Shown: in pieces, positions 1 through 64,000 of the stretch | Layout: every line of letters starts with the position of its first letter | Position numbering within the stretch: the stretch's first letter is position 1 | Translations under genes and position numbers: made by a program | Source: Alphaproteobacteria bacterium | Lineage (GTDB): Bacteria > Pseudomonadota > Alphaproteobacteria > Micropepsales > Micropepsaceae | Direction: 5' to 3' | Length of the DNA stretch: 64,000 nucleotides | Assembly: GCA_017983635.1 (NCBI GenBank) | Contig: JAGOBA010000010.1 | Span: 1-64,000 of the forward strand | Notes under the pieces: model-generated | What the model was told of the DNA's origin: nothing | The model's input: only the letters and a program-made list of their open reading frames with translations | Databases searched by the model: none

Positions 1-22
1 CAAATGCGAAAGAACGCCCCCT

Positions 23-1879
23 ATGACCGCAACAGCCAAGGCACTCCCGCCGTTCAAACCCCTACCCATGCTGCCGCCCAAAATCTACTCGCAGCGCCGA
101 GGCGACGGCACGTACATCATTCGCTCGCTCTACGATATCGGACCCCAGCACCGCTCGATCGCACATCTCTTCGAAGAACGCGCGAACCAGCATCCCACGC
201 GCAATCTCCTGGCGCAGCGCACCCCCCAGGGCCCATGGCGCTACATCACCTACGGTGAAGCGAACCAGCGCGCGAGCGCGATCGCCCAAGCGCTGCTCGA
301 CCGCAAACTCGGCCCCGACGCGCCGTTGGTCATCCTTTCCGGCAACTCGATCGAGCACGCCGTCATGATGTTGGGCGCGATGAAGGCGCGCGTGCCAGTC
401 GCCCCCGTCTCCGTGGCCTACTCGCTGTTCAGCCAGGATCACGGCAAACTCCGCCATGTCGCCGCGCTCACGAAGCCGAAGATGATCTTCGTCGACAACG
501 GCCCGCTTTACGCGAAGGCGATCAAAGCGCTCGATCTCGCGGGCGTCGAAGTCGTGACCGTGATCTCGGCGCCCGATCTCCCCTCGACGTCTTACGAGCG
601 CCTACTCGAAACGAACGCCGGTCCGGCGGTTCGCGCCTCGATGGACAAGATAGATCACGCCACGGTCGCCAAGTATCTCTTCACCTCCGGCTCCACCGGC
701 ATGCCCAAAGGCGTGATCCAGACTCACGGCATGATGTGCGCCGTCATCGCGGGGCAGGAGTCGCTGCGCGCCGAACCGCCGAACCCGGACGAAATTCCCG
801 AGAGCCTGGAGTGGATGCCGTGGAACCACATCTCCGCCGGCAACATTGGTTTCAACGGCAACTTGAATGCCGGCGGGACGATCTATCTCGACAACGGCAA
901 GCCGATCCCCGGCATGTTCGACGAGACGATTCGTAACCTCCGCGAGATCTCGCCGTTGGTGTTCGGCTCCGCCCCGATCGCCTTCACGATGCTTGCCGAC
1001 GCGATGGAGCGCGACGACAAACTACGCGACAAGTTCTTCGCGAAACTCAAATACATGGGCTACGGCGGCGCCACGCTCTCCGACGACCTCTACGACCGCA
1101 TGCAGGCGCTCGCGATCAAATCGACCGGCCACCGCCTCGGGCTCACCACGATGTACGGCGCCACCGAAACGCAAGGCATCACGGTCGTCCACTGGTTGAC
1201 CGAACGCGTGGGCTTGATCGGCCTGCCGCTCCCTGGCGTCACGCTGAAGCTGGTGCCCAACGGCCAGAAACTCGAAGTGCGCGTGAAGGGCCCGACCGTC
1301 ACCCCCGGCTACCTCAACCGCCCCGACCTCACCGAAGCCGCCTTCGACGAAGAAGGCTTCTACAAACTGGGCGACGCCGCCAAGTTCGTCGATCAGTACG
1401 AGCCTGCGAAGGGGCTCATCTTCGACGGCCGTGTGACCGAGGATTTCAAACTCTCCTCCGGCACGTGGGTCTCCGTCGGCACTCTTCGCGCCGAGATCAT
1501 CGCCGCCGCCTCGCCCTTGATCCAAGACTGCGTGGTCGCGGGCCTCGACAAGGAGTTCGTCGCCGTCCTCGCTTGGCCGAACATGACGGCGGCGCGCGAA
1601 CTTTGCACCGACCCGAACCTGAAGACGCCCGACGAAATCCTGCGCTCCACCGCCGTAATCGATTTTGTCCGCGAAGGCGTGCGCAAGCACAACAAGAGCG
1701 CCGGCGGCTCCTCCGGCAAAGTCATGCGGCTCATGTTGATGAGCGAACCACCCTCGATCGACGGCCACGAAATCACCGACAAAGGCTACGTCAACCAACG
1801 AGCCACCCTCGACCGCCGCACCAAGCTCGTCGAAGCGCTCTACGCCAAAGTACCGCCGCCGGACGTGATCGTGGTCTGA
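23..1879 (+). CDS. Feruloyl-CoA synthase-like AMP-forming acyl-CoA ligase
   Basis: A 618-residue member of the ANL (acyl-CoA synthetase) superfamily. It would activate an aromatic carboxylate such as ferulate with ATP and CoA, through an acyl-adenylate, in the cytoplasm. The adenylate loop TSGSTGMPKG lies near residue 221 and the C-terminal SGK region holding the expected catalytic lysine lies near residue 576. The N-terminus (a polar strand pair, then an IGP..RSIAHLFEERA helix) and the length match feruloyl-CoA synthases better than fatty acyl-CoA ligases. No hydratase/lyase or vanillin dehydrogenase gene is next to it, so the lignin-aromatic role is inferred from family resemblance alone. 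The ATG at 23 is used; its ribosome site is weak. Confidence 0.75.
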   Translation: MTATAKALPPFKPLPMLPPKIYSQRRGDGTYIIRSLYDIGPQHRSIAHLFEERANQHPTRNLLAQRTPQGPWRYITYGEANQRASAIAQALLDRKLGPDAPLVILSGNSIEHAVMMLGAMKARVPVAPVSVAYSLFSQDHGKLRHVAALTKPKMIFVDNGPLYAKAIKALDLAGVEVVTVISAPDLPSTSYERLLETNAGPAVRASMDKIDHATVAKYLFTSGSTGMPKGVIQTHGMMCAVIAGQESLRAEPPNPDEIPESLEWMPWNHISAGNIGFNGNLNAGGTIYLDNGKPIPGMFDETIRNLREISPLVFGSAPIAFTMLADAMERDDKLRDKFFAKLKYMGYGGATLSDDLYDRMQALAIKSTGHRLGLTTMYGATETQGITVVHWLTERVGLIGLPLPGVTLKLVPNGQKLEVRVKGPTVTPGYLNRPDLTEAAFDEEGFYKLGDAAKFVDQYEPAKGLIFDGRVTEDFKLSSGTWVSVGTLRAEIIAAASPLIQDCVVAGLDKEFVAVLAWPNMTAARELCTDPNLKTPDEILRSTAVIDFVREGVRKHNKSAGGSSGKVMRLMLMSEPPSIDGHEITDKGYVNQRATLDRRTKLVEALYAKVPPPDVIVV

Positions 1880-1898
1880 CGGCCGAAGCCGCCAAGAA

Positions 1899-2057
1899 GA
1901 AAACCGAACCACGAGGAACACAAAATACGCAAAGCGCTCTGCCCGAGCGAACGCGACTGTGCGGCGCGAAGCGCCATTGTTGCGCCTTAACGCGCGCGTT
2001 CGGCAGGAACCTCGCTGAGCGCTTCGTGCATTTTGTGTTCTTCGTGGTTCAATTTTC
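1899..2057. repeat. Dispersed inverted-repeat element, copy 1 (ACGAAGAACAC arms)
   Basis: A 159-bp imperfect palindrome starting 20 bp after the ligase stop codon. Its 41-bp arms (1899-1939 and 2017-2057) match at 35 of 41 positions after reverse complementation and contain GAACCACGA, GAACACAAAA and AAGCGCTC. The central palindrome GGCGCGAAGCGCC lies at 1963-1975. It fills most of the gap between the ligase and the convergent sensor kinase, so it may act as a bidirectional terminator. It is one of five copies in the window that share the core but differ in arm sequence. Confidence 0.85.
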
Positions 2058-2070
2058 CTTTGGCGGAACT

Positions 2071-4128
2071 CTAAGCCGCCACCGCGCTCGTGACGCTCGC
2101 ACTTGCCGGGAAATCGAGCCGAACCGTCGTGCCCTTGCCCTTTTCGCTGGTCAGCGAAAGCTGCCCGCCGTGCAGTTCGATCAGCGACTTCACGATCGGC
2201 AGGCCCAGGCCCGTCCCCTCATGACGCCGCGCATGGCTGTCATCGACTTGGCTGAACACGGCCAGCGCCTTGGGAATGTCGACGGCGTCCATGCCCACGC
2301 CCGAGTCGGCGACTTCGACCGATACGCCGCCGTCGTCGCGCTGCCGCGCCGTCAGCACAATGCGCCCGTCGCCGGGCGTGAACTTCATCGCATTCGACAC
2401 CAGATTGATCACCATCTGCGTGACCGCGCGCTGGTCCGCGGTGACAAGCGGCAGCCCGTCCTCGAAGGCGCGCGTGACGACATCTGCGCCGCGCCGCTCG
2501 CGCGTCGCCGCATGGCGCAGCGCCGTCTCGCACAGTTCGCGTATGTCTAGCGGCTCCGGACGCAATTCCACTCTGCCGGCCTCGATCCGCGAGATGTCGA
2601 GCACGTCGCCGATCAGATTGAGCAGGTGCGTGCCGCTGTCGTGAATATGCGTGGCATAGTCCTTGTACCTGTTGTCGCCCACCGGCCCCAGCGTTTCAGA
2701 ACGAATGATGTCGGAAAAGCCCAAGATAGAATTCAACGGCGTTCGCAACTCGTGGCTCATCGTGGCTAGGAACCGCGACTTCGCGACATTGGCGGAAACC
2801 GCCTCGCGCCGCGCCTGTTCAAGCGCAATCTGGCTCACCTTCAGCTCGTCGATCTTGTCGCTGAGCTCGCGCGTGCGGTTCGCAACCGCGGCCTCCAACT
2901 CGTCGCGATCAGTCGCCGTCCGCCGCAGCCGGTCGCGATACTGCGCCGCAATCATGCCGGAAAAGCAAAGCAGCGACGCGATGAAGCCGAACGTCACCAG
3001 ATTGATGCCGGCGATGACCTGTAAGTCCATCAGAATGTCGTGAACCACCGCCGCCGCACAGACAATCCAACCGAGCATTGCAATCTGCGCGCCGGGCGCG
3101 CCGCGCCTGACCGCGCCTACGATCCCGACGGTCAAGACGATCAGCGCGAGAGGCGCAAGAAAATACTCCATCACGCGAACTGCCATCGAGCCGGTGTCAG
3201 ATCCGAACAAGATGCTGGCCGCAGCGCCAATCCCGCAACTCACGGCGAGCGGCATCACCAAGCGCCGCGAAATAAAGGCCGGGAAAGCGGCGTAACAGAA
3301 CTGATAAAATGTGGGCAGCAGCAAAACCGTCGCTGCAAAGTCGATCCGCCAAATCCAATCTTGCCCGAGCCACGAAATGGCGTGGGGTGCGATCGGCTCG
3401 ATCAACGCGGTCCGCAACGCCAGCACGGAAGAAAAGACCGCAAACCAGAAGCTCGGATGCGCATCGCGCGAGAGAGCGAACACCAGAAAATGGTAGGCCG
3501 CGCCGAACAGCATGGCGCCGACCAACATCACGGCGAGCGCATAGAGCCAGTTGCGATCCGCCGTGATGGCACTCTCGAGCCCCAGAGTAGGCGTCGCAAA
3601 CACCCCGCCCCAAGACCGAAGGTGGCTCGAAACCTCGAGCTTGAGCTCGACCGTCCGCACACCGTCCGGCAATGGCGCCAGCAGACTGTAGACGCGCGGA
3701 ACTTCGTCGTCGGCGCGTGCGGCAGGCGTCCCGCTCTCGGCGATGACCTGGTCGTTCGCGCTCAGCCGGTAGCTGGAGAAGATATAGCCGGTGTTCACCA
3801 TGAGCCGCTCGCCCCGCGGCATGTCCGGCAGTACGACCCTTAGCACATACGTGCCGTAGCCCTTGTACTCGCCGGCTTTCCACCGCTTCGGCACGGCCAG
3901 AAGCTCGCCCCGAGCCTTGTCGACCTCGCTCGCCCAATGCGTCGGATAAAAAATCCAATCGCCGCGAAGCTTCAACGTCGGCTGTCTCGAAAAATCGTGT
4001 TGTGAGAGATCAAGGACGCCGTTCACCGCCATCGGAGCAGCTGCCACGCTGACCGTCGCGGCGATGAGCAAAGCGAGGCCCAGAAAAAGCTGGGCGAGGC
4101 ATCGGCCGGCGGGCGAAGGCGCGCTCAC
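2071..4128 (-). CDS. 7TMR-DISM-type membrane sensor histidine kinase
   Basis: A 685-residue hybrid sensor. A signal peptide or first membrane helix is followed by a periplasmic beta-rich domain (about residues 40-185), a block of about seven hydrophobic helices (about 190-400), a coiled linker, and a HisKA/HATPase_c core. The H-box SHELRTPLN lies near residue 458, the N-box NLVSNAMKF near 578, the G1 box ADSGVGMD near 611 and the G2 box GTGLGLPI near 638, so the kinase looks active. The architecture matches 7TMR-DISM receptors, whose extracellular domain is thought to bind small or carbohydrate ligands. No response regulator is adjacent and no receiver domain is fused, so its partner lies elsewhere. 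Confidence 0.85.
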   Translation of the reverse strand: MSAPSPAGRCLAQLFLGLALLIAATVSVAAAPMAVNGVLDLSQHDFSRQPTLKLRGDWIFYPTHWASEVDKARGELLAVPKRWKAGEYKGYGTYVLRVVLPDMPRGERLMVNTGYIFSSYRLSANDQVIAESGTPAARADDEVPRVYSLLAPLPDGVRTVELKLEVSSHLRSWGGVFATPTLGLESAITADRNWLYALAVMLVGAMLFGAAYHFLVFALSRDAHPSFWFAVFSSVLALRTALIEPIAPHAISWLGQDWIWRIDFAATVLLLPTFYQFCYAAFPAFISRRLVMPLAVSCGIGAAASILFGSDTGSMAVRVMEYFLAPLALIVLTVGIVGAVRRGAPGAQIAMLGWIVCAAAVVHDILMDLQVIAGINLVTFGFIASLLCFSGMIAAQYRDRLRRTATDRDELEAAVANRTRELSDKIDELKVSQIALEQARREAVSANVAKSRFLATMSHELRTPLNSILGFSDIIRSETLGPVGDNRYKDYATHIHDSGTHLLNLIGDVLDISRIEAGRVELRPEPLDIRELCETALRHAATRERRGADVVTRAFEDGLPLVTADQRAVTQMVINLVSNAMKFTPGDGRIVLTARQRDDGGVSVEVADSGVGMDAVDIPKALAVFSQVDDSHARRHEGTGLGLPIVKSLIELHGGQLSLTSEKGKGTTVRLDFPASASVTSAVAA

Positions 4129-4396
4129 GGGTTAGCGTGTCCAAGCGGTTGGAACTATTCTTCTTTCTTCTCGCACGAGCGCTGCTGCGATCGCGTTAAG
4201 GAGACGCTAGCCGAAAGCGGCAATGAAACATTGCGCGCAGCTTAAGGGGTGTAGCGGCCATTTACGTTTGTCCTGCGCCGCGCGTGCAGTGCCGCGCCCA
4301 AGCGTTAACGCGCCGCCGGAGTTGAATCCGAAACCCTTGCACACGCACACGCACGCCTATTTGATGCGACCCGCTCGAAACTTGAAGGACGAACCC

Positions 4397-5329
4397 ATGC
4401 TCGACGCAATCGTCAAAGGCCTGATGGATCAGATGGCCGCCAATCCCATGCCGAAGCTGTGGGAGGTGCCACCCGCGCAGGGGCGCGAGATGTACCGCAT
4501 GATGGCCTCCACGTTGGAGCCGCCCGGCCTGGCCATTGGCAAGATCGACAACATCTCGATGCCCAGTCCCGGCGGCGAGATCAAGCTGCGCGCGTACACG
4601 CCCGTCGGCGGTGGTGCGGTGCTTCCCGGTCTCGTCTACTTTCACGGTGGCGGCTGGGTGATTGGCGATCTTGATACGCACGACGCGCTCTGCCGCACGT
4701 TGTCGAACGAAACCGGTGCTCGGGTGATCTCCGTCGACTACCGCCTGGCGCCCGAACACAAGTTCCCGGCCGCGGCCGACGATTGCTACGCCGCCGTGAA
4801 GTGGGTGGAAACGAACGCCGCAACGCTCGGCGTCGATCCCAACCGCATCGCCGTCGCAGGCGACAGCGCCGGCGGCAATCTCTCAGCTGTGGTCTCGCTG
4901 ATGGCCAAGCAAAAGGGCGGCCCGCGCATCGTCTATCAGCTGCTGATCTACCCGGTGACGCAGTTCAAGGCCGAGACCGGTTCGATGAACAGCTTCGCCG
5001 AAGGCTACTTCCTAGAAAAGAAGACGATGACTTGGTTCTTCGACCAATACGCACCCGGCGCCGACCCGAACGATTGGCGCCTCTCGCCGCTCGCAGCGAC
5101 CGACCTCGCAGGCCTACCGCGCGCCTACGTCGTGACCGCGGGCTTCGACCCCTTGCGCGACGAAGGCAAAGCCTACGCCGACAAACTAAACCGCGCGGGC
5201 GTCGCCGCGGTCTACATGGACTACCCCGGCATGGTGCACGGCTTCTTCAACATGTCAGCAGTCCTACCCACCGCCCGAAGCGCGATAACCGACGCGGCCA
5301 AAGCGTTGCGCCAGGCGTTCGGGAACTAG
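4397..5329 (+). CDS. Alpha/beta hydrolase of the hormone-sensitive lipase family
   Basis: A 310-residue carboxylesterase/lipase-like protein. The HSL oxyanion motif HGGGW is near residue 83, the nucleophile motif GDSAGG near 155, the Asp is in DPLRDEG and the His in MVHGF near the C-terminus. This is the full catalytic set of family IV bacterial esterases, which hydrolyse short to medium acyl esters. The ATG at 4397 is chosen because an AAGGA ribosome site ends 7 bases before it and the domain starts directly after it. An upstream extension from 4223 has no homology-like content. The gene stands alone, diverging from the sensor kinase. Confidence 0.85.
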   Translation: MLDAIVKGLMDQMAANPMPKLWEVPPAQGREMYRMMASTLEPPGLAIGKIDNISMPSPGGEIKLRAYTPVGGGAVLPGLVYFHGGGWVIGDLDTHDALCRTLSNETGARVISVDYRLAPEHKFPAAADDCYAAVKWVETNAATLGVDPNRIAVAGDSAGGNLSAVVSLMAKQKGGPRIVYQLLIYPVTQFKAETGSMNSFAEGYFLEKKTMTWFFDQYAPGADPNDWRLSPLAATDLAGLPRAYVVTAGFDPLRDEGKAYADKLNRAGVAAVYMDYPGMVHGFFNMSAVLPTARSAITDAAKALRQAFGN

Positions 5330-5339
5330 AAGGAAGGTA

Positions 5340-5456
5340 TCTCACACAATGAAACGACGACACGATGAAGACCGCGCCGCAGGCGCGCAACGATCGCACG
5401 ACTGGCGCTACGCGCCGTCACTGCCACCCATTGTGTCATTGTTTCATTGTGTGAGA
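5340..5456. repeat. Dispersed inverted-repeat element, copy 2 (CACAATGAAAC arms)
   Basis: A 117-bp palindrome beginning 10 bp after the esterase stop codon. The 28-bp arms match at 25 of 28 positions and start TCTCACACAATGAAAC. The core at 5404-5416 is GGCGCTACGCGCC, which read on the other strand is one base from GGCGCGAAGCGCC. A TTC microsatellite (about 5458-5477) and a stretch resembling the right outer arm of the copy at 15906-16100 follow, as if an outer left arm had been lost. Confidence 0.8.
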
Positions 5457-5514
5457 GCTTCTTCTTCTTCTTCTTCGCGCCTTCGCATGAGCAATTCTTC
5501 CTGAGGACATCGCC

Positions 5515-6510
5515 ATGATCAACCGCCAGATCCACATCGTCGAACTGCCGAAGGACAAACTCGGCGCCGAGCACTTCCGCCTAGCCGACGGCCCGATGCC
5601 GCAAGCGAAGGACGGCGAGCTTCTGCTCAAGACGAAACTGATCTCGCTCGACGCCGCGAACCGCGCCTGGATGCAAGGCGCCACCTACCGCGCCGCGATC
5701 GAAGCCGGGCAGGTGATGGCCGGCGGCGCCGTCGCCGAAGTCGTGGAAGCGAAGGCACCCGGCTTCACCAAGGGCGACCTCGTCTTCGCCGACACCGGCT
5801 GGCAGGAATACGCGAGCCTCCCCGCCAAACACGCGCAAAAGCTCCCGCGCATCGAACCGATCTCGCACCTCTTGAGCGTCTATGGCATTGCCGGCCTCAC
5901 GGCCTATTTCGGTCTGCTCAACGTCGGCAAGCCGAAGGCGGGCGAAACTGTCGTAGTCTCCGCGGCTGCCGGCTCTGTCGGCGTCTTCGTCGGCCAAATC
6001 GCAAAGCTCAAAGGCTGCCGCGTCGTCGGCATCGCCGGCGGCCAGAAGAAATGCGACTGGCTCAAATCCGACCTCGGCTTCGATGCCGTCATCGACTACA
6101 AGGCCCAGGCCGTCGGCGGCGCACTGAAGGAAGCCGCCCCGAAAGGCATTGACGTCTACTTCGACAACGTCGGCGGGGACATATTGGAAGCCTGCCTGTT
6201 CCGCATGAACAACCACGGCCGCATCTCCTGCTGCGGCGCGGTCAGCCAATACGACGGCGCCGCCCCGCGAACCGGCCCGCGCGGGATTCCCGGTCTCATC
6301 GTGACCAAGCGCTTGACCATGCAAGGCTTTATCGTGATGGACTACAACGCCGAACGCGACAAGGCGTTGAGCGACCTGCAAACCTGGGTCAAATCCGGCC
6401 AAATCAAAGTCCCGGAAGACATCATGGACGGCCTGGAGAACACGCCGAAGGCGCTCATCGGCCTCCTCGCCGGCGACAACTTCGGCAAGCGCATGGTAAG
6501 GGTGGCGTAG
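5515..6510 (+). CDS. NADP-dependent medium-chain reductase (zinc-free, PTGR/CurA-like)
   Basis: A 331-residue medium-chain dehydrogenase/reductase resembling the leukotriene B4 12-hydroxydehydrogenase / curcumin reductase subgroup. These enzymes reduce the C=C bond of alpha,beta-unsaturated ketones with NADPH. The Rossmann fingerprint AAGSVG lies near residue 150, followed by the AGGQKKCDWL segment typical of the NADP-binding subgroup and by DVYFDNVGG. The catalytic-zinc cysteine and histidine set is absent, as expected for this subgroup. The start at 5515 has a short purine stretch (TGAGGA) upstream. It is 13 bp ahead of a small lipoprotein gene and the two may be cotranscribed. Confidence 0.85.
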   Translation: MINRQIHIVELPKDKLGAEHFRLADGPMPQAKDGELLLKTKLISLDAANRAWMQGATYRAAIEAGQVMAGGAVAEVVEAKAPGFTKGDLVFADTGWQEYASLPAKHAQKLPRIEPISHLLSVYGIAGLTAYFGLLNVGKPKAGETVVVSAAAGSVGVFVGQIAKLKGCRVVGIAGGQKKCDWLKSDLGFDAVIDYKAQAVGGALKEAAPKGIDVYFDNVGGDILEACLFRMNNHGRISCCGAVSQYDGAAPRTGPRGIPGLIVTKRLTMQGFIVMDYNAERDKALSDLQTWVKSGQIKVPEDIMDGLENTPKALIGLLAGDNFGKRMVRVA

Positions 6511-6522
6511 GGAGAAGGCCTC

Positions 6523-6906
6523 ATGAGCGCACGCCATAGTCTGATCGTCATTGCCGCCGTCGCGCTGCAGGCCTGCGCAACGGACGTCGCGCCGCCGCGC
6601 GACTTCTCCCTCCGTGCCGACATCGACGCTTGCAACGCTGCCGCCGACGCCGCGGGAGCGACGGCACCGGCTGCCAAGCGCGTGCGCGCGCAAACGAAAG
6701 CCTACGAAAAGTGCTTCGAGAAGCGCGACTACACGCTGATCTACGTCCGCGCCGAAGACGCGAACGACCTGAACACGCTGACCGAGCGCGACTCCAAACT
6801 CCGCGAGCTTCACGCCCTGTCGAGCCGCGCGGAATCCCAAGCCGCCGACGTCGACCTCGACGACCAAAAACTTCCCCTCTGCGCCGAAGTGCCGAGGCCG
6901 CAATGA
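6523..6906 (+). CDS. Small predicted lipoprotein, function unknown
   Basis: A 127-residue protein with a short signal peptide ending in the lipobox LQAC (Cys about residue 18), so probably lipid-anchored. The mature part is charged and helical, with two cysteines at CNAA and KCFEKRDY that could pair. No family was recognised. It follows the reductase gene by 12 bp. Codon use and GC match the neighbours, which argues for a real gene. Confidence 0.6.
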   Translation: MSARHSLIVIAAVALQACATDVAPPRDFSLRADIDACNAAADAAGATAPAAKRVRAQTKAYEKCFEKRDYTLIYVRAEDANDLNTLTERDSKLRELHALSSRAESQAADVDLDDQKLPLCAEVPRPQ

Positions 6907-7005
6907 ACATCAAATGCGCCAACCCGCGCTCTTCGAAGCCGCCTCGCTCGTCGGCCCGGACTTCCTGATCGAAATCGAGGCGATCGCCACGTTGGATTGA
7001 TATGA

Positions 7006-7473
7006 ATGGAAACAAAGGTCCGGCATATCACGCAAGCGCCGGTTCAAACCGGCACGCCGGCGTCGATCGCGAACCCGATCAGACCCGAACAATTTGCGGA
7101 CAAGTACGAAGCGCAACTGACCAAGCTCGTCGATGTGACTCAGTTCGGCGTGAACCACGTCAAGCTTGAACCGGGCGCCATATCAAGCTTGCGCCATTGG
7201 CATGAAGGTGAGGACGAACTCGTGTACGTCTTGTCGGGCGAACTCGCGCTTATCGACGACAACGGAGAGCATGTCCTGCAAGAGGGTTCATTCGTTGGCT
7301 TCCCCGCGGGACGCGCGAACGCCCACCACCTCATCAACAAGTCCGCCGCGCCGGCCGTGTTCTTGGCCATTGGCACGCGGAAAGTCGGCGAAGAAGTCAT
7401 TCACTATCCGGACGACGCCATCGGCCCCGTTAAAGTTCGGCGCGACGCCAAAGGCAACCGCGTAGTTCCGTAG
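7006..7473 (+). CDS. Cupin-domain protein
   Basis: A 155-residue single-domain cupin. The first cupin motif is visible as HWHEGEDELVYVLSGE near residues 64-80: its two histidines and glutamate would bind a divalent metal. The second motif is PAGRANAHHL near residue 103. Proteins of this type are annotated as mannose-6-phosphate isomerase-like or as small dioxygenases, and the sequence does not allow a choice. About 100 bp without recognisable features separates it from the upstream lipoprotein. Confidence 0.75.
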   Translation: METKVRHITQAPVQTGTPASIANPIRPEQFADKYEAQLTKLVDVTQFGVNHVKLEPGAISSLRHWHEGEDELVYVLSGELALIDDNGEHVLQEGSFVGFPAGRANAHHLINKSAAPAVFLAIGTRKVGEEVIHYPDDAIGPVKVRRDAKGNRVVP

Positions 7474-7539
7474 CGCCACCATCCATAGCATCGCCCCTAA
7501 GCCTTGAGTGGGCGCGCGCGCTTCGGGTATCTATGACCG

Positions 7540-8493
7540 ATGACCGACATCGCGCCGAGACGACACATCATGAGCGAAACGACATCCTATCTCGGCTGGA
7601 AAATCGACTACGCCCAACCCGTTGGCGAGCCCGCTTTGCACGGCCCGGACTCGATGCAGTGGCGCATCTTCAAGAACCAAGTCGCGCTCGGCATCGGCGG
7701 GGTCGCGGCCGTGTTGATGGAGTTCGCCGACGCGCGCATTCGCTCCGGCGTGTGGGACCATTCGACGTACAAGGCCGACCCAATCGGCCGCTCCAAGCGC
7801 ACCGGCATCGCCGCGATGGTCGGCTGCTATGGCCCCGAAAGCGCCGCGCGCCGTGTCATCCAAGGCGTCACCAACATGCATGCGCGCGTCAACGGCGCGA
7901 CGCCAAAGGGTGAGGCCTATCGCGCACTCGACACCGAGCTCCTGGACTGGGTCGCCGCGACCGCGAGTTTCGGTTTCCTCAACGCCTACGACAAATTCGT
8001 CGCGCCGGTGTCGGATGACGACAGAGCGCGCTTCTATCGCGACGGTGCGATCGTCTCGAGACTCTACGGCGCGCAAGAGTGCCCGCAGTCGCCGGCCGAT
8101 TTCTTGCGCATGATGGAAGCGCGCGCCCACCGCTTCGAACCTCATCCGATCGTTGAAGAATTCCTTGCGATCATCCAATCCGGCAAAGCCGCCCCCAGCG
8201 TGCCGAAGTTCCTGCACCGCGCGCTCGCCCGCGCGTCGGTCTCCATCTTGCCGCCGCTCATCCGCGAAAAGCTCGCGCTGGGCCGCGACTTTGATCTCAC
8301 CACCGCCGACTGGCTCGCCCTCAAGGCCGCAGGCACGCTCGCCGAAGTGCGCGTGGACCCAAACTCGCCCGCTTGCCAAGCAAGCCTACGCCTGGGCCTC
8401 CCAAAAGACTTCCTCTACCGCAGCGCCGCTATACAGAAACACCTGCTTCAGCAAGTCCGCGTTCGCACGCCCGAAACCGTTGCCGCCGAATAG
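7540..8493 (+). CDS. MpaB-type (DUF2236) oxygenase-like protein
   Basis: A 317-residue protein of the DUF2236 / 'oxygenase MpaB' family, a mostly helical haem-binding fold that includes latex-clearing protein and the fungal MpaB oxygenase. Family features seen are IGGVAAVLMEFADARI near the N-terminus, GVWDHS, the MHARVNG histidine region and the helix with FGFLNAYDKFV. The substrate is unknown. Start is uncertain: ATG at 7540 or at 7570 (MSETTSYLGW), neither with a strong ribosome site. Confidence 0.75.
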   Translation: MTDIAPRRHIMSETTSYLGWKIDYAQPVGEPALHGPDSMQWRIFKNQVALGIGGVAAVLMEFADARIRSGVWDHSTYKADPIGRSKRTGIAAMVGCYGPESAARRVIQGVTNMHARVNGATPKGEAYRALDTELLDWVAATASFGFLNAYDKFVAPVSDDDRARFYRDGAIVSRLYGAQECPQSPADFLRMMEARAHRFEPHPIVEEFLAIIQSGKAAPSVPKFLHRALARASVSILPPLIREKLALGRDFDLTTADWLALKAAGTLAEVRVDPNSPACQASLRLGLPKDFLYRSAAIQKHLLQQVRVRTPETVAAE

Positions 8494-8503
8494 CACCGGC
8501 AGG

Positions 8504-9097
8504 TTAGGCAGTTCGCGTAAACCGCATCACCCAGTTCGTCTCCCACGTCGCGCCGCCGTCGGGGGAGAACGCTTGCTGCCAGAGCGCGGAGTTCGCCGTG
8601 ATCTCCGACCACCGAAAGCGCACCTTGATCGATTTGCCCTTGAACATGTCGTCACCCAAGAACGTACCGATGCCGTCCTTGAACGCGCCAAAGACCGGCG
8701 GCTCGATCGCAGTCGGCGTGCGTGCATCCAGCCACCAGATCGCCCAGCGCCGTGTCGCCGGATCGAAGGCGCGAATGCTAAGCGCACGATAGGTCCCTTC
8801 CGGCAGTTCTACGACGTTATCGTCGACATTGCCGAACCCACCCAGCGTCGGCCGCATGTCGCACGTGCCGTTGAACTCCTGCCAGGTCGTGCTGCCCTCG
8901 AGCCGTCCTTTGAGCCGCCGATGTTTCACGTTCCATTTGCCCACCAACCAGTCCCAGTCATGCGCATGCGCCGCGAGTGCCGCGTCGGTCATTCCCTGTT
9001 CTCCCGTTTGCGCCGCCCGCGCCGCCAGGCCGAAACCAACGCCCGCGGCCAACGTCGCCATCGCCACGCGCCGCGTCGGTGTTAGAGTGTCGGTCAT
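8504..9097 (-). CDS. DUF1579-like exported protein, paralogue A
   Basis: A 197-residue protein with a twin-arginine-like leader (TPTRRVAM, then a hydrophobic run to about residue 28). A compact domain follows, beginning DWLVGKWNVKHRRL and ending ETNWVMRFTR, which resembles DUF1579 calycin-like beta-barrels of unknown ligand. It has a clear paralogue at 32276-32839 with the same opening (GKW/GEW..KHRRL) and closing (E.NWVM.(F/W)TR) blocks. The ATG at 9097 is preferred to 9148 because the longer start would run into the palindrome at 9135-9165 and leaves an unlikely leader. It diverges from the reductase at 9181 across that palindrome. Confidence 0.7.
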   Translation of the reverse strand: MTDTLTPTRRVAMATLAAGVGFGLAARAAQTGEQGMTDAALAAHAHDWDWLVGKWNVKHRRLKGRLEGSTTWQEFNGTCDMRPTLGGFGNVDDNVVELPEGTYRALSIRAFDPATRRWAIWWLDARTPTAIEPPVFGAFKDGIGTFLGDDMFKGKSIKVRFRWSEITANSALWQQAFSPDGGATWETNWVMRFTRTA

Positions 9098-9134
9098 CTT
9101 GAAGCGCCTCGGCAATCCGGGCGTGTTATGAACC

Positions 9135-9165
9135 GTAATACCTGCCAACCGATGTCAGGTATTAC
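9135..9165. promoter_or_regulatory. Palindromic operator candidate, shared with 32881-32905
   Basis: A perfect inverted repeat with 10-bp arms GTAATACCTG and CAGGTATTAC and an 11-bp spacer. It lies in the 83-bp divergent gap between the DUF1579-like gene and the reductase. The inner 25 bp (9138-9162, ATAC to GTAT) match the palindrome at 32881-32905 at 20 of 25 positions, and that site also precedes a paralogue of the same DUF1579-like gene. It ends 15 bp before the reductase start codon, where repressor binding would block transcription. Confidence 0.75.
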
Positions 9166-9180
9166 GAGGTTGGAGAAAGA

Positions 9181-10185
9181 ATGCGTCTCTACGTCCAAAC
9201 CGGCTACGGCCCGACGGCCAAGAACATTGCCCTTGTCGAGCAGCCGGAACCGAAACCGGGCCCCACCGACATCGTCGTCGCGCTTCACGCGGCAAGCCTA
9301 AACCCCATCGACTACAAGATCGTCCACGGCCTCATGCGCCGCGTCCGTGCGTTGAAGTTTCCGTGCCCGATGGGATTCGACGGCAGCGGCATCGTCACCG
9401 CCGTTGGCAAGAACGTGAAAAAGTACAAGCCCGGCGACGCCGTCTTCTTCCGCGCCCCAATCGACCGCCGCGGAAGTTTCGCGGAGAGCCTCGCGATCGA
9501 CGAGCGCTATGTTGCCGCGAAACCGTCCGCGCTCTCGCACGGCGACGCGGCGTCGCTGCCGCTCGTGGGCCTCACGACGGTGCAAGGCGTGACCGATCGC
9601 GCGAAAGCAAAAGCCGGTCAATCGATCTTGATTCACGCCGGTTCCGGCGGCGTGGGTACGTTTGCCGTGCAATACGCAAAGGCAATCGGTCTCACGGTGA
9701 CCTCAACCACCAGCTCGAAGAACGTCGAACTCGTCCGCGCCCTCGGCGCCGACGTCGTCGTGCCGTACGACAAAGAGGACTACCGAAAGCGCCCCGACCG
9801 CTACGACGTCGTCTTCGACATGCTGGGCGGCGACACGCTGATGGACGCGTTCAAAGTCGTCAAACGCGGCGGCAGCGTGATCTCGATCTCAGGTCCGCCA
9901 ACCGCCGACATCGCCCGCCAAGTCAACGCCGGCCCGATCGTCCGCCTCGCCATGGCCTTCATGCGCCGCAAAGTCATCAGCGCCGCGAGAGCCGCGGGCG
10001 TCAGCTACTTCGGCTACCTCACCGAATCGAGCGGCCCTGGGCTCGAACAAATCGCCGCCCTCACCACCGCCGGCAAACTCAAAGCCGTCATCGACAAGAC
10101 CTTCCCCTTCACCGACCTGGCGGGTGCGTTCGCCCACCTCGAAACGGGCAGGGCGAGAGGCAAGGTGAACTTGCAGGTGAGGTAG
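9181..10185 (+). CDS. NADPH:quinone reductase-like medium-chain oxidoreductase
   Basis: A 334-residue zinc-free MDR enzyme of the quinone oxidoreductase / reticulon-4-interacting-protein-like group. The N-terminal GroES-like fold includes LNPIDYKIVHG and PMGFDGSGIV. The Rossmann domain carries HAGSGGVGTFAVQYAK near residue 154, then TTSSKNVELVRALGADVV and DVVFDMLGG. The likely role is NAD(P)H-dependent reduction of a quinone or enone. A GGAG ribosome site ends about 6 bases before the ATG. The palindrome just upstream suggests co-regulation with the divergent DUF1579-like gene. Confidence 0.82.
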   Translation: MRLYVQTGYGPTAKNIALVEQPEPKPGPTDIVVALHAASLNPIDYKIVHGLMRRVRALKFPCPMGFDGSGIVTAVGKNVKKYKPGDAVFFRAPIDRRGSFAESLAIDERYVAAKPSALSHGDAASLPLVGLTTVQGVTDRAKAKAGQSILIHAGSGGVGTFAVQYAKAIGLTVTSTTSSKNVELVRALGADVVVPYDKEDYRKRPDRYDVVFDMLGGDTLMDAFKVVKRGGSVISISGPPTADIARQVNAGPIVRLAMAFMRRKVISAARAAGVSYFGYLTESSGPGLEQIAALTTAGKLKAVIDKTFPFTDLAGAFAHLETGRARGKVNLQVR

Positions 10186-10228
10186 CGGCGGCTCAAATTC
10201 AGCCACAATTGTCGCTCAACGTCTCGGT

Positions 10229-10443
10229 ATGATCGAGATTTCGAGACAAGACGAAGACATTGCCACTCAGGTCGTGGATGCAGCATTTCACGTCCGTTCG
10301 GAGTTGGGGCGGTGTTGGAGTTGCCACCTGTCTTCCAAGCGCAACTGCTGACCTACTTGCGTCTGTCGGGTTGCCGAATCGGATTCTTGATGAACTTCAA
10401 TGAGCGCTCGTTCAAGTCCGGCCTTCGCCGGTTTGTGGTCTGA
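10229..10443 (+). pseudogene. GxxExxY-family gene, internally deleted and frameshifted
   Basis: The first part from ATG 10229 reads DEDIATQVVDAAFHVRSELG, like the start of GxxExxY proteins. The same strand in another frame then reads VFQAQLLTYLRLSGCRIGF, LMNFNERSFKSGLRRFV and a stop at 10441, which is the conserved C-terminus of that family. The middle of the protein, including the GxxExxY signature itself, is missing and the two pieces are out of frame. This is a relic of a roughly 125-residue gene. A dispersed repeat begins at its stop codon. Confidence 0.72.
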
Positions 10444-10612
10444 AAGCAATGAACCACGAACGGCACGAAAGACACGAAGCGCTCCAGCAACTCGCCCGCG
10501 TCAGTTCGGTCGAACGTCAAGCTCGCGCTGCGCGCCAAAACGAGACCGGCGCGGCTTTCTCGACTCGAACGAACGCTTAGTGTTTTTCGTGCTGTTCGTG
10601 TTTCAACTTTTC
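10442..10612. repeat. Dispersed inverted-repeat element, copy 3 (CACGAA arms)
   Basis: Arms beginning TGAACCACGAACGGCACGAA match at 28 of 32 positions after reverse complementation and extend outwards less perfectly to a GAAA end on each side. The core is CGCGCTGCGCGCC at 10524-10536, 11 of 13 matches to GGCGCGAAGCGCC on the reverse strand. The element starts at the stop of the decayed GxxExxY gene and ends exactly at the stop codon of the minus-strand flavoprotein gene, so it spans the whole gap between two 3' ends. Confidence 0.8.
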
Positions 10613-12269
10613 ACCCCACCAACTTCCCCGGGTTCATCACCCCCGCTGGATCGAGTTCCCGCTTCACCGCTTTGAGCACCCCGATACCGACCGCGCCCTT
10701 CTCCGCTTCGAGCCACGGCACGTGGTCTTCGCCGACGCCGTGGTGGTGGGTGATGGTGCCGCCGGCGCGCACGATCGCATCCGACGCGGCGCCTTTGATC
10801 GCGCGCCATTGCCCGACGTCGTTGCTCAGATCGCGCGGCCAAACGTAGGTGAAGTAGAGGCTCGCGCCGTCGTGGTAGGCGTGGCTGATGTGGGCAAGCA
10901 CGATGCCGTGCGCGCCTTTCGTCGGTGCCTTCGCACGCATCGTCTCGTCGAGCGCGCCGCGCACGGCGGCGTACAGCTTGTCGAGGTTCGACCACGTGGT
11001 TGCGGTCTCGAGCGTATCGACGCCGAGGCCCCGGTCCATCATCGGGTCGCGCGAATAGGGTCCGTGAAAGCGCCCCTGATACCAGCGGTTCGCGGGCCCC
11101 CGCCCGGCGGACAGGCCCCCGCACGCGCGCACGATCCGGCGCGCCGCCGCGACGCCATAGTCGACGCGGTCTTGGTCGCCCTCGAATCCCAAGATCATCG
11201 CGCAGGGCTTGCTCCCCATGCCGCGCGCCGCGAGATAGCGCGCCTGCAGCTTGTCTTTGAACGTTGGCGCGGCGCCGGCCTTGCCGAACGCTTGAAAGAA
11301 GTAAGTCTCGTCGGCATCCGAAAGCCGCATCGTCGCCGTCGGCAATTCCGCCTGCACCATCTGCCGGATCGCGCGCGCGCCGCTGGCGAAGTCCGGAAAC
11401 AACACCGCCGAATAGTCGCTTGCCTCGGGGACAGGATGAATGCGCACGGTCGCTTCCGTGATCACGCCAAGCGCGCCTTCGGACCCAACGATCAGCGCCC
11501 GCAAATCCGGCCCGGCAGCCGAGGCGGGCAGGGCCGGCAAGCGCCACAGCCCCTTCGCGGTCGCTACCTCCGCGCCCGCAAACCAATCGCCCGCGCGTCC
11601 ATAGGCATTCGATTGCTGCCCGGCGCCGGACGCTGCGATCCACCCGCCCAAGGTCGAGAACTCGAACGACTGCGGATGATGCCCGTGCTTGAAGCCTTGC
11701 GCCGTTAGCGCCGCCTCGAAATCGACGCCATAGATCCCGGCCTCCGCCGTCGCCGTCAGCGAAACCTTGTCGACGGAAATGAACTTGCTCATCGCGGTCA
11801 GATCGAGCGCAATCACAGCGTCGAACCCGCCGGCCGACCCGGTCAGGCCGCCGACCACACTCGACCCGCCCGCAAACGGCACGACGGCCACGCGCTCCGC
11901 CGCCGCCCACGCGAGCACACGAACGACCTCATCGCGAGATTTCGGATAGACCACCGCATCCGGCGCGTCCGACAAATCGCCCGCGCGCAGTTTCAACAAA
12001 TCGAAGTAGCTCTTGCCCCGCGTGTGGGCCGCGCGCTCAAAGGCATCGTCGCGCACTTCAGCGATGGCCGCTAATGCAGCCCGCTTCGCCGCCAGCCGCG
12101 GCGCGCGCAACGAACACTCTTCCAGCTTCTTCGCCGGCGTCAGCGGCAACGGCCCAGTGCCCAGTGCCTCCGCCATCCACCCCCAAGCCGCATCGCGCCC
12201 TTCCAGCGGATTGTGAGCCTTCACCCACCCCCACCCATTCCAACGCGTATCCTTGCGATCAATCGGCAT
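10611..12269 (-). CDS. Alkyldihydroxyacetonephosphate synthase-like FAD oxidoreductase
   Basis: A 552-residue VAO/PCMH-type flavoprotein. The FAD-binding PP loop reads VPFAGGSSVVGG, followed by STLGGWIAASGAGQQSNAYG, a signature close to AGPS, the enzyme that swaps the acyl chain of acyl-DHAP for a fatty alcohol. The C-terminal triple histidine THHHGVGEDH, required in AGPS, is present, as is an aromatic-rich YFTYVWPRD block. ATG 12269 is preferred to the TTG at 12284: GGAG lies 9 bases upstream of it. It is the last gene of a minus-strand set, 60 bp after a lipid-kinase-like gene and glpD. That context suggests glycerolipid, perhaps ether-lipid, synthesis. A glycolate/D-lactate oxidase role is the main alternative. 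Confidence 0.78.
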   Translation of the reverse strand: MPIDRKDTRWNGWGWVKAHNPLEGRDAAWGWMAEALGTGPLPLTPAKKLEECSLRAPRLAAKRAALAAIAEVRDDAFERAAHTRGKSYFDLLKLRAGDLSDAPDAVVYPKSRDEVVRVLAWAAAERVAVVPFAGGSSVVGGLTGSAGGFDAVIALDLTAMSKFISVDKVSLTATAEAGIYGVDFEAALTAQGFKHGHHPQSFEFSTLGGWIAASGAGQQSNAYGRAGDWFAGAEVATAKGLWRLPALPASAAGPDLRALIVGSEGALGVITEATVRIHPVPEASDYSAVLFPDFASGARAIRQMVQAELPTATMRLSDADETYFFQAFGKAGAAPTFKDKLQARYLAARGMGSKPCAMILGFEGDQDRVDYGVAAARRIVRACGGLSAGRGPANRWYQGRFHGPYSRDPMMDRGLGVDTLETATTWSNLDKLYAAVRGALDETMRAKAPTKGAHGIVLAHISHAYHDGASLYFTYVWPRDLSNDVGQWRAIKGAASDAIVRAGGTITHHHGVGEDHVPWLEAEKGAVGIGVLKAVKRELDPAGVMNPGKLVG

Positions 12270-12329
12270 CAGGAAATGCTCCAAATCATTCCAATTCCGT
12301 CATGGTCCGCGCAGGCGTAGGGCGTTGCG

Positions 12330-13268
12330 TCACGCCCGAAACTTCAACGCCTTGGGCAGAACTTCGAACATCGCGGGCAGCTGCCCCGGTAGTTCGCCGT
12401 CCGCTTCGATCAACACCGGCGCGCCGGCGGTCGCCTCGACCGGCGTCGCGATCACGGTCTTCGCGCGAAAGATCTTCACGTTCGGATTGTTCACATGCGC
12501 GCCGGTCTTGATGTCGCCCAGCGACTTCATCACGTCGCGCAACCGCCCGTCGCCCATCAAGATCACGTCAAGCAACCCATCGTCCGGCGAGGCATCGGGC
12601 GCGACGCGCATGCCGCCGCCGAAGAACTGACCGTTGCACACCGCGCAGGTCGACACCGAAACGACGTCGTCGAACACATTGTCGATCTTCAGCCGCACCG
12701 GTTTGGCCTTGTAGCGCATGAGGCTAACCAGGCTCCCCCATGTGTAGGCGAATTGTCCCATGAACCGCTTCGTCAACGTCGAGCGATTCACGCGATCAAC
12801 CACGTCGCCGCTCATCCCGAAGCTCGCGATGTTCGCAAAGTGCCGCGTACCTGTCTTCCCGTCGGCGCTGACAAAGCTGAACCGCCCGACATCGATCCGC
12901 CGGATCCGTCCCTCGGCGATGCGCTCCAGCGAGGCATCGAACCCCGCATCGATATCGAACGTCTTTCGGAAGTCGCCGCCGGTGCCCAGATTCAGCAGCG
13001 CGAATTCCGCCTCCGGATTGATCGCCTGCCCGTTCTGGAAAAAGCCGTTCACGACCTCGTTGATCGTCCCGTCGCCGCCGACCGCGACCACGCGCTCATA
13101 GCCGTCCCGCAACGCATGCGAGGTCAGCCGCGCCGCATCCATCGGCGCATTGGTGAGCGCCACCGTAATCGGCCCGGTCACCTCGGCAAGGCGCGTTGCA
13201 ATCGATTGCGCGTCGCGCCCCGTTTTGCCGCCGCCCGAGCGCGGATTGATGATCGCGAGCGTCTTCAT
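12330..13268 (-). CDS. Diacylglycerol kinase-family (YegS/DgkB-like) lipid kinase
   Basis: A 312-residue DAGK catalytic-domain protein. The N-terminal NPRSGGGKTG loop and the GGDGTINEVVNG nucleotide motif near residue 64 are intact, and the C-terminal beta-sandwich includes the GGGM and DDGLLDV blocks of this family. It probably phosphorylates a glycerolipid or sphingoid alcohol with ATP at the membrane. The ATG at 13268 overlaps the glpD stop codon (ATGA), which implies translational coupling, so upstream in-frame starts are rejected. It sits between glpD and the AGPS-like gene. Confidence 0.82.
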   Translation of the reverse strand: MKTLAIINPRSGGGKTGRDAQSIATRLAEVTGPITVALTNAPMDAARLTSHALRDGYERVVAVGGDGTINEVVNGFFQNGQAINPEAEFALLNLGTGGDFRKTFDIDAGFDASLERIAEGRIRRIDVGRFSFVSADGKTGTRHFANIASFGMSGDVVDRVNRSTLTKRFMGQFAYTWGSLVSLMRYKAKPVRLKIDNVFDDVVSVSTCAVCNGQFFGGGMRVAPDASPDDGLLDVILMGDGRLRDVMKSLGDIKTGAHVNNPNVKIFRAKTVIATPVEATAGAPVLIEADGELPGQLPAMFEVLPKALKFRA

Positions 13269-14875
13269 ACGTGGGCCAACGCATCGTAGCGCCACGCGAC
13301 GGACGCCATTTGGCGGCGCCGCTCCTGGTCGCTCCAACCGAGCATGCCGCCCATCAGCGCCGCCACACCTTCCACCGCGCGCGGCTCCAAGGGACCAAGT
13401 GTGCCAAGTCCCGTGCGCCGAAACAGAACGTCGTCCAACGTCATCGCCATTTCGGATCGTACGGCGAATGCGACTTGCGCGGCAATATCCGGCAGCCGCT
13501 GCGACACCACGCGCAGCAACCCCGGATCGCTCTTGCCCAGCGCCAAGAGCTCACCCGCCCGCGCGCCATAGTTCCGAGCCAGGTTGGCCGCGATCGACGC
13601 CGCCGGGGCCTCCGGCGTCAAACGCTCGACAAAAGCCTTGAACCGCCCCGTGGCACCCGGCAACGGTGCCTCGCCGGTCTCGCAGGCCTTCGCGTTGCCA
13701 AGCTTACGCGCGATCATGTCGACGCACTTCTCCGCATTGTCGCGCGACGTCGTCCACTTGCCGCCGATCGCGGAGATCAAGTTCGACGGCCCGCCTTCCG
13801 CACTGTGATCGACGAGCTCCGCACGCCGGCTCGCATTGTAACTGTCCTTCGATCCATCATCGACGAGCGGCCGCAAGCCCGCATAGGCATAGAGCACACT
13901 CTCGTGGGTCAGCTTCAACGCCGGCAACGCGCTGTTTACATAGGCCAGATAGTCCGTCACTTCGTCAGCCGTCACCTTCAGCGCGTCCGGCTTCTCGCTA
14001 TAGACGCTGTCGGTCGTGCCGATGATCGTGTGCTCACGCCACGGCAGCACGAAGATGTGCCCGCCCTTGTGACTGACCGCGAGCGCCCGCCCGTTGGTGA
14101 TCTTGGGCACCACGATGTGAATGCCCTTGGACCGCATCAGCTTGTGCGAGGCCTCGCCGCCCTCGATCAGCTCCAGCAACCGGTCCGCCCACGGCCCCGC
14201 CGCATTGACGAAGAGCCGCGCCTTAATCGTCGCGTCCTCGCCGCCGATCGCATCGCGCACGCGCACGGCGGTAACGCCGCCGTCCCCGCGCTCGAACGAA
14301 ACCGCCTCGGCATAGTTCGCAACCACCGCACCATGCGCCGCCGCGTCGAGCAAGCACTCAAGCCCCAACCGCTCCGGCGAATACATCTGGCAATCGTAGT
14401 ACAGCAGGGCGCCCGGCACGGCGCCAACCGCGGGCTCAAGCCGCTGCGCCTCCGCCCCCGAAATTGCGCGATGCCCCGCCATATGCTGATCCGGATCGTC
14501 CAGCCGGTTGCGGTCGAAAGCGAGCAGGTCGTAGACGGTCAAACCCGCCCCCACGAACCACTTCTCGGTCGTATTCTTCACCGGCAGGAGGAACTGCAGC
14601 GGATAGACCATGTGCGGCGCGATCTTCTCCCAAACGCGCCGCTCCTTCAGCGACTCGCGAATGAGCCCGAACTCGAACGTCTTCAGATAACGAAGCCCGC
14701 CATGCACCAGCTTCGAAGACCCCGAGCTCGTCCCGCAGGAAAAGTCCCGCTTCTCAATCAGCGCAACAGAGAGCCCCCGCCGAGCCGCGTCCCGCGCAAT
14801 GCAAGCACCGGTAATTCCGCCGCCGACAATGGCGACATCGAACGAGGCGTTAAGCGCGCGAAAATGACGTTGCAT
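13265..14875 (-). CDS. glpD: Aerobic glycerol-3-phosphate dehydrogenase
   Basis: A 536-residue FAD-dependent dehydrogenase that oxidises sn-glycerol-3-phosphate to DHAP and passes electrons to quinone at the inner membrane. The dinucleotide fold AIVGGGITGACIARDAA is near the N-terminus, followed by GTSSGSSKLVHGGLRYL, the classic GlpD signature. Length is typical. ATG 14875 is used; a TTG at 14902 would add nine residues, and neither has a good ribosome site. It heads an operon with the lipid kinase (4-bp overlap) and the AGPS-like protein. No glpK or glpF is adjacent, so it may supply DHAP for lipid synthesis rather than glycerol catabolism. Confidence 0.9.
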   Translation of the reverse strand: MQRHFRALNASFDVAIVGGGITGACIARDAARRGLSVALIEKRDFSCGTSSGSSKLVHGGLRYLKTFEFGLIRESLKERRVWEKIAPHMVYPLQFLLPVKNTTEKWFVGAGLTVYDLLAFDRNRLDDPDQHMAGHRAISGAEAQRLEPAVGAVPGALLYYDCQMYSPERLGLECLLDAAAHGAVVANYAEAVSFERGDGGVTAVRVRDAIGGEDATIKARLFVNAAGPWADRLLELIEGGEASHKLMRSKGIHIVVPKITNGRALAVSHKGGHIFVLPWREHTIIGTTDSVYSEKPDALKVTADEVTDYLAYVNSALPALKLTHESVLYAYAGLRPLVDDGSKDSYNASRRAELVDHSAEGGPSNLISAIGGKWTTSRDNAEKCVDMIARKLGNAKACETGEAPLPGATGRFKAFVERLTPEAPAASIAANLARNYGARAGELLALGKSDPGLLRVVSQRLPDIAAQVAFAVRSEMAMTLDDVLFRRTGLGTLGPLEPRAVEGVAALMGGMLGWSDQERRRQMASVAWRYDALAHV

Positions 14876-15005
14876 GGACCGAGGAAGTGCCGTGACCGAC
14901 AACCCTTATATGCAGCCCGCGCCGAAGTCACCCGCCTGCGTCTTTCCGCCCCCCATCGACCCTGTTAGTCTCTCACAACTGCCATTCACCATCCGGACGC
15001 CACCC

Positions 15006-15905
15006 ATGCCCCAAGTCAAAGCCAACGGCCTCTCCTTCGAGTACGAATCCTTCGGCAACGTCACCGACCCCGCGATCATGCTGATCATGGGTTTCTCGGC
15101 TCAGATGACGATGTGGCCGGTCGAGCTCTGCGAAAGCCTCGCCTCGCGCGGCTACCGCGTGATCCGTTTCGACAACCGCGACATTGGCTTCTCGCAGAAG
15201 CTCGAAACCGCGCCGCCGGTGAACGTGATGGAAGCGTTCATGAAGTCGGCCTCGGGTCAGCCGATCGAAGCGCCGTACAAGCTGAACGACATGACCGCCG
15301 ACGCCGCAGGTATTCTCGACGCGCTCGGCATCGCCAAGGCCCACATCGTCGGCGCCTCGATGGGCGGCATGATCGCGCAGCTCGTGGCACTCAATCATCC
15401 GGAAAAGACGAAAAGCCTGACCTCGATCATGTCATCGACCGGTCGCCCAGGCCTGCCGCCCGCGAAGCCGGAAGCGATGGCCGTCTTGACCGAAGCGCCG
15501 CCCGCCGACCGCGAAGGCCGCATCGCCGCCGCCAAGCGCGTGTGGCGCATCATCGGCAGCCAACCCGTCTACGCGGCAGGCGACGACGAACTCCACGCGC
15601 AGGCGGTGCGCGAAGTCGACCGCACGCCTTACTACGCACCCGGCATCGCCCGCCAAATGGTCGCGATCTTGGCTTCGCCGCCGCGCCACGAGTTGCTGAA
15701 GGACGTGAAGGCCCCGGCCCTCGTCATCCACGGCGAAGCCGATCCGTTGGTCTCCGTCGAAGCCGGCAAAGACACCGCCGCCTCCATCCCCGGCGCCCGC
15801 CTCAAACTCATCCCCGGCATGGGCCACGACTTCACGTCGAAGCTCGTCCCCGTCTACCTCCGCGAAATCGCCGACTTCGTGGCGGAGGTGGATGCGCGGA
15901 AGTAA
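15006..15905 (+). CDS. Alpha/beta hydrolase, tandem copy 1
   Basis: A 299-residue alpha/beta hydrolase of the DhaA/aclacinomycin-methylesterase-like group. The nucleophile elbow GASMGG is near residue 119, the acid in HGEADPL and the histidine in GMGHD. A conserved early block VIRFDNRDIGFSQK is shared with the next gene, which has the same length. The pair arose by tandem duplication, now well diverged. ATG 15006 starts the domain; earlier in-frame starts overlap the glpD 5' end and add only low-complexity sequence. The substrate is unknown. Confidence 0.82.
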   Translation: MPQVKANGLSFEYESFGNVTDPAIMLIMGFSAQMTMWPVELCESLASRGYRVIRFDNRDIGFSQKLETAPPVNVMEAFMKSASGQPIEAPYKLNDMTADAAGILDALGIAKAHIVGASMGGMIAQLVALNHPEKTKSLTSIMSSTGRPGLPPAKPEAMAVLTEAPPADREGRIAAAKRVWRIIGSQPVYAAGDDELHAQAVREVDRTPYYAPGIARQMVAILASPPRHELLKDVKAPALVIHGEADPLVSVEAGKDTAASIPGARLKLIPGMGHDFTSKLVPVYLREIADFVAEVDARK

Positions 15906-16100
15906 TTTCACACGAAGACGCGAAGATCGCGAAGTAGTCCCACACGATGAAACGATGAAACGATGAACAGAGCGAACCAGCGCGCCGCAGGCGTGCGGGC
16001 CGACGACATGGCGCTTCGCGCCGAGGGCTCGCACCCGTCATCGTTTCATCGTGTGAGCAATTCTCCTTCGCGATCTTCGCGTCTTCGCGTGAGTCATTCT
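15906..16100. repeat. Nested dispersed inverted-repeat element, copy 4
   Basis: This element starts at the base after the stop codon of the first hydrolase. It has two nested arm pairs. The outer pair is built on CGAAGACGCGAAGATCGCG (22 bp identical on both sides). The inner pair CACACGATGAAACGATGA is 18 of 18 identical, and its left side continues with extra ATGAAACG units. The core GGCGCTTCGCGCC lies at 16010-16022, exactly GGCGCGAAGCGCC on the other strand. The inner arms resemble those of copy 2. The element separates the two tandem hydrolase genes. Confidence 0.88.
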
Positions 16101-16117
16101 TTTTTGAAACGAGCGAC

Positions 16118-17017
16118 ATGAAAACGATCAAAGCCAACGGCATCGACATCACCTACGAACTTTCAGGACCCGCTTCCGGAGCGCCGCTCGTCATCGTTCA
16201 GGGCTACACCTCGCAGATGACGTCCTGGCCCGACGAGTTCCACGAAGCGCTCGCGGCCGCCGGCCTCCACGTCATCCGTTTCGACAACCGCGATATCGGT
16301 CTTGGCCAGAAGTACACGGGCGTGATCCCCGACCTGCGCGCCGTTGCGGCCGCGATGAAGGACGGCACGAAGCCGCCCGTGCCTTACACGCTGAACGACA
16401 TGGCCGACGATGTCGCGGCGTTGCTCGACGCGCTGAACATCCAATCAGCCCACATCGCCGGCGCCTCGATGGGCGGCATGATCGCGCAGCTCGTCGCGAT
16501 CCGTCATCCGGGGAAAACCCGCAGCCTCATCTCGCTGATGTCGACGACCAGCGATCCGTCGCTCCCGCGCTCCGACCCCGCCGCGCAAGAAGCGCTGATG
16601 CAAAAGCCGCCCGGCGAAGACAGGGACAGCGTCGCCGATCACGCAACCAAGATGCGCCTCATCATCGGCAGCCCCGGCTTCCCCGAGGATCAGGCAAAGG
16701 TCCGTGCCCGCTTCGCCATGAACTACGACCGCAGCTACTACCCCGAAGGCGGTATCCGCCAATGGGCCGCGATCATGGCGACGCCCCCGCGTACCGAACA
16801 ACTGAAGAAAATCAACGCCCCGACGCTCGTTCTACACGGCGACGCGGACATCCTGATCAAACCCGAAGCCGGCCGCCACACAGCCGAATGCATCAAAGGC
16901 GCCGAACTGAAGATCGTCAAAGGCTGGGGCCACAACATGCCCATTGCCGCCGTGCCCGCCATTACCGCCCCAATGATCGACTTCATCCACCGCGTCGAAG
17001 CCGACCGCCACACCTAG
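16118..17017 (+). CDS. Alpha/beta hydrolase, tandem copy 2
   Basis: A 299-residue paralogue of the preceding hydrolase, with GASMGG near residue 119, HGDADILI and GWGHN as the nucleophile, acid and base regions. The VIRFDNRDIGLGQK block is retained. Divergence is highest around residues 60-85 and 170-215, the likely cap region, which suggests a different substrate. It ends 8 bp before the epimerase gene and the two are probably cotranscribed. Confidence 0.82.
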   Translation: MKTIKANGIDITYELSGPASGAPLVIVQGYTSQMTSWPDEFHEALAAAGLHVIRFDNRDIGLGQKYTGVIPDLRAVAAAMKDGTKPPVPYTLNDMADDVAALLDALNIQSAHIAGASMGGMIAQLVAIRHPGKTRSLISLMSTTSDPSLPRSDPAAQEALMQKPPGEDRDSVADHATKMRLIIGSPGFPEDQAKVRARFAMNYDRSYYPEGGIRQWAAIMATPPRTEQLKKINAPTLVLHGDADILIKPEAGRHTAECIKGAELKIVKGWGHNMPIAAVPAITAPMIDFIHRVEADRHT

Positions 17018-17025
17018 GATCTCCC

Positions 17026-18003
17026 ATGAACATCTTCCTCACCGGCGCCTCCGGCTTCGTCGGCGGTGCGTACGTCAAGGCGCACGGCAAAGCGCACACG
17101 ATCACCGCCATGTCGCGCAGCGAGAAAAGCGACGCCGTGATCCGCGCGCTCGGCGCCACGCCCGTGCGTTCCGCGCTCGGTGAGGTCAAGCCCGAACACC
17201 TGATGGGCATCGATGCCGTCATCCACTGCGCCGCGCACGTGGAGGAGTGGGGACCCTGGGCAGACTATTGGCGCATAAACGTCGAGGGCACGAAGCAACT
17301 TCTCGCCGTTGCCAAACAGGCTGGCGTTAAACGGTTCGTTCACATCGGCACCGAGGCCGCGCTCTTCCACGGCCAGCCGATGGTCAACGTCAACGAGACC
17401 TATCCGCTGTCGCTGAACTCGCCCTATCCCTATTCGCGTACCAAAGCGCACGCGGAGAAAGCCGTCCGCGAAGCGAGTGACGCGAAGGGTGGGTTCACGA
17501 CGATCGTGCTGCGCCCGCGTATGATCTGGGGCGAAGGCGACCAAACCATTCTGCCCGTGGTGAAAGAGATGGTCGCGAAGGGCGCCTTCGCCTGGATCGA
17601 CGGCGGCCGCGCGAAAACCTCGACGACGAATATCGCGAACCTCGTGCACGCCATGAATCTGGCGCTGACGAACGGATCGCCGGGCGAAGCCTACTTCATC
17701 CTCGACACCGAAAATCCCGTCGTTTTCCGAGACTTCATGACCAAGATGATGCAAGCGGGCGGCATCCCCGTGTCCACGCGCGCCGTGCCGGGGCTCCTCG
17801 TCCGCGCCATAGCGTACGCCGGCGAAACCACGTTCCGAACGCTCGGCCTCAAATCCAAACCGCCGCTCACAAGGTTCACCGCCAACATCATGAGCCGCGA
17901 CTGCATCTTGAGCGACGCCAAGGCCCGCCGCGACATGAACTACACCCCGCCCGTCACGATGGAAGCTGGGCTGAAGGCGCTCGCGGCTTCGCTCAAGCCG
18001 TAG
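17026..18003 (+). CDS. NAD-dependent epimerase/dehydratase (extended SDR, 3-beta-HSD-like)
   Basis: A 325-residue extended short-chain dehydrogenase. The TGASGFVGG nucleotide motif is at residues 6-14 and the YPYSRTKAHAEK segment near residue 130 holds the YxxxK catalytic pair. LRPRMIWGEGDQ and the C-terminal layout resemble the 3-beta-hydroxysteroid dehydrogenase / dihydroflavonol reductase branch, so the substrate may be a hydroxy-sterol-like or sugar-nucleotide compound. ATG 17026 begins 8 bp after the hydrolase stop. It converges with the CorC-like gene 8 bp away. Confidence 0.82.
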   Translation: MNIFLTGASGFVGGAYVKAHGKAHTITAMSRSEKSDAVIRALGATPVRSALGEVKPEHLMGIDAVIHCAAHVEEWGPWADYWRINVEGTKQLLAVAKQAGVKRFVHIGTEAALFHGQPMVNVNETYPLSLNSPYPYSRTKAHAEKAVREASDAKGGFTTIVLRPRMIWGEGDQTILPVVKEMVAKGAFAWIDGGRAKTSTTNIANLVHAMNLALTNGSPGEAYFILDTENPVVFRDFMTKMMQAGGIPVSTRAVPGLLVRAIAYAGETTFRTLGLKSKPPLTRFTANIMSRDCILSDAKARRDMNYTPPVTMEAGLKALAASLKP

Positions 18004-18011
18004 CCGATCTT

Positions 18012-19307
18012 CTACCCCGCCACCCGCCGCAGCGGCGCGCGCGAGGCGAGCACCTTGTCGATGCGGCGGCCGTCGAGATCCAGCACCTCGAACCGCCAGC
18101 CGTTCGCCTCCAGCGTCTCGCCGACATGCGGAATGCGCCCGAACTTGTCGAGCAAGAACCCCGCCACAGTCTGATAGCTGCGGTCCGGCGCCAGCCTGAG
18201 GCCGAGAAGATCGTCGAGCTCGTCCACCGGCATCGCGCCCGCGATCAGCCACGAGCCGTCCGGCCGCTTCACCGCCTTCGGTTCGTCTTCGTCCTCATGA
18301 CCGCGGAACGACCCGGCGATCGTCTCCAACAAGTCCGCCGGCGTGACCAGCCCCTGAAACGCACCATACTCGTCATGCACCAGCGCCATCGGAATCTCCG
18401 CCGCGCGCAACCGCTCCAGCACGTCGAGCGCGTCCGCCGAATCCGGAATGATCGTGGCCGGATGCACCCGCGCGCGAATGTCGAACGGCCGCCCGGCCAG
18501 CGCATCTGCGAGCAGCTCGCGCACCTGCACGATGCCCATCACGGCATCGATGGACCCTTCGCCCACCGGCAGCCGCGAATGCGCCGTCTCGCTCAGCGCC
18601 GCCTTGATCTCCGCTTCGCTCTGCGCGAGGTCGATCCAGGCGACATCCATTCGCGGCGTCATCACGCCGGTCACAGGCCGCGCACCCAGGCGCAACACGC
18701 CTGAGATCATCTGCTTCTCGCTCGCCTCCAACGAACCGCTGCGCTCTGCCTCGGCGATCAGCGCCTTCACGTCCTCCGTCGACACGCTCTCGTCCGACTT
18801 CGTGGTCAACCCAAAGAGCGCGAACGCCCCGCGCGAGGTCGCCTGCAGCAACCACACCAACGGCCACGCCGCCTGCGCCAGAAACGCCATCAACGGCGCC
18901 GTGTTGCAGGCGATCCGCTCCGGATGCATGAGCGCAAGTTGCTTTGGCAACAATTCGCCGAACACGATCGACAGAAACGTCACCGCGGTAATCACAAGCC
19001 CAAAGCCGACCGTCTCCGCGATCAACTCGCCCATCCCCCACGTCATCAACCAGGCGCTGAACCCCTTTGCGATCGTGGCCCCGGAAAACGCGCCAGCGAT
19101 CACGCCAATCAGCGTGATCCCGATTTGCACGGTGGAGAGAAACCGCCCGGGCTCGGTCGCCAGCGTGAGCGCTCGCTTCGCGCCGCGCACGTTCGCGTCC
19201 GCAAAGGCACGCAACCGTACCCGCCGCGACGACACGACCGAAAGTTCGGCCATCGCAAACAACCCGTTCAGCGCGATCAGCGCCAACACGATCAAAATCT
19301 CAATCAC
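18012..19307 (-). CDS. CNNM/CorC (HlyC/TlyC) family membrane protein
   Basis: A 431-residue protein with an N-terminal DUF21/CNNM membrane domain (four hydrophobic segments in residues 1-160), a CBS pair (about 190-325, with PRMDVAWIDL and the MALVHDEYGAFQGLVTPADLL block) and a C-terminal CorC_HlyC domain. Relatives are linked to Mg2+/Co2+ export and magnesium homeostasis; older 'hemolysin' labels are misleading. No start problem: the first residues are a membrane helix (IEILIVLALIALNGLFAMAE). Confidence 0.88.
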   Translation of the reverse strand: MIEILIVLALIALNGLFAMAELSVVSSRRVRLRAFADANVRGAKRALTLATEPGRFLSTVQIGITLIGVIAGAFSGATIAKGFSAWLMTWGMGELIAETVGFGLVITAVTFLSIVFGELLPKQLALMHPERIACNTAPLMAFLAQAAWPLVWLLQATSRGAFALFGLTTKSDESVSTEDVKALIAEAERSGSLEASEKQMISGVLRLGARPVTGVMTPRMDVAWIDLAQSEAEIKAALSETAHSRLPVGEGSIDAVMGIVQVRELLADALAGRPFDIRARVHPATIIPDSADALDVLERLRAAEIPMALVHDEYGAFQGLVTPADLLETIAGSFRGHEDEDEPKAVKRPDGSWLIAGAMPVDELDDLLGLRLAPDRSYQTVAGFLLDKFGRIPHVGETLEANGWRFEVLDLDGRRIDKVLASRAPLRRVAG

Positions 19308-19415
19308 TTCGGTCCTCGAAAGATAGCGCCGAGGTCATAGCACGCGCGGCGAAGGGGGGGAGGGCGCGCCCCAATTTTCCTGTATATAGGCGCCTCACCG
19401 AGGAGCGAGGCGCCA

Positions 19416-19871
19416 ATGCGCGACTGGAAACTGCCGTGGAACGCCGCCTGCCTGTGCGGCCGGGTAACGATGCGCGTCACCGCGCCGCCGATGCTCACGA
19501 TGGCCTGCCACTGCAAAGGTTGTCAGAAACTGACCAGCGGCCCGTACTCGCTGTCGTGTCTGCTACCGGCCGCCGGTTTCGAAGTGTCGGGCGAAACCGT
19601 GCTCGGCGGCCTGCAGACTGTTCATCGCCATCACTACTGTGCGTTCTGCAAGAACTGGCTCTTCACAGTCCCCGAAGGCATGGACGGCCGGTTCGTGAAC
19701 CTGCGCCCGACGATGCTCGACGACACCAGTTGGCTAACCCCGTTCGTCGACATCGCCGCCGCCGGCAAACTCCCCGGCGTCGTCAGCGGCGCGAAACGCA
19801 GCTTCGACAACTTCCCCGACATGCCTCAATTCATGTCCCTGATCCAAGACTTCACAGAAGCCGACGCGTAA
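19416..19871 (+). CDS. GFA / CENP-V domain protein
   Basis: A 151-residue zinc-binding protein of the glutathione-dependent formaldehyde-activating (Mss4-like) fold. Zinc and structural cysteines are visible in CLCGRVTMRV, CHCKGCQKLTSGPYS and YCAFCKNWLF. Members are often called S-(hydroxymethyl)glutathione synthase, but most have no proven activity. The start at 19416 is preceded by GAGGAGCGAGG, a plausible ribosome site. It stands alone between convergent genes. Confidence 0.85.
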   Translation: MRDWKLPWNAACLCGRVTMRVTAPPMLTMACHCKGCQKLTSGPYSLSCLLPAAGFEVSGETVLGGLQTVHRHHYCAFCKNWLFTVPEGMDGRFVNLRPTMLDDTSWLTPFVDIAAAGKLPGVVSGAKRSFDNFPDMPQFMSLIQDFTEADA

Positions 19872-19876
19872 TCTCC

Positions 19877-19953
19877 CTAGGAGCGCCGGCGTCCCAGCCC
19901 GCCATTCTTGTCTGGGGCCGCGGGCTTCCAGCCCGCTCTCTTCTAGATCAACG
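19877..19953. repeat. GC-rich stop-codon-adjacent repeat, family B copy 1
   Basis: Two related units in a row: a GGAGCGCCGGCGTCCCAGCC unit and a GGGGCCGCGGGCTTCCAGCC unit followed by CGCTCTCTT. They start about 5 bp after the stop of the GFA gene. Related copies, CCTGGGACCGCGGGCGTCCC at 35131-35225 and CCTGGGACCGCCGGCATCCC at 58615-58660, also follow stop codons directly. Each unit can fold on itself (CGCGGGC / GCCCGC). Confidence 0.75.
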
Positions 19954-20039
19954 CTGCAAGAAAGATTTGATACACACGGCCAACGTAGCTCCAGCGAAGG
20001 GGCCGCGCTCCCGGGTGTGCCAAGTCCCGACACGTCGCG

Positions 20040-21875
20040 TCAAAAGTTCGCCGCGTCCAGCATCATCAGCCCGTCCGCCCCAGCCTTCACGCGCTCGGCG
20101 AGGCTGGCCGTGTCCGGCATCAGGCGTTCCATCCAGAACCGCGCACTCACGAGTTTCGCTTCATAGAACGCCGGGTTGCCGGTCTTCGCGGCGAGCTTCG
20201 CCTGCGCGGCCTTCGCCTGACGCGCCCAGAGCCAGCCCACGACCACGAGCCCGAACATGCGTAGATAGTCGACGCTTGCCGCACCCGCATTGTCCGGGTT
20301 CTTGATGCCGTTCTGCGCGAGCCACATTGTGGCGTCCTGCAATCGCGCGAGGCCGGCCTTCACCGGTTCGACGAACGGCTTCATCTCGTCCGACGTTTCC
20401 GCCGAGAGGAACGCGTTGATCTTGCCGAACAGCGCAAACGGCGCGCGTCCGCCCGCGCGGCCGAGCTTGCGGCCGACGAGATCCAGCGCCTGCACGCCGT
20501 TCGCGCCCTCATAGGTCTGGTTGATGCGCGCATCGCGCACGAACTGTTCCATGCCGTGATCGCGGATGTAACCATGTCCCCCGAACACTTGCATCGCCGC
20601 GTTCGCCGCGTCGAAGCCCATGTCGGTGCAGAACGCCTTGATCACCGGCGTCAGCAGATCGCCGATGTCCGCCGCCTCTTGCTTCTCCGCATCGCTGCGC
20701 CCCGAACTCGCAATGCCGAGCTGCAGCGAAATATAGGTCGCAAGTGCGCGCCCGCCTTCCGCCGCGACCCGCGCGAACATCAGCATGCGCCGCACGTCCG
20801 GATGCACGATCAACGGATCGGCGGGTTTGTCCAGCGCCTTCGGTCCGGTCAGCGCGCGGCCGACGAGCCGCTCCTTCGCGTAAGTAACCGCGTTCTGATA
20901 CGCGACCTCGGCGATCGCCACACCTTGAATGCCGACGCCGAGACGCGCCGCATTCATCATGCCGAACATGCCCTTCATGCCGGCCGATGACGATCCCTTC
21001 TCGCCCGCCGCCTTCGGCTGAGGCTTCGGCCCAAGCCGCCAGGCCTTCGCCTCGTCGAAGTTGAGCACGGCGGTCGCGTTCGCCTTGATGCCCATCTTCT
21101 TTTCGATCGAGCCCGTGAACACGCCGTTGCGCGCGCCCATCGTGCCGTCCTCGTTCACCAGGAACTTCGGCACCATGAAGAAGTTCACGGTCGAAAGATC
21201 ATCGGCGGTCTTCCCGTTCTCATCCGGGATCTTCGCGATCACCATATGGATGATGTTGTCGGTCAAATCCTGATCGCCGCCGGAGATGAATATCTTCGTG
21301 CCCGAAAGCTTGTACGTGCCGTCCGGCTGTTCCACCGCTTTCGTCTTCATCAGGCGCAAATCGGTCCCGCAATGCGGCTCGGTCAGACACATCGTGCCTG
21401 CCCAGTCGCCGGCCACCATGCGCTTGACGATATGCTCGCGCATCCACGGCGCGCCGGTCGCGGCCAACGCCGAGTAGGCCGCCGACGTCAACCCCGGATA
21501 CATCGCAAACGCTTGGTTGGCGGAGAACGCCATCTCCGTTACCGCGAACGTCAACAGGATCGGCAACCCCGCGCCGCCATATTGCTCCGGCACGGCGAGC
21601 CGGTTCCAACCCGCCTCGCGATAGGCGTTCCAGGCTTCCTTGAAACCCTTCGGCGTACGCACGACGCCGTTCTCGAAGTGGCACCCTTCTTCGTCGCCCG
21701 ATTGGTTGATCGGCTGCAGCACTTCCTCGACGAACTTGCCCGCACCTTCCAGCACGTCGTGCACGGTTTCCCGGTCGAGCTCCTTATAGCCCGGCACATC
21801 GGCGTACTTGTCGATCTCGTGCACGTCGAAAAGCAGAAACTCGAAATCCGCAACCGGCGCTTTATAGGAGGGCAT
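20040..21875 (-). CDS. Acyl-CoA dehydrogenase with C-terminal extension (DmdC/AcdA-like)
   Basis: A 611-residue flavoprotein of the long acyl-CoA dehydrogenase type that includes 3-methylmercaptopropionyl-CoA dehydrogenases. The N-terminal helix block opens SYKAPVADFEFLLFDVHEID, typical of the family. FAD/substrate motifs MCLTEPHCGTDL and GTKIFISGGDQDL are in the middle, and TYEGANGVQALDL near residue 455 carries the expected catalytic glutamate. The C-terminal Acyl-CoA_dh_C domain covers the last 120 residues. ATG 21875 is chosen: the upstream open frame to 22244 is antisense to the galactosidase gene and low in homology-like content. It should catalyse the first beta-oxidation step on an unknown acyl-CoA. 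Confidence 0.88.
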   Translation of the reverse strand: MPSYKAPVADFEFLLFDVHEIDKYADVPGYKELDRETVHDVLEGAGKFVEEVLQPINQSGDEEGCHFENGVVRTPKGFKEAWNAYREAGWNRLAVPEQYGGAGLPILLTFAVTEMAFSANQAFAMYPGLTSAAYSALAATGAPWMREHIVKRMVAGDWAGTMCLTEPHCGTDLRLMKTKAVEQPDGTYKLSGTKIFISGGDQDLTDNIIHMVIAKIPDENGKTADDLSTVNFFMVPKFLVNEDGTMGARNGVFTGSIEKKMGIKANATAVLNFDEAKAWRLGPKPQPKAAGEKGSSSAGMKGMFGMMNAARLGVGIQGVAIAEVAYQNAVTYAKERLVGRALTGPKALDKPADPLIVHPDVRRMLMFARVAAEGGRALATYISLQLGIASSGRSDAEKQEAADIGDLLTPVIKAFCTDMGFDAANAAMQVFGGHGYIRDHGMEQFVRDARINQTYEGANGVQALDLVGRKLGRAGGRAPFALFGKINAFLSAETSDEMKPFVEPVKAGLARLQDATMWLAQNGIKNPDNAGAASVDYLRMFGLVVVGWLWARQAKAAQAKLAAKTGNPAFYEAKLVSARFWMERLMPDTASLAERVKAGADGLMMLDAANF

Positions 21876-21961
21876 ATGTCTCGTCCACGATTTGGGGTCT
21901 AAGCGAGCGTTTGTATAGCTCGCGCCTTGGAAAATGAAGCCATCGTTTCGGCAGCAGGGCG

Positions 21962-24037
21962 CTACGGAACGACGCTCGCATGCAGCAGCAACGAACTCTC
22001 GGGCCTTGGGAGATAAAGCTCGAGCCCCCGCTGGGCAAGGACTTGGCCGCCGAGCGTCAGCACCCCGGTCTTGAGCGCCGGCGCTAGCGTCACCTCGGCG
22101 CTGGGCGTGACCGGCGCGACGGCGCTCAGCCGGTACGTAGCGTCCGCCTTCAGCCCCGGCCACTTCAGCACCGTCCCGCGCCCAAGCTCCGCCGACCCTG
22201 TCCGAACCACCAGTGCCAGAGCCTCCGACGCGGACGTCACGCAAACCCCCACATGATCGACGCCCGGCGACAGCCGCCAGTAGCGGCCGGAATGCAGCAA
22301 CCCGCGAAAGCGTTTGTAGGTCGCAATATGCTGCGCCAGCCGCTGCGCCTCTGTCTCGCTCAACTGTCGCAGATCGAGTTCAAGCCCCATATGCCCGAAC
22401 GTCGCCACATGCGCGCGCAGGTCGAGACCCAACTTGCGCCCGGTCGTGTGACATGTCGCCGGTCCCACATGCACGCCCGCCACCTCCGGCGGAAGAAACA
22501 AGTTCGCATTGCGCTGAATGTCGAACCGGTCGAGCGCATCGTTCGAGTCCGACACCCACACCCGTTCGTTGCGCGTGAGCATCCCCCAATCGCAGCGCCC
22601 GCCGCCGCTCGCGCACGCTTCGATCTCGACCCCCGGATGCGCCGCGCGCAAGCGGTCGATCAGTGCATAGACCGCGCGCACCTGCGCCCCATGATCCGGC
22701 ACCGCCGCCCGCGAGACGCCCGTCACGTCGCGGTTCATATCCCATTTCAGATATTGGATCGGATGCTCGCTCAAGAGCGCGTTCAGCCGCTCGACGATAT
22801 GCTCAAACGCCTCCGGCACCGTGAGGTCCAGCACCGCCTGATGCCGTTGCAGCAATAGTGATCCATCCGCCTCGCGCCGCAACCACGACGGATGCGCCCA
22901 CGCGAGCTCGCTTTCCGGGTTGATCATCTCAGGCTCGACCCAAAGGCCGAACTGCAACCCCTTCAACCGCACCGCCGCGATCAACGGCCCAAGACCTTGC
23001 GGATATTTCTTTCGGTCCGCCACCCAATCGCCAAGGCTGGTGTGATCGTTGTCGCGACCCTTAAACCACCCGTCGTCCAGCACGAAGCGCTCCGCACCCA
23101 CTTCCGCGGCCCGTTGCGCCAGCTCGGCCAGCGCCGCCTCGTCGTGTTTGAAGTAAACCGCCTCCCATGTGTTGAAGTTCACCGGCCGCGGCCGCCGCAC
23201 ATTCGACGGCAAGCGCGACCGCAGATGCGCATGAAAACTCTGCATCACCCCGTTCAGCCCGCGTGGCGAGAAGGCCGCATACGCCCACGGACTCTCGTAC
23301 GGCTCGCCCGGCACATCGCCGTCAGGATGCAACTCGCCGGCGAGAACGACGGTCTCGCCCTCGCGCAACCGCTCGACGGTCATCCGATGGCTCCCCGACC
23401 ACCCCAACGTAACGCCGAACACCGCACCTTCGTTGTCGCCGAATCCGGGGACACCGATGAACGCGCCCGGAAAACGATCATGCCCCGGCCGGCCGCGCCG
23501 GCTCTCGAACGTCAGAGCGCCGGTGCCAAGGCGCTGTCGCTGTGCCGCAAACTCGCGCGCCCAATCGCCGCCGAACGACAACACCTCACTTGTCCACGAC
23601 GGCAACACGAACGCCGCCGCCGCAATCGCGCCCAAGCCGTCCGGAAACCCATTCGCCCGCATCCGCGTCGCGAGCACACCATCCGCCGACATCTCATAGT
23701 CGACGGCAATCGACGCCTGCTCCGCCGCCGAAAGCTTCAGCGTGAATCCGCGCGCCGTCAGATCGGCGCCGACAAACCGCCAACTCTCGCTCAGCGTCGG
23801 CGCGCAGGCGGGCGTCCCGAAATAGCCGCTCTCCAACCCCGGCACCACGCAAGGCGGGCAGGGTGCATCGAGCCTGGCACCCCACATAACCACCGGCGCC
23901 GCCGCGACCAGCGCCTCGAAGTTCGGATCGTCGCCAAGGTTCGCGCCGAAATGCACCACCCGCGGTAGCGCCGCCCCGCCCGGCGCCGTGTCGACCACCA
24001 GCGACGTCTCGCCGCCGCTCAAATAGAGAAAGCGCAT
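21962..24037 (-). CDS. GH36 alpha-galactosidase
   Basis: A 691-residue glycoside hydrolase family 36 protein that releases terminal alpha-galactose. The nucleophile aspartate is in KWDMNRDV near residue 431 and the acid/base aspartate in SDSNDALDRF near residue 496. The flanking motifs WVEPEMINPES and GGGRCDWGM are intact. An N-terminal beta-sandwich (about 1-320) and a short C-terminal beta domain complete the usual layout. No signal peptide is seen, so it acts in the cytoplasm. Its start codon shares a base with the stop of the upstream enoyl-CoA hydratase gene (TGATG), so the two are coupled although their functions do not obviously match. Confidence 0.92.
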   Translation of the reverse strand: MRFLYLSGGETSLVVDTAPGGAALPRVVHFGANLGDDPNFEALVAAAPVVMWGARLDAPCPPCVVPGLESGYFGTPACAPTLSESWRFVGADLTARGFTLKLSAAEQASIAVDYEMSADGVLATRMRANGFPDGLGAIAAAAFVLPSWTSEVLSFGGDWAREFAAQRQRLGTGALTFESRRGRPGHDRFPGAFIGVPGFGDNEGAVFGVTLGWSGSHRMTVERLREGETVVLAGELHPDGDVPGEPYESPWAYAAFSPRGLNGVMQSFHAHLRSRLPSNVRRPRPVNFNTWEAVYFKHDEAALAELAQRAAEVGAERFVLDDGWFKGRDNDHTSLGDWVADRKKYPQGLGPLIAAVRLKGLQFGLWVEPEMINPESELAWAHPSWLRREADGSLLLQRHQAVLDLTVPEAFEHIVERLNALLSEHPIQYLKWDMNRDVTGVSRAAVPDHGAQVRAVYALIDRLRAAHPGVEIEACASGGGRCDWGMLTRNERVWVSDSNDALDRFDIQRNANLFLPPEVAGVHVGPATCHTTGRKLGLDLRAHVATFGHMGLELDLRQLSETEAQRLAQHIATYKRFRGLLHSGRYWRLSPGVDHVGVCVTSASEALALVVRTGSAELGRGTVLKWPGLKADATYRLSAVAPVTPSAEVTLAPALKTGVLTLGGQVLAQRGLELYLPRPESSLLLHASVVP

Positions 24038-24825
24038 CAGGCGTCCTTGTACTGCGGCGTGCGCTTTTCCAGGAACGCGCGAATGCCTTCGCCGAAATCG
24101 GCCGTCTGGGCGCAGAGAATCTGATTGCGATCCTCCATCGCGACCGCGGCCTCAAGGCTCCCCGCATCGACGCTCATATTCAGACACTCCTTCGTCATCC
24201 GAAGGCCAAGCGGCGACGTCGTCAGCATTTCCTCAAGATAAGGCCGCACAGCCTCTTCCATCTTGTCGTCGGGCACCACCTCGCTGACGAGCCCAACACG
24301 CAACGCCCGCTCCGCATTGATAAATCGTCCGGTGAGCATCAGCTCCGAAGCGACGGACACGCCGACCAAGCGCGGCAAGAAATACGACACACCGATATCG
24401 CAGGCCGACAACCCGATCCGAATGAACGCCGCATTCATCCTGGCACTCTGGCCCGCAATCCGAACATCGCTTGCCAACGCCAGCGCAAAACCACCGCCAC
24501 ACGCCGGCCCATGCACAAGCGAAACGATCGGCTGCGGACATCGCCGCATCCGCATCACGATCTCACTGATCCGCCGCTGCGAAGTGAGCCCCGTTTGCGG
24601 CGTCCGCGGACCGTTATCGCGCTCTTTGAGATCAAGCCCCGCGCAGTACGCTCGCCCAGCCCCCCGCATCACCACGACACGCACCGACTTGTCCCAATAG
24701 AGCGCCTGGAAATAGTCGAGCAACTCATCAACAAGCCGTTTGTTCAGCGCATTTAAACTGTCCGGCCGATTGAGCGTCACCCAATCAACCGGCCCCTCCT
24801 TGCGCACCGCAATCGTCTCATACAT
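24037..24825 (-). CDS. Enoyl-CoA hydratase/isomerase family protein
   Basis: A 262-residue crotonase-fold enzyme. The acyl-CoA oxyanion region is seen in AYCAGLDLKE and GPACGGGFALALASD. The catalytic region reads IGLSACDIGVSYFLPR, a variant common in mycobacterial-type EchA proteins, and it lacks the usual PE..LG pattern, so the exact activity (hydratase, isomerase or another) is open. ATG 24825 is preferred to GTG 24837 because a GAGGA ribosome site lies just upstream. It is the first gene of a pair with the galactosidase and diverges from btuF. Confidence 0.8.
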   Translation of the reverse strand: MYETIAVRKEGPVDWVTLNRPDSLNALNKRLVDELLDYFQALYWDKSVRVVVMRGAGRAYCAGLDLKERDNGPRTPQTGLTSQRRISEIVMRMRRCPQPIVSLVHGPACGGGFALALASDVRIAGQSARMNAAFIRIGLSACDIGVSYFLPRLVGVSVASELMLTGRFINAERALRVGLVSEVVPDDKMEEAVRPYLEEMLTTSPLGLRMTKECLNMSVDAGSLEAAVAMEDRNQILCAQTADFGEGIRAFLEKRTPQYKDA

Positions 24826-24876
24826 AGCGTTCCTCACACTGGCGATTTCGCATCGGACTCACTATAGAGCATCCGC

Positions 24877-25950
24877 ATGTTCATTCGCGCGTTCATTCTA
24901 GCCGCAATCCTCGCGTCCCCCCTTTCCCTTGCGGAGGATGTACGCACGAAACACTCGTCCGCGAGCGAGGCGTCTGCAAACTTTCGAGCGCTTCCCCCCT
25001 TGAGGGGGAAGCTGGCGCGCGCGGAACGCGCGCGACTGATGGGGGGGCTTCGCACGCCGACCGCCCCCCATCCGTCTCGCCGCGTTCCGCGGCGATCCAC
25101 CTTCCCCCTCAAGGGGGGAAGGGCTGATCTTGGCAGCGGTTCAATTCCTTCTTCTTCCAAACCCGCGCGCATCGTCTCCACCAACGTCTGCGCCGACCAA
25201 CTCGCGCTTGCGCTTGCCGATCGCGGCCGCGTGATTTCGGTTTCGCGCATGGCGATCGAGCCGCAGATCTCGAACTTCGCCGATGCCGCGCGCGGAATCG
25301 CTATCAACCACGCCCGCGCGGAAGAAATCGTCGAACTCAAGCCCGATCTCATCTTGGGCGACATCTACACCGGCAAAGGCGCGAACCGCCTGGCGCAGAC
25401 ACTCGGCGTCCCCGTGCACATCATCGGTTTCGCCGCATCGCTCGAAGACGTTCGTCAAATCATCCGCGACGCCGCGAAGGCGCTCGGCGAACCCGAGCGC
25501 GGCGAAACGCTCATCGCAAACATGAGCACCCGAATCACCAAAACCCATTCCCCAAACACCAAAACCGTCACAGCGCTCGTCTACGAACCCAACGGCATCA
25601 CCACCTCCACGGGCACGCTCACCCACGACATTCTGACGACCGCCGGCCTCACGAACATCGCGCCGAAACTCATGCACGGCAGCTACGGCAGCGTGCCGCT
25701 CGAAGCCGTCGTCGCCGCTGCGCCGCAGCTTTTGATCCTCGACGACTCCTATGCCGGCACCTCAAGCCGCGCGCAAAGCACCCTGCGCCACCCGGCGCTC
25801 AAGAGCCTTGAGGGCAAGACCGCGCGCTACGACATGCCCTCGCGCCTCTGGCTCTGCCCCGGCCCCTGGGTCGCCGAAGCGGTCGAGCGTCTGGCCGAAG
25901 AGCGCGCCCGCCTGGGCCGCACGCTTGCACCGGCTGCGAAAGCGGAGTAA
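24877..25950 (+). CDS. btuF: Cobalamin ABC transporter substrate-binding protein, BtuF-like, with in-frame palindrome
   Basis: A 357-residue periplasmic binding protein of the BtuF/FecB-like fold. A signal peptide (FIRAFILAAILASPLSLA) is followed by about 70 residues without homology-like content, then the usual mature start SKPARIVSTNVCADQLALAL. The domain contains LKPDLILGDIYTG and the C-terminal lobe QLLILDDSYAG. The extra N-terminal stretch is largely the translation of a 133-bp palindromic repeat (24990-25122) with no stop codon, making the protein about 50 residues longer than expected. The cobalamin riboswitch and btuC, btuD follow, so vitamin B12 is the probable ligand. Confidence 0.82.
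   Translation: MFIRAFILAAILASPLSLAEDVRTKHSSASEASANFRALPPLRGKLARAERARLMGGLRTPTAPHPSRRVPRRSTFPLKGGRADLGSGSIPSSSKPARIVSTNVCADQLALALADRGRVISVSRMAIEPQISNFADAARGIAINHARAEEIVELKPDLILGDIYTGKGANRLAQTLGVPVHIIGFAASLEDVRQIIRDAAKALGEPERGETLIANMSTRITKTHSPNTKTVTALVYEPNGITTSTGTLTHDILTTAGLTNIAPKLMHGSYGSVPLEAVVAAAPQLLILDDSYAGTSSRAQSTLRHPALKSLEGKTARYDMPSRLWLCPGPWVAEAVERLAEERARLGRTLAPAAKAE
24990..25122. repeat. Palindromic repeat inserted inside btuF
   Basis: Two arms of about 60 bp form an imperfect palindrome. The outer arms CTTCCCCCCTTGAGGGGGAA and the matching TTCCCCCTCAAGGGGGGAAG are each palindromic themselves. Next come inner GCGGAACGCG-type blocks and GATGGGGGG / CCCCCCATC blocks around an AT-poor centre. 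This sequence type is a common intergenic repeat in alphaproteobacteria. Here it lies between the signal peptide and mature domain of BtuF, open throughout in the btuF frame, where it is read as LPPLRGK...FPLKGGR. Confidence 0.85.
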
Positions 25951-25960
25951 CCCCGTCTTG

Positions 25961-26105
25961 CTATCCGGTTTAGGGAACGCGGTGCGAAACCGCGGCTGCC
26001 CCCGCAACTGTTAGCGGCGAGCGTCGTCGAACAAGCCACTGAAGCATCCGCTTTGGGAAGGCCGGCGAAGCACTTGAGCCGTGAGCCAGGAAACCTGCCG
26101 GAAAG
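25961..26105 (+). ncRNA. Cobalamin riboswitch aptamer
   Basis: Conserved elements in order: P1 5' strand TCCGG (25964-25968), AGGGAACGCGGTGCGAAACCG, then GCTGCCCCCGCAACTGT, the GCCACTG and GGGAAGGC pair, and the B12 box AGCCAGGAAACCTGCCG at 26084-26100. P1 closes with CCGGA at 26098-26102. Downstream, CGTCGCG (26152-26158) and CGCGACG (26171-26177) form a hairpin directly before the GAGG ribosome site of btuC, a probable expression platform acting on translation. The aptamer begins about 10 bp after the btuF stop, so it governs btuC and btuD rather than btuF. Confidence 0.95.
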
Positions 26106-26184
26106 CGTCGTCCATCCGCGGGCCGGGGTGCGCCAACGGATACGGGTCAACCGTCGCGGCGACTGACGAACGCGACGTGAGGCT

Positions 26185-27195
26185 ATGGACGACCGGACTG
26201 CCACATCGACGACAAAGATGCCGCTCGTGCCGGCACTGGCGCTCGTGACCGCCGTTGTCGCCGTCGCCTCGCTCTTCATCGGCTACGCGCCGCTCCCCGC
26301 CAACGACGTGATCGACGGCCTGCTGAACGACACCGGCACCGCAGGCGTCATTATGCGCGACATCCGTCTGCCGCGCACGCTGCTCGCGCTCATCGCCGGC
26401 GCGTCGTTGGGCATTAGCGGCGCCGCGCTGCAAGGCCTCCTGCGCAACCCGCTGGCGGAGCCCGGCGTCATGGGCATTGCTTCGTTCGCGTCGTTGGGCG
26501 CCGTGATCGCGATCTACTTCGGCCTCTCGACCGTGTTCCCGTACGCACTACCGCTCACCGCCATGACCGGCGCCTTAATCGCCGCCGCGATCCTGAGCGC
26601 ACTGAGCAGCCGCGACAACGGCATCCTCACCTTGATCCTGGCAGGCGTCGCGCTCGCCAATCTCGCCGCCGCGCTGATGGCGCTGGCGCTCAACCTCGCG
26701 CCCACGTCTTACGCGATCGCCGAAATCGTGTTTTGGCTCTTAGGCTCCCTCAAAGACCGCAGCATGGACGACGTGCTGCTCGCGACACCGTTCGTCGCGT
26801 TAGGCCTCGCACTGCTCGCGACGACCGGCCGCGCACTCGACGCACTCACGCTCGGCGAAGACAGCGCGAAGTCGCTCGGCGTCGACACAGTTGCGATCCA
26901 GCGCCGCGTCACGCTGGGCGTAGCGCTCGCTGTCGGCGCCAGCGTCGCCGTCACCGGCGCGATCGCCTTCGTCGGCCTGATCGTCCCCCACCTCTGCCGC
27001 CCCTTCGTCGGCCACATGCCTTCGAAGCTGCTCCTGCCCAGCGCCATCGGCGGCGCGCTCCTCGTCTCCGTCGCCGACGTCGCCGTGCGTCTCGTACCCT
27101 CAGGGCCGGAACTGATGATCGGCGTCTTCACCTCGCTGATCGGCGTTCCGTTCTTCATGTGGCTCGTCTTCAAACTGCGCCGGGAGGCGACATGA
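26185..27195 (+). CDS. btuC: Cobalamin ABC transporter permease (FecCD/BtuC family)
   Basis: A 336-residue polytopic permease with about nine to ten hydrophobic helices. Family signatures seen are IRLPRTLLALIAGASLGISGAA in the first third, EIVFWLLGSL, and GAIAFVGLIVPHLCRP near residue 255, which couples to the ATPase. It would move cobalamin from BtuF across the inner membrane. The ATG at 26185 sits only 2 bases after GAGG, so the start at 26218 is an alternative. Expression should fall at high B12 through the upstream riboswitch. It overlaps btuD by 4 bp (ATGA). Confidence 0.88.
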   Translation: MDDRTATSTTKMPLVPALALVTAVVAVASLFIGYAPLPANDVIDGLLNDTGTAGVIMRDIRLPRTLLALIAGASLGISGAALQGLLRNPLAEPGVMGIASFASLGAVIAIYFGLSTVFPYALPLTAMTGALIAAAILSALSSRDNGILTLILAGVALANLAAALMALALNLAPTSYAIAEIVFWLLGSLKDRSMDDVLLATPFVALGLALLATTGRALDALTLGEDSAKSLGVDTVAIQRRVTLGVALAVGASVAVTGAIAFVGLIVPHLCRPFVGHMPSKLLLPSAIGGALLVSVADVAVRLVPSGPELMIGVFTSLIGVPFFMWLVFKLRREAT

Positions 27196-27968
27196 CTGCA
27201 CTCAACCTCCGGTCCGTCGCGGTCGATCTGGGCCAGCGCCGCATCCTGACCGACATCAGCGCCGCCTTCTCACCCGGCGAATGCGTCGCAATCATGGGCC
27301 CGAACGGCTCCGGCAAGTCGACGCTAATGCGCGCCGCCGCCGGCCTCATCGGAACAGCCGCCGGCACGCTCACGCTCCTCCACAAACCGATGACTGCGTG
27401 GCGCCGCGAGGACCTCGGCCGCACGATCGCCTATCTCCCGCAAGGCGGCGAAGTCCACTGGCCGCTCACCGTGCGCAACATCGTGAGCCTGGGCCGTCTG
27501 CCGCACGTGCACCGCTTCACAAGGAAAAGCGACGCCGACGAAGAAGCGATCGCGCGCGCCATGCAAGCGTGCGACGTCGCGCACCTCGCCGACCGCCCCG
27601 CGACCTCGCTCTCCGGCGGTGAACGCGCCCGCGCACTCCTCGCCCGCGCACTCGCCAGCGAAGCAAAAATCATCCTCGCCGACGAACCCTTCGCCCAACT
27701 CGATCCCAGCCATCAGTTGCATGCGATGGAAGTGTTGAAGTCAGCCGCCGAAGCGGGCGCCCTCGTCATTGTCGTCCTGCACGACCTTTCAATCGCTGCA
27801 AGACACTGCACTCGCGTGTTGCTCCTGTCGGACGGCCACCTCACCGCCGACGGCCCCCCAACCGAAACCCTCATCAGCGAAACCCTCCGCAAAACCTTCG
27901 GCATAGACGCCTTCATCGGCGACCACGCCGGAGCGCCGGTGATCCTGCCGTTGCGGCGAAGGGCCTAA
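27192..27968 (+). CDS. btuD: Cobalamin ABC transporter ATP-binding protein
   Basis: A 258-residue ABC ATPase. Walker A GPNGSGKST is near residue 36, the signature LSGGERARALLARAL near 140, Walker B IILADEPFAQLDP near 160 and the switch histidine in VVLHDLSIAARHC. It is closest in layout to FecE/BtuD/HmuV importer ATPases. It is translationally coupled to btuC by a 4-bp overlap and falls under the same riboswitch. A GGGAGGCG ribosome site lies at the end of btuC. Confidence 0.88.
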   Translation: MTALNLRSVAVDLGQRRILTDISAAFSPGECVAIMGPNGSGKSTLMRAAAGLIGTAAGTLTLLHKPMTAWRREDLGRTIAYLPQGGEVHWPLTVRNIVSLGRLPHVHRFTRKSDADEEAIARAMQACDVAHLADRPATSLSGGERARALLARALASEAKIILADEPFAQLDPSHQLHAMEVLKSAAEAGALVIVVLHDLSIAARHCTRVLLLSDGHLTADGPPTETLISETLRKTFGIDAFIGDHAGAPVILPLRRRA

Positions 27969-27985
27969 CCGCTTAGGTTTACGGC

Positions 27986-28558
27986 ATGCCGGATATCTTT
28001 GTGCTCGGCGGCCCGAACGGTGCCGGAAAAACGACCGCCGCGCAGTACCTCTTCAAAGAGGCGATAGGAACGCGCGAGTTCGTGAATGCCGACGAGATCG
28101 CACGTGGATTGTCGCCCTATAATCCCGAGAGTGCCGCGTTGATTGCCGGCCGACTGATGCTTGAGCGGGTGAACGAACTGATCGAGAAGCAAGAGAGCTT
28201 CGTCGTTGAGACAACATGCGCAGGCAGCTCGAACTTGAATATTGTTCGTCGTTGCAAAGGTCTTGGCTGGCGGGTTGGTCTCTACTACCTTTGGCTCCGA
28301 TCGCCCGCGGCCGCGGTTCGTCGCGTAGCACGCCGCACACGTGACGGTGGTCATTTTGTCCCCGCGGATGCCGTTGAACGGCGATATTGGTCCGGTCTCC
28401 GCAACGTTCGGCGCCACTATTTGCCGCTAGCAGATTTCGCCACGATCCACGATAATACAGACGGCGATCTGCAGCTGATTGCCGAAAAAGTGGACGGAGG
28501 TCCGCTCATAGTTCGCGATCAGTCGCTTTGGCGAAAGTTTTCGGAGTCTTCGGAATGA
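27986..28558 (+). CDS. Zeta-toxin-like P-loop kinase
   Basis: A 190-residue P-loop protein of the zeta toxin / UDP-N-acetylglucosamine kinase-like family. Walker A GGPNGAGKTT is at residues 8-17, followed by FVNADEIARGLSPYN, the zeta-like substrate loop with its Asp, and ESFVVETTCAG. Zeta toxins phosphorylate UDP-GlcNAc and poison wall synthesis, but many chromosomal relatives are uncharacterised kinases. No epsilon-like antitoxin lies upstream. A small basic protein gene overlaps its stop codon (ATGA). GC and codon use are slightly lower than in the neighbours, which would fit later acquisition. Confidence 0.8.
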   Translation: MPDIFVLGGPNGAGKTTAAQYLFKEAIGTREFVNADEIARGLSPYNPESAALIAGRLMLERVNELIEKQESFVVETTCAGSSNLNIVRRCKGLGWRVGLYYLWLRSPAAAVRRVARRTRDGGHFVPADAVERRYWSGLRNVRRHYLPLADFATIHDNTDGDLQLIAEKVDGGPLIVRDQSLWRKFSESSE

Positions 28559-28725
28559 CCCGCCCCACGCAACGGCAATTGGTTGATGCAATGAAGCGCG
28601 CGATCGAGCGCGCGAGCCAAGGCGCCGCCGAGCGTTATGGCATCAAGAAAAAGGGCAAGGCTATCAAGCCGAAGGCAAACCTGCCGACCAAAGCTATCCG
28701 CAGAGCTCGCGTCGCCGCCGAGTAG
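28555..28725 (+). CDS. Small basic protein coupled to zeta-like kinase, possible antitoxin
   Basis: A 56-residue protein, rich in Lys, Arg and Ala (KKKGKAIKPKANL near the middle), with no recognised domain. Its ATG at 28555 overlaps the stop codon of the zeta-like gene by 4 bp, so the two are cotranslated. A TTG at 28528 would add nine residues and is less likely. The position fits a toxin-antitoxin partner in reverse order, but the basic composition could equally mean RNA or DNA binding. There is no sequence evidence of antitoxin activity. Confidence 0.55.
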   Translation: MTRPTQRQLVDAMKRAIERASQGAAERYGIKKKGKAIKPKANLPTKAIRRARVAAE

Positions 28726-28729
28726 CATC

Positions 28730-28760
28730 GGAAGGGGCAGGCGTTGCACCGGCCCCCTCC
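28730..28760. terminator. GC-rich hairpin between convergent genes
   Basis: GGAAGGGGC (28730-28738) and GCCCCCTCC (28752-28760) form a stem with one imperfect pair and a 13-base loop. It is centred in the 46-bp gap between the small gene and the convergent EF-G gene. No clear T-tract follows on either strand, so it is only a possible terminator. Confidence 0.35.
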
Positions 28761-28771
28761 CTATTGTTCAC

Positions 28772-30832
28772 TCAACCACGCCCACCAATCGCGCGCTCCC
28801 ACAAGCCTTTCGGCAGCGGCGCGTAGCGCGCGAATGACATCGCGAAGCTCGCCCGGCCTTGGCTCAAAGACCGCAGCGTACCCACGTAGTTGAACATCTC
28901 GCTGAGCGGGACCTCAGCGACGAGGTCATGCGCCCGCAGCACAGGCACCGACGACAGCACCTGCGCGCGCCGGCTCTGCAGATCGCCGATGACGTTGCCG
29001 AGATACTCCTCCGGCATCGTCACCACGACCCGCATCACGGGCTCAAGCACAATCGGCGCCGTTTCGGCAAAGCCGATCCGGAACGCCTCGCGCGCTGCGA
29101 GCTCGAACGACAGGCTGGACGAATCCTTCTCGTGGAAGTCCCCATCCAACAACGTCGCCCTGAGCCCGTGCACCGGCGTGCCGTCCAGCCCGCCGTCGAC
29201 GATCACCCGCTCGAGCGCCTTCTCGACCGCCGGCACGAATTCCTTCGGAATCGCGCCACCGGTGATCAAGTTCTCGAACGTGAGGCCCGTCGCGCCGTCC
29301 GCAAGCGGCTCGAACGCCAAACGCACGCGCGCCATCTGCCCCGGCCCACCCGATTGCTTGCGCAACGTGTGATCGACCTCGGCGCGCTTCGTCAGCGCCG
29401 AGCGATAGGCGACCTGCGGCGCCCCGATCCGCGCCTCAACGCCAAAGTCTTCCTTCAGCGTCTCGGCAACGCGGATCTGCAGGTGCAGCTCGCCCATGCC
29501 CTTGACGATCGTCTGTCCGGTTTGCCGGTCGACGCTGACGCGCAACGACGGATCGCTCCGTGCGATCATGGCGAGCGCCTGGCCAAGCCGTTCCTGATCC
29601 TGCGCCGAGCGCGGCTCGATCACCGCTTCGATCACAGGCTCCGGCACCTCGAACCCGTCGAGCACGATTGGCCGCGCCGGATCGCAGAGCGTCTCGCCCG
29701 CACTCGTCCACTTGAGCCCGACGGCCGCAACGACGTCGCCGGCAGCGGCTTCGTCGATCTGCGTCGGCGTGTCCGCGTGCATCCGCAAGATTCGCCCGAT
29801 GCGCTCGGTCTTGTTGACCGAGGCATTGAGCACGCTTGCGCCGCTCACGATACGGCCCGCATAGACGCGCACGAACGCCAGCGTGCCGAAGCGGCTCGGC
29901 TGCACCTTGGAGACCAAGGCCGCGAACGGCTCATCGGCTTTCGGCAAACGCTGCACAGCCTCGCCCGTGCGCGGATCGACGCCCGTCACCGGCGGCCGGT
30001 CTTCCGGCGCCGGCGCATAGGCGACGATCGCGTCGAGCAACGGCTGCACGCCGATGTTGCGATAGGCCGACCCGCACAGAACGGGCGTCACATGCCCGCC
30101 GATGCAAGCCTTGCGCACGGCAGCCTCGATCGTCGCCGCTGGCACAGCCGATGGATCGCTCACGTAAGCCTCCATCATCGCCGTGTCGAAGTCGGCAAGA
30201 CCTTCGATCAACGCCAACCGCGCAGCCGCCGCCGTCGCGCGCATCCCCTCAGGGACCGCGATCCGTACCGGCGTCGTGCTGCCGTCGCGCCAAACGAGCG
30301 CCGTCATCGACACGAGATCGACTACGCCCTCGAACGCACCTTCGGCGCCCAGTGGAAGCTGAAGCGTCAGCGGTCGCGCACCCAACCGGTCCGTGATCAT
30401 CGCGACTACCCTCGCGAAATCCGCGCCCGTCTGGTCCATCTTGTTGATGAACGAAAGGCGCGGCACGCCAAAGCGATCCGCCTGCCGCCACACGGTCTCG
30501 GACTGCGGCTCGACGCCGGCGACGGCTGAAAAGACCGCAACCGCGCCGTCGAGCACGCGCAGGGACCGTTCGACTTCAATCGTGAAGTCGACGTGCCCCG
30601 GCGTGTCGAGGATCGTGATCGACGTGCCGTTCCAGTCGCACGACGTCGCGGCAGCCGAGATCGTGATCCCATGCTTCTGCTCAAGCGGATGGGAGTCGGT
30701 CTCGGTATTGCCGTCGTGCACGTCGCCCACTTTGTGGATGCGGCCCGTGTTGAACAGGATGCGCTCGGTCAACGTGGTCTTCCCCGCGTCGACGTGCGCC
30801 ATGATGCCAATATTTCTAAGTTTGCGGGTCAT
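28772..30832 (-). CDS. Elongation factor G paralogue
   Basis: A 686-residue translational GTPase. G1 AHVDAGKTT (residues 12-20), a G2 region reading [10 protein letters not shown]3 DTPGHVDF and G4 NKMD are all intact. EF-G domains II-V follow, with GMGELHLQI and the C-terminal [17 protein letters not shown]. The switch region has HGIT where canonical EF-G has RGIT. It is not next to rpsL, rpsG or tuf, so it may be the second EF-G found in many bacteria, with a role in translocation, recycling or stress. The ATG at 30832 gives the canonical N-terminus. Confidence 0.85.
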
Positions 30833-31175
30833 GATGTGGCGCGCAGATAGTCGTGAATGTTCGCGTCAAACCCTTGCAGGCGCAATCGATCGCACGCCCA
30901 CGCACGCGAGAATCGAAACTCTCGCTTGGCGCAACGGACGCAATCGGCCTGTCGGCTTTGACTCAATGAACGGATGCGGGCGGAGGCCGCCTTGCATCAA
31001 GAGGGACGCGCGCTAGGCGCCTCGACGGACGCGTTAGCGGGACTCCCGGTACTGGCTATCGTCCGTCATGGTGAACCTCTGCAACAAACGCGCTTTCCGC
31101 GCGAGGGCGAGCGGATAACTGAAACACCGGCCAAAAGTCAAGCAGATACAATGATTTCGCGCTATCGCACGTTTG
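30833..31175. other. 343-bp gap without recognised feature
   Basis: This region lies upstream of the EF-G paralogue and downstream of the Ddl-like gene. It contains GC-rich inverted stretches (around GAGGCCGCC and GCGCGCTAGGCGCC) but no convincing gene, tRNA or known riboswitch. The EF-G promoter must lie here. Confidence 0.5.
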
Positions 31176-32153
31176 CTACCGCTTCACCCGCCCCATCGCC
31201 TCATCCAAAATAATCCCGATCAAATCCTCATACTTCCGCCCGAGCATCCGCCACATGATCGGCAAATCCGACGTCTGCTCGTTGATCCCGGCGAGTGGGT
31301 TCACTTCCAGGAAATAAACCTTCCCATCCGACCCCGCCCGCAAATCCGCACGCCCCGCATCGCGGCAGCCGAGCGCGACCCACGCGGCCAGCGCCACGCG
31401 CTCCGCTTCCCGCGCCAGCGCATCGGTTGCGATCGAATACGTCACCCGGTCTTCGTAATTCTCTTTGTTGGAAAGCGAATAGAGCCCGGGCTCCGCTTTC
31501 TCGCCCAGGTGAATCTCCATCGCCGCCACCGCGCGCGCCGACGAACCGGCGCCGAGCAGCCCGACCGTGAACTCGCGCCCTGTCAGGTACGGCTCAACGA
31601 GCACCGGCTGCGAGTGCTTCTTCAACAGCTCCAGCACCGCCGGTTTCAACTCAGCCGCATCGCGCACGATCGACTTCGGCGTGATCCCCTTGCCGGTACC
31701 TTCGGCGACCGGCTTCACGAACAGCGGATAGGGCAGGGCGACGCGCGCGATGTCGGCCTCGCGCTCGACCACCGCGAACGGCGCCGTCGCGACACCGGCC
31801 GCCTGCAGCACCGCCTTGGTATATCCCTTGTGCAAACACAGCGTCAGCACGCCCGCATCCGCAAACGTGCACGGGATGTCATAGGCCTCAAGCAGCGCCG
31901 GCACCTGCGCCTCGCGCGCAATGCCGCGCATGCCTTCAGCGATGTTGAACACCAAATCCCACCGGTCGCCTTGGGCGAGCCGGCCAACCAGCGCCTTCAC
32001 ATGCCCGATGCGATCGACCTGATGACCGTGCGAAGCGATCGCCCGCGCGAGCCCGGCGATCGTGTCTTCCTTGTCGAACTCGGCCGTCTCTTCGAGACTG
32101 TACCCGGCCTTCAGATAATCGGACCTGAGATCGTACGTCAGACCAACGCGCAT
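31176..32153 (-). CDS. D-alanine-D-alanine ligase-like ATP-grasp protein
   Basis: A 325-residue ATP-grasp enzyme. The N-terminal preATP-grasp half has LVFNIAEGMRGIAREAQVPALLEAYDIPC, as in Ddl. The glycine-rich loop reads EGTGKGI and the metal/ATP end reads FLEVNPLAGINEQTS. True Ddl usually has EVNTLPG-type sequence here, so substrate use may differ, and the gene is not in a cell-wall cluster. It could ligate another amino acid or peptide. The ATG at 32153 gives a complete N-terminus (MRVGLTYDLRSDY). Confidence 0.75.
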   Translation of the reverse strand: MRVGLTYDLRSDYLKAGYSLEETAEFDKEDTIAGLARAIASHGHQVDRIGHVKALVGRLAQGDRWDLVFNIAEGMRGIAREAQVPALLEAYDIPCTFADAGVLTLCLHKGYTKAVLQAAGVATAPFAVVEREADIARVALPYPLFVKPVAEGTGKGITPKSIVRDAAELKPAVLELLKKHSQPVLVEPYLTGREFTVGLLGAGSSARAVAAMEIHLGEKAEPGLYSLSNKENYEDRVTYSIATDALAREAERVALAAWVALGCRDAGRADLRAGSDGKVYFLEVNPLAGINEQTSDLPIMWRMLGRKYEDLIGIILDEAMGRVKR

Positions 32154-32275
32154 GGGGGCTCACCGCTGTTCGAAGCGCGAGCTTACCCAGAATCACCGCC
32201 GCGCGCGTGTAATTGTAGCGCGCCACCGGCCCGCGCAACCTGTGAGCCCCGCGCGTCATCCACAAGCGATTGCAG

Positions 32276-32839
32276 CTACGCCACCCGCGTCCATTGCATC
32301 ACCCAGTTCTCTTCCCACGTCTTGCCGCCGTCGCGCGAAATCGCTTGGCTCCACCGGCACGATGTCGGCGTGATCTGATCCCAAACACCCTTGACCTTGA
32401 TCGGCTTGTCGCCGTCCACATCGTCGGCCAAGAAGATACCGGCGCCATTTTCGAAGCTGCCGGTTTGACCGGGCGTGGTCAGCACGCCGCTCTTCCCGTT
32501 CACCCAAAAGTCCGACCAGACGCGGTTCGTCACGTCGAGCAGGCGTAACCCCATGCCGCTGAAGTTGCGCGAGGGAATGCGCAACTCTTCGACGCTGCCC
32601 ACGCCGTCCAGAATCGTCCAACACGTCGCCTCGCCCTCGAACACGTCCCACTCTTTCGCGCCGGGCGGCAGCCGACGATGCTTGATCCGCCACTCCCCGG
32701 CCAGAAAATTGAAGTCCCCCGGCCTCCCCGGCGTTGGCTTCGCGGGTGCGCCGGCCGTAGCGCCCGGCGCCGCGCCCGCGAAAAAAGCCGCAGCCCCAAC
32801 GGCGGCAGCTCCCAATACGGTTCGTCTATCTTGGTCCAT
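32276..32839 (-). CDS. DUF1579-like exported protein, paralogue B
   Basis: A 187-residue protein with a probable Tat-like leader (DQDRRTVLGAAAVGAAAFFAG). The domain begins FLAGEWRIKHRRL and ends EENWVMQWTRVA, matching paralogue A at 8504-9097 in length, order of motifs and several identical blocks (the D.ITPTS.RW.QA.S.DGG.TWE region against the equivalent in A). The function is unknown; such beta-barrels may bind a lipophilic ligand. It diverges from a WYL-domain regulator across a near-perfect palindrome, so the regulator probably controls it. Confidence 0.72.
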   Translation of the reverse strand: MDQDRRTVLGAAAVGAAAFFAGAAPGATAGAPAKPTPGRPGDFNFLAGEWRIKHRRLPPGAKEWDVFEGEATCWTILDGVGSVEELRIPSRNFSGMGLRLLDVTNRVWSDFWVNGKSGVLTTPGQTGSFENGAGIFLADDVDGDKPIKVKGVWDQITPTSCRWSQAISRDGGKTWEENWVMQWTRVA

Positions 32840-32880
32840 GATCAGGTCCCCTGAAGGTGAGGGGCCTGTCGTAAACCACG

Positions 32881-32905
32881 ATACATGACATCCAATGTCA
32901 TGTAT
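32881..32905. promoter_or_regulatory. Palindromic operator candidate for the WYL regulator
   Basis: Perfect 11-bp arms ATACATGACAT and ATGTCATGTAT separated by CCA. The site lies between the DUF1579-like gene (start 32839) and the WYL regulator (start 32987), the usual place for an operator controlling both. At 20 of 25 positions it equals the inner part of the palindrome at 9138-9162, which precedes the paralogous DUF1579-like gene. Confidence 0.8.
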
Positions 32906-32986
32906 TCGTGCTAGGTTCAGAAATATCGATCGCCGACACGTTCAACCTAGTGCCTCGACTCACAAAAAATTTCGTCATGGGGCCGC

Positions 32987-33949
32987 ATGCGTGCAAGCCG
33001 CCTTCTCTCGATCCTGATCCTGCTGCAGATGCGCGGCCGTGTCAGTGCGGAGGCTCTGTCGCGCGAATTCGAAGTCTCCGTCCGCACGATCTACCGCGAC
33101 GTCGATCAGTTGAGCGCGGCGGGCGTTCCCATCTATGCCGAACGCGGGCGCAGCGGCGGCTTCGCGTTGCTGGAAGGCTACCGCACCAAACTCACAGGCT
33201 TTACCCCGGCCGAAGCGGAAGCGTTGCTGCTCGCCGGCGTTGGAGGCGCGGCGAGTGACCTCGGCCTCGGCGCCGACGCGGCCGCGGCGCAACTCAAATT
33301 GCTCGCCGCACTCCCCGCCGACAGTGGCGCCAGCGCGCAACGCGTGACCGAACGCTTTCACCTCGACCCGGTGAACTGGTACCGCCGCACCGAAGCCCCC
33401 GCGCTACTGCCGACGCTCGGCGCCGCCGTCTGGCGCGACCGGCGCATCAAGATCACCTACGAAAGTTGGAAAGACACCGTCGCGCGCGAACTCGACCCGC
33501 TCGGCCTCGTGCTGAAGGCTGGCACTTGGTACCTCGTCGCCGCCGCCGACGACAAGCCCCGCATGTACCGCGTCTCCAACATCAAAACGCTAAGCGTCAC
33601 CGACACACCCGCGCGCCGCCCGCCACGCTTCAATCTCGCGCGCTATTGGACCGCCGCTGCGAGAGAATTCGAAGCGCGCCTGCTGAAAGACCGCGCCACC
33701 GTGAAATTCTCCGCAAGGGGACTACGCATCTTGCGCGACGTAAGCCCGGCAGCGCACGAAGCCGCTATTGCCCACCACCGCCCCTGCAAACCCGACGGCT
33801 GGATCAAAGCCGAAATCCCGATCGAAGCGATCGAGCAAGCGGTCGGCCAACTTCTCAGCCTCGGCCCCGAAGTCGAAGTGCTCGAACCACGCGCCCTGCG
33901 CACAGCATTGCTCGACAAGGCCAAGCAAACCGTCGCGCGCTATCGTTGA
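32987..33949 (+). CDS. HTH-WYL transcriptional regulator (YafY/DeoR-like)
   Basis: A 320-residue regulator. An N-terminal winged HTH (about residues 1-60, with [24 protein letters not shown]) is followed by a WYL ligand-sensing domain (about 135-225, containing [14 protein letters not shown] and the [10 protein letters not shown] strand) and a C-terminal WCX-like extension. WYL proteins bind small ligands or nucleic acid and usually repress neighbouring genes. The divergent DUF1579-like gene and the palindrome between them are its likely target and autoregulatory site. Reductase and paralogue A at 8.5-10.2 kb are predicted further targets. Confidence 0.85.
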
Positions 33950-34016
33950 GTTCCGTCATCCGTGTTATGGACCAAGCCGCTGGACTCGAAACGTCACGAA
34001 GGGGGACCCTCCGCCG

Positions 34017-35123
34017 ATGAAGATCACGCGCATCCTGGCATATCGCGTGGAACTGCCCCTGCACGAAGGTAGCTACAAGTGGTCAGGCGGCAAGTCGGTT
34101 TCGGTATTCGACAGCACGGTCGTCGCCGTTGAAACGGACGCAGGGGTCACCGGCTACGGCGAGGTCTGCCCTCTCGGGCCGTTCTATTTGCCGGCTTACG
34201 CGACCGGCGCGCGAACGGGCATCGCGGAACTCGGCCCGCACCTGCTCGGCGAGGACCCGACGCAACTTGGCAAACTCAACCGCCGCATGGACGCGGCCTT
34301 GCTCGGTCACCCGTACGTCAAGTCGGCGATCGACATGGCGTGCTGGGATATTCTGGGCAAGGTCACGGGGCAGCCCGTCTGTATATTGCTCGGCGGCCGG
34401 TATGGCGACGACTTCGGCCTCTATCGCGCGATCTCGCAAGAAGCTCCGGCCGCGATGGCGGCCCGCGTGGGCGAGTATCGCGCCGCCGGATACCGGCGCT
34501 TTCAGCTGAAAGTCGGCGGCGATCCGGGCGACGATATCGAACGCATTCGCGCCGCGGCGGCGCAGTTGCAACCCGGCGACCGGCTGATCGCGGACGCGAA
34601 CACCGGCTGGCTCATGCACGACGCGCTGCGCGTGGTGCGCGCGGTGCGTGACATCGACGTCTACATCGAGCAACCCTGCCGCACGTACGAAGAGTGCCTG
34701 ACGGTCCGCCAACATTGCGACCATCCCTTCGTGCTGGACGAAAATGTCGACTCGCTCGACATGCTGCTGCGCGGCCATGCCGATCGCGCCATGGACGTCG
34801 TGAACATCAAGATCAGCAAATTCGGTGGCCTGACCAAAGCCCGTCAGGCGCGTGATCTATGCGTCTCGCTCGGCCTCGCGATGACGATCGAAGACAGCTG
34901 GGGCGGCGACATCGTCACCGCCGCCATCGCGCACCTCGCGCACAGCACACCGACCGAGTTTCTGTTCACCTCAACCGACTTCAACAGCTACGTCACCGTA
35001 AGCCTCGCCACCGGCGCCCCCCAACGCAACCACGGCCGCATGTCGGCCAGCCTTCAACCAGGCCTCGGCATAACGCCCAAACTGGACGTCCTCGGCAAAC
35101 CGCTGATCGACATCCGGGGCTAG
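34017..35123 (+). CDS. Enolase-superfamily enzyme (mandelate racemase/MLE type, cis-3-hydroxyproline dehydratase-like)
   Basis: A 368-residue member of the muconate lactonizing subgroup. The catalytic lysine is in RRFQLKVGG near residue 163. Metal ligands are in ADANTG (about 196), IEQP (about 221) and DENVDS (about 243), and a second lysine in NIKISKFGG (about 266) acts from the other face. The lengths and motif spacing resemble cis-3-hydroxy-L-proline dehydratase and hydroxyproline-betaine epimerase annotations, but the substrate is not fixed by sequence. A GGGGGACC stretch precedes the ATG at 34017. It may form a unit with the WYL regulator upstream, 67 bp away. Confidence 0.82.
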
Positions 35124-35130
35124 GCGCTCT

Positions 35131-35225
35131 CTTCCTGGGACCGCGGGCGTCCCGCCCGCTCTTTGCGGCATCTCCACCGCACCGGCGTTGACAGTCAGCA
35201 AAGAGCGGGCGCCCGCGGTTCCAGG
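35131..35225. repeat. GC-rich stop-codon-adjacent inverted repeat, family B copy 2
   Basis: Left arm CCTGGGACCGCGGGCGTCCC continues CGCCCGCTCTTTGC; right arm GCAAAGAGCGGGCGCCCGCG continues GTTCCAGG. Apart from a short internal duplication in the left arm the two are reverse complements around a 35-bp centre. The element starts 8 bp after the stop of the enolase-type gene and lies 66 bp before the SDR gene. It could terminate transcription. Confidence 0.82.
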
Positions 35226-35291
35226 AACGCAATTCGACATACGCGGCACCTGAGCGCATGATGGCTCCAACCCCACACGACGGAGCCCCCT

Positions 35292-36248
35292 ATGACCACC
35301 TTCGGCGCCAAATCCACCACTGATGATGTTTTGAGCGGCATCGACCTCACCGGTAAGCGCGTAGTCGTGACCGGCGCCTCGGCGGGCTTGGGCGTCGAGA
35401 CGGCACGCGCGCTCGTGGCTCACGGTGCGAGCGTCGTCGGCGCCGCGCGCGATCTCGGCAAAGCGCGTGACGCCACGGCGCCGGTGCGCGAGGCGGCCAA
35501 GCATGGCGCCACGCTTGAACTCATTGAACTCGACCTCGCCTCGCTCAAGAGCGTCCGCGCGGCCGCCGACAAGCTCTTGAAGGACGGCCGCCCGTTCGAC
35601 GCCGTCATTGCAAACGCGGGCGTGATGGCGACGCCGAAGGGCAAGACCGCCGACGGTTTCGAAACGCAGTTCGGTACGAACCACCTCGGCCATTTCGTGT
35701 TCGTGAATCGCATAGCCTCGCTCATCAAGCCGGGCGGAAGGCTCGTGAGCCTGTCGTCGGCCGGACACCGCTTTGCCGATGTGGATCTCGACGATCCGAA
35801 CTTCGACCGCACGGACTACGCGCCGTTCGTCGCCTACGGCCGCTCGAAGACGGCAAACGCGCTGTTCGCGGTGGAGTTCGACCGCCGCCACAAAGCCCGC
35901 GGCGTGCGCGCGACGGCCGTCCACCCCGGCGGCATCCAAACCGAACTCGGCCGCCACATGACGCCGGAACTGATCCAGCAGATGATGAAGTCGATCAACG
36001 AGAGTCGCCCCGCCGGCGCCCCCGCGTTCGAGTTCAAAACAATCCTGCAAGGCGCCGCGACAACGGTCTGGGCAGGCTTCGTGGCCAGCGCCGACGCAGT
36101 GGGCGGCCACTACTGCGAAGACTGCCACGTCGCCGCCCTCAACGCCGACCCCGCGATCCGCGAAGGCGTCCGCCCCTACGCCATCGACCCCGGCCGCGCC
36201 AAAGCGCTCTGGGCGAAAAGCGAAGAGATGGTGGGAGAGCGATTCTAA
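35292..36248 (+). CDS. Short-chain dehydrogenase/reductase (retinol dehydrogenase-like)
   Basis: A 318-residue SDR similar in layout to retinol dehydrogenase / WW-domain oxidoreductase-type proteins. The NAD(P) motif TGASAGLGVETA lies near residue 28, NAGVMATP near 110, the catalytic serine in LVSLSSAGH near 155 and YGRSK near 181. The likely reaction is NADP-dependent oxidation or reduction of an alcohol/ketone of unknown identity. ATG 35292 has a CGGAGCC stretch just upstream. It ends 9 bp before the 3' end of a tRNA gene on the opposite strand. Confidence 0.85.
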   Translation: MTTFGAKSTTDDVLSGIDLTGKRVVVTGASAGLGVETARALVAHGASVVGAARDLGKARDATAPVREAAKHGATLELIELDLASLKSVRAAADKLLKDGRPFDAVIANAGVMATPKGKTADGFETQFGTNHLGHFVFVNRIASLIKPGGRLVSLSSAGHRFADVDLDDPNFDRTDYAPFVAYGRSKTANALFAVEFDRRHKARGVRATAVHPGGIQTELGRHMTPELIQQMMKSINESRPAGAPAFEFKTILQGAATTVWAGFVASADAVGGHYCEDCHVAALNADPAIREGVRPYAIDPGRAKALWAKSEEMVGERF

Positions 36249-36256
36249 AAAAAAAC

Positions 36257-36333
36257 TGGTGACCCCGAGACGATTCGAACGTCCGACCTACAGATTAGGA
36301 ATCTGCCGCTCTATCCTGCTGAGCTACGGGGTC
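36257..36333 (-). tRNA. tRNA-Arg (anticodon CCT)
   Basis: A full cloverleaf on the minus strand: acceptor GACCCCG/CGGGGTC, D-arm GCTC..GAGC, anticodon stem GCAGA/TCTGT with loop TTCCTAA (anticodon CCT, reading AGG), a variable loop AGGTC, and the T-arm with TTCGAAT. CCA is encoded at the 3' end (36257-36259 on the plus strand as TGG). AGG is a rare arginine codon in GC-rich genomes. No integrase or attachment duplicate is seen beside it. Confidence 0.95.
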
Positions 36334-36354
36334 ATTGGTGGCATAATTCGCTTA

Positions 36355-37128
36355 ATGTGGAACCGCGATCAAGTACGCCCCTGGGCGCCGCTCTTTCTAG
36401 GCCTTTTGCTGCTTGCGGCGCCGGCGTCCGCGGTGGAGAAACCGCGCTGCGACCTGACCGTGGCCGAAGAGGTGAGGGCGGTCGCGATCGTCAACGGCAC
36501 GACCTTCGACACCGCCGACGGCCGCCGTGTTCGCTTGTCGGCGCTTCAAGCCCCCACGACCTCGCCATTCGGCACGCATGCGAAGGATCGCTTGACTGCG
36601 TTGCTCGCGGGCAAAGCCGTGGGCCTCGCGTTCGCGGATAGCGGCGCGGACCGGCACGGCCGCCTACTCGCGCATGTCTTCGTCGACGGGGAATGGATCC
36701 AATCCGCGCTGATCGCCGAAGGCCTCGCGCGCGTGGCGACCCGCCTCGACATGCGCCGTTGCTCCCCCGCCTTGCTCGCCGATGAGGCCGCCGCGCGCGC
36801 CGCAAAGCGCGGCCTCTGGAACGATCCCGCCTACGCTGTCCGCAGCCCCAACAACCTCGACGCCGACATCGGCACCTTCCAAATCGTCGAAGGCAGAGTC
36901 ATGAGCGCGAAGGTCGGCCGCGATCGCACATACCTGAACTTTGGCCCCGACTACCGCACCGACTTCACCGCGACCATTGCGCGCCGCGACGCCATGCGCA
37001 TGGCAAAAGAAGGCGCAAGCCCGGAAACCTATCAGGGCAAGACGATTCGTGTCCGCGGCTGGCTCACGCGCCTCAACGGCCCCGAACTCGAAGTCACCCA
37101 CCGCGAACAGATCGAACTGCCGGAATGA
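36355..37128 (+). CDS. SNase-like (TNase) exported protein with altered active site
   Basis: A 257-residue protein with a signal peptide (WAPLFLGLLLLAAPASA) and a staphylococcal-nuclease-like beta-barrel (about residues 45-155). RRVRLSALQAPTTSPFG corresponds to the RLxxIDTPE loop, but the catalytic glutamate is absent. DRHGRLLAHVFVDG, the second arginine loop, is kept. Nuclease activity is therefore doubtful. A C-terminal OB-like region (about 170-257, ending in TYQGKTIRVRGWLTR) may bind ligand or nucleic acid. ATG 36355 is used because earlier in-frame starts lie inside the tRNA gene. The stop overlaps the next start (ATGA). Confidence 0.72.
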   Translation: MWNRDQVRPWAPLFLGLLLLAAPASAVEKPRCDLTVAEEVRAVAIVNGTTFDTADGRRVRLSALQAPTTSPFGTHAKDRLTALLAGKAVGLAFADSGADRHGRLLAHVFVDGEWIQSALIAEGLARVATRLDMRRCSPALLADEAAARAAKRGLWNDPAYAVRSPNNLDADIGTFQIVEGRVMSAKVGRDRTYLNFGPDYRTDFTATIARRDAMRMAKEGASPETYQGKTIRVRGWLTRLNGPELEVTHREQIELPE

Positions 37129-37643
37129 TCGAAAAGCGGTCGACCCTGCCCCCGGGCGCCTTTCTCGAAGCCTATCGCGACGCCGGCGCCCACACCGACT
37201 GCTACACGACCGTCGTCGGCGGCGCGCGCACGCTGCAAAACTACGTCGCGGCATTTTACACGACGCCGCTCTTCCGGGCCGAGCGGTTCATCCTCGCACG
37301 AGCGGTGAGCAAACCATCGACCGATGAAGACGTGAAAAGGCTCGTGTCGGGAACCGCGTCGAACTTCGCCGCCTGGACCGTCGAGCGGCGCGCGGAAGAC
37401 CAGCTGCTGATGTGCGACTATGTCGGGCGCACGCGGTCGTGGTTCATGACCACGCCGGAGGCTGACGCCGGCAATATATCGACGCGCCTCTTCTTCGGCT
37501 CCGCGGTCGTGCCTCTCGCCAACGAGCCCGCCAGCCAAGAGCTGCCCGCCTCCTTCAAGGCAATGCTGTGGTTCCACCACATCTATTCGATCCTCCTCCT
37601 GCGCAGCGCCCGCGCCGCGCTGATCGCGCGGAACGCCGACTAA
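37125..37643 (+). CDS. Conserved-looking hypothetical protein coupled to the SNase-like gene
   Basis: A 172-residue protein of no recognised family. It has no signal peptide or clear membrane span. Aromatic-rich blocks DCYTTVVGGARTLQNYVAAFYTT and FKAMLWFHHIYSILLL suggest a compact fold, perhaps with a hydrophobic ligand pocket, and LFFGSAVVP is strand-like. Its ATG overlaps the stop of the SNase-like gene by 4 bp, so the two are cotranslated. Composition matches its neighbours. Confidence 0.6.
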   Translation: MIEKRSTLPPGAFLEAYRDAGAHTDCYTTVVGGARTLQNYVAAFYTTPLFRAERFILARAVSKPSTDEDVKRLVSGTASNFAAWTVERRAEDQLLMCDYVGRTRSWFMTTPEADAGNISTRLFFGSAVVPLANEPASQELPASFKAMLWFHHIYSILLLRSARAALIARNAD

Positions 37644-37736
37644 CCTAGCCCGGGCGTTCGGCAGAGGCTTCCGCTCGCCCATGGTGCGCCAGGCCAAAGC
37701 ACGCTAGTGAATCCAGCTTGCGGAGGAACACGATCC

Positions 37737-38444
37737 TTGGACGTCCATTACGCGATCGGTGATGTGCATGGGCGGGACGACTTGCTCGCGCGCCTGCACG
37801 ACGTCATCCAGGCGCAGCATCGCCTGCGACACGGCTGGGAGCCGGGCGTCATCGTCTACGTTGGCGACTATATCGACCGCGGCGCGCGTAGCATCGAGGT
37901 GATCGACCGCGTCATGCGCGGCCTGCCGGGGTTTAAGAGTGTCTGTCTGAAAGGCAATCACGAACAGCTGATGCTCGATTGTCTGGACACGGACGATCGC
38001 GATGTCTGGTTGAGCTGGCTGGACAACGGCGGGGAGAAGACGATGGCCTCGCTCGGCCTCGGTGGACGCGACGCGCGCAATAGTCTGGCGCTCGCGCGCG
38101 CCATCGGCCCCGAGCGTCTGCAGTGGCTTGATAGGCTGGACCTGACCTATCGAGCGGGCGACTATTTCTTCGTGCACGCCGGCATCGTCCCCGGCCGCCC
38201 GCTCGCCGAGCAAAAGGAAAAGGACCTGCTCTGGATTCGCGATCATTTCCTGAGCAGCGACCTGGACCACGGTGTCGTCGTTGTGCACGGGCACACCCCC
38301 GCGCTCGAACCGGAGTTGAAGCGTAACCGCATCAACGTCGACATCGGCGCCACTTTCAACGGCCAACTTGCCGCCGTCGTCTTGGGCGAGAGAGAAGGCC
38401 CGCGCTTCATCATCATCGAAGGCGAACCCGGCGCGGGCCCGTGA
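37737..38444 (+). CDS. Metallophosphoesterase, PrpA/ApaH-like serine/threonine phosphatase family
   Basis: A 235-residue calcineurin-like phosphoesterase. The metal-binding motifs GDVHGRDD, GDYIDRG, GNHEQL and the C-terminal VHGHTP are complete, so the dimetal centre should be functional. Bacterial relatives act as protein phosphatases or diadenosine tetraphosphatases. The start is a TTG at 37737: a perfect GGAGGA ribosome site lies at 37722-37727, 9 bases before it. Beginning at the GTG at 37707 would put that site inside the gene. It converges with rpoH 4 bp away. Confidence 0.85.
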   Translation: MDVHYAIGDVHGRDDLLARLHDVIQAQHRLRHGWEPGVIVYVGDYIDRGARSIEVIDRVMRGLPGFKSVCLKGNHEQLMLDCLDTDDRDVWLSWLDNGGEKTMASLGLGGRDARNSLALARAIGPERLQWLDRLDLTYRAGDYFFVHAGIVPGRPLAEQKEKDLLWIRDHFLSSDLDHGVVVVHGHTPALEPELKRNRINVDIGATFNGQLAAVVLGEREGPRFIIIEGEPGAGP

Positions 38445-38448
38445 TCGC

Positions 38449-39336
38449 CTAGGCCGCGATCAGTCCCGCTTCCACCGGATCGCCCACACGCTCAAGCAGG
38501 ACCTTCTTCAGTTTGCCGAGCGCGCTCGCCTCGATCTGGCGCACGCGCTCCTTTGAAATGCCGAGCCGTTCGCCAAGCGCCTCCAACGTCACCGCCTCAT
38601 CCTGCATCTGCCGCTCGCGCACGATCACCTGCTCGCGCGGGGTGAGTGTGTTGAGCGCAAGGTTGATCCAGGCCGCACGCGTCGCGCTATCGCGCGTCAG
38701 CATCACATGTTCGTCCGGACGCGCGCGCTCGTCGGTGAGCAGATCCTGCCATTCCATTTCGCCGGGCTCGCCTGGCGCCGCGTTCAGCGAACGGTCGCCG
38801 GACGTCAGCCGCGCGTCCATGTCCTGCACGTCGTTCACCGGCACGCGCAACGCCGCCGCAATCTTCAGCGCGCCTTCGCGCGACAAATCCTTTGAGGGGT
38901 TCCCGGCGATCTTCGCCTTCAGCCGGCGCAAATTGAAGAACAGCGTCTTCTGCGTCGCCGTCGACGTTAGCCGCACGATCGACCAATTGCGTAGCACGTA
39001 GTCCTGAACTGCCGCGCGAATCCACCACGTCGCGTAGGTCGAGAAGCGCAGCTTGCGCTCCGGCTCGAACCGCTGTGCCGCTTGCATCAAGCCGACGACG
39101 CCCTCCTGGATCAGGTCGCCCATCGGCAACCCGTAATTCTTGAACCGCGCCGCAACCGCGACGACCAAGCGGAAATAGGCCGACGTCAGTTCATGCAGCG
39201 CCTTCTGGTCGCCGCGCTCGCGCCAAGCGGTCGCCAGGTCCAACTCGTGCTGAGCCTCAAGCAAATCTGCCGACATCGTCCGCTTGATGAACTGGCGGTT
39301 GGCCTTCACAGCGTGTGACGTGTCGAACATGCCCAT
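38449..39336 (-). CDS. rpoH: RNA polymerase sigma-32 factor (heat shock)
   Basis: A 295-residue group sigma factor of the RpoH type. Region 2 contains AYFRLVVAVAARFKNYGLPMGDLIQEGVVGLMQAA and FSTYATWWIRAAVQDYVLRNW. The RpoH box is recognisable as QKTLFFNLRRLK. Region 4.2 ends the protein with LGISKERVRQIEASALGKL. It directs transcription of heat-shock and envelope stress genes. AAGGAG lies 7 bases before the ATG at 39336. Alphaproteobacteria often carry two rpoH genes, and sequence alone does not say which this is. Confidence 0.93.
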   Translation of the reverse strand: MGMFDTSHAVKANRQFIKRTMSADLLEAQHELDLATAWRERGDQKALHELTSAYFRLVVAVAARFKNYGLPMGDLIQEGVVGLMQAAQRFEPERKLRFSTYATWWIRAAVQDYVLRNWSIVRLTSTATQKTLFFNLRRLKAKIAGNPSKDLSREGALKIAAALRVPVNDVQDMDARLTSGDRSLNAAPGEPGEMEWQDLLTDERARPDEHVMLTRDSATRAAWINLALNTLTPREQVIVRERQMQDEAVTLEALGERLGISKERVRQIEASALGKLKKVLLERVGDPVEAGLIAA

Positions 39337-39446
39337 GAGGATCTCCTTGATGTCCTAGCAAGCCAGTTGGGTATGCCTCCTACGCCGTTCAACCCTCTTT
39401 GGATCAATTCTAAAGAACAGTTCTAAAATGGAGATTAGAAAGCGCC

Positions 39447-39480
39447 AAAGAAAAAGGCCCGGAGCGTGCGCCCCGGGCCT
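39447..39480 (-). terminator. Rho-independent terminator of the CarD gene
   Basis: Perfect 8-bp stem AGGCCCGG/CCGGGCCT around a 10-base loop. On the minus strand a run TTTTTCTTT follows at once. It lies 26 bp beyond the carD stop codon and so separates carD from rpoH transcription. Confidence 0.88.
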
Positions 39481-39506
39481 CCTGATTTCACATGCCTGCG
39501 ATGGAC

Positions 39507-40277
39507 TTAGGCCGCGCGCTGCAGCGCGACTTCCAACCGCTTCACGGCCGCGTCTTCGTCGATCCGCTCGACCGCCGCGACTTCGCGCGCCATCCGGCCC
39601 AGCGCCGCTTCGTATAGCTGACGCTCGGAGTAGGACTGTTCCGGCTGGCCGCTCGCGCGGTGCAGGTCGCGCACCACCTCGGCGATCGAAATCAGGTCGC
39701 CCGAGTTGATCTTCGCTTCGTATTCTTGCGCCCGGCGGCTCCACATTGTGCGTTTGATGCGCGCACGGCCCTTCAGCGTCTGCAGCGCATTCGCCACCAC
39801 ATCCGGCGAGGACAGCCGGCGCATGCCGATCAGGCTAGCCTTGGCGACCGGAACCCGAAGCGTCATCTTGTCCTTGTCGAAGTTGATCACGAAGAGCTCA
39901 AGCTTCATGCCCGCCACTTCCTGCTCGACCACCTGGATGATCCGGCCCACGCCATGCGCGGGGTAGACGACCCAGTCGTTCGTGCGGAATTCGGACTTCT
40001 TCTTCTCGACCTTCGGCGGCAGCTTCGCCGCAACCGGTGCCGCCACAACCGCCTTGACAGGCGCCGCGGCAACCAGCTTCGGCTCGACCTTGTGGGCCAC
40101 CTTGGCTTCAACCTTCGGGACCGCCTTCAGGTCGGGCTTCTTGGCCTCGACCTTCGGGGCGACCTTGGTGTCGGCCTTGTGCACCACCTTGATCTCAGCT
40201 TTCGGCTGGACCTTGGCGTGCGCCTTGGGGTTCTTCGCGGTTACGGCCGTCTTCGTCTGGGTCTTTTTCGTGCTCAT
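39507..40277 (-). CDS. carD: CarD-family RNA polymerase-binding regulator with long basic N-terminal tail
   Basis: A 256-residue protein. The CarD RNA polymerase-interacting domain begins EFRTNDWVVYPAHGVGRI (about residue 95) and the helical DNA-binding part follows (about 165-256). CarD/CdnL proteins stabilise open promoter complexes, chiefly at rRNA promoters. The first ~92 residues are low-complexity Lys/Ala/Pro/Val with repeated AKV.PK and KVEAK units, like histone H1 or the AlgP type; they are not part of the usual 160-170-residue CarD. The tail may give nonspecific DNA binding. It has its own terminator and a 390-bp upstream region. Confidence 0.88.
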   Translation of the reverse strand: MSTKKTQTKTAVTAKNPKAHAKVQPKAEIKVVHKADTKVAPKVEAKKPDLKAVPKVEAKVAHKVEPKLVAAAPVKAVVAAPVAAKLPPKVEKKKSEFRTNDWVVYPAHGVGRIIQVVEQEVAGMKLELFVINFDKDKMTLRVPVAKASLIGMRRLSSPDVVANALQTLKGRARIKRTMWSRRAQEYEAKINSGDLISIAEVVRDLHRASGQPEQSYSERQLYEAALGRMAREVAAVERIDEDAAVKRLEVALQRAA

Positions 40278-40667
40278 GTGCGCTCTATCTTTCTCGGTCC
40301 GCTTGGGCCTCTACCGCAGTCTTCCGGTCACGCATCCGATTGGCGCCGCGCGGCAGGGCCGGGCGATGCCGTTTCGGATACTCCGCCTTTTTGGAAACGG
40401 TCCGGCTCGGTCAGTCGAGCCGCGTTCGCGGAGGCAGGTCTGCGTCCCCACGGTTTCTTATGACCGCCTTTTCTGTCGTCAGTTCCAAGTGTCCAAAATG
40501 TAACATGGAAGGGAGGAAAAATAAAGGCAGCGACGCGCATTAAGGAATATTTCAATGCTGTCGCAGTTAGCGCACAATGGCTCGATTGCGCCAAATTCTA
40601 CTTTTCGGCGAATCGCGTCTAACTGGAAGCTGTTGTCGCACTCAACTGCGAAATGGGGAAAAAATCC
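40278..40667. other. 390-bp gap upstream of carD
   Basis: No gene or known RNA was recognised. The part nearest carD is GC-rich and includes GCGCCGCGCGGC-type complementary blocks. The part nearest fdxA (about 40500-40665) is clearly A+T richer than the surroundings, with runs such as GGAAAAATAAAGG and AATATTTC, and may hold promoter sequences for carD. A long leader RNA is possible. Confidence 0.45.
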
Positions 40668-41006
40668 CTAACCGCCTTGGCCCGGCTTCGGGCTGAAGAA
40701 CTTTTCGAACTTGTCCGGCACGGATTCGAAGTCCTTGGCATCCGCCGGCGCCTCACCCTTGGCCGTAATGTTCGGCCACTTGCCCGCGAACTCCTTATTC
40801 AGCGAGAGCCACTTCTCGATTCCAGGCTCCGTGTCCGGCTTGATGGCATCCACCGGGCACTCCGGTTCGCACACCCCGCAATCGATGCATTCGTCCGGGT
40901 GGATCACAAGCATGTTCTCCCCCTCGTAAAAGCAGTCGACGGGGCAAACCTCCACGCAGTCCATGAACTTACATTTGATGCAGTTCTCGTTGACGATGTA
41001 GGTCAT
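40668..41006 (-). CDS. fdxA: Seven-iron ferredoxin (3Fe-4S/4Fe-4S), FdxA type
   Basis: A 112-residue ferredoxin. Both cluster motifs are intact: [17 protein letters not shown] near the start and [14 protein letters not shown] near residue 40. A C-terminal tail of about 55 residues contains [12 protein letters not shown], normal for FdxA of proteobacteria. It transfers electrons at low potential. The ATG at 41006 starts the canonical MTYIVNENC sequence; longer in-frame starts are rejected. In related alphaproteobacteria it sits between carD and the S4/helicase genes, as here. Confidence 0.92.
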
Positions 41007-41154
41007 GGGAACAGGTTCTTCGGCCGCTCGGATCGATGAGAAGGGCCGCACGGGTAACATTTCGCAATTGCACCCACAACCCCAATCAAACCGCGACAAG
41101 AGCGCTCTCAAACAACATCCGTTGTGAAATCGTAGCGCCGGCGGAAGGCACAAC

Positions 41155-41454
41155 TTAGCCCAGGCGAATTCGCCGGTGGTCGCGGGCGGCATGAACGATG
41201 CGCAGCATGGTCACTTGGCCGGGCGCGGCTCGGTAGAACACAATGTACGGAAAGCGCCAAAGACGGATCGAGCGCACGCCTCTTCGCAGCTCCCCACGTG
41301 CGCGACCGATGGCGGGGAAGGCGGCCAACAACTCAATGGTGATCTCGACTTCATCAAAGAAGCGATCGGCGGCGGGCGGATTGTGGTCCGACAAATAGGT
41401 GTAGGCTGCCGTCAGATCGCTCGCGAACGCCGCGCTGCGAAGGACGCGCGTCAC
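41155..41454 (-). CDS. RelE/ParE-family toxin
   Basis: A 99-residue ParE-like protein. Family features are [26 protein letters not shown], a [30 protein letters not shown] core and RIVHAARD at the end. ParE toxins block DNA gyrase, and RelE relatives cleave mRNA. It starts with GTG overlapping the antitoxin stop (GTGA), the normal order for this module. It interrupts the conserved S4-fdxA neighbourhood. Confidence 0.85.
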
Positions 41455-41732
41455 TTCTTCTTACGTGACTTGGTAGCTGCCTGGCGTAGCTGCCGGCGCA
41501 TAGCAATCGGATCCCAGGGTTTCGTTTCGCCGTCGTCGGCCTCGTCGATTAACGCGCGCAGTTGCTCGTCGCTCATGCCGGCAGAGTGATCTTCGTCCAG
41601 ACGCCGCAACAGCAAGCCGTCGGCGATCAGCGATGCGGCCGCGGCGTCGAGGGTGGAGTGCCCGCCCCTGCGCTGCCGCTCTTTCACCAATGCCGCCAGT
41701 TCCTTTGGCAGAGTAACCGTTGCGTTCGCCAT
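41451..41732 (-). CDS. ParD-like antitoxin
   Basis: A 93-residue protein. The N-terminal ANATVTLPKELAALVKERQRRGG fits a ribbon-helix-helix DNA-binding domain, and the acidic middle (MSDEQLRALIDEADDGETKP) suits toxin binding. The last 15 residues are strongly basic (RKKK end), which is uncommon for ParD. It precedes and overlaps the toxin gene by 4 bp. It probably represses its own promoter. Confidence 0.8.
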   Translation of the reverse strand: MANATVTLPKELAALVKERQRRGGHSTLDAAAASLIADGLLLRRLDEDHSAGMSDEQLRALIDEADDGETKPWDPIAMRRQLRQAATKSRKKK

Positions 41733-41789
41733 GCCCGAGAGTAGCAGAGCTCTGACTTACCGCAAAGCGGCCCCTGCACGCTCCGCGCG

Positions 41790-42152
41790 CTAATCCTCAC
41801 TCGTCAACGCATCGATCGCGCGGCGGTCCTTTTTCGTGGGGCGCCCTGCGCCCTTGTCGCGCGCAGGTGGGGCCAACTCGACGGGCTTCACTTCCGGCGG
41901 CGGCGTCATGTCTTCGTAGAGGAGCCGCGCTTCCGTCGCCGGGCCGCGCCTTGTACCGCCGTCGAGAACCTTGATCACCCGCACGAGCGAGCCCGCAGGA
42001 AACGTCAACACGTCGCCGATCTTCACCGTCGCGCTCGGCTTCTCGCAACGCGCGCCGTTGATCCGCACGCGGCCCTCCGACACCACGGTCGCGGCGAGCG
42101 TCCGGCTTTTGAAGAAGCGCGTAAACCAGAGATACTTGTCGACGCGCTGCAT
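41790..42152 (-). CDS. RNA-binding S4 domain protein (HSP15-like)
   Basis: A 120-residue protein with an S4 RNA-binding domain at the N-terminus (MQRVDKYLWFTRFFKSRTLAATVVSEGRVRINGARCEK), followed by a basic C-terminal tail (PPARDKGAGRPTKKDRRAID). HSP15 of E. coli rescues stalled 50S subunits carrying nascent chains. The gene follows the helicase with no gap (TAA then ATG), so they are cotranscribed. Confidence 0.87.
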   Translation of the reverse strand: MQRVDKYLWFTRFFKSRTLAATVVSEGRVRINGARCEKPSATVKIGDVLTFPAGSLVRVIKVLDGGTRRGPATEARLLYEDMTPPPEVKPVELAPPARDKGAGRPTKKDRRAIDALTSED

Positions 42153-45089
<2,937 letters not shown>

Positions 45090-45697
45090 CGAGATCGTGT
45101 CCGGAAAAGCGGTCGGTCCTCATGCCTTGACCGGGGCCGCAAGACAAGCGTTCACGCACCTATCCACAGCCTGGTGTGGAGAAGCTGTGTCAGGTTTGGA
45201 CCAGAAGCGGAACGCATCGTGCCCGAATCACTGACTCGACTCTCTTCGGCCTTTGTTCACGCCCAAAATGTAGGGGGTACAGGCACTTACGGAACAACGC
45301 TGAATCAAACCATCAATATCTGTTACGACACTGTCACCGGATTGTCTCATCAACTCGTCCGTGTACGGAGCGAGCAGTCTGGTATTGAGATTCGCGTCTG
45401 CAAAAGCTCCGTATCCGGAACGAATTAATCCGCACGCGGACCATTCCTACCTGCCGCGGCAGGGTTGTGGATAAATCCGGGAGTGGGGCGAAACAAGAAT
45501 GGAACGAAACTCGATCAAAGGGCTGACCCCGTTCGAGTTCCCATTCGTTCACCCCCAAGGGGTAGGGGGCGTGTCGCAGCTCGCGCGCTAGGGGTGACGC
45601 GACAATCGCGCGGCCCGTTCGCCTGTTTGACCCCTCACGCGCTTTAGCCAAATACTGCCGCCAATTCCGCAACTGCGAACCCGAGTCAAAGCAACCC
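45090..45697. promoter_or_regulatory. 608-bp divergent intergenic region with DnaA-box-like and GANTC sites
   Basis: The region separates the divergent helicase and methylmalonyl-CoA mutase genes and holds no credible gene. It has a perfect DnaA box, TGTGGATAA at 45466-45474 (TTATCCACA on the reverse strand), and two sites with one mismatch at 45161-45169 (CTATCCACA from 45160) and 45175-45183 (TTCTCCACA on the reverse strand). GANTC sites occur at 45225, 45233, 45238, 45302 and 45683; four lie within 82 bp. The central part is A+T richer than the surroundings. It may be a DnaA/CcrM-controlled promoter region or, less likely, an origin. Confidence 0.5.
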
Positions 45698-47848
<2,151 letters not shown>

Positions 47849-47926
47849 CCTGTCCCTAAAATACCAGAAAGCAAAGAATTTCGTCATGCCCGGCCATGAC
47901 GAACTTTCTTAAGTTCTGCTGCCCCG

Positions 47927-48307
47927 CTACTCCCGCGTAATCTCCACCGTCATCGAATTCGTCTTCGCCCGGACGACGATCTGCCGAACCGCCGCGCCCA
48001 CCGCTATCTTCTCGCGCACTTGCACCGGCGTCAGCACTTGCGCCGACATCTCCGGCCGGCAGGCGAGGAAGTCGACCTGTACGATCCCATCCTTGTCCGA
48101 ACCCGCGAGCACCAACGTCGGCGCGCTCCATCCCGCACTTTCCGCCACGCCGAACGCACTGATCGTCACGCTCTCCGCCTCGACCGAAACCATCGCCGAG
48201 TCGATCTGCATGACGAGCTGCCGGTCGCACTTCGCTGCCGTACCGGCATGAGCGGACGTTGCCGCGAGCAACGCTGCAGCCGCCAATTGAATCGTTCTCA
48301 CGAACAT
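47927..48307 (-). CDS. Small exported protein, function unknown
   Basis: A 126-residue protein with a signal peptide (FVRTIQLAAAALLAATSAHA). The mature part is beta-rich, with two cysteines (AKCDR and FLACRP) that could form a disulphide. No family was recognised. The ATG at 48307 lies inside the last codons of the upstream lipoprotein gene, so the two form a coupled pair. Confidence 0.6.
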   Translation of the reverse strand: MFVRTIQLAAAALLAATSAHAGTAAKCDRQLVMQIDSAMVSVEAESVTISAFGVAESAGWSAPTLVLAGSDKDGIVQVDFLACRPEMSAQVLTPVQVREKIAVGAAVRQIVVRAKTNSMTVEITRE

Positions 48308-48813
48308 CCCTCCACCCACTCGACCTCCGGCTGCCGGCCGGCGCGGTAGCTGATCACCTTACCTGCATCCGTCTCGAACACCATCTGCGCCTTGCCGTCG
48401 GGGCCGAGCACGAGCACATAATGCCCCTCCGGCCCTGTGTAGTGATGCGGTTCCACCCGCGTGCGGCCTTTGTAGAGGTCGAGCACGTGTTGCTCGCTGA
48501 CGCCGATCTTGGCACCCGTGTCTGTGACGATTGCCGTCGTCTGCTGCACGTCGAGCCGCGCGATCGCGCCCTCCATCACCATGAATGCCAGCCCCTGATA
48601 AGCGCCGACCGGCTCGAAGTAGAAGCAAAACCCTTCAGCTTCGCCGATCGCCTTAAGTTTGTACCCAAGCGCCGCCTCCGCTTGCGCGACCGTCATTCCG
48701 AAGCGCACGCCGGCGAAACCCTCGCCACTAACCGTCGGTCCCGGGCTCTGCGGGCCACAGCCTGCGATCAAGCTGGCCACGAGAACAATCGCAAATTTCC
48801 TGGGGAGCGGCAT
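48298..48813 (-). CDS. Predicted lipoprotein, function unknown
   Basis: A 171-residue protein with a lipoprotein signal peptide (FAIVLVASLIAGC, lipobox IAGC). The mature domain contains GFAGVRFGMTVAQAEAALG, a phrase seen in several small exported proteins of proteobacteria, followed by a single beta-rich domain. The function is unknown. The ATG at 48813 has a GGGGAGC ribosome site. The longer open frame to 49272 is antisense to rmuC and rejected. It overlaps the next small gene by 10 bp. Confidence 0.65.
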   Translation of the reverse strand: MPLPRKFAIVLVASLIAGCGPQSPGPTVSGEGFAGVRFGMTVAQAEAALGYKLKAIGEAEGFCFYFEPVGAYQGLAFMVMEGAIARLDVQQTTAIVTDTGAKIGVSEQHVLDLYKGRTRVEPHHYTGPEGHYVLVLGPDGKAQMVFETDAGKVISYRAGRQPEVEWVEGCS

Positions 48814-48930
48814 GGATCGGGCATTCCTGTTGGTTGAAGGCCGCAGCGTCCATCGAACATAGCGCAAAATTAAGGCGGTGGCACAACACGCCCGCCCTGT
48901 AGAATCGCCAGTCGGTAGGAGATTCGTCCC

Positions 48931-50382
48931 ATGGACTGGCTCACCATTCTGTTCGCGCTTGCGATCGCGCTGACGCTCGTCATCGGGTTGATCCACCTGA
49001 TGACGTGGATCCACGCGCTCGCCGGCGGCAAAGGCGGCGGCGCACGCGATCTCGACAAGCGGCTCGAACGCATCACGGACCTGACTGAGCGCACCGAGCG
49101 CGCCGTGCGCGACGAACACCAAACGCTCCGCAAGGAATCCGACGAACGCGGCCGCGCGCTGCGCAAGGAGGTGGGGGAGGGGATCCTGAAATTTGGCTCC
49201 TCCGTACAAACCTCGCTCTCCGACGGCCGATCCTCCGTCGACAAGCGCTTCGAAGAGTTCGTCCGCACCCACGCGGAGTTCGCCACCAGCCTGCGCGAAG
49301 AACTCCGCAAAACGATCGGCGCCTTCGGCGACACCTTAAAGACCGACGTGAAAGCGCTCGCCGACACGAATGCCGTGGCCCAAGAAGCGCTCCGCCAAAC
49401 CGTGACCGAGCGCCTCGACAAGCTGCGCGCCGACAGCGAGCAGAAACTCGACGCGATGCGCGCGACCGTTGAAGAGAAGCTGCAAGGTACTCTGGAAAAG
49501 CGCCTCGGCGAAAGCTTCGCGCTGGTCTCCGATCGCTTGGAGATGGTGCACAAGGGCCTCGGCGAAATGCAAACGCTCGCGATCGGCGTGGGTGACCTGA
49601 AGCGCGTGATGTCGAACGTGAAGGACCGCGGGGGCTGGGCCGAGGTGCAACTCGGCGCCATGCTCGAACAAGTACTCGCCCGCGACCAATACGTCATGAA
49701 CGCAAAGGTGGAAGCCGGCGCCACGGAAATGGTCGAATACGCCGTCCGTATGCCCGGCCAAACCGAAGGCATCGACGTCCTGTTGCCGATCGACGCGAAG
49801 TTCCCGAAGGAAGCCTACGAACGCCTGATGCACGCGTGGGAAGCAAGCGACATCGACGCCGCCCGCACCGCCAGCGATGAGCTGGCCACCGTGATCGAGA
49901 ACGAGGCAAAGCGCATCTCGTCGAAATACGTGCGCCCACCCGCAACCACCGATTTCGCGGTCATGTACCTGCCGACGGAAGGTCTCTTCGCCGAAGCGAT
50001 GCGTCAACCGGGCCTCGTGCAACGCCTGCAAGCCAAACACCGCGTGACGGTCGCAGGCCCCACCACGCTGCACGCGCTCTTGAACAGCCTGCAAATGGGC
50101 TTCCGCACGCTCGCCATTCAAAAACGCTCTAGCGAAGTCTGGCGCGTCCTCGGTGAGGCGAAAGCGGAGTTCCAGCGCTATGCCGAAGTCTGGGACAAGC
50201 TCGACAAGCAACTCCAAACCGCCCAGAAAACGATCCACGATGTCGGCATCCGCACCCGCGCGGTCGAACGCAAACTCCGCCAAGTCGAAGTCAGCGACCT
50301 GCCCTCGGGCGCCCAACCAACGTTGGACCTCGTCCCGCCGGACGAACCCGAAGAACCCGTGCCGTTGCGCCGCCTGCAGTAA
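48931..50382 (+). CDS. rmuC: DNA recombination protein RmuC
   Basis: A 483-residue RmuC-family protein. An N-terminal membrane helix (residues 3-25) is followed by a long coiled coil (about 30-200) and the RmuC nuclease-like domain. That domain contains NVKDRGGWAEVQLGAMLEQVL, LPIDAKFPKEAYERL and AGPTTLHALLNSLQMGF. RmuC limits inversions at short inverted repeats in E. coli, of interest because this chromosome carries many inverted repeats. A dispersed repeat starts right at its stop codon. Confidence 0.92.
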   Translation: MDWLTILFALAIALTLVIGLIHLMTWIHALAGGKGGGARDLDKRLERITDLTERTERAVRDEHQTLRKESDERGRALRKEVGEGILKFGSSVQTSLSDGRSSVDKRFEEFVRTHAEFATSLREELRKTIGAFGDTLKTDVKALADTNAVAQEALRQTVTERLDKLRADSEQKLDAMRATVEEKLQGTLEKRLGESFALVSDRLEMVHKGLGEMQTLAIGVGDLKRVMSNVKDRGGWAEVQLGAMLEQVLARDQYVMNAKVEAGATEMVEYAVRMPGQTEGIDVLLPIDAKFPKEAYERLMHAWEASDIDAARTASDELATVIENEAKRISSKYVRPPATTDFAVMYLPTEGLFAEAMRQPGLVQRLQAKHRVTVAGPTTLHALLNSLQMGFRTLAIQKRSSEVWRVLGEAKAEFQRYAEVWDKLDKQLQTAQKTIHDVGIRTRAVERKLRQVEVSDLPSGAQPTLDLVPPDEPEEPVPLRRLQ

Positions 50383-50523
50383 AAAGAGATTGCAACGCCA
50401 AGAGCGCCAAGGGTCAGCGGTTGATCTTTTGGCGCGAAGCGCCGGTCAGATATGCAAATGGCGCCTGCGGGAAAGGGTGAGGGCAGAGCCTCTTGGCGTT
50501 CTTGGCGGTTCAATCTCTTCTTT
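50381..50523. repeat. Dispersed inverted-repeat element, copy 5 (CGCCAAGA arms)
   Basis: The arms AAAAAGAGATTGCAACGCCA..., continuing AGAGCGCCAAGG, match at about 28 of 33 positions after reverse complementation. They contain two CGCCAAGA(A/G) units each. The core GGCGCGAAGCGCC lies at 50431-50443 (13 of 13). The element overlaps the rmuC stop codon and ends 7 bp before the stop codon of the convergent Fic gene, filling the whole gap between two 3' ends. Confidence 0.85.
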
Positions 50524-50529
50524 GGCCGC

Positions 50530-51873
50530 TCACCCACCACCCAGCTTCTCGACGATTTTGCCATCCGCGAAATAGACAGAGCGCGAACCCGACCGGCCTT
50601 TTCTGAGTAACCCCAACTTTACAAGACCCTCTAGATCGGCGCGTGCGGTCAAATAGCTGACCCCCGTTCGATCCTTCTGATCGTCGATTGTCAAATGGTG
50701 ACCAGGGCGGCGTATGGCCTCCTGCAGCACGTGCACCTGACGCTCGTTGAACTGCCGACGAGGCCCTACACGCGCGCGCATAAGCCGGTCAAGTTGCTTG
50801 AGCTCCACCGTCTTGCGCTCCAGATAGGCGCGCAACGACCGAACTGCCTTCGCCAGCACCTCAAGGTGATAAATCAAGAAGTACGTCAGATCGCCCCTAT
50901 CGGTCTCGGCGTGCAGATAGGCAAGTCCATATCGCGTGGGAGCTTCACGGATCACTTTGGAGATCGACGCAAACTCCAACAACCAATAGCCGCTGCGCAG
51001 CGCCGACCAATAGAACAGTGCCCGCGCCGTCCGTCCGTTGCCGTCGACAAAGGGATGATCGAAGCCGATCATGAAGTGCAGTACCATCGCACGCACGATA
51101 GGGTGGATGAAGTTAGCGTCGTCGTTTGCGCCATTCGCAAAGTCGCAAACCTGCTGCAACCTCTCGACCAACTCAGCCGCCGGTGGCGGCTCGTGCAGAA
51201 CCTCGCCGGTCGTTTGATCTTCGACCACGACTCGGTCGCGATCCGTGCGCAGCCGACCGACATGCGCAGGGTCATCAAGCGTTCCTTCCGTCAGGATCGC
51301 GTGCAGCGACAAAATCGCTTCGGGTGTCAACGGCCGGTCCTTCATTTCTCGGACCGACTGCATGGCACGATAGTTGTTGAGCACCATGCGCTCACCCATG
51401 GTGCGCGGCGCCCGGTCGCCTTCGATCATCTCCTTCGCGATCCGGCGTGTTGTCGCCGCGCCTTCAAGGACGGAGCTGCTGAAGGGCTCTTCGATGAGCG
51501 AACGAACGAAGTAGAAGTCCGCCGTCTCGCGCGACGGAAGTTGTTCCCTCGACTTGATCTGGCCGCGTGTTTCGCTGTCGAGCGCGTGCATCTGTGCCCG
51601 CATCTCCGGCGTCTCGCAGAAGCTGAACGGGGCGGTTGTGGCGCTGACGAGCGGTAGGCTCCGCGCCTGCGCCGCACGCGCCAACTTGTTCGCGAGCCAC
51701 CACTCCTCATGCGAAAGACCGCCGGGCGGCTTCCGATGAAGCATATCATCGAAATGCAGATATCGCCCCTCGTCATCCGTCAACCTCGACTGCTCAACGA
51801 CAACCGCCAGCCGCTTGGCCGGTGTCTCTTCAAGGAGCTTTGGCAGTAAGGGGGGCGCCTTCGGAACACGCAT
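50530..51873 (-). CDS. Fic-family protein (class II AMPylator-like) with C-terminal winged helix
   Basis: A 447-residue Fic protein. The catalytic loop HPFVDGNGRTAR is near residue 274, intact for adenylyl transfer. The inhibitory-helix motif SSVLEGA (S-x-x-x-E-G) near residue 132 marks a class II, self-inhibited Fic protein. A Fic_N-like region precedes it, and the C-terminal 80 residues look like a winged helix (LTARADLEGLVKLGLLRKGR), as in SoFic-type proteins. ATG 51873 is preferred to the TTG at 51909, which would place a palindrome inside the gene. The target protein is unknown. Confidence 0.88.
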   Translation of the reverse strand: MRVPKAPPLLPKLLEETPAKRLAVVVEQSRLTDDEGRYLHFDDMLHRKPPGGLSHEEWWLANKLARAAQARSLPLVSATTAPFSFCETPEMRAQMHALDSETRGQIKSREQLPSRETADFYFVRSLIEEPFSSSVLEGAATTRRIAKEMIEGDRAPRTMGERMVLNNYRAMQSVREMKDRPLTPEAILSLHAILTEGTLDDPAHVGRLRTDRDRVVVEDQTTGEVLHEPPPAAELVERLQQVCDFANGANDDANFIHPIVRAMVLHFMIGFDHPFVDGNGRTARALFYWSALRSGYWLLEFASISKVIREAPTRYGLAYLHAETDRGDLTYFLIYHLEVLAKAVRSLRAYLERKTVELKQLDRLMRARVGPRRQFNERQVHVLQEAIRRPGHHLTIDDQKDRTGVSYLTARADLEGLVKLGLLRKGRSGSRSVYFADGKIVEKLGGG

Positions 51874-51888
51874 TTTATAGTCTATAAA
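51874..51888. promoter_or_regulatory. A+T-rich palindrome abutting the Fic start codon
   Basis: TTTATAGTCTATAAA, a perfect 6-3-6 palindrome, directly joins the Fic ATG (51871-51873 on the plus strand). In a strongly GC-rich window this is a conspicuous A+T island. It may be a -10 region giving a leaderless or near-leaderless transcript, or an operator for the protein's own winged helix. Confidence 0.55.
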
Positions 51889-51980
51889 GCAAAACGCGTT
51901 TCGACGCAATTAACGTAGTAAATTCAAGGCGTTGCGCCCTTATGAAGCGGCTTCATCTTGGCGTTTCAGGCGCTTGCCAC

Positions 51981-54512
51981 TCACCCGCCGCCGCAGTCGA
52001 TCGGCATTGGTCGCTCCGGTTGCGCGCTACGCAACCCAGCGCCGAGTATCGCGTCCAGCGTGCCTTTCAGTTTCGCCGCTTGCGTCACGTTGAACGGCAG
52101 GAACGGCGCCTTGTTGACCAGATAATCGCACGCCGCCGGGCTCAACACCCAGTTCATCGGCGCCGCCTCGCCCTTCGACGGGTTCGGCCGGGGCAGGGCG
52201 ATGTGGATCATCCGCGTCTTCGGATCGTTCGGTGCCGACGTCTGCGCCTTGCAGAAGTCGCGGCGCAGTATGTTGAGCGCATCGCGCCCGTGCGCACTGC
52301 GTGTCGCGGCCAAGCCCAACAGCGGCGCCATCGATTGCGGCACGATCGAGCGATCGTCCGCCTTTGCCGCACCGACCAAGCCTGCATACTCGACGGCCGA
52401 GCACTGCGGCGAACGCACCGGCTCGTCGCAGCGTATCGTGATCTGCGAGCCGTCGAGAGCGACGTCTTCCATCATCGTCCGGCAAGAATTCGCGACCGCG
52501 CGCGGCGGCTGATCGGTCTCGACGTCGTTGCTGATCACGACCACGATTGGCACGACGTTGAGCGAAGGATCCGCCGCATTCAAATCCTCGATCGCGCGCG
52601 CCAACTCCCAAACCGTGCGTGCGCCATAGTTCTCGAAATAGCCGCCGTCGATAATCTGAAATGCGCCGCCGCCCATGGCGCGCGTACTGACGAACCGCCC
52701 GGCCGGCGAGATAAACGGAAACCGCGCCGAGTTCGTGACCGCCGTCGCCAGCCGAATGTCATGCCCGACCAGCGCCAAGAAATCGCCGCTATCGGCAAAG
52801 AGTTGGCGATCGGCAGGCGAGCGGATCGTCGACGTGATCATCCGCTTGCCCGACACGACGTCCGTCCCGTTCAACAGCAGATGCGGCAGCAGCTCCACCG
52901 GCGCACGGCTCTCGCTTTGCGGCGAGAAGCGTAGTCCCAAGAAACCCTCCGGCACATGCCGCGGCAATGCGAAGCCCTTATTCTTCGCCCACATTGCGTC
53001 GAACGTATGCTCAAGCGCCGTGTTGCGATCGGGAATCCCGCCCCACGTCCACAGCGGCCCGACCATGCTTCCGAACATGTCGTTCAAGAAGTAGGTCGCA
53101 ATCGTCCCGGACAACAAGTCCTTCGTCGCAAACCGCGCCAACGCCGCCCGCGCGGCCGGCGCCTCCCAATCGACGGTGCCGTCTTCGCGCCCCTGCGCGC
53201 GCACCAGCCGCGCATAAGTCGTGGCACCGAGCGCACCGCCCGACACGCCGCTGATCGCAAAGAGGTGCCGCCCGAAATCGCCGTTCGTCTTGAAGTCGAG
53301 CATCCGCATCGACGACACCAGCCATGCCGCCGCCCGGCTCGCCCCGCCGGACGCAGCCACGATCACCACAGGGAGTCGCTCGCTCCGCCCCGGATCAGCA
53401 CGCCGCCGGGCATCAACCCATTCCTGCAGGGCAGCCTTAAGGTCCGGTCGGCACACGGTCTTGACGCCGCGGGTATCGATGCTCGCGGGCGCGCAAGCGG
53501 CCGAGCCCAACGGCTCCTTCACGACCGTGCTGGTCAACCGCACGACATGCTTTTCCAAAACCCACGGCGGCGACAAGAACCAAAGCGCCAGCATGATCGT
53601 GCCCAGCACGCTCGCCACCCGCTTCACCCGGTGCGCTTCGCCTGGCATGAAGTGCATCGCCTCGCCGCGATTGACCGCAAAGCGCAAGATGTAGATCGCC
53701 CGCTCGACCAGATCGCGCATGACGGCAAGCGCCATCACCAATGGTCCGACCGCGAACGACAGTGCCGCGATCGCCGTCGTCGGCGCGTCGAATTGCGCCA
53801 CGAAGTCCGGCGCGATCGCAACGCACACGAACGCCACGAAGCTGCACGCCAGCGACAAAATCGCAAACGGCCAGCCGAACGGGGAGAACGCTAGAACGCG
53901 TGCCGCGCGCGAGCGCATCATCCAACGCGGGGCATCGAACGCGTTCATCCACCGGAACTCGGTGCGATGAAGCACGAAAACGTAAAGCAAGCCGACCAGG
54001 CCAAAGCTCAACAACTCCGCACCCAAGAGCCCGGTGAAAAACTGCCCCGTGCGGATTGCAAACATGATCGGCAACACCGTGATGCCGCCTGCGAACAGCA
54101 GCGCCATGCGCGGCGCCCATTCATACGACCACTCAATGTGCTCGTCCTCGCGCGTGCGGCGTTGACGCTGCACCGCCAAGTCTTCGTCGTCGAAAAGGCC
54201 GGAGACTTCCGTCCGCTTGCGCAAGATGCGCGCCTTGTCCGTCTCGCCGCGGCTCATCTGCGCGGTCAGCGCGGCGCGCGTCCAAAACCAGGCGGACAAG
54301 CCCAGCGTCATCGCCGCGATCGCAAACAGAAACGGCCGCGCCGAAATCTGCATCCGCCAGATCGGCGCTTCCATGCCGGCAAACATGTCCGGCATCTGCG
54401 GCGGCAGCCACACCGCGAAGAACGCAGCGACGGGCACCAACACGCCGATCGGCTCCTCCGCCCAGCGCAGCAGCAGTTGTTCGGTACGTTTCAGGGCGTG
54501 CGAAAACGCCAT
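51981..54512 (-). CDS. Large membrane-anchored patatin-like phospholipase
   Basis: An 843-residue protein. The N-terminal half has about eight hydrophobic segments (residues 20-350). The C-terminal half is a patatin-like hydrolase: an oxyanion loop AASGGASRAA near residue 386, the nucleophile in GVSGGALG near 419 and the dyad aspartate in DGGYFENYG near 620. Patatins cleave acyl chains from phospholipids. The membrane part and large size set it apart from secreted effectors, so a role in lipid turnover is more likely. ATG 54512 has an AAGGTGA site upstream; an extension to 54569 is rejected. Confidence 0.82.
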   Translation of the reverse strand: MAFSHALKRTEQLLLRWAEEPIGVLVPVAAFFAVWLPPQMPDMFAGMEAPIWRMQISARPFLFAIAAMTLGLSAWFWTRAALTAQMSRGETDKARILRKRTEVSGLFDDEDLAVQRQRRTREDEHIEWSYEWAPRMALLFAGGITVLPIMFAIRTGQFFTGLLGAELLSFGLVGLLYVFVLHRTEFRWMNAFDAPRWMMRSRAARVLAFSPFGWPFAILSLACSFVAFVCVAIAPDFVAQFDAPTTAIAALSFAVGPLVMALAVMRDLVERAIYILRFAVNRGEAMHFMPGEAHRVKRVASVLGTIMLALWFLSPPWVLEKHVVRLTSTVVKEPLGSAACAPASIDTRGVKTVCRPDLKAALQEWVDARRRADPGRSERLPVVIVAASGGASRAAAWLVSSMRMLDFKTNGDFGRHLFAISGVSGGALGATTYARLVRAQGREDGTVDWEAPAARAALARFATKDLLSGTIATYFLNDMFGSMVGPLWTWGGIPDRNTALEHTFDAMWAKNKGFALPRHVPEGFLGLRFSPQSESRAPVELLPHLLLNGTDVVSGKRMITSTIRSPADRQLFADSGDFLALVGHDIRLATAVTNSARFPFISPAGRFVSTRAMGGGAFQIIDGGYFENYGARTVWELARAIEDLNAADPSLNVVPIVVVISNDVETDQPPRAVANSCRTMMEDVALDGSQITIRCDEPVRSPQCSAVEYAGLVGAAKADDRSIVPQSMAPLLGLAATRSAHGRDALNILRRDFCKAQTSAPNDPKTRMIHIALPRPNPSKGEAAPMNWVLSPAACDYLVNKAPFLPFNVTQAAKLKGTLDAILGAGLRSAQPERPMPIDCGGG

Positions 54513-54669
54513 CGGCGAATCACCTTGGCTATCGCCCCATTGTCGCGCGCGACAGGTCGCACTGGACACCCCGGGCCCAGCCGCTATCTACAGGCGCTGT
54601 GACGGCCGAACGCCCCCTAAAGCGGACCGGACCGTCCAGAACGTTCACTTCCCGCAGGATTGAGACCTC

Positions 54670-55422
54670 ATGGAATACCTGATGCAATTGGCCGCCGACC
54701 CGGCAGCCTGGGCCGCCTTGCTGACGTTGATTGCCATGGAAATTGTGCTGGGCATCGACAATCTGATTTTCATCTCGATCCTGACCAATAAGCTGCCGGA
54801 GGAGCATCGCGAGCGGGCCCGCCGCATCGGCATTGGCCTGGCGCTCGGCATGCGCCTTGTGCTCTTGAGCACGATCGCCATCATCGTGCAGCTGACCGAG
54901 CCGCTGTTCACCGCCTTCGATCACGGCTTCTCCTGGCGCGACCTGATCCTGATCGCGGGCGGCCTCTTCCTGGTGTGGAAGGCGACGAAGGAGATCCACC
55001 ACAACGTCGACCCCGAACCGAACGACGACATGTTCGCGACCAAGGTCACCGGCATGGCGTTCTCCGCCGCGATCAGTCAGATCATCCTGCTCGACCTCGT
55101 CTTTTCCATCGACAGTATCATCACCGCCGTCGGCATGACCGACCATATCCCCATCATGGTGGTCGCCGTGATCGTTGCGGTTATCGTGATGCTCGTCGCC
55201 GCCACACCGCTCGCGAACTTCATCAACGCGAACCCGACGATCGTGATGCTGGCGCTGGCCTTCCTGATGATGATTGGCATGACCCTCATCGCCGACGGCT
55301 TTGGCGTCCACGTGCCCAAGGGCTACATCTACGCCGCCATGGCATTCTCAGCGAGCGTCGAAGCCCTAAACATGATCGCCCGCAATCGCGCGAAGAAGCG
55401 CGTGAAGGTGAAATCGGAGTAG
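54670..55422 (+). CDS. TerC-family membrane protein
   Basis: A 250-residue integral membrane protein. The TerC domain shows [21 protein letters not shown] at the start, [12 protein letters not shown] in the middle and [16 protein letters not shown], the repeated acidic (D) motif of the family, in the second half, with about seven helices. TerC/Alx/MntY relatives are linked to manganese export or metal insertion during secretion. No yybP-ykoY manganese riboswitch was seen upstream. The ATG at 54670 has an AGGATTGAG stretch before it. Confidence 0.9.
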
Positions 55423-55428
55423 GTCGCT

Positions 55429-56433
55429 TTACCCACCGCGCTCCACCGGCGTCAGCGTCAGCTCCACCCGGCGGCCGCCGCGCAGGAGCGCAACCGTCAC
55501 CGGCCGACCGATCCGTTCGGCGTTCAAACGCCGGAGCAGATCGTCCACGCCCTCCGTCGGCGCGCCGTCGAGCGCCACCAGAGTGTCGCGCGCCAGCAAC
55601 CCGGTGCGATCGGCGGGGCTTCCGGGTTCCACGCTTGTGATCATGGCGCCTGAGGCGCCGGTTCCCGCCGCGAGCTGCAGCCGCCGCGGGATCGCCATCG
55701 TCTGCGCCGCGATCCCGATGAAGCCGCGCCGCACGCGTCCATGGCGCACGAGTTCGCTCAACACGAAACTCGCCGTGTTGCTCGCCACCGCAAAGCAAAT
55801 CCCCTGCGCGCCCATGATCACGGCCGTGTTGATACCCACCACCTCGCCGCGCGAGTTCACCAGCGGCCCGCCCGAGTTGCCGGGGTTCAGTGCCGCATCC
55901 GTCTGAATCACATCGTCGATCAAGCGCCCAGACCGCGCGCGCAACGAGCGCCCGAGCGCCGAAACAACCCCGGCCGTCACGGTAGATTCAAAGCCGAGCG
56001 GATTGCCGATCGCCACCACCAGATGTCCAGGCTTCAGCGTCTTTGAATTGCCGAGCGCCGCCACCGGCAATTTCCCCGGCGCATGAGCATGCAACAGCGC
56101 CAAGTCCGTATGCGGATCGTCGCCGATCACGCGCGCTTCGAACGTCTGCTGCTCCGGCGTCGAAAGCCGCGCCGCCGTCGCACCTTGCACGACATGACTG
56201 TTCGTCAGCACGAAGCCGTCGGAGGAAATGATCACCCCCGACCCGGTGCCGCCTTTGCCAACCGCCTCCACCCGCACAACGGCAGGTCCGACCGAGTCCA
56301 CAACCGACGACACGGCGTGCGAATAGGCATCCAACAACTCCCCGTCGCTTTCGCCGGGCTGCACCGAACGATTGGCCGGAGTCTCACGCCGAGGCGCCGA
56401 CAAGAACGAGAGGTTGCGGGAAAGTGAGCTCAT
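55429..56433 (-). CDS. S1C trypsin-like (HtrA/Deg-type) protease with PDZ domain
   Basis: A 334-residue protease. The catalytic triad is intact: His in LTNSHVVQG (about residue 78), Asp in DDPHTDLALLH (about 108) and Ser in PGNSGGPLV (about 186). One PDZ domain follows (about 235-330, with ITSVEPGSPADRTGLLARDTL). No signal peptide or membrane helix is found with ATG 56433, nor with the ATG-less extension to 56463, so it is probably cytoplasmic. That differs from DegP/DegS, which are periplasmic. Confidence 0.87.
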   Translation of the reverse strand: MSSLSRNLSFLSAPRRETPANRSVQPGESDGELLDAYSHAVSSVVDSVGPAVVRVEAVGKGGTGSGVIISSDGFVLTNSHVVQGATAARLSTPEQQTFEARVIGDDPHTDLALLHAHAPGKLPVAALGNSKTLKPGHLVVAIGNPLGFESTVTAGVVSALGRSLRARSGRLIDDVIQTDAALNPGNSGGPLVNSRGEVVGINTAVIMGAQGICFAVASNTASFVLSELVRHGRVRRGFIGIAAQTMAIPRRLQLAAGTGASGAMITSVEPGSPADRTGLLARDTLVALDGAPTEGVDDLLRRLNAERIGRPVTVALLRGGRRVELTLTPVERGG

Positions 56434-56550
56434 AACGAGGAGAGATTTGCGCGCGCACGCCAAATTTCAAGCACTGGGTGAACCGCGTGGACAGGTCGTT
56501 TCTTTCGCCGTAAGCCTAGCGTTCAACGAGAACCATGGGGTTTTGTTTCA

Positions 56551-57165
56551 ATGCGCAGATTTCTCGCCGCCGTCGCCGCATTCGCTCTCTTGGTGTCCGC
56601 GCCCGCATCAGCGGCCGATGTCGTGGACCGGATCACGCCGGCAAAGTTGGGTGAAATCCTCAAGGCAATGACAGGCAAGGATGTCGAATTCAGCAAAGGC
56701 GACGACGGCACGGAGATCGTCAGCGTCAACACTGGCAACGGCTACGACGACTTCATCATGGACAAGTGCACGGCCCAAGGTTGCACCGAAATCCAGATGA
56801 CGTGCTTCTTCAACAAGGATGATCGTTTGACGCTAGCGGCGGTCAACGCGTTCAACGGCTCGTCGTTGAATGCGCAGGCGGCATTGAAGCCGAACGGCAA
56901 CGTCTATCTCTACCGCCTGTTCGTAACCGAAGGCGGGGTCACGGAAGCCAACGTCAGAGCGAACATCGAAATCTATATGGTCGCCGACGACATCTTTCTG
57001 CAGACTCTTGATACGCAGAAGGTTGCATCGCTCCCGCCGGCCGGCGTCCCCGTTTCCGCGATGAAACCCGAAAGCCGCCACTGGCCGGCGGCGCTCCCCG
57101 CGCGCATGATCAAAAACATCGACCGCCTGAGTGCAAACCCCAACCGCGCGCACAAGCCGAAATAG
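56551..57165 (+). CDS. YbjN-domain exported protein
   Basis: A 204-residue protein with a clear signal peptide ([21 protein letters not shown]). The mature part resembles YbjN (a type III secretion chaperone-like fold): DRITPAKLGEILKAMTGKDVEF, two cysteines in KCTAQGCTEIQMTC, and VRANIEIYMVADDIFL. The function of this family is poorly defined; E. coli YbjN influences stress and motility. It is followed 6 bp later by an amidohydrolase gene. Confidence 0.75.
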   Translation: MRRFLAAVAAFALLVSAPASAADVVDRITPAKLGEILKAMTGKDVEFSKGDDGTEIVSVNTGNGYDDFIMDKCTAQGCTEIQMTCFFNKDDRLTLAAVNAFNGSSLNAQAALKPNGNVYLYRLFVTEGGVTEANVRANIEIYMVADDIFLQTLDTQKVASLPPAGVPVSAMKPESRHWPAALPARMIKNIDRLSANPNRAHKPK

Positions 57166-57171
57166 GCGATC

Positions 57172-58614
57172 ATGAGAGTCCTCCGAGCCCTCGGCCTCAT
57201 CGTCATTCTGCTGCTCATCGCAGCGCCGATCTTCTATTGGACACTGCAACCGCCGGCGCCGCTACCAGCGCCGGAGCGCGGTGGCGCGTTCCACAATGTC
57301 ACCGTCGTTCAGCCGGGTGAGAGCCGCCTGCTCGGCCAATCGCTGACGATTGCGGGCGCTGCGATCGGCACGATCGCGCCCACCGAGGGCGGCAAGCCTG
57401 GCTCCTACACCGGCATGTTTGTGCTGCCCGGCCTCATCAACATGCACGCGCACCACCCGCCGCAAGCGATCCCCGTCGCGCGCGATCTCTTCCCGTTGCT
57501 CAATTTGATGCACGGCGTGACGACCGTGCGCGACGCGGGCGACATCGACGGCAAGACCGTGGCGCCGCTGCGCGAACTCATCCGCGCGGGAAAGATCGCA
57601 GGCCCGCGCATCTTTGCCTGCGGCCCGTTCGTCGACGGCCCGAGGAAGCAGTGGGAAAACACGCGCTCCATCACCGACCCGACTGAGGCAAAGGCGGTCG
57701 TCCACGACATCAAGGCCGCAGGCTACGACTGCGTCAAACTCTATGACTACCTCGGCCCCGACGTCCTCGCCGCGCTCGTTGCCGCCGCGAAGGAGGAGGG
57801 CATGCCCACGATCGGTCACGTGCCGCGCGCTGTGCCGTACCCCGGCGGCATCGGCGACGTGCAGCATTTCACCGGCGTTCCCTTCACGCCGAACACAGAC
57901 CCGCGCCACTTCCCTGAGGTGATGGACGCTTGGGGCGCGGTCGACGATGCGCAGATCGATCGCATCGTCAAGATCACGCTCGCGAACGGCACCGCGAACA
58001 CGCCGACATTGGTCACCATCGCCAAAGGCGGCAACTTCGCCAACTACGAAGCGATGCGAAAGGCCGCATCGGCACTGCTGCCGCGCTATTACGCCGACGT
58101 CCTCTGGCATCCGACCGAAGGCTTGCCGCGCGACGTCAGCGAAAAGAACCTGACGCGCCTCAAGCAGGCCCTCGCCGTCGAGAAGCGCGTCCTCAAGCGC
58201 CTCTTCGATGCCGGCGCCACGCTCCACATCGGCACGGATTCGCTCACCGGTTTCGTCATACCCGGCATCGACGTCTGGGAAGAAATGCGCGAATTCGCCG
58301 ACGCCGGCGTGCCCCTTGAACAAGTCTGGAAGATCGCAACCTTAGGCAACGGCAGCGCGCTTTCCGCCAACCTCGGCCGCCTCACCCCAGGCGCCCCCGC
58401 CGACTTCCTGATCTTCCGCGAAGACCCGACGAAAGACCTCGCGAACCTCTCCACGTTCGAAGCCGTCGTCGCCGACGGCCGCCTTTACACCAAGCAAGAC
58501 CTCGCCAACCGCTTCGCCCGCCTGCAAGCCCAATGGTCGAACCCCATCGTCGACACGATCATGACCGAAGCCGTCCGCCAAGCGCTGGCGCGGTTCAAGA
58601 AAGAAGGGAAGTAG
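57172..58614 (+). CDS. Amidohydrolase-superfamily metal-dependent hydrolase
   Basis: A 480-residue protein. A membrane helix at residues 4-24 is followed by a two-part beta-sandwich and TIM barrel. Metal ligands are visible in MHAHH (about residue 90), the bridging lysine in DCVKLYDY (about 188), His in IGHVPRAVPYP and Asp in GTDSLTG (about 354). The pattern fits the imidazolonepropionase/prolidase-like branch. The substrate is unknown. The membrane anchor suggests action at the outer face of the inner membrane. It is probably in one transcript with the YbjN gene. Confidence 0.85.
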   Translation: MRVLRALGLIVILLLIAAPIFYWTLQPPAPLPAPERGGAFHNVTVVQPGESRLLGQSLTIAGAAIGTIAPTEGGKPGSYTGMFVLPGLINMHAHHPPQAIPVARDLFPLLNLMHGVTTVRDAGDIDGKTVAPLRELIRAGKIAGPRIFACGPFVDGPRKQWENTRSITDPTEAKAVVHDIKAAGYDCVKLYDYLGPDVLAALVAAAKEEGMPTIGHVPRAVPYPGGIGDVQHFTGVPFTPNTDPRHFPEVMDAWGAVDDAQIDRIVKITLANGTANTPTLVTIAKGGNFANYEAMRKAASALLPRYYADVLWHPTEGLPRDVSEKNLTRLKQALAVEKRVLKRLFDAGATLHIGTDSLTGFVIPGIDVWEEMREFADAGVPLEQVWKIATLGNGSALSANLGRLTPGAPADFLIFREDPTKDLANLSTFEAVVADGRLYTKQDLANRFARLQAQWSNPIVDTIMTEAVRQALARFKKEGK

Positions 58615-58660
58615 TCTTCCTGGGACCGCCGGCATCCCTGCCGGCTCTTTCTTGCCGGCG
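58615..58660. repeat. GC-rich stop-codon-adjacent repeat, family B copy 3
   Basis: CTTCCTGGGACCGCCGGCAT, continuing CCCTGCCGGCTCTTT, begins at the base after the amidohydrolase stop codon. It matches the left arm of the copy at 35131 (CTTCCTGGGACCGCGGGCGT). It folds through GCCGGC blocks and a second CTTGCCGGCGGC half follows. Here the right arm with CCAGG is lacking. Confidence 0.7.
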
Positions 58661-58730
58661 GCGCAACGCCTTTTCCGTCAAAGCAGATGCAGGCTGCTGA
58701 CACGTCGCTGTCGCGCGCGAGTGTTGCCCC

Positions 58731-58764
58731 AAAGCAAAAGGCGCGTACCTCGCGGCACGCGCCT
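58731..58764 (-). terminator. Rho-independent terminator of the DUF3108 gene
   Basis: A perfect 8-bp stem, AGGCGCGT/ACGCGCCT, around a 10-base loop, 24 bp beyond the stop of the minus-strand gene. On that strand TTTTGCTTT follows the stem. Confidence 0.85.
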
Positions 58765-58788
58765 CCCACCATTCGTCATCTCAAGACC

Positions 58789-59637
58789 TCAGCTCGTCTT
58801 CTGCGCGCCGTCGATTGTGATCTTGCGCGCGTGGGCAAGCGCAACGCCATAGGGCGTGTCGGTCATGATCTTCACCGGCACGACGAACTTCTTCACCGGT
58901 CCGCCGGCAGAGCTTTCGATCGTGGCGAACCACGCCGTGATCACCGGCAGCTTGCCCTTGTTCAGGTTCGGCTTGAAGCCGGCGAGCTGCTTGTACGTCA
59001 CGGTGCACTTGGTCGCCGGTCCGGAATAACCGCCGTCGGTTTTCACCTTGTCTTGGCCCGCGAAAGCGAACTCGATGTCGTAGCGCCGCCGCCCGTCGAA
59101 CACGCGCACAGTGTCCCCGCACGGCTTGGCCGCGGTGACCGAAACGCCCGAGAGCGAGTACGCGAGACCCGACAGCGGGTCCAACGTGCCGCGCTTCTGT
59201 TCTTCCGTCACCGGGTACCGCTCGGTGTTGTATGCCGGCTCCGCGAACAGCTGTATGCCCGACGCCGTGTAGGTCAGATCGACCTTCTGGTTCTGCTTCT
59301 CGTTGTTTGTGTTCGAATTGTACTTCGCCGGCTGCAACGCCGCACCGGCAACGACGCCGGTGGAGGTTGCATCGATCACCGCCTCGTAGAACGAGTTCAC
59401 CACGCCCGCTGTCTTCAACCGCGAGACGGAGGCATACGTGTTGCCGGTGAAACTCGACTTGATGCCGATGTTCCCCAGATTGAACCCGCCGAGGTAAACC
59501 TGCCAGACGAGCTGCACGGTGCTCGACGGGCCGGCGGCCGTGGTTGCGGGCATCGTGGGCGGCGCGCCCGCTTCTTCCGCGGAGACCGCAAGGGGCGTGA
59601 GGACGAAACACGTCGCAAGCAACAAACGTTTCAGCAT
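58789..59637 (-). CDS. DUF3108 exported protein
   Basis: A 282-residue protein with a signal peptide ([20 protein letters not shown]). The mature domain fits DUF3108, a beta-rich periplasmic family often seen in alphaproteobacteria: it opens [19 protein letters not shown] and contains [15 protein letters not shown] and [14 protein letters not shown]. The function is unknown. It has its own terminator. It diverges from meaB. Confidence 0.8.
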
Positions 59638-59772
59638 CGATCTAAGAACCTCGTTGATAACGCCGTGGATGAACGTGGCGCCGCAGAACGGGCGGCTATA
59701 TGTTCGCCGACCGTGGTTGAATTGTGGCGGAAAAATCGGTCGTCATTCAAGCAGCAATCGTCACCAGATAGT

Positions 59773-60771
59773 ATGAACGCTCATTCATCCGAAGACGACA
59801 AAATCCGGGATTTGGCCGCTGCGGTTGTAGCCGGCGACCGGCGCGCGTTGGCGAAGGCCATAACCCTCGTCGAATCGCAGCGCCCCAGGGATGAAGTCGC
59901 CGCAACCGCGCTCGTGGCCTTGGCGCTGCCGCACGCGGGGCGCGCGCTTCGTCTGGGCCTGTCCGGCGCGCCAGGCGTCGGTAAATCAACTTTCGTTGAA
60001 GCGATGGGGACATGGTTGACGGGGCAGGGCCACCGCGTCGCCGTGCTCGCCGTCGATCCGTCGTCGCGCCGCTCGGGCGGTTCGATCCTCGGCGACAAGA
60101 CGCGCATGGTGAAGCTCGCACAGGAAGCGAACGCCTTCATCCGCCCGTCGCCGGCCGGAACGACCTTGGGCGGCGTTGCCCGCCGCACGCGCGAAAGCAT
60201 GGTGCTGGTTGAGGCTGCGGGCTTTGATGTCGTGCTCGTCGAAACCGTCGGCGTCGGCCAATCCGAAACCGCGGTCGCCGATATGGTCGATATGTTCGTC
60301 GTGCTGGTGTCGCCGGGTGGCGGCGACGAACTGCAAGGCATCAAGCGCGGCATCATGGAACTCGCCGATCTTGTCGTGGTCACCAAGGCCGACGGTGATC
60401 TCCTCCCCGCCGCCAACCGCGCCGCCGCGGAGTACCGTACCGCGCTGCATTTGATGCGGCCAAAGTTCAAAGACTGGAGCGCCGGTGTCCGCCTGGTCTC
60501 AAGCACCGAAGGCAAAGGCATCGCCGAAGTCTGGAGCACCATCGAGAACTTCCGCACCCATCTCACCGCCACCGGCGATTGGACCCGCCAACGCCGCGAC
60601 CAACGCGTCGCCTGGCTCTGGGGCGAACTCCGCGAAGGATTGTTGGCCAGCCTTACCGACGATGAGGCACTCCGATCCGAACTCGTCCGCTTGGAAAGAG
60701 AGGTCGCCGAGGGAAAGGTCCCCGCCACAACGGCTGCCCGTGAAATCGTAAATCGTTGGCGGAAGAAATGA
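59773..60771 (+). CDS. meaB: Methylmalonyl-CoA mutase-associated GTPase MeaB
   Basis: A 332-residue G3E-family GTPase that loads and protects the cobalamin cofactor of methylmalonyl-CoA mutase. Walker [10 protein letters not shown] is at residues 64-72, followed by [35 protein letters not shown] and a base-specificity VVTKADGD. The length and C-terminal helical dimerisation arm match MeaB/ArgK. ATG 59773 gives the canonical N-terminus; the open frame upstream is antisense to the DUF3108 gene. The mutase gene is 12 kb upstream, on the same strand. Confidence 0.93.
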
Positions 60772-60806
60772 TGAGACTATCGATAGAACAAACGGCGAAA
60801 CCAATC

Positions 60807-60868
60807 TCACCTCTACCTTCCCTTGGGAAGGGCGAGGGGCCGGGGGTGAGGGAAGGGCGGTCCGCAGG
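60807..60868. repeat. REP-like GC-rich hairpin after meaB
   Basis: CCTTCCCTTGGGAAGG is a self-complementary block. It is nested in outer CTCACC and GGTGAG halves, followed by GGGAAGGGC. It resembles the widespread REP-like sequences of proteobacteria (CTCACC.. with GGCCGGGGGTGAGGG). It starts about 36 bp after the meaB stop codon. Confidence 0.6.
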
Positions 60869-61038
60869 CTCTCATCTAGCCAGGTGCGACGTATCGGCCT
60901 TCCCGCACCTCCAGCCCGCTGGACGTCGCTCGGTTGTCTTGACGCCCCGCACCCCCTCCACTATAGGTCCGGCCCTCCCGCGCGGGCCACAAATCCGCGT
61001 GGGTTCTCGTTTCATCTTACCGACGGACTTTGACGACC

Positions 61039-61350
61039 ATGGCGCGGCGCTGCGAATTGACGGGCAAGGGCGTGTTGAGCGGACACAATGTCAGCCACGC
61101 GAACAACAAGACGAAGCGCAAGTTCCGCCCGAATCTGGCGGAAGTGTCGGTCATGTCGGAAAAGCTCGACCGCACGGTTCGGCTAAAAATCTCGAAGAAC
61201 GCCCTGCGGTCGATCGACCACAATGGCGGCCTCGACGCCTTCATCATCAAGCAAAACGACGAAAACCTGTCCGATCGCGCCCGCCGTCTGAAGCGCGAAA
61301 TCGTCAAGGTCATCAAAGCCGCAGCCCCCGCCGCTGCCGCCAAAGCGTAA
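61039..61350 (+). CDS. rpmB: 50S ribosomal protein L28
   Basis: A 103-residue L28 protein. The start [20 protein letters not shown] and [10 protein letters not shown] are canonical, and [20 protein letters not shown] is typical of the longer alphaproteobacterial form. It is a structural component of the large ribosomal subunit. ATG 61039 gives the normal N-terminus; an ATG at 61030 adds three residues and is less likely. In alphaproteobacteria it commonly lies near cobT, as here. Confidence 0.95.
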
Positions 61351-61417
61351 CCACGCGCACTTGCACGCCTAGTCCGTCTTTCGCACCCTGGGGCCAACGA
61401 TTCTGTTGGGTCCCCTG

Positions 61418-62131
61418 GTGAGCAACGTCAATCGCCTAGCCGCTGAAGGCGGCGTGATCGTTTCGCACGCCGAACCGCGCGCCCATTGGCTCGCGCGGGC
61501 GCTGCGCGACGTCGCGATCCTGACCCCACCGGCGATCGCAGTGGTGGCGACGTTGCTCGTCGCCTGGCAGCTGCGCGACACGCCGCTGACGTTGTTCGAC
61601 GGCATCTTAAGCCCGCCCGGCCGCCCCGAGTTCTACCCTTCGCATTGGCTGAGCGTCGGCCACGCGATCGTGCCGGTGATCTTTCTGATCGCAAACCTCG
61701 TGAACCGCCGCTACGGCGAAGACTTCGCCCTCGCGCACGTCTTCGGTTCGTGGTCGCTCGTCTCTCTGATGGCGGTTGCCATGATCTTTCACGCGCATCC
61801 CAGCCTGCCGCATCCGGGCGAGGTGCCAAGTGTGCGCGTTGCCGCCGCATTCCTGGGCGCGATGTCAATCGGCCAACTCGCCGGCGTTTATGTCTTCGAC
61901 CGCACCCGCGGCATCGAATGGTGGAACGCCCCCGTTTACAGCGCGCTCACCCACACCTTCGTCGGCATGATCCTGTTCTATGTCGGTGCCTACGTCGGCA
62001 CCGATTGGGTGTGGCTCAACCGTATGTCCGTCGACATCGGCGTAAAGGCTGCGATGGCTTTCGCATTGCTGCTACCCTACCTGCTGCTCAGACCCATCGT
62101 CCGCCCGACGGCAGGCCTCGGCGGTTTTTAG
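61418..62131 (+). CDS. VUT-family (YhhQ-like) membrane protein, putative queuosine precursor transporter
   Basis: About 237 residues with six hydrophobic helices. The layout resembles the VUT family (YhhQ): IANLVNRRYGEDFALAHVFG, GQLAGVYVFDRTRGIEWWNAPVYSAL and a final VDIGVKAAMAFALLLPYLLL. YhhQ imports queuosine precursors. Family signatures around AFL..Q and DVxVF are changed here (GQLAGVYVFD), so the substrate may differ. The start is uncertain: GTG 61418 or TTG 61406, neither with a clear ribosome site. It converges with the phytase-like gene with a 4-bp overlap. Confidence 0.6.
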   Translation: MSNVNRLAAEGGVIVSHAEPRAHWLARALRDVAILTPPAIAVVATLLVAWQLRDTPLTLFDGILSPPGRPEFYPSHWLSVGHAIVPVIFLIANLVNRRYGEDFALAHVFGSWSLVSLMAVAMIFHAHPSLPHPGEVPSVRVAAAFLGAMSIGQLAGVYVFDRTRGIEWWNAPVYSALTHTFVGMILFYVGAYVGTDWVWLNRMSVDIGVKAAMAFALLLPYLLLRPIVRPTAGLGGF

Positions 62132-63117
62132 TCTTTGAGCTCGAACATCATCAACAGCGTCAGCTGCAGCGGCGCGTTGAAGTTATCGTCGGAGAGCAAA
62201 TAGACGATCGTCCGCCCATCTTCGTCTTTGCGAACGGAAAGGCCTTCCATGTTGTCGATGATGAAGTTCATGCCCACATCGGCCAGCAACTCGGCCTCCA
62301 TCGGCGCCTCCGGTCCGACACCCTGCGCCGCAATGCGCCGCATCTCGAACCCAACGCCGCCCGTGCGGCTGAACCGCCGCTCCAGCGTCAGCACATCGCC
62401 GTTCGCAAGCTGCCGCACGTCTGTCAGATCGAACGGCGGCCGCCGCTTCAACGTCACGGCTTCCGCGTCCTCGCCCTTCAACAACCAACCGCGAATGTTC
62501 CCCTCGCCATCGTGGAACGACTCAGTCAGCGCCAGCAAACGCCCATCGTTCAGCAGCGCGATCCCTTCAAGCCCGCCATTGCTCGGCGCACCCTTCAGCT
62601 CGTCCGGCACCGGCACCACGGCAGGTTTCGCCGCCAGCCCCGCCCTGCCGAAGGGATAACGCCAAATCCGATGGTCGCCCTCGAAGCTCACATAGACGTC
62701 GCCGTCGATCGATCCGGTCAGCCCCTCGGCGTCACCGCCTTTTCCGACGAGCGCCGATCCATCCGGCGCCAACAACGGCCCGATCTCGACGCCCTTCGCA
62801 CCCACCAAGCGCCCATCGCGATAGCTAAGCTCGCCCGTCAACCAGTGGCTCGAATCCGTGATCGCCAGAAACCGCGTCCCGTCATCCGAGACAATCAACC
62901 CGGAGAGCCCGCCGAAGTCGGCCTCGTCCGACGTGAGCCGCAGCGAACCCAAATGCACGAGCTTCCCCGCCGCCTGTTTCGCGTCCTCGCCCGTGCTGAA
63001 CGGCAGCGCCTTCGCTTGAATGGTGAGCGGCCGCACCGCTTCTTGCGCGCACGCCGACACAGCGAACGCGAAGGCCGCGACCGCGGCCAACCCGATATGC
63101 GTGAGTTTGGAGGTCAC
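62128..63117 (-). CDS. Esterase-like activity of phytase domain lipoprotein
   Basis: A 329-residue protein with a lipoprotein signal ([16 protein letters not shown], lipobox VSAC). The mature domain fits the 'esterase-like activity of phytase' (PF13449-type) beta-propeller: it has [64 protein letters not shown] and [18 protein letters not shown]. The biochemical role is unproven. The gene starts with GTG overlapping the cobT stop by 4 bp (GTGA), so it is translated with cobT. Confidence 0.82.
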
Positions 63118-64000
63118 CGCGCGGCCACCGCCACCGGCGCGCGGGGGCGCATCGGCCGCCGTGGCGCAGGGCCGGCGCTCTTCTTCGTATCCTCGTCGAA
63201 CAGCTCCGCCAGCTTCTCGGTCATCGCGCCGCCCAGCTGCTCCGCATCGACGATCGTCACCGCCCGTTTGTAGTAGCGCGTCACGTCATGCCCGATACCG
63301 ATGGCAATCACTTCGATCGGCGAGCGGTTCTCGATCGTGTCGATCACCTCGCGCAGATGCCGCTCCAAATAGTTGCCGGCGTTAACGGACAGCGTCGAGT
63401 CGTCAACCGGCGCGCCGTCCGAAATCACCATCAGAATGCGCCGTTGCTCCGGCCGCGCGATCAAACGATTGTGCGCCCACATCAACGCCTCGCCGTCGAT
63501 GTTCTCTTTCAGCAAGCCCTCGCGCATCATCAGCCCAAGGTTCCGCCGCGCGCGCCGCCACGGGGCATCCGCCTGCTTGTAGACGATGTGGCGCAGATCG
63601 TTCAGCCGTCCCGGCGCCGGCGGCTTGTTGTCCGTAAGCCACTTGTCGCGCGACTGCCCGCCCTTCCAGGCTTTGGTCGTGAAGCCCAAAATCTCGACCT
63701 TCACGTTGCAGCGCTCCAATGTGCGCGCCAGAATATCGGCGCACATCGCAGCCACCATGATCGGCCGCCCGCGCATCGACCCCGAATTGTCGAGCAGCAG
63801 CGTCACCACCGTGTCGCGGAACTTCATGTCCTTCTCGACCTTGTACGACAGCGGATGCATTGGATCCGTCACGACGCGCGACAGTCGCGCCGCGTCCAAG
63901 ATGCCCTCCTCAAGGTCGAACTCCCAGGTCCGGTTCTGCTTCGCCATCAACCGCCGCTGCAGCTTGTTGGCGAGCCGTGAGACCACACCCTGCAACGCCT
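63114..64000 (-). CDS. cobT: Cobaltochelatase subunit CobT, C-terminal part (runs off the window)
   Basis: The last ~295 residues of CobT, the VWA-domain subunit of the aerobic ATP-dependent cobaltochelatase (CobNST) that inserts Co2+ into hydrogenobyrinic acid a,c-diamide. The MIDAS motif [13 protein letters not shown] is intact, followed by [18 protein letters not shown] and [14 protein letters not shown]. The 5' part lies beyond position 64000, and cobS is expected further out. With btuFCD this indicates both synthesis and uptake of cobalamin. Confidence 0.93.

Follow-up and report, generated by a model that had tools for sequence, protein, structure and literature searches.

REPs tagged with CGTC are typical of alphaproteobacteria, in which they are mostly intergenic and mostly arranged as head-to-head dimers (Di Nocera, De Gregorio and Rocco, 2013; PMC3733652). 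In the parts of that survey on which we draw throughout, no dedicated transposase is assigned to these repeats, TGTC and CCTC are allowed as variants of the tag (AGTC is not explicit), and some copies are described in frame within genes, DnaE2 included. RPE-4 and RPE-6 of Rickettsia conorii are placed among the CGTC-tagged REPs, proteins with an N-terminal RPE-1 are expressed in vivo, and the WPE of the B. malayi Wolbachia is described as unrelated to CGTC-4 repeats (PMC3733652). The same authors suggest that many REPs at 5′ ends act post-transcriptionally, and warn that most N-terminal cases may stem from mis-annotation, many of these REPs being probably extragenic. In Wolbachia, WPE-like in-frame insertions have been reported in addA, addB, and priA (PMC4224334).

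Here we describe a palindrome of this general kind within a btuF-like gene of an alphaproteobacterium. The window, that is, the whole stretch of DNA analyzed, is 64,000 nucleotides long; the genome that holds it is referred to as G000, and other G numbers denote relatives.

Results

A palindrome open in the btuF reading frame

The features of the gene are as follows.

24877–25950, plus strand: gene for a BtuF-like periplasmic substrate-binding protein of 357 aa (open reading frame; Peripla_BP_2, E 6.5e-19)
24877–24933, plus strand: signal peptide MFIRAFILAAILASPLSLA (from the sequence; a similar peptide stands directly before the mature domain in congeners)
24934–24986, plus strand: lineage-specific linker 5′ of the element, EDVRTKHSSASEASANFR (absent from G004, G007, G010, G006, G002, and G001)
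24987–25125, plus strand: palindromic element, a head-to-head pair of half-units encoding (A)LPPLRGKLARAERARLMGGLRTPTAPHPSRRVPRRSTFPLKGGR(A)
24987–25046, minus strand: left half-unit, with terminal hairpin CTTCCCCCCTTGAGGGGGAAG, an inner GC-rich hairpin, and an AGTC-type tag on the minus strand (match to model R1 at 24991–25046, E 8.9e-16)
25064–25125, plus strand: right half-unit, with a CCCCCCATC-CGTC tag, hairpin TCGCCGC/GCGGCGA, TCCA tail, and terminal hairpin CTTCCCCCTCAAGGGGGGAAG (match to model R1 at 25064–25121, E 4.6e-17)
25126–25161, plus strand: linker 3′ of the element, DLGSGSIPSSS (from the sequence; not in congeners)
25171–25809, plus strand: substrate-binding domain, predicted intact (Pfam residues 99–311; AlphaFold2 pLDDT)

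Pfam places Peripla_BP_2 at residues 99–311 of the protein, the direct BtuF model (NCBIfam PRK03379) matches weakly (E 2.4e-6), and sequence comparison with the PDB gives periplasmic binding proteins, heme-binding ones included, as the best matches. The name BtuF, which we use as a putative assignment, is owed chiefly to context: a cobalamin riboswitch (RF00174) lies at about 25949–26116, and btuCD-like permease and ATPase genes are found downstream. Because the riboswitch sits between btuF and the btuC-like gene, btuF itself lies upstream of it. Cleavage of the signal peptide is likely to occur after SLA, as judged by the −3/−1 rule.

The earlier note had described a 133-bp palindrome at 24990–25122. 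We found that the palindrome is real but that its natural ends lie 3 nt farther out on each side, which gives an imperfect palindrome of 139 nt (AGCGCTTCC...GGAAGGGCT). Its 34-nt terminal arms (24987–25020 and 25092–25125) are 88% complementary, and comparison of the full element with its reverse complement gives 81% identity. The RNA fold of the element has an energy of −115.5 kcal/mol, compared with a mean of −68.6 in shuffled sequences (z −10.7), and none of 200 dinucleotide shuffles folded as well; the DNA fold (−68.4) gave a z of −10.0.

The element is open through the BtuF frame, as the earlier note had stated, within an open reading frame of 357 codons' worth of protein. The estimate of about 45 added residues comes close for the element, which separates the signal peptide from the substrate-binding domain by a further 46 codons, and falls short for the whole extra N-terminal stretch, which is about 75 residues relative to congeners. 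Openness is predicted by composition alone: over 11 full-length copies, a mean of about 2.5 of the six frames were open, as against about 2.6 in composition shuffles. Because open frames are no commoner than in shuffles of this GC-rich sequence, openness carries no weight, and we rejected the proposal that the element is built to be coding.

The insert is absent from six congeners and differs from that of G005

In six congeners (G004, G007, G010, G006, G002, and G001), KPQRIVSTN follows the signal peptide almost directly and there is no insert; congeners are mostly represented by draft genomes, so that presence and absence rest on single assemblies. The insert lies, as had been proposed, between the signal peptide and the mature domain. 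A long extension was found in this genome and in G005 only, and 27 of the 29 homologues inspected were without it. The BtuF of G005 carries near the same place an unrelated palindrome of the CCCTCACCCCCAGCCCCTCTCCC type (112 matches of the type in G002), together with half of a third palindrome of the CTTCGCGTCTTCGCGTGA type (match at G005 C330:2242–2269). In a BtuF tree that is poorly resolved, G000 and G005 were sisters in 0% of bootstrap trees, which fits independent insertions. The second palindrome family, to which the G005 BtuF palindrome belongs in type, is represented by a copy in the window, at 60806–60917.

Extra linker is present outside the palindromes in both G000 (24934–24986 and 25126–25161) and G005 (locus L032, upstream of 1501). 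The two linkers are weakly similar (SSASEASANFR in G000 and SGASESAQPSFFR in G005), so that the linker before the element, 24934–24986, may be partly shared with G005. An alignment of BtuF sequences, intended in the earlier note to confirm a clean insertion, therefore confirmed that the insert is missing from six congeners and did not establish a single event: the element is flanked by about 30 extra residues that a single clean insertion leaves unaccounted for. As the length of 139 nt is not divisible by 3, the element must have been accompanied by some change in its flanks, and these are too diverged for target-site duplications to be read.

A family of paired half-units

The half-unit of the family is about 56 nt long and comprises two hairpins, CGTC-TCGCCGC/GCGGCGA-TCCA and CTTCYCCC/GGGRGAAG. 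Full elements consist of two half-units head to head, and such pairs were often seen in the genome. When the element was searched against G000 by BLAST, 50 matches were obtained (each palindrome is counted on both strands); with a covariance model built from 28 half-units, 57 half-units were detected in this genome (E ≤ 0.01). The closest other copies are 84–87% identical to the BtuF element. Strong half-unit matches in five congeners numbered 2–25 per genome. No Rfam family matched the element, and a tmRNA and the cobalamin riboswitch were the sole matches in the loci scanned. The element had no match in PLSDB, so spread on plasmids is not supported and was rejected.

Copies at the 38 sites examined in this genome were mostly intergenic, and about four were within genes, in keeping with the earlier description of the palindrome as intergenic in type. 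Three sites (RdgB, DnaE2, and AceF) passed a two-sided test for coding in a single frame. BtuF was entered as a fourth in-gene site by homology, because too little flank lies to its left for the test to be applied. None of 46 strong sites in five congeners passed this test, which is strict and misses BtuF too. We conclude that the half-unit family is intergenic by habit and occurs in genes only occasionally.

Draft assemblies, of which this is one (34 contigs), can be mis-joined at repeats, and the repeat might have been joined wrongly into btuF. We consider such an artefact the most improbable of the explanations: the BtuF copy has a sequence shared by no other copy, is embedded in a contig of 160 kb with the frame kept, and has an independent counterpart in the insert at the same place in G005.

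Pairing within the half-unit hairpins is conserved across copies. Paired cells made up 91.8% in the hairpins and 80.4% in shuffles, and there were 27 double-changed cells, whereas shuffles gave 10.0 and slid controls no more than 15; the latter comparison is important, since relatedness by itself can exceed the shuffled level. This conservation, the fold at −115.5 kcal/mol, and the role suggested for many 5′-end REPs (PMC3733652) speak for the idea that the element is maintained for RNA regulation, as a very stable hairpin located about 110 nt into the message that slows translation or stabilizes or processes btuF mRNA. We think this unlikely, as the element is present at this site in one species only and the palindrome of G005 is unrelated to it. 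Furthermore, there is no sign of selection at the BtuF site, and the B12 riboswitch is located downstream, before the btuC-like gene, rather than at the start of the btuF message.

Translation and state of the BtuF-like protein

Both the signal peptide and the start region (CTATAGAGCA...ATG 24877) precede the insert and have counterparts of the same kind in relatives; translation is thus expected to pass through the element. In-frame TTG (25000) and ATG (25039) codons are present within the element, and if BtuF started 3′ of it, the upstream open reading frame would be a mis-annotation, in line with the many N-terminal REPs regarded as probably extragenic (PMC3733652). However, a later start, a possibility raised in the earlier note, is quite improbable, because it would deprive a periplasmic protein of its export signal and because the stretch preceding the insert, start region and signal peptide alike, matches that of relatives. 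The inserts in RdgB and DnaE2 (described below) are internal, and no such escape is available there. We therefore draw the strong inference that the insert is translated as part of BtuF.

In an AlphaFold2 model computed from a 10-row alignment, the binding domain (about residues 96–350) had pLDDT values mostly of 80–98, and residues 1–87, insert included, were disordered. The comparison with G004 gave a pN of 0.153 and a pS of 0.385, in line with pairs of genes without inserts, and in the domain pN was lower than pS against all congeners. The size of the insertion and the moderate pN are the only points in favor of the idea that insertion inactivated BtuF and that the open frame is a remnant. 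This idea is very improbable, given that btuF has no stop or frameshift, that its pN and pS resemble those of insert-free pairs, that its end branch (0.15, and 0.14 for G005) is no longer than expected, and that the modeled domain is intact. By these sequence measures, the gene shows no decay.

In-frame palindromes in RdgB and the DnaE2 linker

A search of the genome for other in-frame copies, which the earlier note had recommended, yielded a clear case in RdgB, a 29-nt hairpin in DnaE2, and a weak case in AceF. RdgB (L018 1501–1566; G000:C17:535578–535643) contains an in-frame half-unit, LPSASPLEGEAGTPRSGVTVGG, that adds 20 codons and is absent from nine relatives; with the insert, the protein still matches TIGR00042 above the cut-off. 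The match to the half-unit model in AceF is in frame (L187 4822–4870). A weak in-frame match was also seen in a GT4 glycosyltransferase (L184 1568–1628), and the AceF and GT4 matches score 25–29 bits.

The DnaE2/ImuC linker, from WDNTLEP to LHPRHA, was examined at loci L210, L211, L212, L213, L222, L215, L216, L274, and L295. It is empty in G004 and G003, with 24–25 residues up to MRLG, and in the wider family, where the linker could be read, it has only 7–9 residues in most genomes. The linkers of five other genomes contain palindromes, all in frame and free of stops: a 29-nt hairpin of the BtuF-element family in G000, a full variant of that family in G001 (fold −149), the second palindrome family in G002 (fold −137), a third family with a fourth nested inside it in G005 (fold −206), and a single unit of the third family in G008. 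G001 and G002 are sisters (100/99), yet their linkers contain different palindromes. Long, strongly folding inserts in the DnaE2 linkers of G011 and G018 are probably palindromes as well. The third family (CGTC-ATGGCCGGG-CTTGA-CCCGGCC), which is abundant in G000 and G005, reads as a textbook CGTC repeat.

Comparison with known palindromic repeats

The BtuF element resembles the CGTC-tagged REPs in several respects. A tail of TCCA or GCCA follows its stem in nearly all rows of our alignments, where the REPs have a 3-nt tail with consensus CCA; the tags face each other in full-length copies, as in head-to-head dimers; and no copy lies beside any of 20 retrieved Y1_Tnp neighborhoods, in agreement with the lack of transposase linkage. 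An alphaproteobacterial host, mostly intergenic copies, some in-frame copies, and DnaE2 as a target are also common to both (in the parts of PMC3733652 considered). In other respects the element differs. Its stem, typically TCGCCGC/GCGGCGA, has about 7 bp and a loop of about 4, whereas the REPs usually have a stem of 8–9 bp starting with A-T and a loop of 4–5; a variant of the element in G008 reads CGTC-AT. In alignment A2, the tag is CGTC in 16 right-type rows and AGTC in 12 left-type rows, so the tag agrees with that of the REPs in the right half of the element and departs from it in the left. Each half-unit also has an extra outer hairpin (CTTCYCCC/GGGRGAAG), giving a composite of about 139 nt, and BtuF is not among the targets mentioned in the portions of text of PMC3733652 used here. 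We thus classify the element, on its sequence features, as a composite CGTC-REP-like dimer, the same kind of repeat without being a strict member, and as a new instance of a known phenomenon.

The analogy with Rickettsia that the earlier note had drawn proved apt and close, given that RPE-4 and RPE-6 are placed within the superfamily most like the element (PMC3733652). The RPEs are palindromes of similar size found in frame in many unrelated proteins at tolerated positions (a likeness of description), and for BtuF, RdgB, and DnaE2 the in-frame insertions are likewise absent from orthologues. Unlike in the RPE case, only about 4 of 38 sites are in genes here, and there is no sign of an intracellular host. 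The Wolbachia WPEs are comparable in that they are palindromes lying in frame within DNA repair genes and are mostly free of premature stops, although their sequences differ from the element. Like REPINs and GTAG REPs, the element has REP hairpins paired in inverted orientation, which fold together into a single large hairpin. No copy of the element family occurred within about 2 kb of a Y1_Tnp locus (six in this genome and 14 retrieved in congeners), and we rejected a RAYT-driven REPIN as the origin of the family. Three RAYT (Y1_Tnp) loci of G000 (L088, L091, and L093) have distinct inverted repeats of their own, e.g., GCCGGCTGGAAGCCGGCGCTCCCAGCGGGGG.

Discussion

We propose, with a probability of roughly 85% for the account as a whole, that a REP-like palindrome inserted in btuF is translated through and forms a disordered tail as a passenger. 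A non-autonomous palindromic repeat, related to the CGTC-tagged REPs of alphaproteobacteria, would have inserted in the 5′ part of the gene by a mechanism for which no transposase was identified. The insertion could survive because the net addition kept the frame, no in-frame stop was introduced, and the stretch between signal peptide and fold is tolerant. The mRNA would be translated from ATG 24877 through the element, and the signal peptide would be removed upon export. Mature BtuF would then begin with a disordered tail of about 75 residues, of which the element supplies 46, and binding would be little affected. Other copies would act likewise as passengers in RdgB and the DnaE2 linker.

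BtuF is a clear example of a REP-type palindrome close to an N terminus that should belong to the reading frame, given that a signal peptide precedes it; this answers the objection that N-terminal REPs are mis-annotated. The least expected point is the recurrent invasion of one site, the DnaE2 linker. It is possible, though we regard it as doubtful, that some linkers (foremost that of DnaE2/ImuC, and less so the BtuF signal-peptide junction) serve repeatedly as landing sites, in which whichever palindrome family is abundant inserts in frame and the loop is rebuilt from unrelated palindromes. If so, inserts in the DnaE2 linker could tune a mutagenic polymerase, which would go beyond mere tolerance. 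The linker, empty in some species and differently filled in sisters, offers a natural series for asking whether the inserts are neutral or alter the polymerase. Together, BtuF, RdgB, and the DnaE2 linker indicate that intergenic palindromes supply protein segments in alphaproteobacteria outside the Rickettsiales.
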